NCBI RefSeq assembly: GCF_007981265.1
Contig: NZ_CP034363.1
Location: 2,604,001-2,668,000 of the forward strand
DNA: 64,000 bases
DNA from: Pantoea sp. CCBC3-3-1
GTDB lineage: Bacteria > Pseudomonadota > Gammaproteobacteria > Enterobacterales > Enterobacteriaceae
Reading direction: 5' to 3'
In this document: positions 1 to 64,000 of the stretch, in pieces
Layout: every line of letters starts with the position of its first letter
Numbering within the stretch: the stretch's first letter is position 1
Notes under the pieces: model-generated
The model's database searches: none
What the model was told of the DNA's origin: nothing
What the model saw: only the letters and a program-made list of their open reading frames with translations
Made by a program: the position numbers and the translations under genes

Positions 1-51
1 TCCTTTAGCGGCACCCGACCCCAGCGCCAGCCCAATCTTAACCTGTCTCAT
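1..51 (-). CDS. rssA: RssA N-terminus (partial, patatin-like)
   Basis: Only the first 17 codons lie in the window. They read MRQVKIGLALGSGAAKG, which matches the start of enterobacterial RssA, a patatin-like phospholipase-family protein, including the glycine-rich GSGAAKG oxyanion-hole motif. The gene is divergent from ychJ, as in E. coli where rssA, ychJ and purU are neighbours. The rest is off the window edge, so length and integrity cannot be judged. Confidence 0.8.
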   Translation of the reverse strand, partial: MRQVKIGLALGSGAAKG

Positions 52-156
52 TCAACCTCTGGTGTTCGTTTAACTAACCAATGGCGCCATTATCGTCGCT
101 CAGTTACCATGACGCCTAAACTCACTCAGCCCTTATGTATTATCCATGGAGTCAAC

Positions 157-615
157 GTGTCGGAACATTGCCCGTGCTGTAGCGGATTGGATTATAGCTT
201 ATGTTGCCAGCCCTATCTAAATGACGCGGCTATACCTGATTCACCACAGGCGCTAATGCGCTCACGCTATACTGCTTACGTTCGCAACAATACAGATTAT
301 TTAATCGCCACCTGGCATCCTTCCTGCGACCCGGCGCGTTTCCGCGGCAGTCTGGAGCAGAGCTATAAAGGGACAACGTGGTTAAGTTTACATATTATTG
401 AAGCCGAAACGCCAGCCGATGAGGGCGAAGGGTTTGTGACTTTCTTCGCCCGATTTTCTGAAAATCAGCAGAGAAGCTTTATCCACGAGCGTTCCCGCTT
501 TCTTCAACTGGCGCAACGCTGGTACTATATTGACGGAACATTCCCTGAGACAGGGCGAAACGATCGGTGCCCTTGTGGCTCCGGAAAAAAATTCAAGAAA
601 TGCTGTGGCCAGTGA
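157..615 (+). CDS. ychJ: YchJ family SEC-C motif protein
   Basis: Small zinc-binding protein of the UPF0225/YchJ family, function not established. It carries two SEC-C type cysteine clusters, CPCC near the N-terminus and [13 protein letters not shown] at the very C-terminus, flanking an NTF2-like core with RSRFL and YYIDGT. I start it at GTG 157 rather than the upstream ATG at 109: the product then begins VSEHCPCC like E. coli YchJ (MSQLCPCG), and GGAG lies 5 bases upstream. The resulting protein is 152 aa, the normal family length. It lies directly before purU on the same strand. Confidence 0.9.
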
Positions 616-663
616 CGGTCCCTTCATTAATTAATGAATTGCTTCGACAGGATTACCATCGCA

Positions 664-1512
664 ATGCAAGCGCAAACACTGCAACGAAAAGTTTTACGGA
701 CCATTTGCCCTGATGCTAAAGGTCTGATCGCAAAAATCACCAATATTTGTTACAAGCACGAGCTGAATATCGTGCAGAACAATGAGTTTGTTGATCACCG
801 TACCGGGCGCTTCTTTATGCGTACCGAGCTGGAAGGCATTTTTAACGACACGACGCTGCTCGCCGATCTGGACAGCGCGCTGCCAGCCGGATCGTTCAGA
901 GAGCTTAATTCCGCGGGCCGCCGCCGTATTGTTATTCTGGTCACGAAGGAAGCCCACTGCCTGGGCGACCTGCTGATGAAAAGCACCTACGGCGGGCTGG
1001 ATGTAGAAATTGCGGCGGTGATTGGCAACCATGAAACGCTGCGCACGCTGGTAGAACGTTTTGACATCCCGTTTATTCTTGTCAGCCACGAAGGCCTGAC
1101 TCGTGAAGAACACGATAACAATATGGCGGCGGAAATCGATCGCTACCAGCCGGACTACGTTGTTCTCGCAAAATATATGCGCGTCCTGACGCCGGCTTTC
1201 GTCCAGCGTTATCCTAACCAGATCATCAATATTCACCACTCATTCCTGCCAGCCTTTATTGGTGCACGTCCTTATCACCAGGCCTATGAGCGTGGCGTTA
1301 AGATCATTGGTGCAACGGCTCACTACGTGAATGATAATCTGGATGAAGGCCCGATCATTATGCAGGACGTGATCCACGTCGATCATACCTACACCGCTGA
1401 AGATATGATGCGTGCCGGCCGCGACGTTGAGAAAAATGCCCTTAGCCGTGCGCTTTATCAGGTTCTGGCGCAGCGCGTGTTCGTTTACGGCAATCGTACT
1501 ATTATTCTGTAA
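664..1512 (+). CDS. purU: Formyltetrahydrofolate deformylase PurU
   Basis: Hydrolyses 10-formyl-THF to formate and THF, supplying formate for PurT and balancing one-carbon pools in the cytoplasm. The sequence is almost collinear with E. coli PurU: an N-terminal ACT domain (about residues 5-85, ending near TELEGIF) and a C-terminal formyltransferase-like domain with INIHHSFLPAFIGARPYHQAYERG and the HxSxLP..Asp catalytic arrangement. I choose ATG 664 (282 aa) because E. coli PurU (280 aa) starts just before LQRKVLRTICPD. The earlier ATG at 634 adds ten unconserved residues and has no ribosome binding site. A strong hairpin follows the stop. Confidence 0.95.
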   Translation: MQAQTLQRKVLRTICPDAKGLIAKITNICYKHELNIVQNNEFVDHRTGRFFMRTELEGIFNDTTLLADLDSALPAGSFRELNSAGRRRIVILVTKEAHCLGDLLMKSTYGGLDVEIAAVIGNHETLRTLVERFDIPFILVSHEGLTREEHDNNMAAEIDRYQPDYVVLAKYMRVLTPAFVQRYPNQIINIHHSFLPAFIGARPYHQAYERGVKIIGATAHYVNDNLDEGPIIMQDVIHVDHTYTAEDMMRAGRDVEKNALSRALYQVLAQRVFVYGNRTIIL

Positions 1513-1538
1513 GCCATTTCGACCGCCGTCTGTTGCTG

Positions 1539-1573
1539 CCAACTGTTGTTTTGTCTGACAAAACAGCAGTTGG
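1539..1573 (+). terminator. Long hairpin after purU
   Basis: An almost perfect 16-bp stem (1539-1554 with 1558-1573, one G-U type pair) closed by a 3-base loop lies 27 bases after the purU stop. It has no U-tract on either strand, so it is not a classical intrinsic terminator. It may stabilise the mRNA 3' end or help Rho termination before the tRNA promoter. Confidence 0.5.
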
Positions 1574-1615
1574 GGCAAAAAAACGGCAAACGGTGTTTTT
1601 TAGTGAGTTTCGGGG

Positions 1616-1650
1616 TTTACAGCGTTCCGACATTTGGTATGATGCGCCCC
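1616..1650 (+). promoter_or_regulatory. tRNA-Tyr operon promoter with stringent discriminator
   Basis: TTTACA at 1616-1621 and TATGAT at 1638-1643 are 16 bp apart and are followed by the GC-rich discriminator GCGCCCC (1644-1650). This reproduces the layout of the E. coli tyrT promoter, which is under stringent control through its GC-rich discriminator. Transcription should begin near 1651. Confidence 0.8.
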
Positions 1651-1677
1651 GCTTTAACGAAGAACAGCAAGGCCAGT

Positions 1678-1762
<85 letters not shown>

Positions 1763-1805
1763 TTAACATGATTCACTCTGTTAATAAGAGGCAGAATTTT
1801 TCAGC

Positions 1806-1887
1806 TTCCCCATGGGGAAGGACGAGAAACTTCGACCTCGAAGGTTTGACCCGAAGGGCACGGAACGCAGTGACGTGAATCCTTCCC
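1806..1887 (+). repeat. rtT-like repeat, copy A
   Basis: 82-bp unit downstream of the first tRNA-Tyr, matched base for base with few changes by 2073-2154 after the second tRNA. It contains GACCTCGAAGGTTTGACCC and ends GTGAATCCTTCCC, resembling a decayed tRNA-Tyr T-arm. E. coli tyrTV has comparable repeats derived from the tRNA 3' end, processed to the rtT RNA. Whether this copy yields a stable RNA is inference. Confidence 0.7.
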
Positions 1888-1942
1888 TCGCAGTGCTGTT
1901 TACCAGACGCTACGAGTTTTAGTTCAGCATTACGCTTCCCCT

Positions 1943-2022
<80 letters not shown>

Positions 2023-2027
<5 letters not shown>

Positions 2028-2255
2028 TTTCAGCGACACTCCGCACCAGTAAACCTTGTAAGCACTTTCATATTCCCCACGGGGAAGGATGAGAAGCTTC
2101 GACCTCGAAGGTTTGACCCGCAGGGCACGGAACGCAGTGACGTGAATCCTTCCCGCACGGTAGTGCCCTTTTCTGCACCATTTCAGCGACACTCCGCACC
2201 AGTAAACCTTGTAAGCACTTTCATATTCCCCACGGGGAAGGATGAGAAGCTTCGA
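2023..2255 (+). repeat. rtT-like repeat copy B and partial copy C
   Basis: Copy B core is 2073-2154. An exact 80-bp direct repeat links 2023-2102 with 2176-2255 (offset 153 bp). It begins inside the tRNA 3' end (CACCA), so the partial third unit starts with a leftover tRNA terminus. This is the structure expected from slipped duplication of tRNA-plus-spacer units. After copy C lies a weak GCCCCT/AGGGGC stem and then xthA. No protein gene is convincing in this stretch. Confidence 0.8.
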
Positions 2256-2340
2256 GAAGGCTTGCCCCTCAAAAGATGACAGCTTAGGGGGCCATCTGCT
2301 ACCATTCCTCCCTCTTTTTTCTCGTAAACCGGCCCGCGTC

Positions 2341-3147
2341 ATGAAATTTCTTTCTTTTAATATCAACGGGCTGCGTGCCCGCCCGCACCAGCTTGCCGCC
2401 ATCGTCGAACAGCACCAGCCAGACGTTATCGGCCTGCAGGAAACCAAAGTCCACGACGATATGTTTCCGCTGGAAGAGGTTGCCAGCCTCGGCTACAACG
2501 TTTTTTATCACGGCCAAAAAGGCCACTATGGCGTTGCCCTGCTGACGAAAGAGCAGCCGGTGATGGTGCGCCGTGGTTTCCCGGGGGATGATGAGGATGC
2601 GCAGCGCCGCCTGATCATGGCTGATATCGCCAGCCCGATTGGCAATATCACCGTTATTAACGGCTATTTCCCTCAGGGAGAAAGCCGCGACCACCCCACT
2701 AAATTTCCGGCAAAAGAAAAATTCTACCGCGATCTGCAAAACTATCTTGAACAGGAACAGACACCGGCTAATCCTGTGCTGATTATGGGTGATATGAATA
2801 TCAGCTCAACCGATCGGGATATTGGCATCGGTGAAGATAGCCGCAAACGCTGGCTGCGCACCGGGAAATGTTCCTTCCTGCCGGAAGAGCGGGAGTGGAT
2901 GGATCGGTTAATGAACTGGGGACTGGTCGATACCTGGCGCGCACAGAACGGCGACGTCAATGACCGCTTCTCCTGGTTCGATTATCGCTCAAAAGGCTTT
3001 GATGATAACCGTGGCCTGCGTATCGATCTTCTGCTGGCAAGCCAGCCGCTGGCAGAGCGCTGTGTGGAGACCGGCATCGATTACGATATTCGCAGTATGG
3101 AAAAACCCTCCGATCATGCCCCGGTCTGGGCGAAGTTCACATTGTGA
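2341..3147 (+). CDS. xthA: Exodeoxyribonuclease III
   Basis: Class II AP endonuclease and 3'-5' exonuclease of base-excision repair, cytoplasmic, Mg-dependent. The 268 aa match E. coli XthA in length. Seen are LQETK with metal ligand Glu34, the GDMNIS motif (catalytic Asp and Asn, near residues 151-153), and the C-terminal SDHAPVW with the catalytic His. The start [12 protein letters not shown] fits the family exactly; longer in-frame extensions run into the tRNA repeats. The stop overlaps the nudG start (GTGA), suggesting coupled translation of two nucleic-acid quality-control enzymes. Confidence 0.97.
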
Positions 3148-3545
3148 TAACGATGCAGCCACGGATCGATGTTGTCGCCGCGCTGATTTACCGTCGTGGC
3201 AAGCTGCTGCTGGCGCAGCGTGGAGAAAATGGCGATCAGGCGGGTCTTTGGGAATTTCCGGGTGGCAAAGTAGAAGCCGGTGAAACCCAGCAGCAGGCGT
3301 TACAACGTGAGTTACGGGAAGAGTTGGCGATTGATGCGCGGATTGAGCGCTACATCGCCAGTGAAAGCCGCGAAGTCGGCGGGCGGATAATTCATCTGCA
3401 TGGCTGGCTGGTTACTGATTTTAAGGGCGATCTTAAGCCGAGTTGTCATCAGGCGTTGGTATGGTGCCTGCCCACAGAGGCGCTAACCTACGATCTCGCG
3501 CCGGCGGACATCCCCCTGCTTCAGGCCTGGCTGCCCACAATCTGA
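3144..3545 (+). CDS. nudG: Nudix CTP/oxidised-nucleotide pyrophosphohydrolase NudG
   Basis: Nudix hydrolase that cleaves (d)CTP and oxidised pyrimidine nucleotides such as 5-hydroxy-dCTP to monophosphates in E. coli. The Nudix box GGKVEAGE...[10 protein letters not shown] is complete, and GRIIHLHGW and LAPADIPLL are NudG signatures. Length 133 aa against 135 in E. coli. Start: GTG 3144 overlaps the xthA stop by four bases; ATG 3153 is an alternative with no clear Shine-Dalgarno sequence. In E. coli nudG is next to ynjH, as here, but xthA is elsewhere nearby. Confidence 0.92.
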
Positions 3546-3554
3546 TCGCCATCC

Positions 3555-3586
3555 GGTCGGTTAAACTCAGCAAAGCTTAACCGACC
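3555..3586. terminator. Bidirectional hairpin between nudG and ynjH
   Basis: A perfect 10-bp inverted repeat GGTCGGTTAA/TTAACCGACC with a 12-base loop lies between the two convergent stops. There is no long U-tract in either direction, so efficiency is uncertain. Confidence 0.55.
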
Positions 3587-3600
3587 AAACTATCCCGCGT

Positions 3601-4017
3601 TTACTTAACGGTTTGCCAGATCAGATTGTTGGTGCCGAAGGATTTTTCATCCCGCACGCACTGAAGCAGCACGCCTTCCATTTTCACTACCGAGCCTTCG
3701 GTATAGCTGCGGTTTTGATAACTACAGCAGCGCAGGCAGGGTGGCTGATTATTTTGCCCCTGAGTCCAGACCTCCGGTGGCATATCTACCACCACATCGG
3801 CGTTAGTATTGCCACTGCTGGTGCTCTCACGCTCGTCATCATAATCTCGGTTGCTATTATTGCGATAGCGCTGTCCGCTATCGTTTTCATAACCGCGACC
3901 GCTCTCGTTCACGCTGTTGGTGTTACCCGTGCTCAGATGCCATCCCTCGCCTGCGGCGAGAATCGGCTGGCTGAACAGGATGGAACCTGCCAGGAGGAGT
4001 AGTGCACCTGCTTTCAT
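3601..4017 (-). CDS. ynjH: YnjH family exported protein (DUF1496)
   Basis: Predicted periplasmic protein of unknown function. Residues 1-22 form a signal peptide (hydrophobic ALLLLAGSILFSQPILAA). The C-terminal 60 residues hold the DUF1496 pattern PPEVW...PCLRCC.Y...Y.EG.VVKMEGVLLQC.RDE as in E. coli YnjH. Between them is a low-complexity Asn/Ser/Arg/Asp-rich insert that makes it 138 aa instead of about 90. The ATG at 4017 sits in a TGATG overlap with the topB stop; a GTG three bases upstream is an alternative. E. coli has gdhA, ynjI and others in this area, which are missing here. Confidence 0.85.
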   Translation of the reverse strand: MKAGALLLLAGSILFSQPILAAGEGWHLSTGNTNSVNESGRGYENDSGQRYRNNSNRDYDDERESTSSGNTNADVVVDMPPEVWTQGQNNQPPCLRCCSYQNRSYTEGSVVKMEGVLLQCVRDEKSFGTNNLIWQTVK

Positions 4018-5933
4018 CACTCAGTTTCCTTCGCTTTTGCCGGCTTGCGCCTGGGCTTTTTACGATTATCCGCCGCAGGAAGGCCACGAAAAGCGTGGGC
4101 AGCAGGCTGCTGCCTGGCCTGATAAATCAGGTTATGCAGCGTTTCCACCAGCGGCTGCATAAAGTCCTGGTAGCGGCACTGCTTCTCACTGATTTTCGTT
4201 AGCGTGGACTCCCAGTGGGCGGTCATATCCGGACGCGCTGCCATTTCTGGTAGCGAGTGGATCAGCGCTCGCCCGGCGGGACTGGCATGAATATAGCGCC
4301 CTTTTTTCACTAAAAAGGCGCGTTTGAACAGTAATTCAATAATCCCGGCGCGCGTAGCCTCTGTCCCTAAACCATCGGTCGCTCGCAGTACTTTCTTTAG
4401 ATCTTTATCCTGAACAAAGCGTGCAATGCCGGTCATCGCCGATAAAATCGTGGCATCGGTAAACGGACGAGGCGGCTGAGTTTGCTTACTGACCACTTCT
4501 CCGCGTTCACAAAGCAGTTCGTCGTCTTTGGCGACTACCGGCAGCGGCGTACCGTCATTGTCTTCATCACGTTCTTTACTGCCCAACAGCGCGCGCCAGC
4601 CTGCTTCGGCAAGAAAACGGGCTTTAGCCACGAATTTCCCACCGGCAATATCCAGTTCAATAACGCATTTACGGTAAACCGCATCCGGGCAAAACTGCAT
4701 CAGATACTGTGTGGCGATCAGCCGGTAAATATTGCTCTCATTTTCCGTCAGGCGGATTTTGCCACTGCGAGCCGTGGGAATAATGGCATGGTGCGCATCG
4801 ACTTTTTTATCATCCCAGCAGCGGTTTTTACGATCGCTGTCGAAATCCGCCGGCGGCGTCAAATCGGGCTGATGTGAATTAATCGCGTTCAATACCGCAT
4901 GGCGCCCGGCGAAATGTTCATCCGGCAGATAACGGCTGTCTGAACGCGGATAGGTAATCAGCTTATGGGTCTCATAAAGCTTTTGACAGGTATCCAGCAC
5001 CATCTGCGCGCTGAGGCCAAAACGTTTGGCCGCCTCTATTTGCAGCGTGGACAATGAAAAAGGCAAAGGTGCCGTGTCGTTCTCACGCTTGTCATTATAG
5101 CTTGTGACCCGTGCAGGCTGACCGCCAATACGCGCGACGACATGCTCGGCCAGCGAGCGCTTAAGTAACCGCCCTTCTTCGTCCTGATAAGGCTCACAGG
5201 CGTCACTGGGCTGCCAGAGCGCCACGAAACGTTCCTCAGCAGGCGTGACGATATGCGCTTTCACTTCAAAGAAATCTTTAGGAATGAAGTTTTCAATTTC
5301 CTCATCACGACGCACGACCAGGCCCAGTACCGGCGTCTGGACCCGCCCGACCGAAAGCAGCCCGTCGTAACCGGCATTGCGTCCAAGAAGCGTGTAGGCA
5401 CGGGTCATATTGATGCCGTACAGCCAGTCCGCGCGGGCGCGAGCCAGTGCGGATACGCACAGTGGAATAAACTCTCTGTTAGCACGCAGACGCCCTACGG
5501 CTCTTTCTACCGCCTGGGGATTGAGGTCGTTAATCAGGCAGCGCTGGACATTGCCGCGGATCTCAGCCGGAAGTTCCAGATAATCGAGCACTTCATCCAC
5601 CAGCAGCTGGCCTTCGCGATCCGGGTCGCCTGCATGAATCACCTCGGTTGCCTGAGCAAGCAGGCCTTTGATCACGTTGAGCTGCTTAGCCACCGAGGGA
5701 CGAGGCTGGAGCCGCCACTTTTCCGGCACGATAGGCAAATCAGCCAGCGACCAGCGTGCAAAGCGGCTGTTATAGCTGTCAGGCTGCGCCTGCTCCAGCA
5801 GATGGCCTACGCACCAGGTAACGACCTGATCGCTGCCACAGGCAATATACCCGTCTCCGCGACGATGCGGCTTGGGCAAGACATCCGCAATGGCGCGGGC
5901 AAGGCTGGGTTTTTCGGCAATAAACAAACGCAT
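4017..5933 (-). CDS. topB: DNA topoisomerase III
   Basis: Type IA topoisomerase that decatenates and relaxes DNA in the cytoplasm. Domains in order: Toprim (residues 1-150, with the acidic DPDREGQ motif at 103-109), then the central type IA gate with active-site Tyr328 in [12 protein letters not shown], and a basic C-terminal tail (KKPRRKPAK). 638 aa, slightly shorter than the 653 of E. coli. AAGGA lies upstream of the ATG. It is followed by overlapping ynjH. The usual upstream partner selD is not present. Confidence 0.96.
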
Positions 5934-5949
5934 CCGGCAATCGCTTCCT

Positions 5950-6081
5950 TCAGGAGATAAATTCAGTCACGGCATGACTGGCGCAGGCGTGCGGCGTCAT
6001 CACTCTGGCATCAGATGAGGTTTCGCGGCCGCAGCAAACGTTGCGACAGCAGGGCATCAGGTGAAAAGCATCATCGGTCAT
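5950..6081 (-). CDS. Possible Cys/His-rich small ORF before topB
   Basis: A 43-codon frame starts [18 protein letters not shown] and ends 16 bases before the topB ATG. It has five Cys and three His residues and a fair Shine-Dalgarno sequence (GAGG, 8 bases from ATG). It occupies the place where selD stands in E. coli but shows no resemblance to SelD. It could be a small metal-binding protein, a leader of topB, or chance; I do not recognise a family. Confidence 0.3.
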
Positions 6082-6221
6082 GGGCAACGCCTCTAAGAAT
6101 TTACCGGTGTTATGGTAACGCTTTCGGCACCGCGGCGTAAGGCTCTCGCTGTCTGATAGCTCATTAACACGACAACAGAAGAGAGGGGATTTTTGGCACA
6201 CAGACGATTGCTGCACGTGAG

Positions 6222-6332
6222 GCATGGAGAACATGGGCCGGTAAGAAAGCGTCCTGGGCCATGGACGGCCCAGGCCGAGCTGGCAGGGATGCCGCCTTTT
6301 GCGTCTTTCTGGACGGCCCATGTTCTTCATGC
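6222..6332. repeat. 111-bp palindromic intergenic repeat, copy 1
   Basis: Outer arms from 6222 and 6332 pair over about 28 positions. Inside are two further hairpins: 6253-6274 (8-bp stem, loop ATGGAC) and 6282-6293 (GGCA/TGCC). A second copy of exactly the same length is at 29201-29311; the core is almost identical while the arms differ by compensatory changes. It lies between ydjA and topB in a gap of 448 bp. There is no transposase gene, so if mobile it is non-autonomous. Resembles no ERIC or REP consensus that I know. Confidence 0.85.
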
Positions 6333-6388
6333 AGGCACTGTGTCACCCATCTCAAGGCTGGAAATCGTTAACCCTGTAGAAGAAACAA

Positions 6389-6940
6389 TCAGAAATAACG
6401 AACAAACGGAGCGGTATCCGGTGGCAGAACGGTGGTGGAAGATTTGAGCTGTGGCGTGCCTAAATAGAGAAAGCCCACGATGGCGTCCTGTTCGCGGCAG
6501 TTAAAGGCCTGACGTACGGCATGATGCTCGGTCCACGCGCCGCTGCGCCAGATGCCGTTAAAACCCTGCGCCTGAGCCGCCATCTGCATAGCCATCACCG
6601 CACAGCCTGCTGAAACGACCTGTTCCCAGCGCGGCACTTTATGATGCTCTTCACAGTGGGCCACTACCGTAATGATCATTGGCGCACGAAACGGCGACTT
6701 TTTCGCTTTTTCAATCGCCTTGTCTTCCATACGATCGTCACGGGCGGCAGATTCAAGCAGCTGACTGAAACGCTCGCGTCCTTCATCTTCAATAATAATA
6801 AAACGCCACGGCTGCAACGTGCCGTGATCGGGCGCGCGCATACCGGCGCGCAGAATATTTTCCAGTGCCTCGCCTTTAGGGGCTGGCTCACTTAAGCGCG
6901 ATGCGGAGCGGCGATTTACCACCAAATCCAGTGCGTCCAT
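6389..6940 (-). CDS. ydjA: NAD(P)H nitroreductase family protein YdjA
   Basis: FMN-dependent nitroreductase fold enzyme; physiological substrate unknown. The 183 aa equal E. coli YdjA in length and share NRRSASRL (FMN phosphate binding at the N-terminus), [20 protein letters not shown] and the terminal region [14 protein letters not shown] start at ATG 6940, preceded by GGAGGAAGTT; the open frame extends further upstream without conservation. The gene is divergent from sppA. In E. coli selD and topB follow in the same direction; here repeat copy 1 and a small ORF replace selD. Confidence 0.93.
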
Positions 6941-7121
6941 AACTTCCTCCTGATAAACATTCTGTGCAGCTGAAACTAGCACAGGATGATGATTTGTTAC
7001 AGCATTGCACTTTTTCCTGCTGACAATTCCCCCCCTGCTCTTTAGGATGTCTCCTGACTCACTGGGTTTGGCCTGCCTGTATGCCACAGGCGAGCTTTTT
7101 TATTGCGATTATGGAGAGAGT

Positions 7122-8978
7122 ATGCGCACTTTAGGGCGAGCGATCGCGGGTATTTTTAAATGGGCCTGGCGCCTGCTGAATTTCGTCCGGGAATTTATCC
7201 TGAATCTGTTTCTGGTGGTGGTGATTGTGATTTGCCTGGCGGTTTACTTCCAGTTCAGCAAATCTTCCACGCCAGCAGAACCTCAAAAAGGCGCACTGAT
7301 AGTCGACCTGAGCGGCACCGTGGTGGATAAACCTTCCGTGAGCAACAAGCTGAGCAAGCTTGGCCGTCAGCTGCTCGGAACCAGCAGCGACCGGCTGAAA
7401 GAGAATTCGCTTTTTGATGTGGTTGACGCTATCCGCCAGGCCAAAACCGATGCCAATATCACCGGCATGGTGCTGGACCTGCGTGACTTCGCCGGAGCCG
7501 ATCAGCCGTCCCTGCAATATATTGGCAAAGCCTTGCGCGAATTCCGCGACAGCGGGAAGCAAATCTATGCCACTGGCGACAGCTACAGCCAGGCACAATA
7601 TTATCTCGCCAGCTTTGCTAACAAAATTTATCTCTCCCCTCAGGGCACGGTGGATCTGCATGGCTTTGCAACTAACGGCCTCTACTATAAATCCTTGTTG
7701 GATAAGCTGAAGGTCAGTTCACACGTCTTCCGTGTTGGCACCTACAAATCAGCCGTAGAGCCTTTCCTGCGCGATGATATGTCGCCTGCCGCACGCGATG
7801 CCGACAGTCGCTGGATTGGCGAACTGTGGCAAAATTATCTGAATACCCTTGCCGCTAATCGTCAGATCACACCAGAACAGCTGTTCCCGGGCGCTCAGGG
7901 CGTGCTGGATGGCCTGAAGAAAACCGGTGGTGATACGGCACGTTATGCGAAAGACAACAGGCTGGTGGATGAACTGGCTTCCCGTTCGCTGGTCGATCAG
8001 CAGTTAAGCAAAGTGTTTGGCTGGGACAAAGAGGCGAACGATTATAAAGGCACCAGCATTTATGATTATCAGGTGAAAGACAACAGCACGCCAGATGGCA
8101 ATATCGCCGTCGTGCTGGCCAACGGCGCGATTATGGATGGCGATGAAACGCCGGGTAACGTCGGCGGTAATACCACCGCGATGGAAATCCGTCAGGCACG
8201 CCTCGATCCTAAAGTGAAAGCAATTGTACTGCGCGTTAACAGCCCTGGCGGTAGCGTCACCGCGTCGGAGACCATTCGTGAAGAGCTGGCCGCCGCAAAA
8301 GAAGCGGGCAAGCCGGTAGTGGTCTCAATGGGCGGTATGGCAGCTTCCGGCGGCTACTGGATCTCCACGCCAGCAAGTTACATTATGGCCAGCCCGAATA
8401 CGCTTACCGGCTCTATCGGCATCTTTGGCGTGATCAATACCGTAGAAAACTCACTGGATTCGATTGGGGTTCACACCGACGGCGTAGCCACTTCGCCGCT
8501 GGCTGACGTTTCTACCACCAAAGCCTTACCGACTGAAGTTCAGCAGCTGATGCAGATGAGCATCGAGAACGGCTATAAAAACTTCCTTGGCCTGGTGGCT
8601 GCCTCGCGCGGCAAAACGCCTGAACAGATCGATTCGATCGCTCAGGGCCATGTATGGACCGGAAGCGATGCGAAAAATAATGGGCTGGTCGATGCACTGG
8701 GCGACTTTGATGATGCGGTCGCTAAAGCTGCCGAACTGGCAAAATTGCCGCAGTGGCATTTACGCTGGTATCAGGACGATCCGAGCTTTGTTGACATGCT
8801 GTTCAGCCAGGTTGATGCCTCCGCCCGGGCGATGCTGCCGGAAGCGCTGAAGGTTTATCTGCCTGCGCCAATGATTGATGTCATGTCAGCGATGAAAGAT
8901 CAGCCCGGGTTGTTTGATAACCTCAACGACCCGCAAAACCGCTATGCGATCTGTCTGACCTGTGGTCAGGTAAAATAA
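7122..8978 (+). CDS. sppA: Signal peptide peptidase SppA (protease IV)
   Basis: Inner-membrane serine protease that degrades cleaved signal peptides on the periplasmic side. One N-terminal membrane segment (about residues 24-46) is followed by two tandem Clp-like domains. The Ser-Lys dyad is split between them as in E. coli: Lys209 in [10 protein letters not shown] and Ser409 in [11 protein letters not shown]. Length 618 aa, identical to E. coli. ATG 7122 follows GGAGAGAGT; upstream in-frame codons are not conserved. A rho-independent terminator follows. Confidence 0.97.
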
Positions 8979-8985
8979 CAGTATT

Positions 8986-9011
8986 GCAGCCCTTAACCGG
9001 GCTGCATTTTT
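8986..9011 (+). terminator. Terminator after sppA
   Basis: Perfect 7-bp stem GCAGCCC/GGGCTGC (8986-8992 with 8999-9005), six-base loop, then A and five T residues. It separates sppA from ansA. Confidence 0.8.
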
Positions 9012-9037
9012 CAAATACAGCGTTTATTGAGTTAACC

Positions 9038-10057
9038 ATGCAAAAGAAATCCATTTACGTCGCCTATACCGGCGGTACCATTGGCATGCAGCGTTCCGAA
9101 CATGGCTATGTGCCGGTTTCCGGGCATCTGCAAACCCAGCTGGCTAACATGCCGGAATTCCACCGTGCCGACATGCCCGATTTCACTATCCATGAATATC
9201 AGCCGCTGATGGACTCCTCGGATATGACTCCGCAGGACTGGCAAACGATTGCGAACGATGTCCGGGATAACTATGACGACTACGACGGTTTTGTGATCCT
9301 CCATGGCACTGACACCATGGCGTTTACCGCCTCGGCGCTTTCGTTTATGTTAGAAAATCTCTCCAAGCCGGTTATTGTGACAGGGTCACAAATCCCCCTG
9401 GCCGAACTGCGCTCAGACGGCCAGCAGAATTTATTGAATTCGCTGTACGTCGCGGCGAACTATCCGATCAACGAAGTCGGACTGTTTTTTAATAACACGC
9501 TCTATCGCGGAAACCGCACGACCAAAGCCCATGCCGATGGCTTTAATGCTTTCGCCTCCCCTAACCTGTCGCCACTGCTGGAAGCGGGCATTCATATTCG
9601 CCGTCTGAATACGCCGCCCGCGCCGGCGGGAACGGGCGATCTGGTGGTGCGTTCAATCACTCCGCAGCCTGTCGGTGTGGTCACTATCTATCCGGGTATC
9701 TCCTCGGATGTCGTGAGCAACTTCCTGCTGCAACCGGTTAAGGCGCTGATCCTGCGATCTTACGGCGTCGGCAATGCGCCGCAAAACCCCGCCTTCCTGA
9801 AAGAGCTACAGGAAGCGACTAACCGCGGCATCGTGGTGGTGAATCTGACGCAGTGTATGTCGGGAAAAGTGAATATGGGCGGCTATGCCACCGGCAACGC
9901 GCTGGCGCTGGCAGGCGTAATCAGCGGCTACGATTTGACGGTAGAAGCGACGCTGACCAAGCTGCACTACCTGCTTAGCCAGAATCTGCCCAGTGATGAG
10001 ATACGCCGCCTGATGCAGGTCAACCTGCGCGGTGAGCTGACGCCAGACGAAAAGTGA
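9038..10057 (+). CDS. ansA: Cytoplasmic L-asparaginase I
   Basis: Hydrolyses L-asparagine to aspartate and ammonia in the cytoplasm. 339 aa without a signal peptide, matching E. coli AnsA. Both asparaginase signatures are visible: YTGGTIGM near residue 10 and LHGTDTMAF near residue 90, with the catalytic Thr of each motif. The start MQKKSIYVAYTGG is the family start; an upstream in-frame ATG at 8984 lies inside the sppA terminator and is rejected. It is followed after eight bases by pncA, so the two amidohydrolases are probably co-transcribed, as in E. coli. Confidence 0.96.
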   Translation: MQKKSIYVAYTGGTIGMQRSEHGYVPVSGHLQTQLANMPEFHRADMPDFTIHEYQPLMDSSDMTPQDWQTIANDVRDNYDDYDGFVILHGTDTMAFTASALSFMLENLSKPVIVTGSQIPLAELRSDGQQNLLNSLYVAANYPINEVGLFFNNTLYRGNRTTKAHADGFNAFASPNLSPLLEAGIHIRRLNTPPAPAGTGDLVVRSITPQPVGVVTIYPGISSDVVSNFLLQPVKALILRSYGVGNAPQNPAFLKELQEATNRGIVVVNLTQCMSGKVNMGGYATGNALALAGVISGYDLTVEATLTKLHYLLSQNLPSDEIRRLMQVNLRGELTPDEK

Positions 10058-10065
10058 GATGCTGA

Positions 10066-10680
10066 ATGACCACACAGCAGGCCCTGATCCTGATCGATTT
10101 GCAGAATGATTTCTGCCCCGGCGGCGCGCTGGCGGTTAACGAAGGCGATGACGTTATCGCAGTGGCTAACCAGTACGCCGCAGCGTTTCATCAACGGGGC
10201 CAGCCGGTGGTCGCTACGCTGGACTGGCATCCGGCCAGCCATGGTAGCTTTGCCTCAAATGCAGGCGAGGCGCCGTGGAGTCTGGGTGAGCTGGACGGGC
10301 TGCCGCAGGTGTGGTGGCCGGATCACTGTATCCAGCACAGTGCTGGCGCGGCACTGCATCCTGCGCTTGAACAGCGCTATCTGAGTGCTCAGATCTGTAA
10401 AGGTCAGCAGCCGCAGATTGACAGCTACAGCGCCTTTTACGATAACGGTCATCGGTATCAGACCGCGCTGGACAGCTGGCTGAAAGCGCGCGGCGTCACG
10501 GCGCTGACCATAATGGGTCTGGCGACGGATTATTGCGTGAAGTACAGCGTGCTCGACGCGCTTGAACTGGGCTATAGCGTGACGGTGATTACGGCAGGCT
10601 GTCGCGGCGTGGAACTGTCACCGGGCGACGCTCAGCAAGCGCTGAATGACATGGCCGCTAAAGGCGCGGTAATTTTATAA
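10066..10680 (+). CDS. pncA: Nicotinamidase
   Basis: Converts nicotinamide to nicotinate for NAD salvage. Isochorismatase-like fold with the catalytic triad Asp11 (DLQNDF), Lys112 (ICKGQQP) and Cys157 (ATDYCVKY), and metal ligands Asp53, His55 (DWHPASHGSFAS) and His87 (WPDHC). 204 aa, a few residues shorter than E. coli PncA at the C-terminus. Directly downstream of ansA. Confidence 0.95.
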   Translation: MTTQQALILIDLQNDFCPGGALAVNEGDDVIAVANQYAAAFHQRGQPVVATLDWHPASHGSFASNAGEAPWSLGELDGLPQVWWPDHCIQHSAGAALHPALEQRYLSAQICKGQQPQIDSYSAFYDNGHRYQTALDSWLKARGVTALTIMGLATDYCVKYSVLDALELGYSVTVITAGCRGVELSPGDAQQALNDMAAKGAVIL

Positions 10681-10694
10681 GTTGGGATGGCAAG

Positions 10695-10726
10695 CTGAAC
10701 GGATCGTCAGCAAAAGATCCGTTCAG
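10695..10726. terminator. Bidirectional hairpin between pncA and yeaC
   Basis: Perfect 11-bp inverted repeat CTGAACGGATC/GATCCGTTCAG with a 10-base loop between convergent pncA and yeaC. The plus-strand tail is TTATTCC, only weakly U-rich. Confidence 0.65.
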
Positions 10727-10745
10727 TTATTCCTCCAGGAATAAT

Positions 10746-11024
10746 TTATTGCAGCGTGATTTGGGTGACATCGTCGTCGCCGATACCAAACTCTTCCTTC
10801 AGCTGCTTTTTGCTTTTCATCACCATCTCGCCGCCCTTGCCCACGCTCATATGTTGGGGTTCGTCGTTATGGCGCGCCTGCCAAAGCATGACAAGTTGCA
10901 GGCTGTTCTCTTTCTGCTCGGGCGTCAGCGCGACGCCGTCCGCCCATTTTCCCGTTTCAACCGCGGTGGCCAGACGCTGATAGACCTCAGGCGTCATCGC
11001 TGCAATCATCTCATCCAGCTCCAT
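10746..11024 (-). CDS. yeaC: YeaC family protein (DUF1315)
   Basis: 92-aa cytoplasmic protein of unknown function. It matches E. coli YeaC almost residue for residue in MTPEVYQRL..AVE.GKW.DGVALTPEQKEN.LQLVMLWQARHN and MVMKSKQ/KQLKE.FGI. It is five bases downstream of msrB on the same strand, as in E. coli, so the two are likely one operon. No catalytic motif can be named. Confidence 0.92.
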   Translation of the reverse strand: MELDEMIAAMTPEVYQRLATAVETGKWADGVALTPEQKENSLQLVMLWQARHNDEPQHMSVGKGGEMVMKSKKQLKEEFGIGDDDVTQITLQ

Positions 11025-11029
11025 AACAG

Positions 11030-11440
11030 CTATCCTTTAATATTGTTGCCATCATCATCGGTGAAGCTTAACGAGGCAGAGTTAACGCAGTAGCGTTCAC
11101 CGGACGGCTGAGGACCATCGGGAAACACATGGCCAAGATGCGCATCGCATTTGCCGCAGCGAATTTCAATCCGCTGCATACCGTGCGAATCATCTTCAAT
11201 ATAGCGAATAGAATCATCGTGATAAGGCTGATAAAAGCTCGGCCAGCCGCAGCCGGAGTCATACTTTGTTTCGGAAAGAAACAGCGGAGAGTTGCAGACC
11301 AGGCAATGATAAATGCCTTCGTCTTTGTTGTGCAGCAGCTTGCCCGTGTAAGGCGGTTCTGTGCCACGCTGCTGGGTCACGTAGCGCTGCATCTCGTTTA
11401 AATCCGTTTCTGGATTCAGGGGCGTCGGGTGATTAGCCAT
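11030..11440 (-). CDS. msrB: Methionine-R-sulfoxide reductase
   Basis: Reduces free and protein-bound methionine-R-sulfoxide using thioredoxin. 136 aa. Zinc site Cys46/Cys49 (CLVC) and Cys95/Cys98 (CGKC); catalytic Cys118 in [16 protein letters not shown] and HLGHVF are MsrB signatures. It is divergent from gapA and followed by yeaC. Confidence 0.96.
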
Positions 11441-12776
<1,336 letters not shown>

Positions 12777-12795
12777 GCGAGTGGATCTATCCTGA

Positions 12796-12822
12796 GGGCG
12801 ACTGCGGTCGCCCTTTTTTTTT
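12796..12822 (+). terminator. gapA terminator
   Basis: Stem GGGCGAC/GTCGCCC with a four-base loop followed by nine T residues, 19 bases after the gapA stop. Partial read-through would serve yeaD, which starts 20 bases further on. Confidence 0.9.
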
Positions 12823-12842
12823 GCTCAACAACAGGTCATCTG

Positions 12843-13721
12843 ATGAACGAAAAACTCTTTTCGCTTCCCGTAATTGAACAGATTACCCCTTACATTTCGC
12901 AACGTAAGATGGGTGAGCTACCCGTAGTGACGATCGTCCATCCAAAAGTACGCGCAGCGGTAACGTTGCAGGGCGCACAGCTGGTGGCATGGCAGCCCAG
13001 CGGCGAAAAACCGGTGATCTGGCTCAGTGAAAAAACCGCCTGGACGCCAGGCAAAGCGATTCGTGGCGGCGTACCCATCTGCTGGCCATGGTTTGGTCCG
13101 GCAGGCGAACCGGCCCACGGCTTTGCCCGCACTCTTCCCTGGACCTTATCAGCACACGATGAGAACGAAGAGAGCGTAGTACTGACGCTGACGCTGAAAA
13201 GTAATGAGCAGACCAAAAAGCTCTGGCCGCATGATTTCACGCTTTTTGCCCGTTTCCGCTTCAGCGACCGCTGCGATATCGAACTGGAAGCGCACGGTGA
13301 CTTTGAAGCAACGGCCGCGCTACACAGCTATTTTGCGGTAGAAGACATTGCGGGCGTAGAAGTCAGCGGGCTTGGCTCAGGCTTTATTGATAAGGTCAAC
13401 GACGGGGCGGTAAATACCTCAGCAACCGGCAAGCAAACTTACCCCGATCGCATTGATCGTATTTATACCCAGCCGGAAGATTGCAGCGTGATTACCGACA
13501 CGGCCGGCAAGCGAACGATTGAAATTTATCATCATTATCACAGTGATGTAGTGACCTGGAATCCAGGGCCGGAACTCTCGTGCAGCATGGGCGATATGGC
13601 AAACGAAGGCTTCAAGACGATGGTCTGCGTTGAAACCGCCCACGTTTCATCACCGATGGTCAGTGCAGGCGAATCCCCTGCCCGTCTGGCAACCACCTTC
13701 CGGGTGCGTAAAACGGCTTAA
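12843..13721 (+). CDS. yeaD: Glucose-6-phosphate 1-epimerase family protein YeaD
   Basis: Aldose-1-epimerase-fold protein interconverting hexose-6-phosphate anomers; role inferred from the family. 292 aa versus 294 in E. coli. Seen are GAQL..WQPSGEKPV.WLS, RGGVPICWPWFGP, the catalytic-region LHSYF and the C-terminal WNPGPE motif. Located behind gapA as in E. coli, consistent with glycolytic function. Confidence 0.94.
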   Translation: MNEKLFSLPVIEQITPYISQRKMGELPVVTIVHPKVRAAVTLQGAQLVAWQPSGEKPVIWLSEKTAWTPGKAIRGGVPICWPWFGPAGEPAHGFARTLPWTLSAHDENEESVVLTLTLKSNEQTKKLWPHDFTLFARFRFSDRCDIELEAHGDFEATAALHSYFAVEDIAGVEVSGLGSGFIDKVNDGAVNTSATGKQTYPDRIDRIYTQPEDCSVITDTAGKRTIEIYHHYHSDVVTWNPGPELSCSMGDMANEGFKTMVCVETAHVSSPMVSAGESPARLATTFRVRKTA

Positions 13722-13730
13722 AACGTGACT

Positions 13731-13753
13731 CAGGCGGGCTGACGGCCCGCCTG
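13731..13753. terminator. Bidirectional hairpin between yeaD and yeaE
   Basis: Perfect 9-bp GC-rich stem CAGGCGGGC/GCCCGCCTG with a five-base loop between convergent stops; no clear U-tract. Confidence 0.6.
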
Positions 13754-13765
13754 TTAGTCAGTGCG

Positions 13766-14617
13766 CTACACCACATCCAGAGGCATTTTACCCGTCGGAG
13801 GAGGAAAAGCCTGATTGATGGACGCCAGCTCATCGCTACTGAGCGTTATGTCCAGCGCTGCCGCATTTTCCCGGACGTGTTGCAGTGACCCCGCCTTGGG
13901 AATGGCAATCACCCCTTCCTTACGGATAACCCACGCCAGCAGCAGCTGAGCAACACTAATGCCCTTTTGCTGTGCAATCTGATTAAGTAACGGATGAGAC
14001 ATCAGGTCGTGCCGCAACCTCCCGGCCTGCGCCAGGGGGCAGTAGGCCATTAGCGGAATGTTTCTCTGCTGACAGTCGGGGAGTAAATCATATTCAATGC
14101 CGCGTGAGGCAAGGTGATAAAGCACCTGATTAGCCGCACAGTTTGTGCCCTCCTCTTCTGCCAGTAATTCGTTCAGGTCATCACTGTCAAAGTTAGAGAC
14201 GCCCCAGCGCAGGATCTTACCGGCACGGCGCAACGTTTCCATGGCGACAATGGTTTCCTGTAGCGGAACATTCCCCCGCCAGTGCAGAAGATAGAGATCG
14301 AGATACTCTGTTTGCAGCCGACGCAGGCTGCGTTCACAGGCTTCTACGGCATCGACTGCGCCTGCGTTCCACGGGTAAACTTTCGATACGAGAAAGGCCT
14401 GCTCACGCCTTCCCTTCAAGGCCTCGCCCGCCACCTCTTCCGCTCCGCCATCGGCATACATTTCTGCGGTGTCTATAAGCGTCAGTCCACTGTCCAGACC
14501 GCAGCGCAGCGCATCGACTTCCTGCCTGCGCTGAGCGGCGTTTTCGCCCATATACCAGGTCCCCTGGCCAATAGCGGGCAGTACTTTATGATCAGAAAAA
14601 ATCACGGATTTTGACAT
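13766..14617 (-). CDS. yeaE: Aldo/keto reductase YeaE (methylglyoxal reductase)
   Basis: NADPH-dependent aldo/keto reductase; E. coli YeaE reduces methylglyoxal. 283 aa TIM barrel with catalytic Asp and Tyr in LIDTAEMYADGGAE, Lys in FLVSKVYPWNAG, and His in LYLLHWRG; the nucleotide-binding IPKAG lies near the end. ATG 14617 is preceded by GGAGGGC, so it is preferred to the ATG five codons upstream. Gene order yeaD-yeaE-mipA is that of E. coli. Confidence 0.93.
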   Translation of the reverse strand: MSKSVIFSDHKVLPAIGQGTWYMGENAAQRRQEVDALRCGLDSGLTLIDTAEMYADGGAEEVAGEALKGRREQAFLVSKVYPWNAGAVDAVEACERSLRRLQTEYLDLYLLHWRGNVPLQETIVAMETLRRAGKILRWGVSNFDSDDLNELLAEEEGTNCAANQVLYHLASRGIEYDLLPDCQQRNIPLMAYCPLAQAGRLRHDLMSHPLLNQIAQQKGISVAQLLLAWVIRKEGVIAIPKAGSLQHVRENAAALDITLSSDELASINQAFPPPTGKMPLDVV

Positions 14618-14656
14618 TAAGCCCTCCTGCACTGTTTCAGATCGCCCAAATTATGC

Positions 14657-14677
14657 AAAAGGGCGCGAAGCGCCCTT
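14657..14677 (-). terminator. mipA terminator
   Basis: On the minus strand AAGGGCGC/GCGCCCTT with a three-base loop is followed by four T residues, 20 bases after the mipA stop. Confidence 0.75.
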
Positions 14678-14697
14678 AATAAGTGCATAACGTTAAA

Positions 14698-15447
14698 TCA
14701 GAAGGTGTAGCTGATCCCGGTCCAGATTGTGACCTGGGAATCGTTATCCACCATCGGACTGTCTTTCACTTCGCTCCCCAGGCGCGTGTATCGGCCTGAG
14801 AAAGTAGCATTCCACTGCTGATTAATAGCCCACGCTGCCGTCAGTTCGAGATACGGGTTCCAGCTGTCGTCAGCATCGTAGCTGCTCAGTCCGCTACGGC
14901 GGGATTCGCTTTTTGATACGCCATAGTAATAGTCGTTCTGGTTTTCGCTGCTGTAGAGCGCACCGATACCCGGCGTAAGGCTAAACTGGCCAAACTGGAA
15001 GCGATAAAGCCAGGCCAAATCCCAGATGTAACCATCGCTGTTATCCAGCATGTCAGCCGCCAGCACGGTACGGATAATCCCCCAGTCCGCCACATGCCGA
15101 TAAGCCAGACCGCCCATCATCGTCATATGACGTTTATCCAGCGATTTCAGCTGGTTGTCGCTGGTATCGTCCGGATCGAAATTTTGTGCTGAGCCTAATA
15201 CCGTCAGAGAAAGCTGATCCTGAGGGTCTTTCCACAGGTAATAACCCGCCTGCAGGCTGTGCAGATAAAAACTGTCGCCATCATAATTAATAATTGGAAA
15301 CGGGTAATAACGATCCTGGCCACTTTTATAAGGGCTTTGGCTGTAAATGACTGAAGCACCAACGGTTAATGGATTGGCTTGCGCCATCGCAGCGGAAAAA
15401 CCGAGAGGCAATAACACGGCAAGCGCGCTAAATTTGAAATGGTTCAC
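14698..15447 (-). CDS. mipA: MltA-interacting outer-membrane protein MipA
   Basis: OmpV/MipA family beta-barrel that scaffolds MltA and PBP1B in E. coli murein synthesis. Signal peptide residues 1-24 (SALAVLLPLGFSAAMAQA). The mature part is rich in aromatic alternating strands and ends with the aromatic C-terminus WTGISYTF, a terminal Phe typical of BAM-assembled barrels. 249 aa, usual length. Confidence 0.93.
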   Translation of the reverse strand: MNHFKFSALAVLLPLGFSAAMAQANPLTVGASVIYSQSPYKSGQDRYYPFPIINYDGDSFYLHSLQAGYYLWKDPQDQLSLTVLGSAQNFDPDDTSDNQLKSLDKRHMTMMGGLAYRHVADWGIIRTVLAADMLDNSDGYIWDLAWLYRFQFGQFSLTPGIGALYSSENQNDYYYGVSKSESRRSGLSSYDADDSWNPYLELTAAWAINQQWNATFSGRYTRLGSEVKDSPMVDNDSQVTIWTGISYTF

Positions 15448-15779
15448 AATTTATTCGTTCCATAAATATAACAATCAGGACAGGCAGTTTATCAGCATGA
15501 TGGCGTTTGGTTAAAATTTTACATCACCCGCAGCACGCAGAATCAACTTCACGAATTCAGCGACGCAGCAATTGCGCTGTCTTATTTACAAAATCCATGC
15601 AGCCCGCATTCCACAAGGTCATCGCTTAGATGTTTTATGACTTTGTTATTGAAATTGCATTGAAAAAGAGAAGAGGTTCAGGAAATTTCTTAAATGCCAA
15701 CTAAGCTTTAATGTAAGACGCTAAGTTTGAAGAGCAGAGTAACCATAAGTTTTGTGTATCCCGATAAAAAACGTCAGGT
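15448..15779. other. Intergenic region between mipA and yeaG
   Basis: This AT-rich gap separates divergent mipA and yeaG. No ORF or RNA gene is convincing. Enhancer sites for a sigma-54 activator would be expected here, but no clear NtrC dyad (TGCACC..GGTGCA) could be read. Confidence 0.4.
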
Positions 15780-15795
15780 TGGCATGAGGGTTGCT
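15780..15795 (+). promoter_or_regulatory. Sigma-54 promoter of yeaGH
   Basis: TGGCATGAGGGTTGCT fits the RpoN consensus TGGCACRNNNNTTGCW with one mismatch. The invariant GG (15781-15782) and GC (15793-15794) are exactly 12 bp apart. Transcription would start near 15806, about 70 bases before yeaG. E. coli yeaG is reported to be NtrC/sigma-54 dependent under nitrogen starvation, which agrees. Confidence 0.85.
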
Positions 15796-15877
15796 GTACT
15801 CACTATAAGTTCCTTCAGGGGCTGTCACTGATTAGGCTCCTGGTACCTGTGCTAAAAATGAAAGGACGGGCATCGCT

Positions 15878-17812
15878 ATGAATATATTCGATCACTATCG
15901 TCAGCGTTATGAAGCTGCCAAGGACGAAGAGTTCACATTGCAGGAATTTCTTACCGTTTGTCGGCAAGATCGCAGTGCATACGCCAACGCGGCAGAGAGA
16001 CTATTAATGGCTATTGGTGAGCCTGTAATGGTCGATACTGCTTTGGAGCCACGCCTTTCCCGACTTTTCTCCAATCGTGTTATTGCGCGTTACCCCGCCT
16101 TCGAGGAATTTTACGGCATGGAAGAAGCGATTGAACAAATCGTCTCTTACCTCAAACATGCTGCTCAGGGTCTGGAGGAGAAAAAGCAGATACTGTATCT
16201 GCTGGGGCCGGTCGGTGGGGGTAAATCTTCCCTCGCTGAACGACTGAAATCCTTAATGCAGCGCGTACCTATTTACGTACTTAGCGCTGATGGCGAACGC
16301 AGCCCGGTGAACGATCACCCGCTGTGCCTGTTCAATCCTCAGGAAGATGCCAACATCCTTGAGAAAGAGTACGGTGTGCCACGCCGCTATCTTGGCACCA
16401 TCATGTCACCCTGGGCGGCGAAGCGTCTGCACGACTTTGGCGGCGATATTTCACGCTTTAAAGTGGTGAAAGTCTGGCCTTCCATTCTCGAACAGCTTGC
16501 TATTGCTAAAACCGAACCGGGCGATGAAAACAACCAGGATATTTCAGCGCTGGTCGGTAAAGTGGATATCCGTAAACTGGAAAACCACGCGCAAAACGAT
16601 CCGGATGCCTATGGCTACTCCGGCGCACTGTGCCGCGCCAACCAGGGGATTATGGAATTCGTTGAGATGTTTAAAGCACCGATTAAAGTGCTGCATCCTC
16701 TGCTTACCGCCACCCAGGAAGGGAACTATAACGGGACGGAAGGGATTTCTGCCCTGCCGTTTAACGGCATCATCCTGGCTCACTCCAACGAATCAGAATG
16801 GGTAACTTTCCGTAATAACAAAAACAATGAGGCGTTCCTTGACCGCGTGTATATCGTCAAGGTGCCTTACTGTCTGCGCGTGTCGGAAGAGATCAAAATC
16901 TACGACAAGCTGCTTGATCACAGTGAACTGACCCATGCGCCTTGTGCACCGGGTACGCTGGAGACGCTGGCACGTTTCTCCATTCTGTCGCGTCTGAAAG
17001 AGCCGGAAAACTCCAGCACCTACTCCAAAATGCGGGTCTACGACGGTGAAAGCCTGAAAGATACCGATCCTAAAGCCAAGTCCTATCAGGAATATCGGGA
17101 TTATGCGGGCGTGGATGAAGGGATGAACGGCCTTTCAACGCGTTTTGCCTTTAAAATCTTGTCGCGCGTATTTAACTTCGATCACGCCGAAGTGGCGGCT
17201 AACCCGGTACACCTTTTCTACGTGCTGGAACAGCAGATTGAACGCGAACAGTTCCCGCAGGATTTAGCAGAGAAGTACCTTGAGCACTTGAAAGGCTATC
17301 TGATCCCGAAATATGCCGAATTTATTGGCAAAGAGATTCAGACCGCCTATCTGGAATCTTATTCTGAGTACGGCCAGAACATTTTTGATCGCTACGTCAC
17401 TTATGCTGACTTCTGGATTCAGGATCAGGAATATCGCGATCCGGACACTGGCCAGCTGTTTGACCGCGAATCGCTGAATGCGGAACTGGAAAAAATTGAG
17501 AAGCCTGCCGGGATCAGCAACCCGAAAGACTTCCGTAATGAAATCGTCAACTTTGTGCTGCGCGCCCGGGCTCATAACAGCGGCCGCAATCCGAACTGGA
17601 CCAGTTACGAAAAACTGCGCACGGTGATTGAGAAGAAAATGTTCTCAAATACCGAAGAGCTGCTGCCAGTCATTTCGTTCAACGCCAAAACGTCCACTGA
17701 CGAGCAGAAAAAGCATGATGATTTTGTCGACCGTATGATGGAAAAAGGCTATACCCGCAAGCAGGTTCGCCTGCTGTGTGAATGGTATCTGCGAGTCAGA
17801 AAGTCCTCCTGA
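15878..17812 (+). CDS. yeaG: PrkA-type serine protein kinase YeaG
   Basis: Cytoplasmic Ser/Thr kinase of the PrkA family, linked to sustained nitrogen starvation and stationary stress. 644 aa, exactly the E. coli length. An N-terminal AAA-like ATPase has Walker A GPVGGGKS at 110-117 (Lys116), and the C-terminal third is the PrkA domain. Transcribed with yeaH, 72 bases downstream. In many bacteria PrkA, YeaH and SpoVR are encoded together; SpoVR is at 27614 here. Confidence 0.97.
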   Translation: MNIFDHYRQRYEAAKDEEFTLQEFLTVCRQDRSAYANAAERLLMAIGEPVMVDTALEPRLSRLFSNRVIARYPAFEEFYGMEEAIEQIVSYLKHAAQGLEEKKQILYLLGPVGGGKSSLAERLKSLMQRVPIYVLSADGERSPVNDHPLCLFNPQEDANILEKEYGVPRRYLGTIMSPWAAKRLHDFGGDISRFKVVKVWPSILEQLAIAKTEPGDENNQDISALVGKVDIRKLENHAQNDPDAYGYSGALCRANQGIMEFVEMFKAPIKVLHPLLTATQEGNYNGTEGISALPFNGIILAHSNESEWVTFRNNKNNEAFLDRVYIVKVPYCLRVSEEIKIYDKLLDHSELTHAPCAPGTLETLARFSILSRLKEPENSSTYSKMRVYDGESLKDTDPKAKSYQEYRDYAGVDEGMNGLSTRFAFKILSRVFNFDHAEVAANPVHLFYVLEQQIEREQFPQDLAEKYLEHLKGYLIPKYAEFIGKEIQTAYLESYSEYGQNIFDRYVTYADFWIQDQEYRDPDTGQLFDRESLNAELEKIEKPAGISNPKDFRNEIVNFVLRARAHNSGRNPNWTSYEKLRTVIEKKMFSNTEELLPVISFNAKTSTDEQKKHDDFVDRMMEKGYTRKQVRLLCEWYLRVRKSS

Positions 17813-17837
17813 TATCAGCCTCAGAAGTGCCTGAAAG

Positions 17838-17857
17838 GGGTCAGGGAAACCTGACCC
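17838..17857 (+). promoter_or_regulatory. Intercistronic GNRA hairpin between yeaG and yeaH
   Basis: Perfect 8-bp stem GGGTCAGG/CCTGACCC capped by a GAAA tetraloop, lying 25 bases after the yeaG stop. No U-tract follows, so it looks like an mRNA-stability or processing element. Confidence 0.7.
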
Positions 17858-17863
17858 GGCTAG

Positions 17864-19165
<1,302 letters not shown>

Positions 19166-19336
19166 TAAATCAGGATGGGCAGTCAGAAACGCACGGGTTT
19201 CCGGCTGCTTTCCTTCAGGTGTTACGACTCTCTGATACCCTGCTGACTGAATGGGCTTCCTCGCTAAAATAGCGCTTTCTTCGCGTTTTCTTTTTCAATC
19301 CCCTGAATAACCCGCAAATCATGCCTTGATGATGGC

Positions 19337-19354
19337 TTTTACCCGCGGGTAAAA
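19337..19354. promoter_or_regulatory. 18-bp perfect palindrome upstream of cvrA
   Basis: TTTTACCCGCGGGTAAAA is a perfect dyad about 130 bases before cvrA, in the 318-bp yeaH-cvrA gap that otherwise holds nothing recognisable. It could be an operator for an unidentified regulator. Confidence 0.4.
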
Positions 19355-19483
19355 TGCGCTATTGTCTTTTTTGGATAAAAAATCTCATTTCGCACTATTC
19401 ACTATGCCGCTGCCAGGCCATTTGCGGTATTCTTACAACACACTGTTTAAGCAAGTTTTTATTCATTACAGGAGATCGCCCTA

Positions 19484-21211
19484 TTGGAAGCCAGCGCTAT
19501 TTACAGTCTGTTTATCATTGGTTCCGTGCTGGTCGCTGCAAGCATTTTGCTGAGTTCGTTCTCTTCAAAGCTGGGCATCCCCATTTTAGTCATTTTTCTT
19601 GCGTTAGGCATGCTGGCCGGTGTTGACGGCATCGGCGGCATTGCTTTCGATAACTATCCCGCAGCCTATCTCATCAGTAACCTCGCGCTGGCCGTGATTT
19701 TGCTTGATGGCGGCATGCGAACCCAGGCCAGTTCCTTCAAGGTTGCGCTGGGCCCGGCGCTGTCGCTGGCGACCGTTGGCGTGCTGATTACCGCAGGCCT
19801 GACCGGTATGGCGGCAGCATGGCTTTTCAATCTCAATATGATTGAGGGCTTTTTAGTGGGTGCCATTATTGGCTCTACGGACGCCGCAGCGGTCTTCTCC
19901 CTACTCGGCGGCAAAGGGCTTAACGAACGCGTTAGCGCCACGCTGGAAATCGAATCCGGCAGCAACGACCCTATGGCCGTGTTTCTGACCATCACGCTAA
20001 TTGAGATGATTGAGCAGGGCCAAACGGGCCTGAGCTGGATGTTCGTTGTGCATCTCATACAGCAGTTTGGCCTGGGCATTGTATTAGGAATGGGCGGCGG
20101 CTGGGCTTTACAGCAGTTGATTAACCGGGTCTCGCTGGCCAGCGGTCTTTATCCATTGCTTGCGGTCAGCGGCGGCATTTTGGTTTTTGCCATGACTACG
20201 TTGCTCGAAGGCAGCGGTATTCTCGCCGTCTACCTTTGCGGTTACGTGCTGGGCAACCGCCCGATCCGCAACAGACACGGCATTCTGCAAACCTTTGACG
20301 GTATGGCGTGGCTCAGCCAGATCGGCATGTTCCTGGTGTTGGGGTTGCTGGTTAATCCCAAAGATTTATGGAACATCGCGCTGCCGGCAATGCTGCTGTC
20401 GATTTGGCTGATCCTGTTTGCCCGCCCGCTTTCCGTATTTGTCGGCCTGCTGCCGTTTCGCGGCTTCACCACCCGTGAGCGATTCTTTATCAGCTGGGTT
20501 GGCCTGCGGGGCGCGGTGCCCATCATTCTTGCGGTGTTCCCAATGATGGCTGGTTTGCCGCACGCTTCGCTGTTTTTTAATATCGCTTTCTTTGTCGTGC
20601 TGGTTTCGCTGATGGTACAGGGAACGTCGCTTGGCTTTGCTGCCCGAAAAGCGCGGGTTATCGTGCCGCCCACCGCCTCGCCAGTTTCACGCATTGGACT
20701 GGATATTCACCCGGAAAACCCCTGGGAACAGTTTGTTTATCAGCTGGGTGCCGACAAATGGTGCGTGGGTGCCGCGCTTCGTGAACTGAAAATGCCGAGA
20801 GAAACCCGCATTGCCGCCCTGTTTCGCGATAATCTGCTGCTGCATCCGACCGGGAATACGCGCCTGCGTGAGGGGGACGTGCTGTGCGTTATCGGCCGTG
20901 AAAAAGATCTGCCGGAACTGGGCAAGCTGTTTAGCCAGTCGCCGCCGGTGGCGCTCGATCAACGCTTCTTCGGTGATTTTATTTTGCAGGCCGATGCCCG
21001 CCTGCACGATATTTCTGAGATTTATGGTATTGAGCTGGATGAGGACGTCAATGTCCAGGAAACGCTGGGTCATCTGGTGGCCGGCATGATCGGCGGCGCG
21101 CCGGTGGTTGGCGATCAGGTTGAGTGGAAGCGAATGATCTGGACCGTGGCTGAAAAGCTGGATAATGAAATTATTAAAATCGGCGTGCGCGTGGCGGAAG
21201 ATAAGGAATAA
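19484..21211 (+). CDS. cvrA: K+/H+ antiporter CvrA (NhaP2)
   Basis: Inner-membrane CPA1-family antiporter for cell volume and K+ homeostasis. About 12 membrane helices (residues 5-390), then a cytosolic RCK_C/TrkA-C domain (about 405-485) and a CorC_HlyC-like end, as in E. coli CvrA (578 aa; here 575). The start is TTG at 19484: the product [14 protein letters not shown] aligns with the E. coli start, AGGAG lies 9 bases upstream, and no ATG or GTG is available nearby. In E. coli cvrA is next to dadX; here three genes intervene. Confidence 0.95.
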
Positions 21212-21288
21212 TCCTGGTGCTGACGGCTCGATCTCTGTGAAATAACGACTAACCTTAAAGTTCGTGTCTTTCCAGAAGGGAGAAAATC

Positions 21289-21522
21289 ATGGGTCATGTC
21301 GTGAAGATTGGTCGCTATGAAATTATCGATGCGGAAATGGATGCGCAGAATGTCGATACCGTCAGCATTCCCTGTCAGACCAATCCAGGACTGAGCTACC
21401 AGCTTGATGGTTGGGACAATGAGACCAGCGTTCCTGCCTGGATTGATGGTGAACCGGTTGACCTGGCCATTGGCCATTATGATAAGCAGGAAGATCGCTG
21501 GGTGCTGAAAAAACCCGCCTGA
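21289..21522 (+). CDS. Conserved-looking 77-aa protein, unknown
   Basis: Soluble acidic 77-residue protein (MGHVVKIGRYEIIDAEMD..., ending DRWVLKKPA). GAAGGGAG lies well placed before the ATG, codon use is normal, and a perfect palindrome follows the stop, so it is probably a real gene. No cysteines, no signal peptide and no motif that I recognise. Confidence 0.7.
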   Translation: MGHVVKIGRYEIIDAEMDAQNVDTVSIPCQTNPGLSYQLDGWDNETSVPAWIDGEPVDLAIGHYDKQEDRWVLKKPA

Positions 21523-21536
21523 TGACTGTTTATCTC

Positions 21537-21566
21537 TTTAACGCCGCGAATATTCGCGGCGTTAAA
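21537..21566. terminator. 30-bp perfect palindrome
   Basis: Positions 21537-21551 are the exact reverse complement of 21552-21566, with core AACGCCGCGAAT/ATTCGCGGCGTT. It sits 15 bases after the 77-aa gene and is followed by weakly T-rich DNA, so it may act as terminator, or as a DNA dyad. Confidence 0.6.
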
Positions 21567-21906
21567 CTATTATTTTCCTGCCCTCTCACTGTCCTCTTAT
21601 TGTCATAATTAATTGCTATGGATTTCTTCCTGCGCTTCGCTTAATTATTTCACTCTCTTTTTTTATAAAAAAAGCACTTCTGACATTTTCGGAATTACCC
21701 GTATTAACTAACCCAAATAACTTCGGCATACTCATTAAACTGCTTCATGATGAAACGGAGTGTGTTTCATTTATCTTTTGCGTCAAAACGCTGGCAAGAA
21801 AAAATAACCGGTTGAAGTTATACAATTTTTTTGTATATCACGACTCCTGAACGCGTGCGTGATCCTCGTCAGGTCACTGATCCTTCTTGAAAAGAGAGCA
21901 GGTATT
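21567..21906 (+). promoter_or_regulatory. Long leader region before WbaP-like gene
   Basis: 340 bp without a gene, clearly AT-rich. Small dyads are visible (ATGAAAC/GTTTCAT around 21750, ATACAA/TTGTAT around 21820). I searched by eye for a JUMPstart and an RcsAB box and found neither convincingly. Confidence 0.35.
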
Positions 21907-23373
21907 ATGGCTAGTACTCTGGTACTGAATGACCGTCGTCGCGCCTTTAGCGGCACCCGAAAAAACATTATTGCCAAAGTGACATTAAGTCTTAGTGATT
22001 TAATCTCAATAAATCTGGCCCTGTTTTTATCAGCGGCTACCGTACGGGCTATTTGGGGAAACTTAGATCTCTTTATCCCACCCCAGGAAGTTCAGATCCG
22101 TTTTACCGCTCAGTTTGTTATGTCTGTTGTCTGTACCGCGTGGTTTTGGATGCGGCTACGGCATTATACTTACCGCAAACCGTTCTGGTTTGAGCTGAAA
22201 GAAATTATTAAAACCCTGGTCATTTTCTCCCTGTTAGATTTAGCGCTGATTGCTTTCTCTAAATGGGACTTCTCTCGCGTGCTGTGGAGCTTTACCTGGG
22301 CCTATGCGCTGATTCTGGTGCCTCTGCTGCGTTCAAGCGTTAAGCATGCCATCCTGAAAGCCGGACAGTGGCAGAAACACACCATCATCATCGGCTCCGG
22401 TAAGAATGCCCGCGAAGCCTATGCCGCGCTGCAAAGCGAAGAGATTCTGGGTTATGAGGTGAAAGCCTTTATCGCTTCAAACGGCCATAACGGCGCTGAA
22501 AGCCTTAACGGCGTCCCAATCATCACCGCAAAAGATATTGTCTGGGATACGGTCGATCTGGAGAACACCCAGTTTATCGTTGCCATGGAATATGAGCAGC
22601 AGGCAATGCGTGATAAGTGGCTCAAACTGCTTTCTAAAAAGAAATGCCGTTCGGTTTCGGTGGTGCCAACGCTGCGTGGTGTCCCCCTATACGGCACCGA
22701 TATGTCCTTTATCTTCAGCCATGAAGTGATGATCCTGCGGGTCAGTAATAACCTGGCGAAACGCTCGTCACGTTTCCTGAAACGCGTGTTTGACGTGGTC
22801 GTCGCTTCCCTGCTGCTGCTGTTCCTTGCGCCCGCTTTTGCGTTGATCTGCTGGATGGTGGGTCGCGATGGCGGCAACAAAATTTACGGGCACGAACGTG
22901 TGGGCCAGGACGGGAAGAAATTCAAATGCCTGAAGTTCCGCTCAATGGTGACCAACTCCAAAGAAGTGTTGGAAGAACTGCTGGCCACCAGCGCTGAAGC
23001 CCGCGCCGAATGGGATAAAGATTTTAAGCTGAAAAACGATCCGCGTGTCACCAAAATCGGCGCGTTCCTGCGTAAAACCAGCCTGGATGAACTGCCGCAG
23101 TTATGGAACGTCATTCGCGGTGAAATGAGCCTGGTGGGGCCACGCCCGGTTATTGAAGCCGAGCTGGAACGCTACGCTGGCGATGTGGATTATTATCTGA
23201 TGGCTAAGCCCGGTATGACAGGCCTGTGGCAGGTTAGCGGTCGCAATGACATTGACTATGATACTCGCGTTTACTTCGATTCCTGGTATGTAAAAAACTG
23301 GGCGCTGTGGACCGATATCGCCATTTTGTTTAAAACGGCAGGCGTGGTGCTGCGTCGCGACGGCGCTTACTGA
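21907..23373 (+). CDS. Undecaprenyl-phosphate hexose-1-phosphate transferase (WbaP/AmsG/WcaJ family)
   Basis: Starts exopolysaccharide repeat units by transferring galactose- or glucose-1-phosphate to undecaprenyl phosphate at the inner membrane. 488 aa: four N-terminal membrane helices (about 20-145), a Rossmann-like central domain (TIIIGSGKNAREAY near 160), the re-entrant membrane helix (LLLLFLAPAFALICW), and the catalytic domain with KFRSMV, TSLDELPQLWNVIRG and MSLVGPRPV. Amylovoran/stewartan producers have AmsG/WceG members; which sugar is used cannot be told. It stands alone with no other polysaccharide genes nearby. ATG 21907 chosen by family start MASTLVLNDRR; 16 codons upstream are unsupported. 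Confidence 0.9.
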   Translation: MASTLVLNDRRRAFSGTRKNIIAKVTLSLSDLISINLALFLSAATVRAIWGNLDLFIPPQEVQIRFTAQFVMSVVCTAWFWMRLRHYTYRKPFWFELKEIIKTLVIFSLLDLALIAFSKWDFSRVLWSFTWAYALILVPLLRSSVKHAILKAGQWQKHTIIIGSGKNAREAYAALQSEEILGYEVKAFIASNGHNGAESLNGVPIITAKDIVWDTVDLENTQFIVAMEYEQQAMRDKWLKLLSKKKCRSVSVVPTLRGVPLYGTDMSFIFSHEVMILRVSNNLAKRSSRFLKRVFDVVVASLLLLFLAPAFALICWMVGRDGGNKIYGHERVGQDGKKFKCLKFRSMVTNSKEVLEELLATSAEARAEWDKDFKLKNDPRVTKIGAFLRKTSLDELPQLWNVIRGEMSLVGPRPVIEAELERYAGDVDYYLMAKPGMTGLWQVSGRNDIDYDTRVYFDSWYVKNWALWTDIAILFKTAGVVLRRDGAY

Positions 23374-23383
23374 TCTTCAACTT

Positions 23384-23417
23384 CAGCGTCATGTTGACCC
23401 ATATCGACATGACGCTG
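23384..23417 (+). terminator. Hairpin after the transferase gene
   Basis: 11-bp stem CAGCGTCATGT/ACATGACGCTG with a short loop begins 11 bases after the stop. No T-run follows, so termination is uncertain. Confidence 0.55.
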
Positions 23418-23511
23418 GCCTCTTCGCAAAATTGTGCTTCTTTTTCTTTTCTTTTCTCCCCGTTATCACTACCCTGTGCGGCTTGCTTTTTATTGGATAT
23501 CGCCTCGCTCA

Positions 23512-24708
23512 ATGCAAAAGTTCACCTTACTTCTTCTCAGCCTGGTGCTGCTTGCACCGCTGGGGATCGATCTTTATTTGCCTACGCTGCCTGAGATTGC
23601 GCTGGGGCTGAATACGCCCGTCAGCACAATCCAGACCACTATCCCGCTCTTTTTACTGGTAATGGGTCTGGGACAGATTGTTGCCGGCCCGCTGGTGGAT
23701 AATTGGGGCAGAAAACCCATCGCGCTGGCGGGTCTGTTGTTGTATGTACTTGGCAGCGTCCTTGCCGCGACGGCAGCCGGGTGGCCACAGTTCCTCTGCG
23801 CGCGGATCGTGCAGGGCTGTGCCGTTTGCTGTACCGCCGTCGTTGCCTTCAGCGGCGTACGGGACCGGTTGGACGGGGAAGAGGCGGCCCGTGCCTATGG
23901 GTTCCTCAACGGCGCGCTTAATATTGTGCCGGCGCTTGCGCCTATGCTTGGTGGTTTTCTGGCAGATGCCTTTGGCTGGCGTGCGCCCTTCTGGTTCCTG
24001 ACCTGCTATGCCCTGGTGATTGGCATGCTGGTGATTTGCTTCCTGCCGGAAACGCGTCCGGCCGGAACGCTGGCGGTAAAAGGTATTCCGCTGCGTCAGT
24101 ACTGGCAGATCCTGCGTCAGCCGCGCTTTCTGGCTTTTGCCTTTGCAAACGCGGGCGCGCTGGGAATGGTTTTAACCTACGTTTCGCTGGCTCCCCAGGT
24201 TCTGATGACCGAAGGGAAACTGTCGGCGCTGCAATTTTCCATCGCCTTTGGTGCGAACGGCTTCTGGATTATGTTAGTCAGCGTGCTGGTGAATAAAATG
24301 ATCCGCAAAGTGGGCCGTCCTGTCTGTCTGGCGACGGGCAGTTTTGCTATGGCATTGGGGGCTGTCACGCTGATTGCTGGCGTGATGCTGTTCCCGGCTG
24401 CGTGGCAGAATAACTGGGCGCTCTATATGCTGCCGGTTGCGATCTCGGTTGCTGGTCTGGCCTTTACCGTAGGCCCGGCCACCAGCTATGCGCTGGAGCC
24501 TTATCAGCAACAGGCGGGCGTCGCTTCTGCGCTGGCTGGCTTTATCCAGATGGCGGGCGGATCCTCTGCGGGACTGCTGATGATGGCACTGCCGCTGCCG
24601 GAGAAATCGGCGCTGGCGTTAATGATGGTTGTTGGTGCTGTTTTGACGGGTCTGGCCTGGGTGTACAGTAAGAAAGTGCGCGGTACGCTGACCGCGCTAA
24701 CTCATTAA
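23512..24708 (+). CDS. MFS drug efflux transporter (Bcr/CflA-type DHA1)
   Basis: 398-aa inner-membrane protein with about 12 hydrophobic helices. LAPLGIDLYLPTLPEI at the N-terminus, the motif A version GPLVDNWGRKPIAL between helices 2 and 3, and the antiporter motif C region NIVPALAPMLGG are those of Bcr/CflA-type DHA1 pumps. Substrate unknown. The frame extends 26 codons upstream, but MQKFTLLLLSLV is the natural start. It converges on dadX with a 4-base overlap and is not part of the E. coli dad locus, so it is an insertion relative to E. coli. Confidence 0.85.
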   Translation: MQKFTLLLLSLVLLAPLGIDLYLPTLPEIALGLNTPVSTIQTTIPLFLLVMGLGQIVAGPLVDNWGRKPIALAGLLLYVLGSVLAATAAGWPQFLCARIVQGCAVCCTAVVAFSGVRDRLDGEEAARAYGFLNGALNIVPALAPMLGGFLADAFGWRAPFWFLTCYALVIGMLVICFLPETRPAGTLAVKGIPLRQYWQILRQPRFLAFAFANAGALGMVLTYVSLAPQVLMTEGKLSALQFSIAFGANGFWIMLVSVLVNKMIRKVGRPVCLATGSFAMALGAVTLIAGVMLFPAAWQNNWALYMLPVAISVAGLAFTVGPATSYALEPYQQQAGVASALAGFIQMAGGSSAGLLMMALPLPEKSALALMMVVGAVLTGLAWVYSKKVRGTLTALTH

Positions 24709-25781
24709 TTCTCAATGACCTTTACCGGTACGCGCGGTGCTAAAGCACACATAAGCTCATAGCCTACCGTACCGGCTGCATGGGCAACCTCGTCAATTTT
24801 GATATTGTTGCCCCACAGCTCAACCTGACTGCCAATCCCGGCCTGTGGGCAAGGCGTCAAATCCACGGTAATCATATCCATCGAAATCGCGCCGACGGTA
24901 CGGGTTTTCACGCCATCAACCCATACTGGCGTGCCGGTTGGCGCATGACGCGGGTAGCCATCAGCATAGCCGCATGCCACTACGCCAATCCGCTCTTCGC
25001 CGCTGGCACGATAACGAACGCCATATCCCACGCCCTCTCCCGTTTTGAGCGATTGCACCGCGATAATTTGACTGTTTAGCGTCATGGCCGGTTTCAAACC
25101 GCAGCTGGCAATGTCCTGCCATTCACCGCTCGGTGAAGCCCCATACAGAATAATACCGGGACGCACCCAGTTGTAATGGGTTTCAGGATGCCAGAGCGTG
25201 GCGGCAGAGTTAGCCAGTGAACGGGGGCATTCCAGTCCTTCCGCTGCACGATTGATACGCTGCATCGGCTCAACGATCCCGTCGCTGTTCTCCGCCTGAG
25301 CAAAATGCGCCATAAGCGTGATATCACCGACGTTCTCCAGCGCTCGCAGCGAGCGAAAGGCCTGATGCACCTGCTCCGGCTGGAAGCCAAGGCGATTCAT
25401 GCCGCTGTTGATTTTCAGATAGATATCAAGCGGAGCGCTCAGTTTAGCTTTTGCCAGCGCCTGAATTTGCCAGTTGCTGTGCACGCTGGTGGTCAGACGA
25501 TAGCGATCGAGGATATCGAGTTCGTCAGCGTGAAAAAACCCCTCCAGCAGCAGGATGGGCTTATTCCAGCCGCGCTCACGCAGCAGAATGGCTTCTTCCA
25601 GATTCAGCAGCGCAAAGCCATCCGTCGCAGATAAACTTTGCCAGACGCGATCGATACCATGCCCGTAAGCATTGGCTTTTACCACCGACCAAAGGCGGGA
25701 ATGGGGTGCAGCCTGGCGGGCGACCGCCAGGTTATGTCGCAACGCGCTGGTGTCGATGGTTGCGACAATCGGACGAGACAT
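24705..25781 (-). CDS. dadX: Catabolic alanine racemase DadX
   Basis: PLP enzyme converting L- to D-alanine for catabolism by DadA. 358 aa. The PLP lysine is in VVKANAYGHG (about residue 35), the catalytic Tyr region is GYADGYPRH...SMDM, and NSGMNRLGF is conserved. ATG 25781 follows AGGAGAAGTT; the eight codons upstream are not conserved. It lies 29 bases behind dadA in the same operon as in E. coli. Confidence 0.95.
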   Translation of the reverse strand: MSRPIVATIDTSALRHNLAVARQAAPHSRLWSVVKANAYGHGIDRVWQSLSATDGFALLNLEEAILLRERGWNKPILLLEGFFHADELDILDRYRLTTSVHSNWQIQALAKAKLSAPLDIYLKINSGMNRLGFQPEQVHQAFRSLRALENVGDITLMAHFAQAENSDGIVEPMQRINRAAEGLECPRSLANSAATLWHPETHYNWVRPGIILYGASPSGEWQDIASCGLKPAMTLNSQIIAVQSLKTGEGVGYGVRYRASGEERIGVVACGYADGYPRHAPTGTPVWVDGVKTRTVGAISMDMITVDLTPCPQAGIGSQVELWGNNIKIDEVAHAAGTVGYELMCALAPRVPVKVIEN

Positions 25782-25810
25782 AACTTCTCCTGGGTTTTTA
25801 ACCAAAAAAA

Positions 25811-27106
25811 CTAACGGGCGCCGTGTAAAACGCTATCGCTTACCGGGTAAAAACCCGGCAGATAACGCATTACCGACAGGTCATCTGCTGCAATGGCTGG
25901 CGTACGTCCCGAGATAATATCAGAAAGTAACTGTCCCGAACCGCAGGCCATCGTCCAACCGAGCGTTCCGTGACCGGTATTGAGATAAAGATTTTTTAAC
26001 GGCGTCCGCCCCACTATCGGCGTACCGTCTGGCGTCATGGGTCGCAGGCCGGTCCAGAACGTCGCCTGCTCGATATGGCCGCCCTGTGGATAGAGATCGC
26101 TGACGACCATCTCCAGCGTTTCACGCCGTGCGGTTTTCAGTTTGGTGTTATAACCGACAATTTCTGCCATACCGCCTACGCGGATCCGATCGTCAAAGCG
26201 CGTAATGGCAATTTTATAAGTCTCATCCAACACGGTAGAAACGGGTGCGGCGTGTGCATCTTTGATGGGGATTGTGAGGGAATAGCCTTTCAGGGGATAG
26301 ACCGGAATATCAACCACCTCCTTCAACAGCGAGGTAGAGTAAGAGCCGAATGCCACTACGTACGCATCCGCAGTGATGATTTCTGTGCCGCATTTCACGC
26401 CAGCAATCCGGTTGCCTTCCTGAAGCAACGCATCGACTGGCGTATTAAAACGAAAGGTCACGCCCGCCGCAGCCGCCATTTCCGCAAGGCGTTGAGTAAA
26501 GAGCTGACAGTCGCCGGTCTCATCATTCGGTAAACGCAGACCGCCCGTTAATTTGTGGGCAGTTTGTGCCAGCGCGGGTTCCGCATCGGCCAGCTGGCTG
26601 CTTTCCAACAATTCATAAGGCACGCCCGCTTCTTTCAATACCGCAATGTCCTTAGTGGCGCTTTCAAACTGTTGCGCAGTGCGGAAAAGCTGTAGCGTTC
26701 CTCCCTGACGCCCCTCATAGGCGATACCGGTTTCCTGACGCAGCGTTTTCATACAATCACGGCTATATTCCGCGATCCTCACCATCCGGCTTTTATTTTT
26801 TTGATAATGCGACATATCGCAGTTACGCAGCATTTGCCACATCCATTCCAGCTGGAAGCGACTGCCATCAAGCCGAACGGCCAGCGGTGCATGGCGCTGG
26901 AACATCCATTTAATCGCCTTCAGAGGCACACCCGGCGCGGCCCACGGAGCCGAGTAGCCAGGGGAAATCTGACCGGCGTTACCGGCACTGGTTTCCAGCG
27001 CGACGGCAGGCTGACGATCGATAACCGTGACCTCATGCCCATTCTGAGCGAGATACCACGCGCTCGCCACGCCCACCACGCCACTTCCCAGAATGACAAC
27101 TCGCAT
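25811..27106 (-). CDS. dadA: D-amino acid dehydrogenase small subunit DadA
   Basis: FAD-dependent membrane-associated dehydrogenase that oxidises D-alanine to pyruvate and passes electrons to quinone. 431 aa. The N-terminal dinucleotide fold [17 protein letters not shown], conserved [22 protein letters not shown], and the C-terminal [14 protein letters not shown] are those of DadA. I prefer ATG 27106 (E. coli start MRVVILG) over the GTG two codons earlier. First gene of dadA-dadX; a CRP-like site lies upstream. Confidence 0.95.
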
Positions 27107-27613
27107 ACCCACCCCGCTGGTTACAATAGAAGAATAAACTGCTTATCAGTATGACTTGCGGACGAAAACACCACACCACACAAGCAACAACGCTTTGACA
27201 AATATCACATCTTTTTTACCCTGGGAGGGAATAAAAACAAGATGCCACTCTTAATTTGGCATGAAATATCGCTTTAAAGCCCCTTAAAGCAGTAAATAAT
27301 TGCAAAACAGGCATTTCTCACTCTTTACAGCAGAATATGACTGCTACAGATCTTTCTCTTATATACAGAATTTTATTCTGCAAAACAGGACATTATCTGC
27401 ATTTCTCCCGACGTAAAAATTATTTTCAATTGTCGACTCTATTTTCTACTAAAGATTTCCATTGCATTCGTCAGAGCGATCCTGAAGAGTGAACTATCAT
27501 TGAAAGACTGGCTTCAATTCCAGGCTTGCCTTCGCTTCGGCAAAAGCAAGTCGACCGGCTGTTGTGGCGTGACAAAGTGACGCTGCAACCCGGTTTTTAA
27601 AAAGGGGTGCGCT
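27107..27613. promoter_or_regulatory. dadA/spoVR divergent control region with CRP-like site
   Basis: 507-bp AT-rich gap. On the minus strand TGTGATATTTGTCAAA (27194-27209) fits the CRP consensus with one mismatch, as expected for dadA, which in E. coli is controlled by CRP and Lrp. On the plus side, TCTACTAAAG near 27446 could be a sigma-S-type -10. An open frame without a normal start (27499-27600) ends just before spoVR. No other gene is seen. Confidence 0.5.
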
Positions 27614-29149
27614 ATGACGACTATCTTTGATGAGCCGATTACCCACGGTCAACGACTCAGCGATGGGCCTGACTGGACTTTCGATCTTCTTGATGTCTAT
27701 TTAAAAGAGATCGACCGCGTCGCCAAACTTTACCGGCTGGAAACCTATCCGCATCAAATAGAGGTAATTACTTCTGAACAGATGATGGACGCCTATTCCA
27801 GCGTGGGGATGCCGATTAATTATGCCCACTGGTCTTTTGGTAAAAAGTTTATCGAAACCGAGCAGCGCTACAAACACGGCCAGCAAGGCCTTGCTTACGA
27901 AATCGTTATCAACTCCAATCCCTGTATCGCCTATCTGATGGAAGAGAACACCATCACTATGCAGGCGCTGGTGATAGCGCACGCCTGCTATGGCCATAAC
28001 TCGTTTTTCAGAAACAACTATCTGTTTCGCAGCTGGACCGATGCCAGTTCGATTGTCGACTACCTGATTTTTGCCCGTGGTTATATCGCTAAATGCGAAG
28101 AACGCTATGGCGTAGAAGAGGTTGAGCGCCTGCTGGATTCCTGTCATGCATTGATGAACTACGGCGTCGATCGCTATAAACGTCCACAGAAAATTTCGTT
28201 GCAGGAAGAGAAAGCACGTCAGCAAAGTCGCGAGGAGTATCTGCAAAGCCAGGTCAATATGCTGTGGCGTACGCTCCCCCGCCGTGAGAAAGAGTCTGCC
28301 CAGGCCGAAGCTGCGCGCTATCCTTCTGAACCGCAGGAAAACCTGCTCTATTTTATGGAGAAAAATGCGCCGCTGCTGGAATCCTGGCAACGTGAGATTT
28401 TGCGCATCGTACGTAAGGTTAGCCAGTATTTCTATCCGCAAAAGCAGACGCAGGTAATGAATGAAGGCTGGGCGACGTTCTGGCACTACACCATCCTCAA
28501 TCACCTTTATGACGAAGGAAAAGTCAGCGAGCGTTTTATGCTGGAGTTCCTGCACAGCCATACCAATGTCGTTTACCAGCCGCCTTATAACAGTCAGTGG
28601 TACAACGGTATCAATCCTTACGCACTCGGCTTTGCCATGTTCCAGGACATCAAACGCATCTGCGAGGAGCCAACGGAAGAAGACCGCTACTGGTTCCCGG
28701 ATATCGCCGGTTCTGACTGGCTGGAAACGCTACATTTTGCTATGCGTGAATTTAAAGATGAGAGCTTTATCAGCCAGTTCCTGTCGCCGAAGGTGATGCG
28801 CGATTTCCGCCTGTTCACCGTAATGGACGATGACCGTAATAATTTCCTGGAGATTGCCGCTATTCATGATGAAGCGGGTTATCGGGCGATCCGCCAGCAG
28901 CTGTCGGCGCAGTATAATCTGAGTAACCTGGAACCTAATATTCAGGTTTATGATGTGGATTTACGCGGCGATCGCTCTCTTACGCTGCGTTACGTTCCTC
29001 ACAGCCGTGCGCCGTTAGACAAAAGCCGCCGTGAAGTGCTGAAACATGTGCATCGCCTGTGGGGATTTGATGTGCATCTGGAACAGCAAAACGAAGATGG
29101 CAGCACGGAAATTCTTGACCGTTGTCCGCCTCGTCCATCAACGCTGTAG
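27614..29149 (+). CDS. ycgB: SpoVR family protein YcgB
   Basis: Cytoplasmic protein of the SpoVR family, 511 aa (E. coli YcgB 510). Conserved features: WSFGKKF, HACYGHNSFFRNNYLF, MNEGWATFWHYTILN and the acidic-His clusters typical of the family; the activity is unknown. It is functionally linked to YeaG and YeaH, sigma-S regulated in E. coli. GGGG precedes the ATG. It converges on fadR across a composite palindromic region. Confidence 0.95.
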   Translation: MTTIFDEPITHGQRLSDGPDWTFDLLDVYLKEIDRVAKLYRLETYPHQIEVITSEQMMDAYSSVGMPINYAHWSFGKKFIETEQRYKHGQQGLAYEIVINSNPCIAYLMEENTITMQALVIAHACYGHNSFFRNNYLFRSWTDASSIVDYLIFARGYIAKCEERYGVEEVERLLDSCHALMNYGVDRYKRPQKISLQEEKARQQSREEYLQSQVNMLWRTLPRREKESAQAEAARYPSEPQENLLYFMEKNAPLLESWQREILRIVRKVSQYFYPQKQTQVMNEGWATFWHYTILNHLYDEGKVSERFMLEFLHSHTNVVYQPPYNSQWYNGINPYALGFAMFQDIKRICEEPTEEDRYWFPDIAGSDWLETLHFAMREFKDESFISQFLSPKVMRDFRLFTVMDDDRNNFLEIAAIHDEAGYRAIRQQLSAQYNLSNLEPNIQVYDVDLRGDRSLTLRYVPHSRAPLDKSRREVLKHVHRLWGFDVHLEQQNEDGSTEILDRCPPRPSTL

Positions 29150-29158
29150 TGACAAAAA

Positions 29159-29356
29159 GCCGGTTTGATTAAACCGGCCCAGACGGCTAACGAACGTGAA
29201 GCGCGGGGAACACAGGCCTGGAACAAAGCGTCCTGGGCCATGGACGGCCCAGGCCGAGCTGGCATGGATGCCGTATTTTGCGTCTTTGTGGAAGGCCTGT
29301 GTTCCCTGCGCCTGCAATGTATTTCAACAAACTCAAGCCGGTTTAATCAAACCGGC
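29159..29356. terminator. Paired palindromic terminators flanking repeat copy 2
   Basis: The 20-bp palindrome GCCGGTTTGATTAAACCGGC (29159-29178) recurs as its exact reverse complement at 29337-29356. The right copy is followed by seven T on the plus strand (spoVR terminator). The left copy is followed by five T on the minus strand (fadR terminator). Each transcript therefore runs through the 111-bp repeat before ending. Confidence 0.75.
29201..29311. repeat. 111-bp palindromic intergenic repeat, copy 2
   Basis: Same length and architecture as 6222-6332: outer arms pairing around 29201-29229 and 29284-29311, an inner 8-bp hairpin with loop ATGGAC, and a second inner hairpin GGCAT..ATGCC. The central core is nearly identical, while arm positions differ by paired changes that keep the stem. 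Confidence 0.85.
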
Positions 29357-29361
29357 TTTTT

Positions 29362-30081
29362 TTATCGACGCTGTGGCACGGCTTCAGTCGGCATGGTGTT
29401 CTGCATTCCATGCCAGAGCGTGCCGCTACGATGCCCATATTCACGAACAATTTCCGTGATTTTCTCAACCTGTTCGTTATGGCAGATAGTCAGTAGCTGC
29501 TGATAAAAATCACGCGCCAGCTGACGCGCTTCGGGATTGGAGAAATAGTGGCGGCCAACGCGCGTATAAAGCCCTTTCAGCCCGTTAAGGATTAACCCGT
29601 AAATCGGGTTGCCGGAAGCAAATGCCAGCCCACGGAAAATATTGTAATCCAGCTCGGTATAGGCTTCGGCTTTATCTTCGACCTGTTCCACAGCCACCAA
29701 TACCTCTTTCGCTTTATCCGGATAGTTGCGAATAGCGCGGCGGATAAAGACAGAGGAGATATCGGTGCGTACAGAGAGCAGATTATCAATAAGCTGCGGC
29801 ACGCTGTCGTGATCGAGACGCGCCAGCGTTTCTAAAATATTGAGACCGGAAGTTTCCCAAAAATTGTTCACTCGCGTTGGCTTACCATGCTGAATAGTCA
29901 GCCAGCCGTCTCGGGCCAGACGCTGTAGCACTTCACGCAATGTCGTTCGGGTAACGCCGATGAGCTCGGAAAGCTCGCGTTCTGCGGGCAAGATTGAACC
30001 TGGCGGAAAGCGGCTATTCCAGATGCTTTCGATAATATACTCTTCAGCGAAACCCGCAGGGCTCTGCGCCTTAATGACCAT
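29362..30081 (-). CDS. fadR: Fatty acid metabolism regulator FadR
   Basis: GntR-family repressor of fad genes and activator of fabA/fabB, released from DNA by long-chain acyl-CoA. 239 aa, exactly the E. coli length. The N-terminal winged helix (residues 5-75) has [39 protein letters not shown], and the C-terminal acyl-CoA binding domain has [24 protein letters not shown]. In E. coli nhaB is the divergent neighbour; here dsbB follows directly, so nhaB is lost or moved. A FadR operator lies before fadD in this window. Confidence 0.97.
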
Positions 30082-30381
30082 AGCGTTTTGTTTCCATTGC
30101 GTTCAAACAGGAAAAATTCGGCTCATCATACCAGATGCCCCCGCCATCACATAGATCGTCGGCCGGGTAAACGGCGATCGCGTTACCACTTTTTCAAAAA
30201 CGACAGATCGCACCCGCTAAGGTGGCAGGGTTCAGGTCAGGCGCAGCCTTTGCCTGAAGAGAAAATTCGGGCGGGTCTGACTATCTAAATCATATTTAAG
30301 GTTAAAATTTCTGTCCGACGGCTGGCAGGGGCGGACTTTTGGTTTACACTGCCGCTTTGACGCTCACTACATGGAAAGAAT
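30082..30381. other. Gap between fadR and dsbB
   Basis: 300 bp holding the divergent promoters of fadR and dsbB. E. coli has nhaB here; no NhaB-like peptide can be read in any frame. A small hairpin CAGGC/GCCTG occurs around 30240. Nothing else is seen. Confidence 0.4.
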
Positions 30382-30912
30382 ATGTTGCGATATTTGAATA
30401 GCTGTTCCCGAGGACGTGGTGCCTGGCTGTTGCTGGCCTTAACGGCTATGGCTCTTGAAATGACCGCGCTCTGGTTCCAGCATGTCATGTTGCTTAAGCC
30501 CTGCGTGATGTGCATTTACGAACGCTGTGCCCTGTTCGGCGTAATGGGCGCCGGACTGGTTGGTGCCATTGCACCAAAAACGCCGCTACGCTGGGTTGCC
30601 ATCCTGATTTGGCTTTACAGCGCCTGGGAAGGCCTGCGCCTGGCGTGGGAACACACCATGATTCAGCTGCATCCCAATCCGTTTGTCACCTGTGATTTTG
30701 CGGCCCGTTTCCCTGGCTGGCTACCGCTGGATAAATGGCTGCCTTCGGTATTTGTCGCCAGCGGGGATTGTTCTGAGAACCAGTGGTCTTTGTTTACGCT
30801 GGGCATGCCGCAGTGGCTGATTGGTATTTTCGCCGCCTATCTTTTAATCGCGCTTTTCGTGCTTATTGCTCAACCTTTCAAAGCGAAAAAACGCGATCTG
30901 TTCTCTCGCTAG
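30382..30912 (+). CDS. dsbB: Disulfide bond formation protein DsbB
   Basis: Inner-membrane quinone reductase that reoxidises DsbA. 176 aa with four membrane helices. The two redox pairs are at the E. coli positions: Cys41/Cys44 (KPCVMC) and Cys104/Cys130 (VTCDF, SGDC). It borders the accessory region that starts immediately downstream. Confidence 0.96.
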
Positions 30913-31045
30913 TTTTGCCGTATAGCCCGCCTGGGGTGGGCTGTGCCGCCAGCCCTCCCTACTGTCCTGACGTACCGCAGCCGGTTGAAAGAGCGCAGAC
31001 CAGCAACTACGCTAATAAGACCTCAACATTGTGGAAAGGGATTCA

Positions 31046-31216
31046 ATGAAAAACATTGCCTTAGCACTGTCTCTCGTTTTCTCACTCACCTTACTTGCCG
31101 GTTGTGCTCACTGGGGCGAACGCGATACTCACAGTCCGCCGCCCGCCCCTCCAGGCGGGCAACAGCTTCCTGGCGCACCGGGTGGCAGCGGTCCGGTTGG
31201 ACAACCTCAGGCCTGA
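31046..31216 (+). CDS. Small proline/glycine-rich lipoprotein
   Basis: 56-aa predicted lipoprotein. Signal sequence with lipobox LLAGC (Cys20), then a mature part of Pro, Gly and Gln (PPPAPPGG...). Good ribosome binding site AAAGG before ATG 31046 and a terminator after the stop. No family recognised. It lies at the edge of the region where E. coli has umuDC. Confidence 0.75.
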   Translation: MKNIALALSLVFSLTLLAGCAHWGERDTHSPPPAPPGGQQLPGAPGGSGPVGQPQA

Positions 31217-31231
31217 GCACCTCAACCACAG

Positions 31232-31257
31232 GAGCCTGGGCATACTCAGGCTCTTTC
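31232..31257 (+). terminator. Terminator after the small lipoprotein gene
   Basis: Stem GAGCCTG/CAGGCTC (31232-31238 with 31247-31253), loop of 8, followed by TTT. Confidence 0.65.
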
Positions 31258-31297
31258 TGCCGGGCTTATTAAAACTGCGAACCAGCAACGGCGGGTC

Positions 31298-32185
31298 TCA
31301 CGAAGACATCCCTTTATGGATGACATTTAACACTTTACTGAGATCGTCCAGCGCCACCTGACCTGAAGCGGACGCGTCACCAAGTGAGGCAAACGTCAGC
31401 GCCGATCCCGACAGCTCCCCACTCATCCTTGTTAATACGCCCGTGTCGCCCATGGCCATGGTTAGCAGCGGCCGCTGCGCAAAGCGCTGATGCATTTCCA
31501 GCGTGGCGGAAAGGAGCCGGAGAACGTCGCTGGCGTCGGCGGGCATAGCCGCCAGCTTAAGAATATCGGCTCCGCGCATTTGCTGTTCACGTAAACGAGA
31601 AACGATCTCCTCCGCCGATGGCGTGGCGTGAAGTTCATGGCTGGAGAGGATCACATGCCTGCCGCGTTGATGCACAAGATCGATAAGCGGTTCAGTTAAG
31701 AGCCGGTCGCGGTACATTTCAATATCCAGCAGGTCAAATTCGCCCTGCTGCAATAACACCTGATAAAGCTGCGCATACTGCCGATCGCTCACCGCCTTTT
31801 TACCGCCTTCGGCTTTGGTACGAAAAGTCAGCAGCAGGAGTTTGCCCGGCAGACGTTTGGCGATTTTATGAGAAAGCGCGGCCATGGCCTGACCATCAGT
31901 GCCGTTTTCCAGCGAGTCCAGGCGGAGCTCCAACATGTGGAAGTCGGTTCTTGCCGCAACGCTATCGACAAAATGCAGCACCTCGGATTCCGTCGTTGCG
32001 GTGGTGGGGATAATAATTTTGGGTTCGCCTTCGCCTATCGCAATGCCTTTCAGCTTCAGTACCGGTTTTTGCAGCGTCAGCGGTGGTGATTTTATCTGTG
32101 GCGCGTCAGCAGCGCTGCCTGATGAAGACATTAAGGAAAGTGCAATGATGGCGCTTCCAGACCCAATAAAATCTCTGCGATGCAT
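31298..32185 (-). CDS. Exported type I 3-dehydroquinate dehydratase
   Basis: Class I (Schiff-base) dehydroquinase, the AroD reaction: 3-dehydroquinate to 3-dehydroshikimate. 295 aa against about 252 for cytosolic AroD, the extra length being an N-terminal export signal. That signal is MHRRDFIGSGSAIIALSLMSS with an RRDFIG Tat-like motif and ASA/SAADA-type end. Active-site residues are all present: Glu86 (ELRLD), Glu156 (DIEMYRD), His183 (SSHELHATP), Schiff-base Lys210 (ADILKLAAMP), Arg253 (GVLTRMSGE). I chose ATG 32185 because upstream codons overlap AT-rich DNA with no coding character. A periplasmic role, for instance in quinate use, is inference; no shikimate or quinate genes are adjacent. 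Confidence 0.88.
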   Translation of the reverse strand: MHRRDFIGSGSAIIALSLMSSSGSAADAPQIKSPPLTLQKPVLKLKGIAIGEGEPKIIIPTTATTESEVLHFVDSVAARTDFHMLELRLDSLENGTDGQAMAALSHKIAKRLPGKLLLLTFRTKAEGGKKAVSDRQYAQLYQVLLQQGEFDLLDIEMYRDRLLTEPLIDLVHQRGRHVILSSHELHATPSAEEIVSRLREQQMRGADILKLAAMPADASDVLRLLSATLEMHQRFAQRPLLTMAMGDTGVLTRMSGELSGSALTFASLGDASASGQVALDDLSKVLNVIHKGMSS

Positions 32186-32382
32186 AGCGATCTCTACCCC
32201 TGTTTTACTGGTAAAGACTTCAAGCATAGCAAAACATTCCCCGCCCCTGGCCTTGCTACACCCCCGCAAAAATGCAACATCCCTTTGCCGTGCAGATATT
32301 GCCCCATTAAAAAAATTAAAAAAAGCCAGAAAGTTGCCGATGTTAAAGCCACTGACGTAATTCCACCCTTGAAGAGGCTTAC

Positions 32383-32691
32383 ATGGCAAACAAACATCCC
32401 GGCACTTGCCCACACTGCAGAAAAATAGTTTCTCCGCGCGTTCTTGGCGAAAACTTTCTGAGAAGAGACAAATGCGAGTGCACCTCGTGCCAGGGTATCG
32501 TCTACGCTTGCCGTACGCCAGGCTGCGGTCATTATGCTAAAGGCAGCGAAGCTTATGATGCCGAGTTTTGCCCGGCATGTGCGAATTCTCTTTCTGAGAG
32601 CGTCGCGTCGGTAGCGCAAAGCATTTTAGCTACCATCGCGGCGGGTGCAGCGGCGAAAGCAACCCGTAAGTTTAGCCCGGCAGAAGAGTAA
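32383..32691 (+). CDS. Zinc-ribbon-like protein, unknown function
   Basis: 102-aa protein with four cysteine pairs: CPHC (9-12), CECTSC (31-36), CRTPGC (44-49) and CPAC (63-66), so probably two zinc ribbons. An Ala-rich C-terminal helix follows (about 70-92, ATIAAGAAAKA). ATG follows GAAGAGG. Likely real from its codon use; no family is recognised. Confidence 0.75.
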   Translation: MANKHPGTCPHCRKIVSPRVLGENFLRRDKCECTSCQGIVYACRTPGCGHYAKGSEAYDAEFCPACANSLSESVASVAQSILATIAAGAAAKATRKFSPAEE

Positions 32692-32829
32692 GTTAAGCCT
32701 GAAATATCAGAGGCAACGCGACGTAAAAGTATTGCCTCTGTGACAAACCCGGCAAATACACAGATCAAAAAAGTGAAGCGGTGCAGGCTTGTTATAATGA
32801 CCTTATCAACCGCAAACTTTTGGTGACGT

Positions 32830-33135
32830 ATGCTTTGGCTCGAACAAGGTCTGTACCTGAGGGTAAAAGAGATGGATAACGGTCCTCGCCCTCTGCCCCT
32901 GCAAAGCGGTTTTAGTAGCGATACCGCTTATCGGGCGTTGGGCTGTTTTAACCCCTCCGAAACGTCGGACGCCTATTATATTCTTTCTAACGATCGTGAC
33001 GAGATTTGGTTTATCTGCAATCGTCATCTGCGCACCGTTTGTCTGGCCAGCGCCAGTGATGAATTTCGCATTCCACTGTTAAACAGCCAGCAAATTATCG
33101 GTGAGGTGGCGGGCATGGGTATTCGTCACAGCTGA
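32830..33135 (+). CDS. Hypothetical 101-aa protein
   Basis: Soluble protein with an aromatic core (AYYILSNDRDEIWFICNRHLRTVCL). GGTGAC lies just before the ATG and a terminator follows the stop, which support a real gene. I do not recognise the family. It lies at the left edge of the prophage relic and may be an accessory gene. Confidence 0.65.
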   Translation: MLWLEQGLYLRVKEMDNGPRPLPLQSGFSSDTAYRALGCFNPSETSDAYYILSNDRDEIWFICNRHLRTVCLASASDEFRIPLLNSQQIIGEVAGMGIRHS

Positions 33136-33148
33136 CCGGCAATATTGA

Positions 33149-33180
33149 GCGGCCTGATTTTCACAGGCCGCATTTATTTT
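33149..33180 (+). terminator. Terminator after 101-aa gene
   Basis: 8-bp perfect stem GCGGCCTG/CAGGCCGC with a 7-base loop followed by ATTTATTTT. It lies between convergent genes. Confidence 0.75.
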
Positions 33181-33557
33181 AGTGTCTCAATGGTTGAACC
33201 GTGAGAATTCATCACGTACACCCGATCCCCCGGATAGATGTACTGATACAGTACGCCGTCCGCTTCTTTGATCCCGGGCATTTTCACGCTGTCTACGTCG
33301 TTAATCAGCACGGCAACTGCATCTTCAACCAGTACGCCCTCCCTTTCACTGACCAGAATTTCCTCTTTTTGCAGGGTCTTTGTTTTTTCGGCATCTTCAA
33401 AAATGCCGGGCATTACCTCGGCAAAATCAGGATTGGGATGTTCACCGGTAAGCGCCAGTACAAATTCAAAGGTTTCAGAGCCTCGCCTTGCAATGGTGAT
33501 GCTGCCTACCTCACAGATATGGGTCACTCCGCCAATAATACTTTTTACGGTAAGCAT
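33174..33557 (-). CDS. Prophage-type hypothetical protein
   Basis: 127-aa acidic soluble protein (MLTVKSIIGGVTHICEVGSITIAR..., ending SHGSTIETLK), predicted mostly beta. GGGGA lies 6 bases before the ATG. It follows the lysozyme gene on the same strand; a 22-codon frame (33565-33633) with its own ATG fills the gap and ends in the ribosome binding site. Family not recognised; prophage origin inferred from the neighbour. Confidence 0.65.
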   Translation of the reverse strand: MLTVKSIIGGVTHICEVGSITIARRGSETFEFVLALTGEHPNPDFAEVMPGIFEDAEKTKTLQKEEILVSEREGVLVEDAVAVLINDVDSVKMPGIKEADGVLYQYIYPGDRVYVMNSHGSTIETLK

Positions 33558-33644
33558 GGTTATCCCCTGCCGTTCATCGCATTCATCCGCTCGCGAGAGC
33601 GAGGCCCGATAGCTTTCAGTTTGTCCATCAGCGCTGATCGATCC

Positions 33645-34082
33645 TTACGTCAGAAAGAGCGCCCTTTCTCGCTGACGGCGTTGCAGCAGCAGATCCGCCT
33701 TATTCCCGGCCCGCTTCCATTGCAAAAATTGATCCGCTGCCGCCTGGTAGTTGCTCTGATTAAGCTCACGCAGCAGTGTGGAACCGGTGAATGCAGCTTT
33801 CCCCACGTTGAAGACGAAGCTGCACAACGCATCATACTGATTCTGCGTGAGCGGCACCTTCACGTTGCTGCTTATGGCCGCTTCCACCCAGGCCAGATCG
33901 TTTCGCAGAATGCTGGTTGACTGGTCCGGGGTGACGGCTATCCCTCTGGCAACAGGTTGCCCTTCTACCGTGCCCGTATGCCCGACACCAATAGTCCAGA
34001 TGCCGACCGAATCCTGATAAGCCGTAAGACGTTCGCCCTCTTCCTGCTTGATAAAGGCAATACCGTTAGTGCTGATTTTCAT
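33645..34082 (-). CDS. Phage lysozyme (glycoside hydrolase family 24)
   Basis: Endolysin of the T4/P22 type that cleaves the MurNAc-GlcNAc bond. 145 aa. The catalytic Glu-8-Asp-5-Thr pattern is in FIKQEEGERLTAYQDSVGIWTIGVGHT. NQYDALCSFVFNVGKAAFTGSTLL and RR..ERALF are typical of GH24. There is no signal peptide or SAR helix, so export would need a holin; none is recognisable nearby. This suggests a partial lysis cassette or domestication. Confidence 0.9.
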   Translation of the reverse strand: MKISTNGIAFIKQEEGERLTAYQDSVGIWTIGVGHTGTVEGQPVARGIAVTPDQSTSILRNDLAWVEAAISSNVKVPLTQNQYDALCSFVFNVGKAAFTGSTLLRELNQSNYQAAADQFLQWKRAGNKADLLLQRRQRERALFLT

Positions 34083-34409
34083 AGGTCGTATCTCCTGTCT
34101 GCAAAGCTACCCGGCGGGTGCTTTTTGCTGAGCGGGTTAACAAAATGAAAAAAGGCCCACCGAAGTGAGCCTCTGAAGAAGGGATCCAGACAAATGTACC
34201 GTGCAGAAACGCAAAAGCCCCGACCGGCAAAGGTCAGGGCTTTCTTTAATTTTATTGCTCAGCTGTCACGAGCTTACCGAAAATATAGAAGTCGCGCGTA
34301 ACACCTTCAAGTTTTCATGCGATCATTTTGCTGTTCATCACGTTTATGCAACAGGTTCGCGGCTTTAGCCTTTCAGATGAACGCCGTAATCGTAATGCAG
34401 AACAGGTTG
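34083..34409. other. Prophage debris with terminator-like hairpin
   Basis: No intact gene. A hairpin at 34214-34243 (AAAGCCC.GACC/GGTC.GGGCTTT) with T-rich flanks could end minus-strand transcription. A short minus-strand frame around 34310-34375 (KAKAANLLHKRDEQQNDRMKT) looks like a decayed coding remnant. Confidence 0.45.
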
Positions 34410-34766
34410 TTACGGTTTGTTTTCAAACCCAATTCCGGCAGCTTCGGCAACGTTAGTGAGCCCTTTTTCATCGAGTTCACTGTCTGATTGCTCTACAAGC
34501 TTGGATATTGAAAGCAGTTCCTGGAATTCAGCAAGGAGCAACGCTGCATCGGATTTTAAAATCTCGTCTGCCTCAGCAGATTCTATCACCGTATTAATGG
34601 CTTTATTAGCACTCTCCACCATATTGGTGACGCCGCCCCTTTTACCTACGGCTAAAACCAGAGCGCTTATGAGTAAAGATTGAGCTTCGATTCTTGCGGT
34701 TAGCTTTTTCGTTTCTGCATCAAGCTTAGAGATTTTAGCAAGCATGCTCAAAATGACATTTTTCAT
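34410..34766 (-). CDS. Hypothetical helical prophage protein
   Basis: 118-aa protein, rich in Ala, Leu, Glu and Ser, predicted almost entirely helical or coiled (LSMLAKISKLDAETKKLTARIEAQ...), ending GIGFENKP. I start at the third possible ATG (34766) since GGGA lies 6 bases before it. GC content is lower than that of the core genes. No family recognised. Confidence 0.6.
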   Translation of the reverse strand: MKNVILSMLAKISKLDAETKKLTARIEAQSLLISALVLAVGKRGGVTNMVESANKAINTVIESAEADEILKSDAALLLAEFQELLSISKLVEQSDSELDEKGLTNVAEAAGIGFENKP

Positions 34767-34795
34767 AAACATTCCCAGGTGCAAAGAGAAAAAGT

Positions 34796-34943
34796 CTACT
34801 CTTCAGAGGAGAAGCCGCAATACAAATAAATCTTAAATTTTCCCTGGTATTCCGGGGGAGGGTCAGATTGATAAAGCGCGCTATTGCTTAAGCGGCCTCT
34901 GTGTCAGCCCCAGTCGCTTACGGATAACGCGTAAGTTATTCAC
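34796..34943 (-). pseudogene. Broken Cro-like regulator
   Basis: After a strong GGAGGAG, GTG 34943 begins MNNLRVIRKRLGLTQ, a typical helix-turn-helix N-terminus of Cro/CI proteins. The frame then stops (RPLKQ stop). One base shifted, a coding-looking stretch continues GRLSNSALYQSDPPPEYQGK and on to a stop at 34796. The length is 3n+1, as for a frameshift or internal deletion. It diverges from the CI-like gene across operator dyads, the position of cro in a lambdoid immunity region. Confidence 0.6.
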
Positions 34944-34966
34944 AGGCTCCTCCTCAAAACTAAATA

Positions 34967-35015
34967 ATACATTTTGTACATTAATGCATCAAGATAGATA
35001 CACAAAATGTGTATC
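34967..35015. promoter_or_regulatory. Phage operators between cro-like and CI-like genes
   Basis: Dyads of the form ATACA-NNN-TGTAT: 34967-34979 (ATACATTTTGTAC) and the extended perfect 19-mer GATACACAAAATGTGTATC at 34997-35015. They sit just upstream of the repressor start and the cro-like start. Similar dyads recur at 36867-36904. Confidence 0.75.
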
Positions 35016-35047
35016 GCGCAAAACAATACGGATTGTATGATGCAATC

Positions 35048-35707
35048 ATGAATATGAAATGGAATGAGCTCGCTAAAATCCGCATGCGTGACATGGGGAT
35101 CGGGCAAGAAAAATTGTCTGAGCACCTTGGCATCACCAAAGGTGCTGTCAGTCATTGGTTAAACGCGCGCAGAGAACCCAGCCTCGAAGATATAGCCAAA
35201 ATTATGCGCTATCTTGGCCTGAAGGCGTTCGTTGTAAACCATGATGGAACCATAGCGCCAGCAGGTTCCATTAGTAATGTGGATGGATATAAACCCTATA
35301 CGCCAGGCAAGCGTTATCCCGTACTGAGTAAAGTGCAGGCCGCAGCATGGGCTGAAGCTTGTGAGCCCGACAATCTCAAGGATATTGACTTGTGGCTTGA
35401 GTCAGACGCCAGCACCCAGGGAGAAGGGTTTTGGCTCGAGGCGGACGGCGATTCCATGACTGCACCGATGGGACTCAGTATCCCGGAAGGTACGTTCGTG
35501 CTGTTCGACACCGGACGGGAGCCGATAAATGGCAGCCTGGTCGTGGCTAAACTGGTTGACGATAACCCGGCGACTTTCAAGAAGCTGGTTGTAGACGGCA
35601 GTCAGAAATACCTGCGGGGACTAAACCCGCAGTGGCCCATGGTGCCCATCAACGGCAACTGCCGGATTATCGGCGTGGCGATTGAGACAAAGATGCGGCT
35701 GGTTTAG
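35048..35707 (+). CDS. CI-like phage repressor (HTH-S24 peptidase)
   Basis: 219-aa repressor. The N-terminal HTH (about 4-58) is KWNELAKIRMRDMGIGQEKL...KGAVSHWL; the C-terminal S24 auto-cleavage domain has Ser136 (DGDSM) and Lys178/179 (ATFKKL). In relatives the scissile Ala-Gly lies at V.AG.W; here that stretch reads VQAAAW (about 97-101), so the Gly is replaced by Ala and RecA-stimulated cleavage may be impaired. ATG 35048 (MNMKWNEL) is chosen; the GTG at 35009 lies inside an operator and ATG 35054 is possible. Confidence 0.88.
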   Translation: MNMKWNELAKIRMRDMGIGQEKLSEHLGITKGAVSHWLNARREPSLEDIAKIMRYLGLKAFVVNHDGTIAPAGSISNVDGYKPYTPGKRYPVLSKVQAAAWAEACEPDNLKDIDLWLESDASTQGEGFWLEADGDSMTAPMGLSIPEGTFVLFDTGREPINGSLVVAKLVDDNPATFKKLVVDGSQKYLRGLNPQWPMVPINGNCRIIGVAIETKMRLV

Positions 35708-35760
35708 GTTACCGCCTCTAAAGGATGTGGATAGTAAAACTGATTTAAGGAGTATTAAAA

Positions 35761-36294
35761 GTGCAGATCTGCATGATGGATTATGGAAGTCTTTCTCAAG
35801 ATGGTAAAAGCCTAAAGTTAAATTGTTACGGGGTGGGCTCTTTTGACGTTCTGTCGGGTATTGAGCGCTTTATTAACAAACCCAACTGTTCAGACATTGA
35901 GAAGGCTGCAATCCCACCCGGCACTTATTGGATTGTCGACAGGCCAACAGGAAGCTTACTCAACCAGTTACGCGCAGAAGCCATTGATATGTACCATCTT
36001 TATAAAAATCATCATTCTGAATGGTTTGGACTGTATAGTGCAGAAACAATGAGCGACTATGTTTTTGTAAACGGTGTTCGCCGTGGGAGCTTCCGATTAC
36101 ATCCTCTCAATACTGATGGTTCCGGTGTATCATGGGGATGCATTACGTTCTACAAATCATCTGATTTCCAAACTTTAAGAAAATCGCTGTTAAACCGTAA
36201 AAAAATCCGCGTTCCGGGTGGCAAAGGTCTTATGGCGTATGGTCGGATCGATGTTCGTGGAGTTCCGGACTTTTCTAAGTGTGAAGTAAAATGA
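35761..36294 (+). CDS. Tlde1-type (DUF2778) peptidoglycan-targeting toxin
   Basis: 177-aa protein of the DUF2778/Tlde1 family, L,D-transpeptidase-like enzymes; Salmonella Tlde1 is a type VI secretion effector acting on tetrapeptide stems. Family marks: IPPGTYWIVDRPTG (51-64), HHSEWFGLY (84-92), NGVRRGSFRLHP with catalytic His114, and SWGCITF with catalytic Cys127. GTG 35761 has AAGGAG nine bases upstream. No signal peptide, as in secreted T6SS cargo. No T6SS gene is in the window. GC is visibly lower than in the core genes. Confidence 0.85.
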   Translation: MQICMMDYGSLSQDGKSLKLNCYGVGSFDVLSGIERFINKPNCSDIEKAAIPPGTYWIVDRPTGSLLNQLRAEAIDMYHLYKNHHSEWFGLYSAETMSDYVFVNGVRRGSFRLHPLNTDGSGVSWGCITFYKSSDFQTLRKSLLNRKKIRVPGGKGLMAYGRIDVRGVPDFSKCEVK

Positions 36295-36506
36295 AAATTA
36301 TCATTTTTTTTATCGTTTTTGTCGCTGTAATGGTTTTTATTCCTGATAGTTTATTGAGCAGCTTAGTTGAGCATCACGTTAACATCAGTGGTGATGGTGA
36401 AGACGCTATGGACAACTTTGAGTTTACGGTTATTGCTGCTAAAGCTGCACTCTCTACCGTGGCGGCTCTGGTAGCCTTATGGCTGTATCGAAAACGGAAA
36501 GTCTGA
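36291..36506 (+). CDS. Candidate membrane immunity protein
   Basis: 71-aa protein overlapping the toxin stop by four bases (ATGA), so translation is coupled. Two membrane segments (about 2-20 and 49-66) enclose a short acidic loop that would be periplasmic, and the C-terminus is basic (YRKRKV). Position and topology suit an immunity protein against a periplasm-acting toxin. This is inference; the sequence itself matches no family that I know. Confidence 0.65.
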   Translation: MKIIIFFIVFVAVMVFIPDSLLSSLVEHHVNISGDGEDAMDNFEFTVIAAKAALSTVAALVALWLYRKRKV

Positions 36507-36747
36507 AAACTTAAGCGCACTGGCCGGACCCGTTCCTGCCACCCTCTATCCAGAGGGGTCACTTGGTGAGTTTCGCCGCTGGCTTCGTGAAGATTACGTA
36601 CCTAAGGGTTTTCGTGAGTACCTCTCCGACAAGGTAGAGCAGAGAGTCATTGAAAATAAAAAGGCCCTTGAGGTCTTAGCAAATTTACGCAGGCCCGAAT
36701 TGCCAAAAAATAAGCCGGGTGAAGTCCCAGCTCACGAGCCACATTAA
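36478..36747 (+). pseudogene. C-terminal coding remnant after the toxin-immunity pair
   Basis: An open frame without any usable start runs to a TAA at 36747 and reads like protein (NLSALAGPVPATLYPEGS, later EFRRWLREDYVPKGFREYL), ending GEVPAHEPH. It overlaps the immunity gene end in another frame. It looks like the tail of a lost phage or secretion-related gene; family not recognised. Confidence 0.5.
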
Positions 36748-36750
36748 ATA

Positions 36751-36774
36751 GCCCGCCACTAAGCGGGCTTTTTT
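36751..36774 (+). terminator. Terminator of the toxin-immunity unit
   Basis: Stem GCCCGC/GCGGGC with a six-base loop, followed by six T residues, three bases after the remnant stop. Confidence 0.85.
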
Positions 36775-36866
36775 GTGCCTGCGGCTTATCTCCCGCCTGA
36801 GATTTGCCCTCTGGAAAATAAATAACCTTAAAAAACGTCACATAACGTATACACCACAAAATATGT

Positions 36867-36904
36867 ATACATTTCGTATTATGCAGTGAAGATACATTTT
36901 GTAT
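36867..36904. promoter_or_regulatory. Distal operator-like dyads
   Basis: ATACATTTCGTAT (36867-36879) and the perfect ATACATTTTGTAT (36892-36904) match the dyads at 34967-35015; a further GTATACA lies at 36847. They would be bound by the same repressor. The gene they once controlled is not intact. Confidence 0.6.
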
Positions 36905-37202
36905 ATTAAACCCCATCAGCAGTAAACGAGTGTAGTCAAGCTGAAACCATGCTCACCGCACCAGAATCGGACGCCAGCAGGCAATAGTGGTTAACCTGCG
37001 TGAGAAGGATAAGACAAGGGTTGATACTTCATTGCCCGGCAGATGGGGCACCCTTCATCGCAGATGATTTACAACGTATAGGGCAAATAGATGAGCGAGA
37101 ACAGTCTGGACCAAATTGGTCTTTTAAACGCCAGATTTAGCACTAATGCCCCACTCATGCCACAGAGTGATGTAAGTTGACCATCAATCTTTTTTAAATC
37201 AA
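36905..37202. other. Decayed right end of the prophage relic
   Basis: 298 bp with no ORF longer than about 26 codons. Short frames (for example GTG at about 36990 reading VNLREKDKTRV) look like fragments of a deleted phage gene. No attachment-site repeat could be identified by eye. Confidence 0.4.
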
Positions 37203-37652
37203 CTATTTACCGTACCAGCGTGGCTTGTTAATGATGTGATCTTCCCAATCCTGTACTTCGCTTTCGCGCACGGCAATATGCCTGACAGAAATACGGGCTG
37301 AATGCATCGCTGCCTTGGAGCCGCTGCGCAGCGGATGCCAGACGGGCAGATTTTTCCCTTCGGCCAGCACACGATAGGCGCAGCTTGGCGGCAGCCAGGA
37401 AAAAGTGGGCAGATTGTCACGCGTTAACTTGATGCAGTCCTCTTCTAAATCGAAGCGGCGTTCATAGTTATTGCACTGGCAGGTTTTGATATTGAGCTGG
37501 TTGCAGGCCACGTTAGTGAAGTAAATTTCATCCGTGTCAGCATCCTGCAACTTATTCAGGCAGCACTGGCCACAACCGTCACATAAGGATTCCCATTCCT
37601 CGTCACTCATTTGTTCCAGCTTTTTCTGCTGCCAGAAAGGGGTATCTGTCAT
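37203..37652 (-). CDS. ycgN: YcgN family cysteine cluster protein
   Basis: UPF0260 protein, 149 aa, with the conserved cysteine cluster [19 protein letters not shown] and a further Cys near DCIKLT, probably binding a metal or Fe-S cluster; function unknown. ATG 37652 chosen because AGGAC lies 7 bases upstream and the product begins [10 protein letters not shown] like E. coli YcgN. Order ycgN-ycgM-ycgL is that of E. coli. Confidence 0.93.
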
Positions 37653-37715
37653 GTTAGTGTCCTGATTAAGTAAAAGCCCGCACCTTATAAACAGTTCGGG
37701 CTCCAGTTGCAAGTC

Positions 37716-38375
37716 TTACAGAACGCGAGTCGACACACCACGGCCGCCTAGTGAGACTTCAAGTTTGTCGCCCGAGACCATTGGGCCAACGCCTGCTGGC
37801 GTTCCGGTCAGGATAATATCGCCCGCGCGCAGGGTGAAGAACTGGCTCATATAGGCAATTAACGGCAGGATTTTGTGGATCATATCCTGTGTGCTTCCCT
37901 GCTGGCGCACTTCGCCGTTCACCACCAGCTTCAGCTCAACGTCTTGCGGATCGGCATCAAATTCATTCAGCGGAATAAAACCAGAAATCGGGCAGGAATT
38001 ATCAAAGCCCTTGGCTTTTTCCCACGGCTGGCCAGCCTTCTTACAGCCTGCCTGCACGTCGCGTAGTGTCAGATCAAGCGCAACGCCGTATCCGGCAATC
38101 GCCTTAGCGACGTGATCTTCTGAAGCGTGCCTGAGCGTTGAGCCAATCAGCACGGCCAGCTCAACTTCATGATGAACGGCCCCAAGACTCTGTGGAATAG
38201 ATAACGGCTGACGAATATCGCAGAGCGCCGTTTCCGGTTTGATAAATAACACAGGTTCAGACGGCGTTGCACTGCCCATTTCTTTGATGTGTTTTGCATA
38301 GTTACTGCCCACGCAGACCACTTTGCTCACCGGATAATCTAACAAAGCGCCCTGCCAGTTATGATGCTGATACAT
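37716..38375 (-). CDS. ycgM: Fumarylacetoacetate hydrolase family protein YcgM
   Basis: 219-aa FAH-superfamily enzyme, equal in length to E. coli YcgM. Metal-binding acidic residues in HHEVELAVLIG (Glu, Glu) and ALDLTLRD (Asp), and GDIILTGTPAGVG near the C-terminus. Proposed acylpyruvate hydrolase or oxaloacetate decarboxylase activity comes from relatives. Start MYQHHNWQGALLD is conserved; the longer frame upstream overlaps the transglycosylase gene. Confidence 0.93.
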   Translation of the reverse strand: MYQHHNWQGALLDYPVSKVVCVGSNYAKHIKEMGSATPSEPVLFIKPETALCDIRQPLSIPQSLGAVHHEVELAVLIGSTLRHASEDHVAKAIAGYGVALDLTLRDVQAGCKKAGQPWEKAKGFDNSCPISGFIPLNEFDADPQDVELKLVVNGEVRQQGSTQDMIHKILPLIAYMSQFFTLRAGDIILTGTPAGVGPMVSGDKLEVSLGGRGVSTRVL

Positions 38376-38427
38376 ACTGTTCCCCTGCCTGTTATGAGTT
38401 GGATGGCCATCGCTGGCCATCATTCCG

Positions 38428-39495
38428 TTACTGAGAAATCGCATCGGCCATCATGCCGATACTGATGGCAAAATAATATGACCGATTCCAGTGCATGATC
38501 ACACGGAAATTGTCATAAACCATAAATGCCCGGCCAGGTGCATCATCGGGCGTAATAATCCATGCGCGCTGTGAGGTATCGGGCAATGCCGCATCGCTGT
38601 TCATTCGTACGCCAAGCTTTTGCCACTCACCAACGGTTTTTGCCTGACCATTTTTCAGGCCGGCCTGCTCCGGCACAAAATCTACCGGCAGGATCACTTC
38701 CCGGCCCCAACTTTGTCCGGGCTTCCAGCCTTCAGTGGCCAGATAATTAGCCGTTGAGGCGAAAACATCATTAATGTTATTCCAGATATCGATTTTACCG
38801 TCGCCATCGCCGTCAACGCCGTAGCGCAGGAAAGAGGAAGGCATAAACTGGTTTTGCCCCATCGCGCCCGCCCAGGAGCCTTTCATTCGATCTGCGGTAA
38901 TGTGCTGCTGCTGGATAATCTGCAATGCTGCGTTCAGTTCTTTGGTAAAGAATGCCTCACGGCGTCCTTCAAACGCTAACGTTGCCAGCGCGGAGACAAC
39001 ATCTTCCCTACCCTGGATTTTACCAAAGCTGCTCTCCATCGCCCACAGCGCCACTATATACTGCGGCTGCACGCCATATTGCTGGCTAATCGGCAATAAT
39101 GCGCTCTGCTGCTGTTGATAATTATCGCGGGCCTGCTGAATTTTCCACTGGGGTAAAACACGGTTCAGGTAATCGCCCAGCGTGACCTTTTTCTCCAGCT
39201 GGTTACGATCGGAAGAAATGACATGATCGACGAAATGAACGTTGGCAAACGCGCTGTCGAGAGTCGCCTGATCGATCCCCTGCTGTCTGGCCTGCATCTT
39301 GAGCTGTTCAACATAGGCGGGGAATTCGGCGGGATCGCGACCTTCTGTCGCCAGCGTCGTTTTACCGGCGGTGGCAGATTGCGCCGTCGATTTGGCCGGG
39401 GCACTATTTTCAGGCGTAGGCGCGGCGTTGTTTTTACTGGCACATCCGGCCAGTACGAGTGAGAGAATAAGAGTACTGAGGGAAGTAAGCTTCAT
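38428..39495 (-). CDS. MltB-like lytic murein transglycosylase lipoprotein
   Basis: Cleaves glycan strands of peptidoglycan with 1,6-anhydro product formation. 355 aa. Lipobox LVLAGC (Cys18), a Pro/Ala/Ser linker, then the Slt35-like domain with catalytic Glu154 in WAMESSFG and the EF-hand-like loop DGDGDGKIDIWN. It is not present between ycgM and ycgL in E. coli, so it is an addition typical of other enterobacteria. Anchoring in the outer membrane is inferred from residue +2 not being Asp. Confidence 0.9.
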   Translation of the reverse strand: MKLTSLSTLILSLVLAGCASKNNAAPTPENSAPAKSTAQSATAGKTTLATEGRDPAEFPAYVEQLKMQARQQGIDQATLDSAFANVHFVDHVISSDRNQLEKKVTLGDYLNRVLPQWKIQQARDNYQQQQSALLPISQQYGVQPQYIVALWAMESSFGKIQGREDVVSALATLAFEGRREAFFTKELNAALQIIQQQHITADRMKGSWAGAMGQNQFMPSSFLRYGVDGDGDGKIDIWNNINDVFASTANYLATEGWKPGQSWGREVILPVDFVPEQAGLKNGQAKTVGEWQKLGVRMNSDAALPDTSQRAWIITPDDAPGRAFMVYDNFRVIMHWNRSYYFAISIGMMADAISQ

Positions 39496-39583
39496 GCGGG
39501 CGGCCTTTTAAGAGATTCCCGCCACAAATTAAATTCAGTTCAGCGTGTCTGCGGCGGGAATATATTCTACAGATGATTCCTAA

Positions 39584-39859
39584 TTAATGTTTTTTCTCTT
39601 TTTCCAGATGGATCTTAAGCAGGCTTTCCAGCGGAGGCGGCATTTGCAAATAATACCCCTGCTCCTCCAGTGCCGCTTTCACTTTAGCGAGGTCAGCGTT
39701 TGCCAGCCGTTTGCTCCCGTCGAGCGGCAGCATCATTGCCAGCTGGGGTTTGCCAAATCCCTGCATCAGTTCAGCAGGAACGCGTGAGAAATCGTCTTTT
39801 TTTTCGACATAAAGATAAGTCTGGTCACGCTTAGGGCTTCTGTAGATCACACAAAACAT
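39584..39859 (-). CDS. ycgL: YcgL domain protein
   Basis: 91-aa protein of the YcgL family (DUF709). [28 protein letters not shown] and the C-terminal [13 protein letters not shown] are family signatures. The fold is known in the family but the function is not; it adjoins minC as in E. coli, transcribed away from it. Confidence 0.93.
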
Positions 39860-40016
39860 AGATTTTACTCGAATTAACCTGGATGGTGGCTTGCCTGAAT
39901 ATAGCAGTAACTATAACATGCTTGCAGAACTTCGGAATATTGTCCCGATGCGATTAAACGTCAGCCTGACGGCATTTAAGCATCAGGATTATAAATAACA
40001 GGACCGAGCGGGACAG

Positions 40017-40706
40017 ATGTCACAAACGCCAATCGAGTTAAAGGGCAGCGGTTTTACTCTGTCTGTTGTTCATCTACACCACCATGATGCAGAAGTGGTG
40101 CGTCAGGCGCTTCAGGATAAAGTCAATCAGGCGCCTGCCTTCCTGAAAAATGCGCCGGTGGTTTTAAACGTGGCCTCCCTGACCAGCGACGTTGACTGGC
40201 GGCAAATGCAACAAGCTATTGCTGCCACCGGCCTGCATATCGTTGGCGTCAGCGGCTGCAAAGATGAGGCGCTTAAGCGCATCATTAGCCGTGCCGGTTT
40301 GCCTTTGCTGTCAGAAGGTAAAGAACAAAAAGCAGGTGCGACTGCCGAACCTGCAAAACCTGTTGAGCCCCCTGCTACCAAAACCCGGGTGGTCAATACG
40401 CCCGTTCGTTCCGGCCAGCAAATTTATGCCAAAAACAGCGATCTGATCGTTACCAGCAGCGTGAGTGCCGGTGCCGAGCTGATCGCCGACGGGAATATCC
40501 ATATTTACGGCATGATGCGTGGCCGTGCCCTTGCGGGTGCAGGCGGCGATCGTGATTGTCAGATTTTTTGCACCAACTTGTCAGCAGAGCTGGTTTCCAT
40601 CGCCGGTGAATACTGGATTATGGACCAAATCCCTGCTGAATTTTTTGCGAAAGCATCGCGTCTTTGTTTAAAAGACGGTGCTTTGACTATACAGACACTG
40701 AACTGA
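40017..40706 (+). CDS. minC: Septum site-determining protein MinC
   Basis: Inhibitor of FtsZ polymerisation, targeted to the membrane by MinD. 229 aa: N-terminal FtsZ-inhibiting domain (1-100), Pro/Ala linker (about 108-125), C-terminal beta-helix domain that binds MinD and dimerises ([10 protein letters not shown]...[14 protein letters not shown]). First gene of minCDE. Confidence 0.96.
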
Positions 40707-40748
40707 GCCAGGCTCACGAGCCCTTTCTTTTCTTAAGGAAATCATTAT

Positions 40749-41561
40749 ATGGCACGCATTATTGTAGTTACGTCAGGTAAGGGAGGCGTGGGGAAAACCA
40801 CGTCCAGCGCGGCCATCGCTACCGGTTTAGCCCAGAAAGGTAAAAAAACCGTGGTCATCGATTTTGATATCGGTCTGCGGAATCTTGATTTAATCATGGG
40901 CTGTGAACGTCGGGTAGTTTACGACTTTGTTAACGTCATTCAGGGCGATGCTTCCCTGAACCAGGCGTTAATTAAAGACAAACGTACCGAAAACCTGTTT
41001 ATTCTGCCCGCTTCGCAGACGCGCGATAAAGATGCGCTGACCCGTGAAGGCGTTGAAAAAGTGCTGAACGATCTCACCAGCATGGATTTCGAGTTTATCG
41101 TTTGTGATTCACCCGCGGGTATCGAAACCGGCGCGCTGATGGCACTGTACTTTGCCGATGAAGCGATTATCACCACTAACCCTGAAGTCTCTTCCGTACG
41201 TGACTCAGACCGTATCCTGGGTATTCTGTCCTCTAAGTCTCGCCGGGCAGAAAACGGGCAGGATCCGATCAAAGAACATCTGCTGCTGACGCGCTATAAC
41301 CCAGGCCGCGTAAGCCGTGGTGATATGTTGAGCATGGAAGATGTGCTGGAGATCCTGCGTATTCCACTGGCTGGCGTTATCCCGGAAGACCAGTCGGTGC
41401 TCAGAGCGTCCAACCAGGGTGAACCGGTGATTCTTGATACCGAATCGGACGCGGGCAAAGCCTATGCGGACACCGTAGATCGTATTCTTGGAGAAGAACG
41501 TCCCTTCCGCTTCATCGAAGAAGAGAAGAAGGGTTTTCTGAAACGCCTGTTTGGGGGATAA
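40749..41561 (+). CDS. minD: Septum site-determining ATPase MinD
   Basis: Deviant Walker A ATPase that recruits MinC to the membrane and oscillates with MinE. 270 aa. Walker A KGGVGKTT at 10-17 with the signature Lys11, and the C-terminal amphipathic membrane-targeting helix KGFLKRLFGG. 42 bases after minC and 3 bases before minE. Confidence 0.98.
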   Translation: MARIIVVTSGKGGVGKTTSSAAIATGLAQKGKKTVVIDFDIGLRNLDLIMGCERRVVYDFVNVIQGDASLNQALIKDKRTENLFILPASQTRDKDALTREGVEKVLNDLTSMDFEFIVCDSPAGIETGALMALYFADEAIITTNPEVSSVRDSDRILGILSSKSRRAENGQDPIKEHLLLTRYNPGRVSRGDMLSMEDVLEILRIPLAGVIPEDQSVLRASNQGEPVILDTESDAGKAYADTVDRILGEERPFRFIEEEKKGFLKRLFGG

Positions 41562-41564
41562 ACC

Positions 41565-41834
41565 ATGGCCTTACTCGATTTCTTTTTATCCCGTAAAAAG
41601 AGCACAGCCAATATAGCCAAGGAACGGCTACAGATTATCGTGGCGGAACGCAGGAGGGGCGACAGCGAGCCCCACTACCTGCCGCAGCTGAAAAGGGATA
41701 TTCTGGAAGTCATTTGCAAATACGTGAAGATCGACCCGGAAATGCTCAGCGTGAAGCTGGATCAAAAAGATGATGACATTTCGATTCTTGAGCTTAACGT
41801 CACGCTGCCTGAGGCAGAAGATACGCCGAAATGA
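41565..41834 (+). CDS. minE: Cell division topological specificity factor MinE
   Basis: Stimulates MinD ATPase and drives pole-to-pole oscillation. 89 aa. N-terminal membrane and MinD-contact segment [22 protein letters not shown]-terminal topological specificity domain. ATG follows the minD stop with a GGGGG-containing site. Confidence 0.97.
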
Positions 41835-41855
41835 CCCCATCCTGCGCCTGATCCT

Positions 41856-41875
41856 CCCCTGCTTTTTGGCAGGGG
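41856..41875. terminator. Hairpin between minE and rnd
   Basis: 7-bp stem CCCCTGC/GCAGGGG with a T-rich loop between the convergent genes. No U-tract after the stem, so a weak or Rho-assisted terminator. Confidence 0.55.
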
Positions 41876-41887
41876 AAGATTAATGCC

Positions 41888-43009
41888 TCAACAGGCCGCA
41901 AGGATCTGTTTAACGTCTTCAGCAAGCAGCTCGCCGCGCCAGCCGTCAATCAGTTCCGGTAGCGAAGTCCGTGGCTTCAGGTTCCAGTGCCAGTTCAGTA
42001 ACTGGTTGATCTGACGACGAGAAGCCAGCAGTTCCTGGCTCACGCCATTTTTTTCCGCTACCTCTGCCATCAGTGCTTTCAGCTCTTTAAAGACCTTTTT
42101 ATAAGCTGGCTTATCGATCAGGTTCTCAAGCGGCCTGGGCAGTTCGCTCTCATCAAGCTCATTTGCCGCTGCAACCAGCGCCACCAGCGTTTTACCGTGG
42201 AAGCGGATTTCCTGTCCTGCCAGGCCAAGATGATCGAGCTCCGCCAGAGAACCCGGCATAAAGCGCGCGACTTTCCAGAGATTCTCTTCACGCACCACGA
42301 AATTGACCGCCATGTCTTTCTCACGTGCCAGCTCCAGACGCCATGCCGCCAGCAGACGCAGCGCCGCCAGTTGACGAGGACGTAACTGCCAGGCATTAGT
42401 TATCTCGCGCCAGGCTTCTTCTGGTGCTACCACGCGTTGACGTCGCTTACACAGCAAACCGCACTCGTTCAGGGCCGCACCAATTTTGCCGTTCGCCTCG
42501 GCTTCGGCCATCAGTTTTTCGGCAATCGGCAGCAGATAAAACACGTCGGCGGCAGCATACTGACACTGTTTTTCGGTCAGCGGACGTGCAAGCCAGTCGG
42601 TGCGGGATTCGCTCTTGTCCAGCGCGATGCCGGTAAAGGATTCAACGATAGTCGCGAAGCCACAGGAGAGCGGCCGGCCGGTAAAGGCAGCCAGAATCTG
42701 AGTATCGATCATCGGCTCAGGCAGCACGCCATATTCATGCAGAAAGACTTCAAGATCTTCGCTGCCGGCGTGCAGGAACTTGATGATGTTTTTATCAAGG
42801 ATCAGTTCGCGTAACGGCCCCCACTCGGTAATCGGCAGCGGATCGATTAACGCAATCTGCTGGCCATCGAAAAGCTGGATTAGCCCAAGGGCGGGATAGT
42901 AGGTGCGGGTACGAACAAATTCAGTATCCAGCGCCACGGCGGCGACCTGACGGGCGGCATTGCAAACTTCAGCCAGCGCCTCGTTGGTGGTTATCATGGT
43001 GTAATTCAA
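41888..43009 (-). CDS. rnd: Ribonuclease D
   Basis: 3'-5' exoribonuclease maturing tRNA ends. 373 aa. DEDD exonuclease motifs: ALDTEFVRT (about 27-35), LHAGSEDLEVF, and YAAADVFYLLP, followed by two HRDC domains. The start is TTG at 43009 with GAGG seven bases upstream, giving MNYTMITTNEAL, the same as the known UUG start of E. coli rnd. ATG four codons in is less likely. Confidence 0.94.
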   Translation of the reverse strand: MNYTMITTNEALAEVCNAARQVAAVALDTEFVRTRTYYPALGLIQLFDGQQIALIDPLPITEWGPLRELILDKNIIKFLHAGSEDLEVFLHEYGVLPEPMIDTQILAAFTGRPLSCGFATIVESFTGIALDKSESRTDWLARPLTEKQCQYAAADVFYLLPIAEKLMAEAEANGKIGAALNECGLLCKRRQRVVAPEEAWREITNAWQLRPRQLAALRLLAAWRLELAREKDMAVNFVVREENLWKVARFMPGSLAELDHLGLAGQEIRFHGKTLVALVAAANELDESELPRPLENLIDKPAYKKVFKELKALMAEVAEKNGVSQELLASRRQINQLLNWHWNLKPRTSLPELIDGWRGELLAEDVKQILAAC

Positions 43010-43053
43010 AGTGATCCTCTCGCTGCGGCTTGAACTGCCTCAGTGTGATTCAA

Positions 43054-43078
43054 TAAAAACGCCGGCTTGACCGGCGTT
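43054..43078 (-). terminator. fadD terminator
   Basis: On the minus strand AACGCCGG/CCGGCGTT with a four-base loop, then five T residues, 26 bases after the fadD stop and before rnd. Confidence 0.8.
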
Positions 43079-43103
43079 TGTGTATTCTCAGAGCCCGCTA
43101 GCT

Positions 43104-44786
43104 TTAACTGGCCTGCGCCGCTTTCAGCGTTTCATCGCGCAGCTGACGTCGCAAGATTTTTCCGACGTTAGTTTTCGGTAAATCTTCACGAAACTCAACG
43201 ATTTTTGGAATTTTATAGCCGGTCAGATGTTTTTTACAGTGCGCAATCAGCTCATCTTTGGTCAGGGAAGCCTCTTTCTTAACCACGCAGATTTTGACGA
43301 TCTCACCCGCGACCGGATCGGGTACGCCGATCGCTGCGGCTTCACGCACTTTCGGGTGCAACATCAGCACATCTTCAATCTCATTAGGATAAACATTGAA
43401 TCCGGAAACCAGAATCATATCCTTTTTTCGGTCGACAATTCGAATGAAACCTTCCGGATCAACCCTAACAATATCACCGCTGTGAAGCCATCCATTTTTC
43501 AGCACTTCATCGGTCTCCGCGGGACGCTGCCAGTAGCCGAGCATCACCTGCGGCCCCTTGATACACAGCTCGCCAGGCTCCCCGTTACTGACCTCATTCC
43601 CCCGATCGTCCACCAGCTTAATATCGGTAGAGGGTACGGGCAGCCCAATGCTGCCGCTGTGGTAACGAATATCGTAAGGATTAACCGAAACCAGCGGCGA
43701 ACACTCGGTCAGGCCGTAACCTTCCAGGAGATAATGCCCGGTCAGCTTTTCCCAACGTTCGGCCACGGCTTTTTGTACCGCCATGCCGCCGCCTGCGGAA
43801 AGCGTCAGGCTGGAGAAATCTAACTTCTGGAAGTCGTTATCATTTAATAATGCGTTAAACAGCGTGTTGACGCCGGTAATGGCAGTAAAACGGGTTTTAG
43901 CCAGCTCTTTTACCATCCCAGGAATATCGCGCGGATTGGTTATCAGCAGATTGGCACCGCCCAGCTCCAGAAACAGCAGACAGTTAACCGTCAGCGCAAA
44001 AATATGGTACAGCGGCAGCGCGGTTACTACCGTCTCTTTTCCGTCCTTGAGTAAAGAACCATAGGTCGCTTTAGTCTGTTCAAGGTTGGCCTGCATATTA
44101 CGATGGGTAAGCATGGCGCCTTTCGCCACGCCTGTGGTGCCGCCGGTATATTGCAAGAAAGCCAGATCGTCATTAATAATTTCAGGCCGCGTATACTGCA
44201 TTCGATAGCCTTTATGCAGCGCGCGCCTGAATGAGATAGCATCCGGCAAATGGTATTTCGGTACCAGACGCTTAATATAGCGAACAACAAAATTCACCAG
44301 CGTCGCTTTAGCGGGTGATAACTGGTCGCCTAAACGGGAAAGAATAACGTGCTTAACCTGTGTTTTTGCGACCACTTTTTCCAGCGTGTGCGCAAAGTTA
44401 GAGACAATAACAATGGCGCTGGCACCACTGTCATTCAGCTGATGTTCCAGCTCACGAGGCGTATATAAAGGATTAACGTTCACCACCACCATACCGGCAC
44501 GCAAAACGCCAAATAAAGCAACAGGATACTGCAACAGATTCGGCATCATCAGCGCAACCCTGTCGCCTTTTTTCAACCCTAATCCCTGCTGCAACCAGGC
44601 AGCAAAAGCCCGGCTGCGTTCTTCCAGTTTCCGGAAAGTCATTGCCTGACCCATATTGATAAATGCAGGGCGATCGTCATAACGCCTGACGGCCTGTTCA
44701 AAAAGATCAACCAGGGACGTATAACGATCGGCGCTGATTTCAGCCGGAACATCGGCAGGATAACGGTTTAACCAAACCTTATTCAA
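43104..44786 (-). CDS. fadD: Long-chain fatty acid-CoA ligase FadD
   Basis: Activates incoming long-chain fatty acids to acyl-CoA at the inner membrane, feeding beta-oxidation and producing the FadR ligand. 560 aa (E. coli 561). ATP/AMP signature [40 protein letters not shown], and FACS motif region [20 protein letters not shown]. Start: TTG 44786, since AGAGGTG lies 6 bases upstream and the product then begins as E. coli FadD ([12 protein letters not shown]). The ATG 13 codons earlier is unconserved. A FadR operator lies upstream. Confidence 0.95.
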
Positions 44787-44854
44787 GGAAACACCTCTGA
44801 AACGTGTATTTGTTGTCATCGCCACCTCAGCCTAACCGCCGTTAACATTATTTT

Positions 44855-44871
44855 AACTCAGCGTACCAGTT
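44855..44871 (-). promoter_or_regulatory. FadR operator of fadD
   Basis: On the minus strand AACTGGTACGCTGAGTT. It retains CTGGT..G...AGTT of the FadR consensus and closely resembles the known E. coli fadD site. It lies 69 bases upstream of the fadD start, next to a TAAAAT element that could be the -10. FadR itself is encoded at 29362-30081. Confidence 0.75.
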
Positions 44872-44938
44872 TGCTGAACACGTCGTTTTGAGGTTGCGAA
44901 GCGCATCACTAAATTAATCTCATCCTGAGATAATGGAT

Positions 44939-44977
44939 AAAAAATGACCCGGCGACTGAATTCAGCCGTCGGGTCAT
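44939..44977 (-). terminator. yeaY terminator
   Basis: A long hairpin (ATGACCCG...CGGGTCAT with one internal mismatch and a wobble pair) 20 bases after the yeaY stop is followed on the minus strand by six T residues. Confidence 0.85.
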
Positions 44978-44996
44978 AAATGAATTCTGTCTGTCA

Positions 44997-45596
44997 CTAT
45001 TCAGTGAGAATAGTTTGCACTTCAGCCGGCCCCTGATTATAAAACATCATGCCCGGCGGCGGCCCCCAATATCCACCACGATGGTGGCCACGCGGCGGCC
45101 CGTACCAAATCCAGGGATCCATCGGCGGCGGCGCCGATACCACCTGCTGGGTCAAATGCCAGCGCTGATAACCGGTTACGGCAATCGTTACAAACTGATA
45201 GGCCGCCTGCCCGACTTCGCCCTGCTCCGTTCCCTTAATGGTGCCAACAACCGTCACCATCTGATTGTTGAAATCAACCGGGTCGACGAAGCCATTGATG
45301 TCAGCATAAATGCGGCCGATTGACGGGCTTCCCAGCACCGGCCTGGCGGTTTCGTCCAGACGCATGGCGGCAATTTCCAGCCGGGTGGTGCCATTTTTAT
45401 TGGTCACCTTCACCACTTTTCCACCAAAACGCGACTCCTGCCCAACATAAATCTGCGGCGCGTTCAACACCCGAACCAAATCCTGCTGTGGTGTGGGTGA
45501 CGAGCCTTTTACGGAATCCGGCACGCTAACACACCCCGACAGCAGCAGCGCAGCCAGCAGTAAACTTCCTAATGGTAACAACATACTTTTACGCAT
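44997..45596 (-). CDS. yeaY: Slp family outer-membrane lipoprotein YeaY
   Basis: Starvation lipoprotein family member, 199 aa (E. coli 193). Signal with lipobox LLLSGC (Cys22). The body has the family motif [21 protein letters not shown] and [16 protein letters not shown]...VTVVGTI. A Pro/Gly/Trp/His-rich tail follows. Function beyond stress association is not known. Confidence 0.92.
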
Positions 45597-45653
45597 AACG
45601 TTCTCCAGGAGACTGCTAACTTTGACTGCAAGCGGGCAGATTAGTTGCTGAAA

Positions 45654-46355
45654 TTACTCACGGCCCGGTAATTTTTTCCATGTCACTTCGTTACGCAGAT
45701 AAGTGGGTTCCGCCTGCTCCACCGCCACGGTTTTCCCTGCCGCGAAGTCGATAGCCGCCAGCGGCAGCATATCTTCTGCACAAGGTAATTCGACCTCTGT
45801 GGCGTGAAGTTCCAGCGGGCTGGCTTCAGCCAGCTGTGGATGGGCTTTCCAGCCGGTGCCGACCATCGCCCAGCTGCCGGTAAGCGCAGCCATGCGTGTT
45901 AAGGCGTCTTCTGGCTTTAACACCGCTTCGCTTGCTTCTCCCTGCCAGACGCCCTGTTCATCACGCTGATATTCGGCCCAGTAAACTTCCCCCATGCGCG
46001 CATCAATCGCTGCAAGCACGCGGCTGGCGCCCTGTAAACGCCAGGCGCTTTGCGCCATGGTTTTCAGCGTTGAAACGCCAATCATGGGCAAGTCAGCACC
46101 CAGCGCCATCCCCTGTGCAATGCCAATCCCGATACGTACGCCGGTAAAGCTCCCCGGCCCACGTCCGTAAGCCAGCGCATCCAGCCCGGTTAGCGCCATT
46201 TGCTCTTGCTGAAGAAGTGTCTGCACCATCGGCAAAATTCGCTGCGTATGTTCGCGCGCGCAAAGCTCGAAGTGGGCCGTCACGTTCTCATCATTCAGTA
46301 AAGCAACGGAACAGGCCTCCGTAGCCGTATCAATAGCTAAAATTCGCGTGGACAT
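45654..46355 (-). CDS. tsaB: tRNA t6A biosynthesis protein TsaB (YeaZ)
   Basis: Non-catalytic ASKHA-fold partner of TsaD in threonylcarbamoyl-adenosine (t6A37) formation on ANN-decoding tRNAs. 233 aa. [14 protein letters not shown] at the N-terminus and [14 protein letters not shown] near residue 70 are diagnostic. ATG 46355 is selected; the 16 codons upstream are unconserved. Confidence 0.95.
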
Positions 46356-46421
46356 ACTTATCTCTGAACCTCTGGCGGGAGAAAAATTTTCGGCGCGCAG
46401 CATAGCATACTGCGCGAGGAA

Positions 46422-48332
46422 TTACTGCGCTGACGGCGGCTTGAGAAAATCCACAGCCTGCTGGATATCACGCGTGCGCGGCGTCGGTGGCAGGCTGTTA
46501 AGAAAGACCGCGCCATAAGGCCGCATCACCAGACGATTATCGCAGATCACCAGCACCCCCCGATCGTCGACATCGCGGATTAAGCGGCCTACACCCTGCT
46601 TTAAGGTAATCACCGCATCGGGCAGTTGAACGTCCGCAAAGGGATCGCCGCCGCGCAGCTTGCAGTCTTCCATCCGCGCTTTTAACAACGGATCGTCGGG
46701 TGAGGTAAACGGTAGCTTATCGATGATAACCAGCGAAAGCACATCGCCACGCACATCCACGCCTTCCCAGAAGCTGCTGGTAGCGACCAGCACCGCGTCG
46801 CCTGCGGCAATAAACTGTTTTAGCAACTCACCTTTGCTGGTTTCCCCTTGCAGCAATACGGGCAGCGTCAGCATGGCGCGAAACTGTTCGGCCAGATCGC
46901 GCATCATTTTATGCGAGGTGCACAAAAAGAAGCAGCGGCCGTTATTGGCTTTAATCAGCGGCAGCAGCATCTGCGCCATCTGCCGGGCGCTGCCGGGCTG
47001 ATTCGGCGACGGAATGTTACGCGGCACGCAAAGCAGCGCCTGGCTGGCATAATCAAACGGGCTGTCGAGGATCAGCGTTTTAGCATTTGCGACGCCAAGC
47101 CGTTCAACAAAGTGGGTCATCTGCTCATTTACCGCAAGCGTTGCGGAAGTGAAGATCCAGCTGGCTGGTCGCTCGTCCATCACTTCACGGAAGCGATCCG
47201 AGACCGACAGCGGCGTCAGCGCCAGCACGAAGTGCCGTGAGTTGCATTCGTACCAATAGCTGAAACCCGGCTGGGAGACATCCTTCAGCCGCTTTAACCG
47301 GCCACGATAGAGCGCCGCCCGCTCAAAAGCCGCATCGAGTAAAGCGGAACGCCCCAACGACAGCTTCGCCACGTCGTAACACAGCTCCAGCGCATCGTCC
47401 AGCAACAGCAGCGCACGCTGAATAGTGGGATTGTTTAACACATCGCGCAAATTGCCCCGGAAACCCGGATCGCCCAACGCCAGCCGAAAATCCTGCGCGC
47501 TCTGTGCAAGGCGATCGGCAGACTTTTGCAGCTGCTGCGCATCACGGATCTCAGTGCGGTAAGCAATAGTAATATCTTTCGCAAGATCGATAAGCTGCTT
47601 GCTGGAAAGCTGCTGGCCGAAATACTGGCTGGCAATATCCGGCACCTGATGTGCTTCATCGAAGATCATCACGTCAGCCTGCGGGATCAGTTCAGCAAAA
47701 CCGCTCTCTTTAACCACCATATCGGCCAGAAAAAGGTGATGATTCACCACCACCACATCGGCATCCATCGCTTTGCGGCGCGCCTTGACCACAAAGCAGT
47801 CCTGATACAGCGGGCAGTCGCTTCCCAAACAGTTATCGTTGGTGCTGGTCACCAGCGGCCAGACGGCGCTGTCTTCCGCTACGCCGCCACAGGTGCTGAT
47901 ATCACCATCCACCGTCTCGCTGGACCAGCCGCGCAGATGCACCAGATCGCTCATAGCCTGCGCAGCCAGCTCGCCGCCCGCCATTGACTGCTGCTCCAGC
48001 CGTTCAAGGCACAAATAGTTGGAGCGCCCCTTCAGCAAGGCCAGCATGCCTTTGAATTTTAGCGCACGGGCAACGGTAGGCAGATCGCGACTGTAGAGCT
48101 GATCCTGAAGCGCTTTAGAGCCGGTGGATATGATCACTTTTTTGCCGGATCGTAGCGCAGGAGCAAGATAGGCGTAGGTTTTACCGGTGCCGGTGCCGGC
48201 TTCGACGACCAGCTCGCGCTTATCATCGATGGCTTTGCTGACCGCATCGGCCATCAGGCGCTGAGGCTCACGTGGTTTAAAACCTGGAATAGCCAGCGCC
48301 AGTGCGCCATCAGCTGCAAAATCGTTTACCAC
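46422..48332 (-). CDS. yoaA: DinG-family XPD-like helicase YoaA
   Basis: Superfamily 2 5'-3' helicase; in E. coli it works with HolC at damaged replication forks. 636 aa, the E. coli length. Walker A VEAGTGTGKT near residue 45, four cysteines of the Fe-S cluster around 111-190 (YLCLERL, STCGGVAED, CLGSDCPLYQDC), DEAH box DEAHQ, and motif VI GVGRLIRD..DRG near the end. Head-to-tail with tsaB as in E. coli. Confidence 0.95.
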   Translation of the reverse strand: MVNDFAADGALALAIPGFKPREPQRLMADAVSKAIDDKRELVVEAGTGTGKTYAYLAPALRSGKKVIISTGSKALQDQLYSRDLPTVARALKFKGMLALLKGRSNYLCLERLEQQSMAGGELAAQAMSDLVHLRGWSSETVDGDISTCGGVAEDSAVWPLVTSTNDNCLGSDCPLYQDCFVVKARRKAMDADVVVVNHHLFLADMVVKESGFAELIPQADVMIFDEAHQVPDIASQYFGQQLSSKQLIDLAKDITIAYRTEIRDAQQLQKSADRLAQSAQDFRLALGDPGFRGNLRDVLNNPTIQRALLLLDDALELCYDVAKLSLGRSALLDAAFERAALYRGRLKRLKDVSQPGFSYWYECNSRHFVLALTPLSVSDRFREVMDERPASWIFTSATLAVNEQMTHFVERLGVANAKTLILDSPFDYASQALLCVPRNIPSPNQPGSARQMAQMLLPLIKANNGRCFFLCTSHKMMRDLAEQFRAMLTLPVLLQGETSKGELLKQFIAAGDAVLVATSSFWEGVDVRGDVLSLVIIDKLPFTSPDDPLLKARMEDCKLRGGDPFADVQLPDAVITLKQGVGRLIRDVDDRGVLVICDNRLVMRPYGAVFLNSLPPTPRTRDIQQAVDFLKPPSAQ

Positions 48333-48439
48333 ATATCCTCACTACCGATGAAAAAACACTGTGATTATGTCAGTATCAAGCCGCGTATGTAAAATGCTAA
48401 GAAGCCGCAGTTGCGGCGAGACTAACGGTTAAAACTGGC

Positions 48440-48736
48440 TCAGGTTTTACTCACCGCGTAGCTGAAAACCTTTCCTTTATTAAGCTGTACGGTCAGCGTT
48501 TTCCCTTCGGTAGTGCTCATTGTTCTGGCCTGACTGTAAGACCACATCATCAGCGTATGCCCTTCCGGATAAGGCGTTTCACTGGTGGGCTGCCCGAACA
48601 ACGCTATCAGCTGCTGTCGGGTTGTCACGCCGTTATGGATTTTTGTCAGGGCGCTCTCGTCAAAGTTTTTTCCAGAAGAGGCGGCACAGCCCGATAAAAT
48701 AAACAGGGCACACAAGGTTAACAGTCGTTTTTTCAT
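48440..48736 (-). CDS. BamE/SmpA-like small lipoprotein
   Basis: 98-aa predicted lipoprotein. Lipobox ILSGC (Cys17). The body IHNGVTTRQQLIALFGQPTSE...HTLMMWSYSQA has the SmpA/OmlA-like pattern (G.T...V...FG.P). GGAG lies 6 bases before ATG 48736. Not the true bamE, which is elsewhere; role unknown. Confidence 0.8.
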   Translation of the reverse strand: MKKRLLTLCALFILSGCAASSGKNFDESALTKIHNGVTTRQQLIALFGQPTSETPYPEGHTLMMWSYSQARTMSTTEGKTLTVQLNKGKVFSYAVSKT

Positions 48737-48787
48737 GTCGTCTCCGGATAATCCCTGAGGGTTCAGCTCGCGCCACATCCGACGCCT

Positions 48788-49207
48788 TCACAGTAATTCC
48801 AGCTGCCCGCTTTTAGGTTTAGGTTTGGGCCTGACTTTTTTTGCTGGCGCAGGGCGTTTCATCTCCTGACGAAGCCAGTGCAGGATCACCTCAACGGCCC
48901 AGGCCTGCTGTTCAGGCGTCATAGCCGTGTGCTGAGGGATACCGTGCCACTGACTTAAACAGCCACGACAGCAGGTGGCGGTAGCATGTTGAGCAATAAA
49001 AACGGGGTGCCCGCGCATTGGCGTCTGTTTGCCGTCATTAGCCGGGTCCGCAGGCGCCAGCCTTTCACGAATAAAATCTGCTGCATGCTGCTTTACACAC
49101 GCCTCACCCTTCTCTTCGCAATAATGATATTCCGTGTAGCCCAGATGAAACTTCTGGCGGAAAGACGAGCGTGATAAGCGCAAAAAAAGGGCGTGTATAG
49201 CAGTCAT
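48788..49207 (-). CDS. DUF4186 family protein
   Basis: 139-aa protein. FRQKFHLG....YIEEKG-like region, VKQHAADFIRERLAPADPANDGKQTPMRGHPVFIAQHATATCCRGCL.KWHGIP is the DUF4186 signature, with conserved His and Cys residues suggesting metal binding. Basic C-terminal tail with PKPKPK repeats. Function unknown. Confidence 0.85.
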   Translation of the reverse strand: MTAIHALFLRLSRSSFRQKFHLGYTEYHYCEEKGEACVKQHAADFIRERLAPADPANDGKQTPMRGHPVFIAQHATATCCRGCLSQWHGIPQHTAMTPEQQAWAVEVILHWLRQEMKRPAPAKKVRPKPKPKSGQLELL

Positions 49208-49338
49208 AGGCGTCCGGTATCGCAGGGTTTCAGGCGCATTATAACATTTGCCGTTCGGTCAGTACCTTTGAGATGACAATCCGCTGTGAATTATGTCAGG
49301 CTGTCCGCCTTTTCGTTGCACTTTAAAAAGGAACACTG

Positions 49339-49683
49339 ATGACTATTGAACGTCTTGATCCCGAACACCGCATGTCCGAAGCGGTTGTTCATAACGACAC
49401 TATTTATTACACCAGCGTGCCCGAGAATCTGGATGACGATGCCGAAGCGCAAACGGCCAACGCGCTGGCGGTGATCGATCGCATTTTAATCCGCCTGGGA
49501 TCGGATAAAAGCCGCATCCTGGATGCCACTATTTTCCTCGTGCATAAAGAAGATTTTGCCGCCATGAACCGCGCTTGGGATGCCTGGGTTTCACCAGGAA
49601 ATGCCCCGGTGCGCTGCACGGTACAGGCAGGCCTGATGAATCCTCAATATCGGGTCGAAATTAAAATCGTCGCCGCGAAGTAA
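49339..49683 (+). CDS. yoaB: RidA family protein YoaB
   Basis: 114-aa member of the RidA/YER057c/UK114 superfamily (enamine/imine deaminases). RMSEAVVHNDTIYYTSVPE, DKSRILDATIFL and APVRCTVQAGL with the conserved Arg match E. coli YoaB. Divergent from the DUF4186 gene; ribosome binding site AAGGAAC. Confidence 0.93.
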   Translation: MTIERLDPEHRMSEAVVHNDTIYYTSVPENLDDDAEAQTANALAVIDRILIRLGSDKSRILDATIFLVHKEDFAAMNRAWDAWVSPGNAPVRCTVQAGLMNPQYRVEIKIVAAK

Positions 49684-49696
49684 ACTTATGGGCGCT

Positions 49697-50731
49697 TTAG
49701 CGGCCTGACGCGAAAAGCGCCTGCCTGCCTTCGGCGGAGGGAAATACACAGCTCACCTTATGACCACAGCCCGCCACGATGTGCAACTGATGCGGCCCTG
49801 GGGGCTTTAATATTTCACTGTCATAACGCGCATAATTTATTCCTCTGTCCAGCCGGTAAAATCCCTGAAGCCTCGCCCCGCAGGATTTATCAAGGATGCG
49901 ATAATAGCGCCCTTTTCCTTTACCGCGATCCTCTGCGCCTTCCAGATAAGTGATATTGGCTCTGCGGTAACGTTCGCGCGCCTGAGCTGCCTGAGCTTCC
50001 AGCCCAGAAGGCATATTTTCCAGGCCATATTTCCACCGAGATGCTTGTGGGCAGAGTGCGGTTGAGCGAACGGCATCAAAATAGAGCCAGCTGCCGGGAT
50101 CGCTGACCACATAGCGCATTTGCAGCCCCTGCGGCGGCTTCGCAAAACCAATGTAATGCTGAACAAATTGCCCGCCAGCGGAAAAACCGGCTATCGTCAC
50201 CTGCTGTAAATCTGGCCACTTCTGTTTGAGATGGATGAGCAGTTGATCCAGCACCTGAAAAGACCCGATATTTTTTGCCTGATCCAGCCCGCCATCCAGC
50301 CATGACTGGCAGTCCCACAGTGCATCACCTGGTGCAGGCGCAGGCAGCCCTGTCGACGAACAACGACCGTTGAGCCGCGCTGGAAGCGGGAAAAAAGGGG
50401 CGATAACCGGCACGGAATCTGACGCAGGGACGCTTTTGGCCGCCTGCAACGCAGCGCTTAGCGTATTAAGCGCATCATGCGGATAACCGTGAATCACCAC
50501 CAATTCTGAAGTGACAATGTCACCTTTTTGGGCGGGTTTTATGAAGTAGTGGCTGTTTCCTGCATGCCTGGCTAACGCGAAGGTTTGCTGACTCACGCCC
50601 GCGGGATACGCCAGCAAGCGCTTCTGTTGCGCCGCGATGGGGAAAGAACTGAGAAACCAGCAACACGCCACCAAGAAAAGGCGCACCGGGAATGAGATCG
50701 TCACCGAGCCTTGCCGCCGCGCCTTATTCAT
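49697..50731 (-). CDS. Secreted alpha/beta-hydrolase-like protein
   Basis: 344 aa. Signal peptide (VRLFLVACCWFLSSFPIAA, cleavage near residue 34). HGYPHDALNTL, the nucleophile elbow GFSAGG (about residue 195) and a late GCGHKV with a plausible catalytic His indicate an alpha/beta hydrolase. Six or more cysteines suggest disulfides. Starts two bases after the yoaH stop, so co-transcribed with yoaH. It stands where E. coli has yoaC, which is missing. Substrate unknown. Confidence 0.78.
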   Translation of the reverse strand: MNKARRQGSVTISFPVRLFLVACCWFLSSFPIAAQQKRLLAYPAGVSQQTFALARHAGNSHYFIKPAQKGDIVTSELVVIHGYPHDALNTLSAALQAAKSVPASDSVPVIAPFFPLPARLNGRCSSTGLPAPAPGDALWDCQSWLDGGLDQAKNIGSFQVLDQLLIHLKQKWPDLQQVTIAGFSAGGQFVQHYIGFAKPPQGLQMRYVVSDPGSWLYFDAVRSTALCPQASRWKYGLENMPSGLEAQAAQARERYRRANITYLEGAEDRGKGKGRYYRILDKSCGARLQGFYRLDRGINYARYDSEILKPPGPHQLHIVAGCGHKVSCVFPSAEGRQALFASGR

Positions 50732-50733
50732 CG

Positions 50734-50964
50734 TTATTCGTCTTCGTCTTCTTCTTCGTCTTGTTGATATTCTTCGTTTTCGTCGTCGTCTTCTTCATCC
50801 TCAAAGCGCGCGGCGACCATATCGCCGGTATGCGTTTCACGGATTTCCGCCGCCACCAGCTGGATCGCCTGGCCGCTGCTCATTCCTTCCGACATCAGCT
50901 GTTGAATACGTTCAACTGCCTGTTCCTGTTGCTCGCGCGAGAGCGCTGGTAAACCTGTAATCAT
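50734..50964 (-). CDS. yoaH: YoaH family protein (UPF0181)
   Basis: 76-aa protein. The first 55 residues match E. coli YoaH ([35 protein letters not shown]). The C-terminus is a 20-residue run of Asp and Glu encoded by a TTC/GTC-rich stretch on the plus strand, longer than in E. coli (59 aa). Function unknown. Divergent from pabB. Confidence 0.9.
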
Positions 50965-51073
50965 ATCTACTCCTGAACGGGTCGCGAAGATTATTCCACG
51001 CGTAACAAACAGATGCCAGAGGGGGAAAAATATGTCAGGCTTAGGGCCTGTTATTGTCCAATCTGTTTAAATC

Positions 51074-52438
51074 ATGCCACCTGTTTATTATCCGCTTGAG
51101 TATACGCCAGAAAGCCTCGGGGATCTGTTTGCTTGTGTTTCTGACCAGCCCTGGGCGATGTTGCTGCATTCCGGTTTTGCCGAACACAGCGATAACCGTT
51201 TCGATATTATGGTGGCGGAACCGCTCACCACGCTAACCACTCGCGGTAAAACGACCCGTATTGCACATAATAACATCGTTACCGAAAGCGAGGCCGATCC
51301 GCTGTACCTGCTGCACACTGCCCTGCAACAAAGCGGACTGGTGGCAAACGAGCAGGATGATTATCCGTTTCAGGGCGGCGCGTTAGGGCTCTTTGGTTAC
51401 GATCTGGGTCGTCGCTTCGAAACGCTGCCCGAAAAAGCGCAGCAGGATCTCTTTACGCCCGATATGGCAATCGGCATTTATGACTGGGCGCTGATTGCCG
51501 ATCACCATCAGCAGACGCTGACGCTGATTGTGCATGGTGATGCTCAGCAACGCCTGCGCTGGCTCGGTGAATTACGCCAGCCGGCAAGCGAGCCTTTCAG
51601 GCTCACCGGTTCATGGTCTTCGAATATGACGCGTGACGAGTACGGCCAAAAATTTCGTCAGGTTCAGAGCCTGCTGCGCAGCGGCGACTGTTATCAAATC
51701 AATCTCGCCCAGCGTTTTCAGGCTTCCTACTGTGGCAGCGAATGGCAGGCCTTTCGCCAGCTGAACCAGCAGAACCGTGCGCCATTCAGCGCTTTTATAC
51801 GCCTGCCGCACAGCACTATTTTAAGCCTGTCGCCGGAGCGCTTCCTGAAAGTTGCCGGTGGCGCGGTGGAGACTCGTCCGATTAAAGGGACACTTCCGCG
51901 CCTGAGCGATCCTGAAGCAGACCGCCTGCAAGCTAAAAAGCTGGCGCAGTCACCCAAAGATCGGGCAGAAAATGTGATGATCGTGGATCTGTTACGCAAT
52001 GATATTGGCCGGGTTGCCGAGCCGGGTAGCGTGCGCGTACCTGAGCTGTTTGTGGTTGAACCCTTTCCGGCGGTACATCATTTGGTGAGCACCGTTACCG
52101 CCCGGCTGAAAAACTCGCTCAGCTGCTGTGATCTGCTGCGTGCCTGCTTCCCCGGCGGCTCGATCACGGGTGCGCCGAAAGTGCGGGCAATGGAGATTAT
52201 TGATGAACTTGAGCCTCATCGTCGTAACGCGTGGTGCGGCAGCATTGGCTATCTCAGCGCCTGCGGCAAAATGGATACCAGCATTACTATTCGTACGCTG
52301 ACGGCAGAACAGGGCCAGCTGTTTTGCACCGCGGGTGGTGGCATTGTGGCGGACAGTGATGAACAGGGCGAATATCAGGAAACGTTCGATAAGGTAAACC
52401 GTATCCTTCCCTGCCTGGAATCCGCCGATGACCAATAA
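51074..52438 (+). CDS. pabB: Aminodeoxychorismate synthase component I
   Basis: With PabA converts chorismate and glutamine to 4-amino-4-deoxychorismate for folate. 454 aa. SPERFL, the catalytic Lys in RPIKGTLPR (about residue 275), [18 protein letters not shown] and [15 protein letters not shown] are chorismate-binding motifs. The stop overlaps nudL by 11 bases. No strong Shine-Dalgarno sequence is seen before ATG 51074. Confidence 0.96.
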
Positions 52439-53000
52439 CGACTACGGGCTTGATCGGTTCCTCAGCCGTTTTGTTTTACAGCGACCGGACAGCCAGCCAC
52501 AGCCGCTTCCACTCCGTCGGGCAGCAGTATTGGTGCCCATAGTCGATCGTGAACGCCCTACCTTGCTCCTGACCCGACGCGCAGCGACGCTGAGGAAACA
52601 TGCAGGCCAGGTGGCTTTTCCTGGCGGCATGATGGATGAGGAAGACGAATCGCTTATCTTCACCGCGCTGCGTGAAGCGGAAGAGGAAGTGGCCATTCCT
52701 CCCGCCAGCGTGCGTGTTATTGGCACCTTGCCTGCTGTCACCAGCAGCACCGGCTTTCAGGTGACGCCTGTGGTGGGTATTGTTCCGGATACCGTACGCT
52801 GGCAGGCCAGCGAGGCCGAGGTTGAATCGGTGTTTGAGATGCCGTTGCAGGAAGCTTTGCGCTTAGGCCGCTACTCCCCGCTGGATATTCACCGCCACGG
52901 GCAATCTCATCGCGTCTGGCTTTCCTGGTTTGATGATTATTTTATCTGGGGAATGACCGCTGGCATCATTCGCCAGCTGAGTTTGCAGGTCGCGGACTGA
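52428..53000 (+). CDS. nudL: Nudix CoA pyrophosphatase NudL
   Basis: Predicted CoA diphosphohydrolase (UPF0035 NUDIX). 190 aa. The NuCoA motif region [21 protein letters not shown] precedes the Nudix box GGMMDEEDE...REAEEEV. Starts within pabB, a translationally coupled arrangement also found in E. coli (yeaB). Confidence 0.93.
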
Positions 53001-53333
53001 CATTTCGCACAAAATAGTGCCATTCTGCGCGTACGCCAGTGAGTTCTGTCACTTTTTGAACGAAATGCGCTATTTAAGTGAGTCAAACCTCTTCACAATC
53101 GCACCGAATCCTTTATATTGCTGCGCGGATTGCACAGAATACTTTCAGCGCGTCAGTAACTATTTTGCCCTACTCAGGATTGGGCATAAGAATAAGCAAG
53201 TTAGCGACCCGACGCGCTTAGCTATAACATTCTTATCCGAACCTGATTAGTTTATTTCATGCGATTATCCATCCCATGAAGATTACCATTATCTAAAATT
53301 TATAACGATTGTCTGCGGACCAGGGAGCAGAGT
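53001..53333 (+). other. Leader region of sdaA
   Basis: 333 bp without a gene. It is AT-rich near sdaA. In E. coli sdaA is under Lrp control, which recognises loosely defined AT-rich DNA, so no site can be called from sequence alone. Confidence 0.35.
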
Positions 53334-54698
53334 GTGATTAGCGTTTTCGACATGTTCAAAATCGGTATTGGCCCGTCCAGTTCCCATACGGTAGGTCCGA
53401 TGAAAGCGGGCAAACAATTTATTGATGAGCTGGAAAACCAGGGCAAGCTTACGGATATTACCCGTATCGCCGTGGACGTTTATGGCTCTCTCTCCCTGAC
53501 CGGCAAAGGTCACCATACCGATATCGCCATTATTATGGGGCTCTCTGGCGCGTCACCGGAAAGCGTGGATATTGATGCCATTCCCGGTTTTATTCGTGAT
53601 GTGGAAGAGCGTCAGCGTTTGCTGATTGCAAATGGCCGCCACGAGGTCGATTTCCCTCGTGAAGGCGGCATGATTTTCCGTAGCGATAATCTCTCTTTGC
53701 ATGAAAATGGTATGCAGATCCATGCTTTCGCAGGCGAAACGCTGCTGCTGAGCAAAACCTATTATTCGATTGGCGGCGGTTTTATCGTTGACGAAGAACA
53801 TTTTGGCCAGTCAACGCTGAATGAAGTCTCCGTGCCCTACTCGTTCAACTCGGCTAAAGAGCTGCTTGCGCACTGTCACGAAACCGGGATGTCGCTTTCC
53901 GGCGTGATGATGAAAAACGAACTGGCTTTGCACAGCCGTGCGGAAATTGAAAATTACTTTGCGGATGTCTGGCAAAGCATGCGCGACTGTATTGACCGCG
54001 GTCTGAATACCGAAGGCGTTCTGCCTGGGCCGCTGCGTGTGCCGCGTCGTGCTTCGGCGCTCCGTCGCCTGCTGGTTTCTTCCGACAAACTTTCCAGCGA
54101 TCCGATGAATGTGATTGACTGGGTCAACATGTTTGCGCTGGCTGTTAATGAAGAGAATGCCGCGGGCGGGCGTGTGGTGACAGCGCCAACCAATGGTGCC
54201 TGCGGGATTGTCCCTGCTGTGCTGGCCTATTACGATCATTTTATCGCCTCCGTCAGCCCGGATATTTTTATTCGCTATTTCCTCGCCGCCGGCGCGGTGG
54301 GCATTTTATATAAAATGAATGCGTCAATTTCCGGTGCCGAAGTTGGCTGTCAGGGCGAAGTCGGCGTGGCCTGCTCAATGGCTGCGGCTGGCCTGGCCGA
54401 GCTGCTGGGCGCCAGCCCGGAGCAGGTTTGTGTGGCAGCAGAAATCGGTATGGAACACAATCTGGGGCTGACCTGCGATCCGGTTGCCGGTCAGGTTCAG
54501 GTTCCCTGCATCGAGCGTAACGCTATCGCCTCGGTCAAAGCGATTAACTCGGCGCGTATGGCAATGCGCCGTACCAGTGAAGCCCGCGTTTCGCTGGATA
54601 AGGTTATCGAAACCATGTATGAGACCGGTAAAGATATGAACGCTAAATACCGCGAAACCTCCCGTGGCGGCCTCGCGATTAAAGTTCAGTGTGATTAA
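53334..54698 (+). CDS. sdaA: L-serine dehydratase 1 (Fe-S)
   Basis: Deaminates L-serine to pyruvate with an oxygen-sensitive [4Fe-4S] cluster. 454 aa. N-terminal domain [26 protein letters not shown], and C-terminal catalytic domain with cluster-ligand cysteines in [22 protein letters not shown] and VPCIERN. The GTG start at 53334 is the same as in E. coli sdaA. A terminator follows. Confidence 0.97.
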
Positions 54699-54705
54699 TT
54701 AAACG

Positions 54706-54736
54706 AGCTGGCGCTTTTATAAGTGCCAGCTTTTTT
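54706..54736 (+). terminator. sdaA terminator
   Basis: 11-bp stem (AGCTGGCGCTT with AAGTGCCAGCT, one G-U pair), four-base loop, then six T residues. Confidence 0.9.
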
Positions 54737-54949
54737 ATAACGTTATCTCTTCCCGCCTTTTCAACATGCCCTTTTTCACCCGTTTTTCCTCTGGTCACCC
54801 ATCGCCCCTTTTCCTGAAAGCTCGCCGCGTTAAGTCGCTGTTTTAATTAATGCCGCTTTTCCGTTTTGTCAGACTAAACTTACCGTTGTGATTGCCGATA
54901 ACCGATATTTGAATTCTGTGCTCGCGTTTCGCTTAAAGGATGGTTACTG

Positions 54950-56530
54950 ATGCAGGTGTCCCAGGAAGCTTCCGGACAATTTCGCCGCAGGCGTTTAGTT
55001 ATTGCTGCAGTGGTGGCCGCGTTGGTGCTCATCCTGACACTGGCCTTTCGTTTTGTGGAAGCGAAAAACCACATTGCGCTGCAATCACGGACGTTTGCCA
55101 GTGAGGCGATCCAACGCTTCGATCGGTTGTTTTCGCCTTTAGACGTGGCCGCCAATAATACGATGGGCCTTGTTGGGCTCCCTTGCGATCAGGTCCGCTT
55201 TCCCTTAGTTGAAAAGCTGGCCTCATTGCAAACCGTCCGCGCTATCGTCCTGGTGCAGGATGATGTGATGTATTGCTCCAGCATTTTTGGCAGCAGCAAT
55301 ATAAATTTCAGCACCGCCTATCCTGAACTGGCGGTCAATAACGAGCGCATGATGCTCAGCACTGATGACCATCTGCTGAAAGGTTCGCCTGTGCTGCTGT
55401 TATGGACGGCGCATGACACAGATAATCGTGCCGGGATCCTGCAAATCATTAATATTGAGATGATGAGCAATTATCTGCTGGAGCCAACGCTGCCGTGGGT
55501 TGAGCGAGCGGTATTTAATGTCGGTGAGCAGAGTCTGGAATATGGCAATCCGATGATTGAAAAAGCGCGGCCTTCAGAAGATGAAGTCAGCTATCAGGAC
55601 GCCTCGTTACGCTACCCGTTCACCATTACGCTGTTTGGACCGGCTCCGGCGCAGCTGGCCTTAATGACGCTGCCTTCACAGCTTCCCCTGGCATTATTGC
55701 TCAGCCTGTTGACGGGCTATATTGTCTGGCTGGCAACAGCGAATCGCATGAGCCTTTCCTGGCAAATCATCTATGCCATCAATGCCCGTGAATTCAGGGT
55801 CTATTGCCAGCCGCTGATTAACGCCCGCACCGGCGGATGTGATGGTATTGAGCTGCTGTTACGCTGGCATAATGCTCGTCAGGGATGGGTTTCACCCGAT
55901 CTGTTTATTCCCCTGGCCGAACGGCACAATTTGATCGCGCCACTGACGCGCTTTGTGCTCAGTGAAGTTGTCCGTCATCTACCCCTTCTGCCAGCCTGCT
56001 CGACCTTTCATATTGCAATCAACGTTGCCTCAAGCCATTTTCATCATCGGGAAATCATCAACGATTTACAGCAGCTTTGGTGGCCTGCCGAGCCTAAACC
56101 ACAGCTCATTGTCGAGCTGACCGAGCGTGATGCCCTGCCCGAGATGGATCAGCGCGTGGTCACGCAACTGCATGATATCGGAGTAAAACTGGCTATTGAT
56201 GACTTCGGCACCGGACACAGCTCGCTCTCTTATCTTAAAACGCTCAGCCCGGACGTCTTAAAGATCGACAAAGTGTTCACAGCCGCTATCGGTACGGATG
56301 CGATTAATGCCACGGTAACGGACATGGTAATTTCACTGGCCCAGCGTCTGAATATCAGCCTGGTTGCGGAAGGCGTGGAAACGGCGGAGCAGGCAGACTA
56401 TTTGCGCGAGAAAGGCGTTGATGTGTTACAGGGGTATTTCTTTGCCCGTCCTATGCCGCTGGAAGATTTCCCGCACTGGCTGGAAGAGCGGCAAAACGCA
56501 AGCCGGGAAACCCCCGCTGAAAACGGATAA
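54950..56530 (+). CDS. pdeD: CSS-EAL cyclic-di-GMP phosphodiesterase (PdeD/YoaD)
   Basis: Inner-membrane c-di-GMP phosphodiesterase. 526 aa. Two membrane helices (about 16-37 and 240-262) bracket a periplasmic CSS domain with the redox-sensing CSS motif (MYCSSIFG, about residue 103). The EAL domain follows (270-515). Its signature is GIELLLRW, so EAL is ELL, but catalytic Glu, DDFGTGHSS and AEGVET are retained, so activity is likely. Same locus as E. coli yoaD. Confidence 0.94.
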   Translation: MQVSQEASGQFRRRRLVIAAVVAALVLILTLAFRFVEAKNHIALQSRTFASEAIQRFDRLFSPLDVAANNTMGLVGLPCDQVRFPLVEKLASLQTVRAIVLVQDDVMYCSSIFGSSNINFSTAYPELAVNNERMMLSTDDHLLKGSPVLLLWTAHDTDNRAGILQIINIEMMSNYLLEPTLPWVERAVFNVGEQSLEYGNPMIEKARPSEDEVSYQDASLRYPFTITLFGPAPAQLALMTLPSQLPLALLLSLLTGYIVWLATANRMSLSWQIIYAINAREFRVYCQPLINARTGGCDGIELLLRWHNARQGWVSPDLFIPLAERHNLIAPLTRFVLSEVVRHLPLLPACSTFHIAINVASSHFHHREIINDLQQLWWPAEPKPQLIVELTERDALPEMDQRVVTQLHDIGVKLAIDDFGTGHSSLSYLKTLSPDVLKIDKVFTAAIGTDAINATVTDMVISLAQRLNISLVAEGVETAEQADYLREKGVDVLQGYFFARPMPLEDFPHWLEERQNASRETPAENG

Positions 56531-56564
56531 ACCTGGCAGGGTAAGTGTGTACCCAGCCAGGTTT
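56529..56564. terminator. Bidirectional hairpin between pdeD and yoaE
   Basis: 9-bp outer stem AAACCTGGC/GCCAGGTTT continuing after one mismatch into GGGT/ACCC, 8-base loop, between convergent stops. Confidence 0.7.
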
Positions 56565-56571
56565 CAGCGCA

Positions 56572-58134
56572 TTACTGCTCTTCTTCGGCGTGAGGACGCT
56601 CACGCGTAACCCGCACCAGATCGATACGGTAGTCGGTAGCTTCCAAAATCTGGAACTTCACCGGGGGCAGCTCAATCACTTCGCCTGGCTGCGGCAGCTG
56701 GCCTTTTTGTTCGATCAACAGACCGGCTAACGATGCGTGATCGTCTTCATAATTAACCAGTACCTGCGTATCCAGCAGCTGCTGCAAAGAGTGCAAATCC
56801 GTGCCGCCTTTAACCAGCCATCCGTCGCCGTCAGCCACAATATCTGGCGTTTCATCTTCATCCGGGAATTCACCGGCAATGGCTTCCAGCACGTCCAGCG
56901 GGGTGATTAAGCCCTGCACAACGCCAAACTCGCTGGTGACCACCACAAAACTGCCTTTCGCCCGGCGCAACACGCCCAGCAGGTTAATTGGATCGAGCGT
57001 CTCAGGTACAATGATGGGTGGCGTGGCCGAAGCAAAAGCGGCAACATCGGCGCCCTGATCCAATGCCACCAGCAGCTCTTTCGCTCGCACTACACCGATA
57101 ATTTCATCAAGCTCGCCACGACATACCGGGAACAGGCTGTGAGGCGTATCAAGCAGCTGCAAGCGGACTTCATCTGTTGGACGCGTTGCATCAACCCAGG
57201 AAATTTCTCCGCGCGGCGTCATGATACTGCGAACCGAGCGCGAGGCCAGCGTCAGCACGCCGTTGATCATGTAGCGTTCTTCATCCTTAAAGGCTTCCTG
57301 TGGCAATATTTTTGCCATTTCCGTCCCTTCACTGCTGCTGCTTTCCTGGCTACGTCGGCCGCCCATCAGGCGTAAAATCGCTTCGGCCGTTCGCTCACGC
57401 ATCGGCCTTCTGGCCTGATGACGCATAAAATTAACTCGCGCAATCTGGTTAAACAGCTCAATCAGGATGGAGAAGCCAATTGCCGCGTAGAGATAGCCTT
57501 TCGGAATATGGAAACCGAAACCTTCAGCTACCAGGCTAAGACCAATCATTAACAGGAAACTTAAACACAGCACAACGACTGTCGGATGCGCGTTAACAAA
57601 ATTGGTTAAAGGCTTTGATGCCAGCAGCATAACGCCCATGGCAATAACAACCGCAGTCATCATGATTGCCAGGTTGTTTACCATCCCTACTGCGGTTATG
57701 ACGGCATCCAGCGAGAAAACCGCATCCAGCACAACGATTTGAATCACTACAGCCCAGAAACTGGCGTAACCTTTGTTGCCGTCTCCGTTATGCTCCCGAT
57801 TTTCCAGCCGTTCGTGGAGCTCCATCGTGGCTTTAAACAGCAGGAACAGTCCACCGATCAGCAAAATCAGATCGCGGCCCGAAAAAGCAAAATCGCCAAC
57901 GCTGAACAGCGGACGCGTTAGCGTGACCATCCATGAGATGAGCGAGAGCAGCCCCAGGCGCATTACCAGCGCGAGAGACAGGCCAATTAATCGGGCCTTA
58001 TCACGCTGTTTAGGCGGCAGCTTATCGGCAAGGATGGCGATGAACACCAGGTTATCGATGCCAAGGACGATCTCAAGGACGACCAGCGTCAGCAGACCTG
58101 CCCAAATTGAGGGGTCTAAAAGAAATTCCATCAC
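56572..58134 (-). CDS. yoaE: TerC-CBS-CorC membrane protein YoaE
   Basis: 520-aa inner-membrane protein (E. coli 518). TerC domain of about seven helices (residues 8-235) with the acidic LGIDNLVF and [15 protein letters not shown] motifs, then two CBS domains (about 300-415), then a CorC_HlyC domain (about 430-510). The related proteins export or handle metal ions such as Mn; substrate here unproven. The ATG overlaps the stop of an upstream ORF (TGATG). The E. coli neighbours manXYZ and mntP are not present. Confidence 0.94.
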
Positions 58135-58295
58135 AGACTCCGGAAAAAGGTACAGGAAGAGAAAGCCAGCGGTCGAATTAACACGCTAAGCAGGGCATTC
58201 AGAAGAACAGAAAATGTGCCGTTTAACGGCTGAAACGGGGAAAAACTGGCCGGATGACCCGGGGGCATTAATGAGCGACTTCGGTGACAGTCCAT
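58134..58295 (-). CDS. yoaL: Upstream ORF translationally coupled to yoaE (YoaL-like)
   Basis: A 53-codon frame, [20 protein letters not shown] at the start and CTFFRSL at the end, with a hydrophobic middle ([13 protein letters not shown]). Its TGA overlaps the yoaE ATG. It fills the roughly 200-nt leader between promoter and yoaE. A small protein YoaL encoded just upstream of yoaE is reported in E. coli, which I believe is the counterpart. The start has no strong Shine-Dalgarno sequence. Confidence 0.6.
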
Positions 58296-58340
58296 AGGGA
58301 GGGCTGAGGCCCGTTACTCCTGTGTTAAATAAGGATCCCT

Positions 58341-58369
58341 ACTGTAATCACACCGTTGCCTGGCGTCAA
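58341..58369 (-). promoter_or_regulatory. Promoter of the yoaL-yoaE unit
   Basis: Minus strand TTGACG (58364-58369), 17-bp spacer, TACAGT (58341-58346). The start would be near 58334, giving about 200 nt of leader before yoaE and 40 nt before the upstream ORF. Confidence 0.75.
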
Positions 58370-58438
58370 AATATTTTCTTACATTTACATTATCATGCAT
58401 CATCCTGCGTCCAAAGATGATGCACAGGCTGAATTTGC

Positions 58439-59290
58439 TTATTCCTGCCCGGCCTGGCAGGACTCTGCAATATCACGGGTTCGCTGCCATAAACGCAACG
58501 TGAAATCAGTTTCCACTGCAAATTCTGCGGTTGTCGCCAGTACGCCCCACACTTCCGGGCGCGCACGCCATGCGAAAGGCGTCATCTGGAGCAGAGCGGC
58601 TGACTCTTCGCTGTTGAGCCGCATTGGATAATTCAGCGAATGCTCTTCAACCAGCGTAAAGCCGCCAAGCTGCTCAGGCGTTTCATCGTGCAGTTTAACG
58701 TGCTGATAAATCAGCTCTTTGAACTGAATTAGATGGCGTGGCCCGGGCGTAACGGTCAATACATAGCCTCGATCCTTAACCACTCGCGCCAGTTCTTCTG
58801 CCTTGCAGGGCGCGTAAATACGCAGTACAGCATCAAACTGGTTATCAGCGAAAGGCAAACGGTGGCTGGAGGCGACGCAAAACTTAACGTTATGGTAGCG
58901 CTTAGCGCCAAAGCGTACGGCCACCTTTGAGACATCCAGCGCATGTACGTCAGCCGGGCCTTTTTCCTGCATCCGGTTAGCGACCGCATGCGTGTAATAC
59001 CCTTCCCCACAGCCGATATCCAGCAGGCTTAAGGCGTCGCCTTCCAGTACACGCGCAAAGATATCGCACACTTTTTGCTGTAACGGCTGATAGTGACCGG
59101 CATCAAGAAACTCGCGCCGTGCCAGCATCATATCGGCACTGTCGCCCGGCTGTTTAGAGCGCTTATGCTGTACCGGCAGCAGATTAACATAGCCCTCTTT
59201 TGCCTGATCGAACTGATGCCGGTTTTCACAGCGCCATGAGGACGCTTGTGATGACAGGGGCTGATGGCAAAGGGGACACTGGTACGACAT
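58439..59290 (-). CDS. rlmA: 23S rRNA (guanine-745-N1)-methyltransferase RlmA
   Basis: Methylates G745 of 23S rRNA with SAM. 283 aa (E. coli 269). N-terminal zinc finger Cys5, Cys8, Cys21, His25 (CPLCHQ...CENRHQF), then [15 protein letters not shown], and a Rossmann methyltransferase with [14 protein letters not shown] and [21 protein letters not shown]. Same strand as cspC upstream. Confidence 0.95.
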
Positions 59291-59365
59291 AACAACTCTC
59301 CGGCAATATTGAGGGCGGCAGTTTACCGGAAACCCAGGCGCTGCGGCAGTTTTTCTTCGCGTAAC

Positions 59366-59397
59366 AGAAAAAGCCCTGCCATTTCTGGCAGGGCTTT
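59366..59397 (-). terminator. cspC terminator
   Basis: Minus strand AAAGCCCTGCCA/TGGCAGGGCTTT, 12-bp perfect stem with a four-base loop, then further T residues. Between cspC and rlmA. Confidence 0.9.
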
Positions 59398-59451
59398 AAA
59401 ATTCAGATTCGTGCCTGATTACGCGAGGCAATAACAGGCTCAGATCGAAAA

Positions 59452-59661
59452 TTAGATAGCGGTGACGTTCACAGCAGCAGGGCCTTTCTGGCCGTCCTGA
59501 ATTTCGAACTCAACGTTCTGGCCTTCAGCCAGAGTTTTGAAGCCATTACCCTGGATTGCAGAGAAGTGTACGAACACATCTTTGCTGCCATCAGCTGGGG
59601 TGATGAAACCAAAACCTTTAGACTCGTTGAACCACTTAACCTGACCTTTAATCTTTGCCAT
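59452..59661 (-). CDS. cspC: Cold-shock-like RNA chaperone CspC
   Basis: 69-aa OB-fold nucleic-acid-binding protein that stabilises mRNAs such as rpoS in E. coli. RNP1 KGFGFITP and RNP2 VFVHFSAI are intact. Almost identical to E. coli CspC. AAGGAATTTGCAAA precedes ATG 59661. Preceded by yobF in the same operon. Confidence 0.97.
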
Positions 59662-59714
59662 TTTGCAAATTCCTTAGAGTGTTAATTCGCCCGAGGGCTT
59701 GACGTACAAAAAAA

Positions 59715-59816
59715 TCAGAGACACAACTGCATGAGGCATAAATTAAGGCTCGGCAAGGAAGCGGTATTCAACGTAACGTCTTTACTCAGAACTTCTTTAC
59801 TGAAGATGCCATACAT
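59715..59816 (-). CDS. yobF: YobF small protein (short form)
   Basis: 33-codon gene upstream of cspC. MYGIFSKEVLSKDV reproduces the conserved start of E. coli YobF (MCGIFSKEVLSKHV, 47 aa). The remainder differs and is 14 residues shorter. Position before cspC is the E. coli one. Frame extensions upstream of ATG 59816 are not conserved. Confidence 0.8.
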   Translation of the reverse strand: MYGIFSKEVLSKDVTLNTASLPSLNLCLMQLCL

Positions 59817-59916
59817 AAACAGAACTGTACCCCGTTTTACCAAAAGCGTTATCACATATTCGTTTATTAATGGCAAGTCATTTTTAAACAGTGATAGAGA
59901 TGCTGCACACAATTGA

Positions 59917-60357
59917 AACGGTAAGTCATGGATCGCACATTATGTATGGATTATCACAAGCGTTAATCGCAAACACCAAATAATGGTGGCCTGAATGCTT
60001 CTCAAAACTTAGCCCTATGTTAACCTGCCGGCGCACTGAAGTCCATTGCGCTTTAAAGGCTGGCTTCCATTGTCGGCTGAATTGATTGCAGAAATATGGC
60101 ATAGCTTACTCAAAAAACTTCATTCAAAAATGGTATTCATTGCTTAAAGAAATGTCAGGCCTGACTGCACAAAAAGAAGCCTTTGGTTCAAAATGAAATT
60201 TAAATTGCACCAAAATCAGGAAAATGGTTTTTGCGTTGCCCCATTTATAAGCAAGACGGCCGTCTGCTTATTCCCGGCCGAAGCATCAGTCATTTTGGAT
60301 TAACGGCTCGTACCTCCATCTTTGGCAAGAGTTAAATTAAGCAATTTAGGACTATTC
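59917..60357. other. AT-rich intergenic region with one dyad
   Basis: 441 bp containing the yobF-cspC upstream region and the downstream side of the MBL gene. No ORF is supported. A near-perfect palindrome AGACGGCCGTCT with flanking TAAGCA/GCTTA arms lies at 60251-60273. Nothing else is recognised. Confidence 0.4.
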
Positions 60358-61356
60358 CTAATTAATATTATTTAGTGTAATTTTTGCACCAATTTTCCAG
60401 GCGCTGAAACAAATATCATCCAGCCCGGCGGCACGCATCGCCGCTGCTAACACGCGTGGAGGTTCATCAAGCGATTCATCAGCCAGCTCAAAGACTCCCC
60501 AGTGAATCGGAATAGTGAGCGGCTGCCCTAAATCGCGATGCAGCGAAACAGCCTGTGTCGGGTCCATGTGTTGCCCGCGCATAAACCATGTAGGAGCATA
60601 GGCCCCCACAGGCAACGCCGCAAGATTAAACGGGCCAAGGTTGCGTGGCACAGCAAGAAGGTTCTCGGAGTATCCGCTATCACCTGTAAACCAGAAACTG
60701 AGGGCGGTATTTTTTATCACCCAACCACACCATAGTGAGCGATTACGATCTTTAAGGGTGCGCATACTCCAGTGGCGTGCAGGCACTGCATGCAGCGTTA
60801 ATCCGGCTGCCTGGGTACTTTCCCACCAGTCCAGCTGCGTAACCTGCTTCGCGCCCCGCTTATCAAACCAGGGCTTTAGCCCCAGCGGCACGACAAACTG
60901 CACCTGCGGGAAACGATGAAGAATTTTTTTGATGGTAGGACGATCGAGGTGGTCGTAATGATTATGGGATATCAACACGCAATCGAGAGAGGGTAAATCA
61001 GCAATATTGAGGGCCGCTGGCGTTTTACGTTTAGGACCATAAAAACTCACTGGCGACGCTCGCTCCGAAAGTGCCGGGTCGATTAGCGTATATTTTCCCG
61101 CCGTTCGTAACAGCAGACAAGCATGTCCCAGCCACCAGACCGCATCATCATTACCCGACAAATCAGCACGCTGCCACCACTGCTGGATAAATTCATCGTA
61201 GCCGTGAGCCGGGGGAAAAGGTAAACCCTGCGCCTTACGCTCCTTGCGCCAGCGTTTAAGGTCGCCTTCTTTACGTAATTCAACTTCAGGGTTGCGGAAC
61301 CCCTCAGGCGTGTGGTGTGCCTTTTGCGGATCGTACCAGGGATTTTGCCAGGCCAT
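60358..61356 (-). CDS. MBL-fold hydrolase (NAPE-PLD/UlaG-like)
   Basis: 332-aa metallo-beta-lactamase fold enzyme. Zinc motif SHNHYDHLD (about residue 130), FTGDSGYS with the bridging Asp, and IPIHWGVFELADE with the last His are those of NAPE-hydrolysing phospholipase D-like proteins. N-terminal extension WQNPWYDPQKAHHTPEGFRN is typical of that group. No signal peptide. 21 bases after yebO on the same strand, so likely co-transcribed. Substrate not known. Confidence 0.85.
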   Translation of the reverse strand: MAWQNPWYDPQKAHHTPEGFRNPEVELRKEGDLKRWRKERKAQGLPFPPAHGYDEFIQQWWQRADLSGNDDAVWWLGHACLLLRTAGKYTLIDPALSERASPVSFYGPKRKTPAALNIADLPSLDCVLISHNHYDHLDRPTIKKILHRFPQVQFVVPLGLKPWFDKRGAKQVTQLDWWESTQAAGLTLHAVPARHWSMRTLKDRNRSLWCGWVIKNTALSFWFTGDSGYSENLLAVPRNLGPFNLAALPVGAYAPTWFMRGQHMDPTQAVSLHRDLGQPLTIPIHWGVFELADESLDEPPRVLAAAMRAAGLDDICFSAWKIGAKITLNNIN

Positions 61357-61377
61357 CTTTTTTCCTTGTTTAAAGTA

Positions 61378-61647
61378 TTAGCGCTCCGGGATCAAACGGG
61401 TAAAGTCTTTACTGCCCTCTTCGTCAGACGCTGTTTTTTCTTTCCCGGCCACTGCCTCAGCGAGCCGCATCAGCAACGCATTCTGCCGCTTCTGTTCTTC
61501 CAGCAGCGCTTCAAGTAAACGAACCTGCTCATTGGCCCGTACGCTGGCACGGTTGATAAAAAACCAGGCAAGCAGCCCAACAATGATTAATCCAACGATG
61601 AAGCCCAGGGACGCCATCCCCATCGCACCGCTTGCTAACTCATTCAT
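61378..61647 (-). CDS. yebO: YebO family membrane protein
   Basis: 89-aa single-pass inner-membrane protein. Hydrophobic helix about 14-34 followed by NRASVRANEQVRLLEALLEEQKRQNALLMRL, a coiled segment shared with E. coli YebO, and an acidic tail. ATG 61647 follows GAGG; GTG 61650 is an alternative. Function unknown. Confidence 0.9.
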   Translation of the reverse strand: MNELASGAMGMASLGFIVGLIIVGLLAWFFINRASVRANEQVRLLEALLEEQKRQNALLMRLAEAVAGKEKTASDEEGSKDFTRLIPER

Positions 61648-61650
61648 CAC

Positions 61651-61884
61651 GACCTCAAAATTTTATGATTACCGGCCTTTTATCGCGGCCAGGGAAGATT
61701 TTACCGGCTCAGGCTTAAATTGACAGCCGCCATGCGTAAAATTCAGAACCTTCACGCAGGCGATTTAGAGATAGTTGTGTATGCTTCACTCGTAATGCGT
61801 AACGCATCGTAAAAACGTAGTAGCGTGATGGCAGACAGCGTGGAAGTAAAACAGGAAGCTGTCTCTTACAAAAAAGGAGAAAGG
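61651..61884. other. yebO/yobH gap, no mgrB
   Basis: Divergent promoter region. E. coli has mgrB (47 aa) next to yebO; no frame here resembles MgrB and no PhoP box pair is seen. Confidence 0.45.
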
Positions 61885-62121
61885 ATGAAATTTTTAGTGC
61901 GTATTGTTGCATTACTGGTCGTGCTCTGGCTTGGCCTGCTGATAACAGGCTATGGCGTTCTGGCAGGCAGCGCTGAGAACGTGGCGGGTATGGGGTTGCA
62001 GTGTCAGTATCTGACAGCACACGGCATGACTACCGCTCAGTATCTGCATAGCGATAGCGGCATTGTTGGCGTTACAGATTGCCCGTTACTGAAAAAAATT
62101 ACAAAAGTTGTCGATAACTGA
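61885..62121 (+). CDS. yobH: YobH family exported protein
   Basis: 78-aa protein with an N-terminal hydrophobic segment (residues 5-28). The mature part LQCQYLTAHGMTTAQYLHSDSGIVGVTDCPLL, with two conserved Cys, matches E. coli YobH. AAGGAGAAAGG precedes the ATG. Function unknown. Confidence 0.9.
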   Translation: MKFLVRIVALLVVLWLGLLITGYGVLAGSAENVAGMGLQCQYLTAHGMTTAQYLHSDSGIVGVTDCPLLKKITKVVDN

Positions 62122-62124
62122 TGT

Positions 62125-62149
62125 AAAAAAGGCCAGTTTTATACTGGCC
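62125..62149 (-). terminator. kdgR terminator (and yobH end)
   Basis: 7-bp stem GGCCAGT/ACTGGCC; on the minus strand it is followed by six T residues, so it terminates kdgR. It lies between the convergent yobH and kdgR stops. Confidence 0.85.
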
Positions 62150-62156
62150 TGCTTGT

Positions 62157-62948
62157 TCAGAAAGGCCAGTCGCGATAGCCCATCTGCTCGGAAATAATGC
62201 GTGCAGAGTGGTGCAACATTTTGACGTAGCTACTTTTCTCTTCTTCAGAGAAGCGGATTGTCGGGAAGGAGATGCTCAGTCCGGCAATCACCACGCCGAA
62301 ACGATCGAATACCGGTACCGCAATACATCGCAGCCCTTCTTCCTGCTCTTCATTGTCCTCGCCAAACCCTTGCGAACGCACCTTATCCAGCTCTGGCAGA
62401 AGCGCACTGATGCTGGTTAGAGTACGTGAGGTACTGCGCTCAAACGCCACTTCTGCGAGGATCTGCTCGACTTCTCCACGATCGCGCCAGGCCAGTAAAA
62501 CTTTCCCAATCGCCGTGCTGTAAAGAGGATTACGGCGACCAATGCGTGAATACATACGCAGGTTATAGAGGGAATCTATCTTGTGAATGTAGACAATGCT
62601 GTCTTCTTCCAGCGCGCCCAAATGAATGGTTTCTTTTGTCAGTCGGGATATTTCACGCATTTGCACGTCTGCGCTACGAATCAAATCAACGTTTTGCAGC
62701 GCTTTTGCTCCCAGCTCAAACAGCTTTAGCGTCAGGCTGTATTTTTCGCTATCGCCTTCCTGAGAAACGTATCCAAGAGATTTCATCGTCTGCAAGAAAC
62801 GGTAGACGGTACTTTTAGACATCATGACCCGCTGGGACAGCTCGGTAATACCTTGCGCCCTCTCCTCACCCAGCGCCTTTAAGATGCCGAACACTTTCAG
62901 CACCGAAGAGACTGAATCAGGCTGTTTATCCATATCATCCTTCGCCAT
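62157..62948 (-). CDS. kdgR: IclR-family repressor KdgR
   Basis: Repressor of pectin/hexuronate catabolism and transport genes, released by 2-keto-3-deoxygluconate. 263 aa, the E. coli length. N-terminal winged helix (about 12-75, VLKVFGILKALGEE...MMSKSTVYRFLQTM), C-terminal IclR effector domain with HLGALEEDSIVYIHKID and GEDNEEQEEGLRCIAVPVFD. ATG 62948 is preferred (AAGG 7 bases upstream); an adjacent ATG lies one codon earlier. Next to yebQ as in E. coli. Confidence 0.96.
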   Translation of the reverse strand: MAKDDMDKQPDSVSSVLKVFGILKALGEERAQGITELSQRVMMSKSTVYRFLQTMKSLGYVSQEGDSEKYSLTLKLFELGAKALQNVDLIRSADVQMREISRLTKETIHLGALEEDSIVYIHKIDSLYNLRMYSRIGRRNPLYSTAIGKVLLAWRDRGEVEQILAEVAFERSTSRTLTSISALLPELDKVRSQGFGEDNEEQEEGLRCIAVPVFDRFGVVIAGLSISFPTIRFSEEEKSSYVKMLHHSARIISEQMGYRDWPF

Positions 62949-62974
62949 CATCTAACCTTTATTGTTTTATAAAA

Positions 62975-62993
62975 AATGGAACACTATTTCTAT
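62975..62993. promoter_or_regulatory. KdgR operator in the kdgR/yebQ gap
   Basis: AATGGAACACTATTTCTAT-type sequence, matching 16 of 19 positions of the KdgR-box consensus AATRAAAYRYYRTTTYATT. It lies 27 bp upstream of kdgR in the kdgR-yebQ intergenic region, suggesting autoregulation or control of yebQ. Confidence 0.65.
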
Positions 62994-63135
62994 TATAGAT
63001 TTTTCGCTGTCGGTGGCGCAACGCTCAGCGTAATAACCTCGACACATTTACTGATGATTACTGTTAACCAAAAATGGCATAGTTATTAAAAAATCATTAG
63101 CATAGTGATATTCACTCTTCTGACTACTTTTCCCG

Positions 63136-64000
63136 ATGCCGATAACACCTCCACAAGACGGTTTGCCCATTCCACAGCGTTATGGCGCAATTCTCGCGAT
63201 TGCGCTTGGCATCACTGTTGCTGTACTTGACGGTGCCATCGCCAACGTTGCTTTGCCTACGATTGCCCGTGAACTGCATGCCAGCCCGGCAGAATCAATC
63301 TGGATCGTCAATGCTTATCAGCTGGCGATTATCGTTTCCCTGCTTTCGTTATCTTTTTTGGGGGATATCCTCGGCTACCGACGTATCTATCAGGCCGGCC
63401 TGGTGTTATTTACCTGTACCTCACTGTTCTGCGCCCTTTCCGGCTCGCTAGAGATACTGACTTTTGCCCGCGTGCTACAGGGTTTTGGCGGCGCAGCTTT
63501 GATGAGCGTTAATACAGCACTGATCAGAATTATCTACCCGCAGCGCTATCTGGGCCGGGGCATGGGGATTAACTCGCTGATTGTTGCGGTATCAACCGCA
63601 GCCGGCCCGACCGTGGCAGCGGCGATCCTTTCTGTTGCATCGTGGAAATGGCTGTTTTTGATCAATGTGCCGGTTTGCCTGGCGGCGCTTTACCTTGCGC
63701 TGCGTTTTTTACCGGATAATCAGCAGAAAGCGCAGGAGCAGCGGTTCGACGTGCCCAGCGCCATAATGAACGCGCTAACCTTCGGTCTGATGATTTCGGC
63801 GCTTAGCGGTTTCGCTCAGGGTCAGAGCGGCAAGCTGATTCTGGCAGAAGTTGTCGCGCTGGTTATCGTTGGCGTCGTGTTTATCCGCCGCCAGCTGCGT
63901 TTACCTTTTCCGCTTTTCCCGGTGGATTTACTGCGCATCCCTGTCTTTTCACTGTCACTGGGCACATCGGTCTGTTCATTCTGCGCACAGATGCTGGCAA
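63136..64000 (+). CDS. yebQ: MFS transporter YebQ (partial)
   Basis: DHA2-type (14-helix) drug transporter cut by the window end after 288 codons. LPIPQRYGAILAIALGITVAVLDGAIANVALPTIA, WIVNAYQLAI, LGDILGYRRIYQAGL (motif A) and RVLQGFGGAALMSVNTALIR match E. coli YebQ. Divergent from kdgR with a KdgR-box between them. Substrate unknown. Confidence 0.92.
   Translation, partial: MPITPPQDGLPIPQRYGAILAIALGITVAVLDGAIANVALPTIARELHASPAESIWIVNAYQLAIIVSLLSLSFLGDILGYRRIYQAGLVLFTCTSLFCALSGSLEILTFARVLQGFGGAALMSVNTALIRIIYPQRYLGRGMGINSLIVAVSTAAGPTVAAAILSVASWKWLFLINVPVCLAALYLALRFLPDNQQKAQEQRFDVPSAIMNALTFGLMISALSGFAQGQSGKLILAEVVALVIVGVVFIRRQLRLPFPLFPVDLLRIPVFSLSLGTSVCSFCAQMLA

Follow-up and report, generated by a model that had tools for sequence, protein, structure and literature searches.

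Paired 111-bp palindromes in a Pantoea chromosome as copies of a probable YPAL/RU-2-type mobile element with predicted CsrA-binding loops

Two closely similar palindromes lie 23 kb apart in the 64,000-nucleotide stretch of the Pantoea sp. CCBC3-3-1 chromosome analysed here (the window; the genome carrying it is labelled G000). What kind of element they represent, and what has kept them folded, are the questions that this locus raises. The original prediction placed the two palindromes, each of 111 bp, at 6222–6332 and 29201–29311 (loci L011 and L001, + strand), and held that at least six differences between their arms are each matched on the opposite arm. Checks against the sequence bear out the coordinates and length of both. 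Folding of the + strand gives energies of −71.2 and −72.5 kcal/mol for the two copies, with z scores of −7.2 and −7.5, and 0 of 200 shuffles fold as well. Nine base pairs differ between the copies: seven have changes in both partners and still pair (outer-stem pairs 3, 4, 7, 13, 14 and 19, and the inner-stem pair 24/88), two are wobbles (pairs 5 and 6, G-C versus G-U), and none is broken, in line with the predicted compensation. Elsewhere in the window lie a cspA thermoregulator RNA (Rfam RF01766; 59366–59836, − strand) and two tRNA genes (1678–1759 and 1943–2024) with equal Rfam scores of 53.4 bits.

The element is longer than first reported. An alignment of copies together with their flanks reveals ends beyond the 111 bp that most copies share in somewhat varying form, CAGACNGCTGACAAACTCAAA to the left and CTGCACTATGTCAACANCCTCA to the right, and the whole unit measures ~155 bp. 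Thus the 111-bp palindromic body stands (fold; 126.4 bits for copy 1 and 130 bits for copy 2 under the covariance model R1, described below), but the extent originally given does not, as the element runs on to CAGAC.../...CTCA, and a terminator hairpin is duplicated around the 29201 copy. At full length, YPAL/RU-2-type copy 1 spans about 6201–6354 (+ strand), from CAGAC to CTCA by its sequence, and copy 2 spans 29180–29335 (+ strand), as defined by its sequence, the aligned ends and an alignment with RU-2. Each body contains two hairpins capped by hexaloops with a C-G closing pair, assigned from sequence, structure and loop counts. In copy 1 these loops are ATGGAC (6261–6266) in hairpin 1 and AGGGAT (6285–6290) in hairpin 2; in copy 2 they are ATGGAC (29240–29245) and ATGGAT (29264–29269), all on the + strand.

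Could the likeness of two copies be a matter of gene conversion or chance? Their near-identical core speaks for this explanation and nothing else does, and we give it practically no weight. It is refuted by the 40 copies that BLAST (E<1e-6) finds in the 5.0-Mb chromosome, and by a covariance-model search, proposed along with the original prediction, in which a model built from the G000 copies alone (R1) has matches in 22 of 37 genomes: 21 of the 36 same-genus ones, with G000 counted, and G161. BLAST itself has a match in 8 of the 60 genomes searched, again counting the genome's own. Of the 51 R1 matches within G000, some may be a copy read again on its other strand; the weakest R1 matches may be related elements and not this one. 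In G161, R1 recovers 12 of 12 copies at E≤1e-10, these copies having come from 15 places in that genome above the cut-off of the Rfam family Ysr224, a result that also supports the family assignment made below.

Copies are also present on Pantoea plasmids. Two intergenic loci on Pantoea megaplasmids (L133–L151) vary strongly among strains, and the element takes full, tandem, long, recombinant and arms-only forms there. In G006 (L071–L074), two or three elements follow one another head to tail, repeating every 157–160 bp, and no terminator is seen between the units of these arrays. Short tandem repeats adjoin copies L023, L016, L061 and L066. A phage origin was considered and rejected, with 0 matches to the element in 50,697 phage records; one viral contig (L311) has a related core.

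Covariation across the family indicates that the folded form has been maintained, as predicted. Over 26 copies, 94.8% of cells are paired, compared with 36–48% when the partner is slid by 1–3 columns, and two-sided changes occur in 24 of 40 pairs, with 120 cells so changed versus a shuffle mean of 35. These changes are found in 17 of the 19 pairs of the outer stem, in 4 of the 8 pairs of hairpin 1 and in 1 of the 4 pairs of hairpin 2. RNAalifold, applied to 29 longer copies, likewise gives two-sided changes in 26 of 38 pairs. Divergence of the arms without compensation, named at the outset as evidence against a maintained fold, is seen by eye in a single recombinant, L145, which joins non-pairing arms of two subfamilies. 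Another copy, L149, consists by eye of collapsed arms only.

The flanks of the copies bear on how they were dispersed. In 13 of the 40 copies, the two flanks share sequence beyond what is seen between flanks of unlike copies (p<0.01; 12 copies in direct orientation, 10 in inverted, 13 in either), as aligned repeats of 12–36 nt that involve hairpins of ~20 bp. By eye, the flanks share the hairpin of an intrinsic terminator (at L003, for instance, GGGGACGAAAATCGTCCCC stands to either side), and most copies with a duplicated hairpin have an A-tract outside on the left and a T-tract outside on the right. Around the 29201 copy, the left target hairpin occupies 29159–29178, with the A-tract at 29154–29158 on its outer side, and the right one occupies 29337–29356, followed by the T-tract at 29357–29363 (no strand assigned to either hairpin). 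The right hairpin is the reverse complement of the left, the sole difference being the loop, which is reversed; the flank match scores 50 inverted and 35 direct, against maxima of 31 and 26 in unlike-copy flanks. For the remaining 27 copies, the 6222 copy among them, flank comparison detects no target duplication. A similar duplicated-terminator layout is seen in many copies of G031 and around the Yersinia-type copy on the viral contig L311.

Orthologous intergenic regions, the comparison of which had also been proposed, supply empty sites. With the lack of any R1 match at E≤0.1 taken as absence, the orthologous site has no element in 21 of 21 same-genus relatives for the 29201 copy, in 21 of 21 relatives for the 6222 copy and in 15 of 16 relatives for L018. 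In the sixteenth relative (L345, G006), a double-ANGGAN element that has diverged and scores 50.7 bits lies at 2289–2391 of L345, in the intergenic region of L018; it is apparently an independent insertion. One terminator is found at the L018 site in L338 and L341. At the 29201 site, 19 of 21 relatives have, in a simple scan of the 110 nt that follow the gene, a hairpin with a stem of at least 6, and clear terminators with A- and T-tracts are recognised by eye at the empty site, as in L106, L107, L110 and L111. An element that lies between two copies of a hairpin, and that is absent from 21 of 21 relatives, must be mobile and must have duplicated its target hairpin. For part of the copies, then, we show that the element inserted at a terminator and that the hairpin was duplicated.

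To what family does this mobile element belong? The original prediction did not recognise it as ERIC, REP or BIME, and this negative part stands; the structure is not, however, an unrecognised one, as it belongs to the described YPAL/RU-2 family. Aligned with the published Y. pestis RU-2 sequence (Table 1b in the available part of PMC2759123), copies L003, L042 and L001 score 57, 56 and 45, against maxima of 27, 27 and 25 in 500 shuffles. Because the alignment runs from end to end, the element is, on sequence grounds, a new member of YPAL/RU-2, a known family first described in Yersinia, and not a new class. The two have in common the ends CAGACTGCTGACAAAC and TCAATAACCTCA, the core AAAGCGTC...GCGTCTTT and two GGA hairpins, and the ends of a Y. 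similis copy (L231) are identical in kind to those described here. They differ in length (~155 bp here versus 167–168 bp), the outer arms being shorter here and unlike in sequence, and in hairpin 2, which reads GGCANGGATGCC here and TACATGGATGTA in RU-2. The original YPAL paper is said to place YPAL in intergenic DNA, close behind stop codons and at terminators. A gene-end position is likewise found here: among 30 copies with 3-kb loci, annotated with a simple ORF caller, convergent genes flank 20 and divergent genes none, and the 10 at tandem sites comprise 6 antisense and 4 sense copies.

Further traits can be compared with published accounts. According to the accessible portion of PMC2229807, YPAL elements have internal inverted repeats, lack TA ends and cause target duplications of 3–26 bp at sites of dyad symmetry, and their hosts are Yersinia and Erwinia carotovora; a table in the part of PMC2847712 available lists 2–144 matches to YPAL for each Yersinia genome and 3 for E. 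coli. Our element shares with YPAL, as so described, the internal inverted repeats, the termini other than TA and the long, variable target duplications at dyad targets. Duplication of variable size is seen in 13 of 40 copies and not in 27, the dyad targets are the terminator hairpins (19 of 21 relatives also have a hairpin where the element is absent), and a stable RNA hairpin is evident from in silico folding and covariation. The hosts differ, in that our element is found in the genus of the window genome and on Pantoea plasmids, and BLAST with L003 gives no match in E. coli, whereas the table mentioned above gives three for YPAL. Overall, we regard both the family membership and the mode of insertion as highly probable.

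At gathering score, Rfam holds no family for the element; two related entries emerge in E-value mode. RF02770 (Ysr224, Yersinia sRNA 224), which models the strand opposite to the element, matches the complement of L003, including the right end of the element, with 29.2 bits (gathering score 70), and its best match in G000 reaches 40.4 bits, also below 70. RF01731 (TwoAYGGAY), with which the element shares two terminal AYGGAY loops, matches L001 with 28.5 bits, below its gathering score of 43. TwoAYGGAY is typed Cis-reg by Rfam, and the part of its discovery paper available (PMC2864571) tabulates it as probably RNA and probably not cis-regulatory, with human gut, gammaproteobacteria and Clostridiales as sources; the available parts of its literature do not call it mobile, whereas the element here is. 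ERIC is ruled out by the ends CAGAC/CTCA and the length of ~155 bp, as opposed to the TA termini and 127 bp given for ERIC in the available parts of PMC2229807 and PMC2759123. A REP or BIME driven by a RAYT is rejected as well: among the element-rich genomes (G000, G003, G006, G029 and G031), the three searched, G000, G003 and G006, have 0 matches to the Y1 transposase (PF01797), as has G008. Searches of the literature under the names of hosts and repeats gave no account of the element.

What, then, has kept the arms paired? We compared the outer arms of 37 of the 40 G000 copies, 13 with a target duplication and 24 without. In the former, 220 of 245 outer-arm cells are Watson-Crick, versus a mean of 174 and a maximum of 200 in 1000 arm swaps; in the latter, 372 of 453 are, versus a mean of 281 and a maximum of 308. 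Compensated differences thus separate copies that still have a recognisable duplication, implying a constraint at least on the propagating lineages. We infer that the fold constraint is a property of these lineages, and compensation may also have followed insertion. In the outer arms of 104 copies, G-U and A-C mismatches stand at 55:34. The ratio is 40:17 in G000 (p=0.003), or 16:15 when counted there as distinct column types, and 15:17 outside G000. No orientation bias is seen among the 30 copies, with 4 sense versus 6 antisense at the 10 tandem sites. Neither the unbiased orientation nor the even wobble counts outside G000 show strand-specific selection on RNA; the form maintained may be RNA or single-stranded DNA, the two that the original prediction named.

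It is also conceivable that no selection on the fold is needed, if replication makes the compensation by switching template from one arm to the other (quasi-palindrome correction). The even G-U and A-C counts outside G000 are in line with this idea, as are the reversed loop of the duplicated target hairpin 29159/29337 and the target hairpins of L005, which are distinguished from each other by one compensated pair. Yet the inner hairpins covary too, as the counts given above for hairpins 1 and 2 show, and the loops between these covarying hairpins stay fixed, and we consider template switching a rather unlikely explanation. A more serious possibility, though not the reading that we favour, is that the element is purely selfish DNA, its fold serving transposition alone, as a folded single strand or a cruciform, and its ANGGAN loops being read by a mobilising protein and not by CsrA. 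The lack of orientation bias, the lack of wobble asymmetry outside G000, the compensated arms of copies whose target duplication can still be recognised and the duplication of the target hairpin itself are all consistent with this. Against it, the Y1 transposase, a transposase of the type that reads hairpins, is absent from G000, G003 and G006, and the loops themselves raise two further objections.

These loops were counted in 104 copies, obtained by aligning the best 150 of 155 R1 matches, removing 42 lower-scoring overlapping matches (mostly the other strand of the same place), which left 108, and then removing 4 that were gap-rich. ANGGAN caps hairpin 1 in 91 of the 104, hairpin 2 in 95, and both hairpins in 84; C-G closes the loop in 95 and 100, respectively; and the spacing between the two GGAs is 21 nt in 81 of the 84 double-loop copies. 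The counts are not independent, because the model was built on copies with ANGGAN loops and many copies are related. Conservation of ANGGAN loops points to an RNA-binding protein. We take the C-[ANGGAN]-G hexaloop of the element to be a CsrA/RsmA/RsmE site; that only the two N positions are free, as in the CsrA/RsmE pattern, is the first of the objections to purely selfish DNA. A spacing of 21 nt between GGAs suits a CsrA dimer, CsrA is encoded in G000, and two GGA hairpin loops, as looked for in a CsrA site, are present in 84 of 104 copies. GGA in hairpin loops is linked to CsrA binding in the available parts of PMC4333381 and PMC8144298, and the former gives TwoAYGGAY as a predicted CsrA-binding RNA that matches the CsrA motif. 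We predict from these features that RNA of the element binds CsrA, and consider this somewhat better than an even prospect. A paper combining YPAL and CsrA was not found in the literature searched.

The second objection comes from a wider set of genomes. The pattern GAGCCTACANGGANGTATTYACGGCG, derived from more distant Ysr224 matches, occurs in at least 119 stretches, and the 80 records listed for these matches are gammaproteobacterial, bar one MAG labelled only Proteobacteria. From 120 loci (the 119 listed GAGCCTACANGGANGTATTYACGGCG stretches and the viral contig), 116 were usable once matches near contig ends had been dropped; among these listed matches, a second C-ANGGAN-G hairpin lies upstream in 77 and is absent in 39, as compared with 10 of 2400 random places. 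The double loop is thus widespread, and the arms differ between lineages, among the matches listed. This recurrence of the loop pair across Gammaproteobacteria, in elements with different arms, argues against loops that serve transposition alone.

We return to a reading in which mobility and CsrA recognition would go together. A non-autonomous mobile YPAL/RU-2 element inserts into intrinsic terminators at gene ends, and the target hairpin then stands on both sides, with the A-tract on the outer left and the T-tract on the outer right, as is shown for part of the copies. Since the inner hairpins would lack the U-tract needed to stop transcription, a transcript would probably run through the element and stop at the outer terminator, and the element would join the 3′ UTR by this read-through. 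In silico, the + strand folds into a long stem with two branches that end in ANGGAN hexaloops, with 21 nt between the GGAs. Both loops could be clamped by one CsrA dimer, so that CsrA could land on every transcribed copy, and the many copies might jointly work as a CsrA sponge. As copies with a recognisable duplication already differ in compensated pairs, pairing of the arms may be needed for, or re-made by, mobilisation via a folded single strand.

A long variant on plasmids of P. agglomerans and P. eucalypti (L145, L148, L138) contains an extra 76–78 nt inside hairpin 1. This insert forms further hairpins nested in the hairpin 1 loop. In L145, from P. agglomerans, it aligns with the E. coli rrnB T1–T2 spacer over 29 bases, with 2 compensated pairs (score 38, versus a maximum of 27 in 1000 shuffles); the L138 insert shows no resemblance to the spacer (score 15), and BLAST with an L145-type insert gives no match in E. 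coli. According to the part of PMC8144298 available, RrB, the RNA encoded in the spacer, binds CsrA in vitro, helped by GGA loops, and the remaining 19 tRNA-linked repeats have low scores for CsrA binding. RrA, RrB and RrF (E. coli rrnA, rrnB and rrnD), as that part describes them, are like our element in being structured RNAs between two terminators, but the E. coli collection has no BLAST match to the element, and only the L145 insert shows a resemblance. In E. coli rrnB (L365), an 18-bp direct repeat (145–162 and 313–330), of the size of a target duplication, surrounds the T1/RrB region. One might go further and speculate that YPAL is the enterobacterial branch of mobile double-ANGGAN hairpins that extend over many gammaproteobacterial lineages and seed CsrA sites into 3′ UTRs via terminator jumps, with the rrn-terminator CsrA sRNAs of E. 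coli as domesticated relatives; we consider this improbable.

Finally, a structure that had been unidentified now has a place in a named mobile family. The empty sites and duplicated hairpins show how YPAL/RU-2 elements choose their targets, and the loops would tie this family to the CsrA recognition loop. If CsrA does bind, transposition would be a route for rewiring CsrA regulons, and work on YPAL, on TwoAYGGAY and on the rrn sRNAs would merge into one question. If the broad double-ANGGAN reading were also true, transposition would titrate or retarget the global regulator CsrA.
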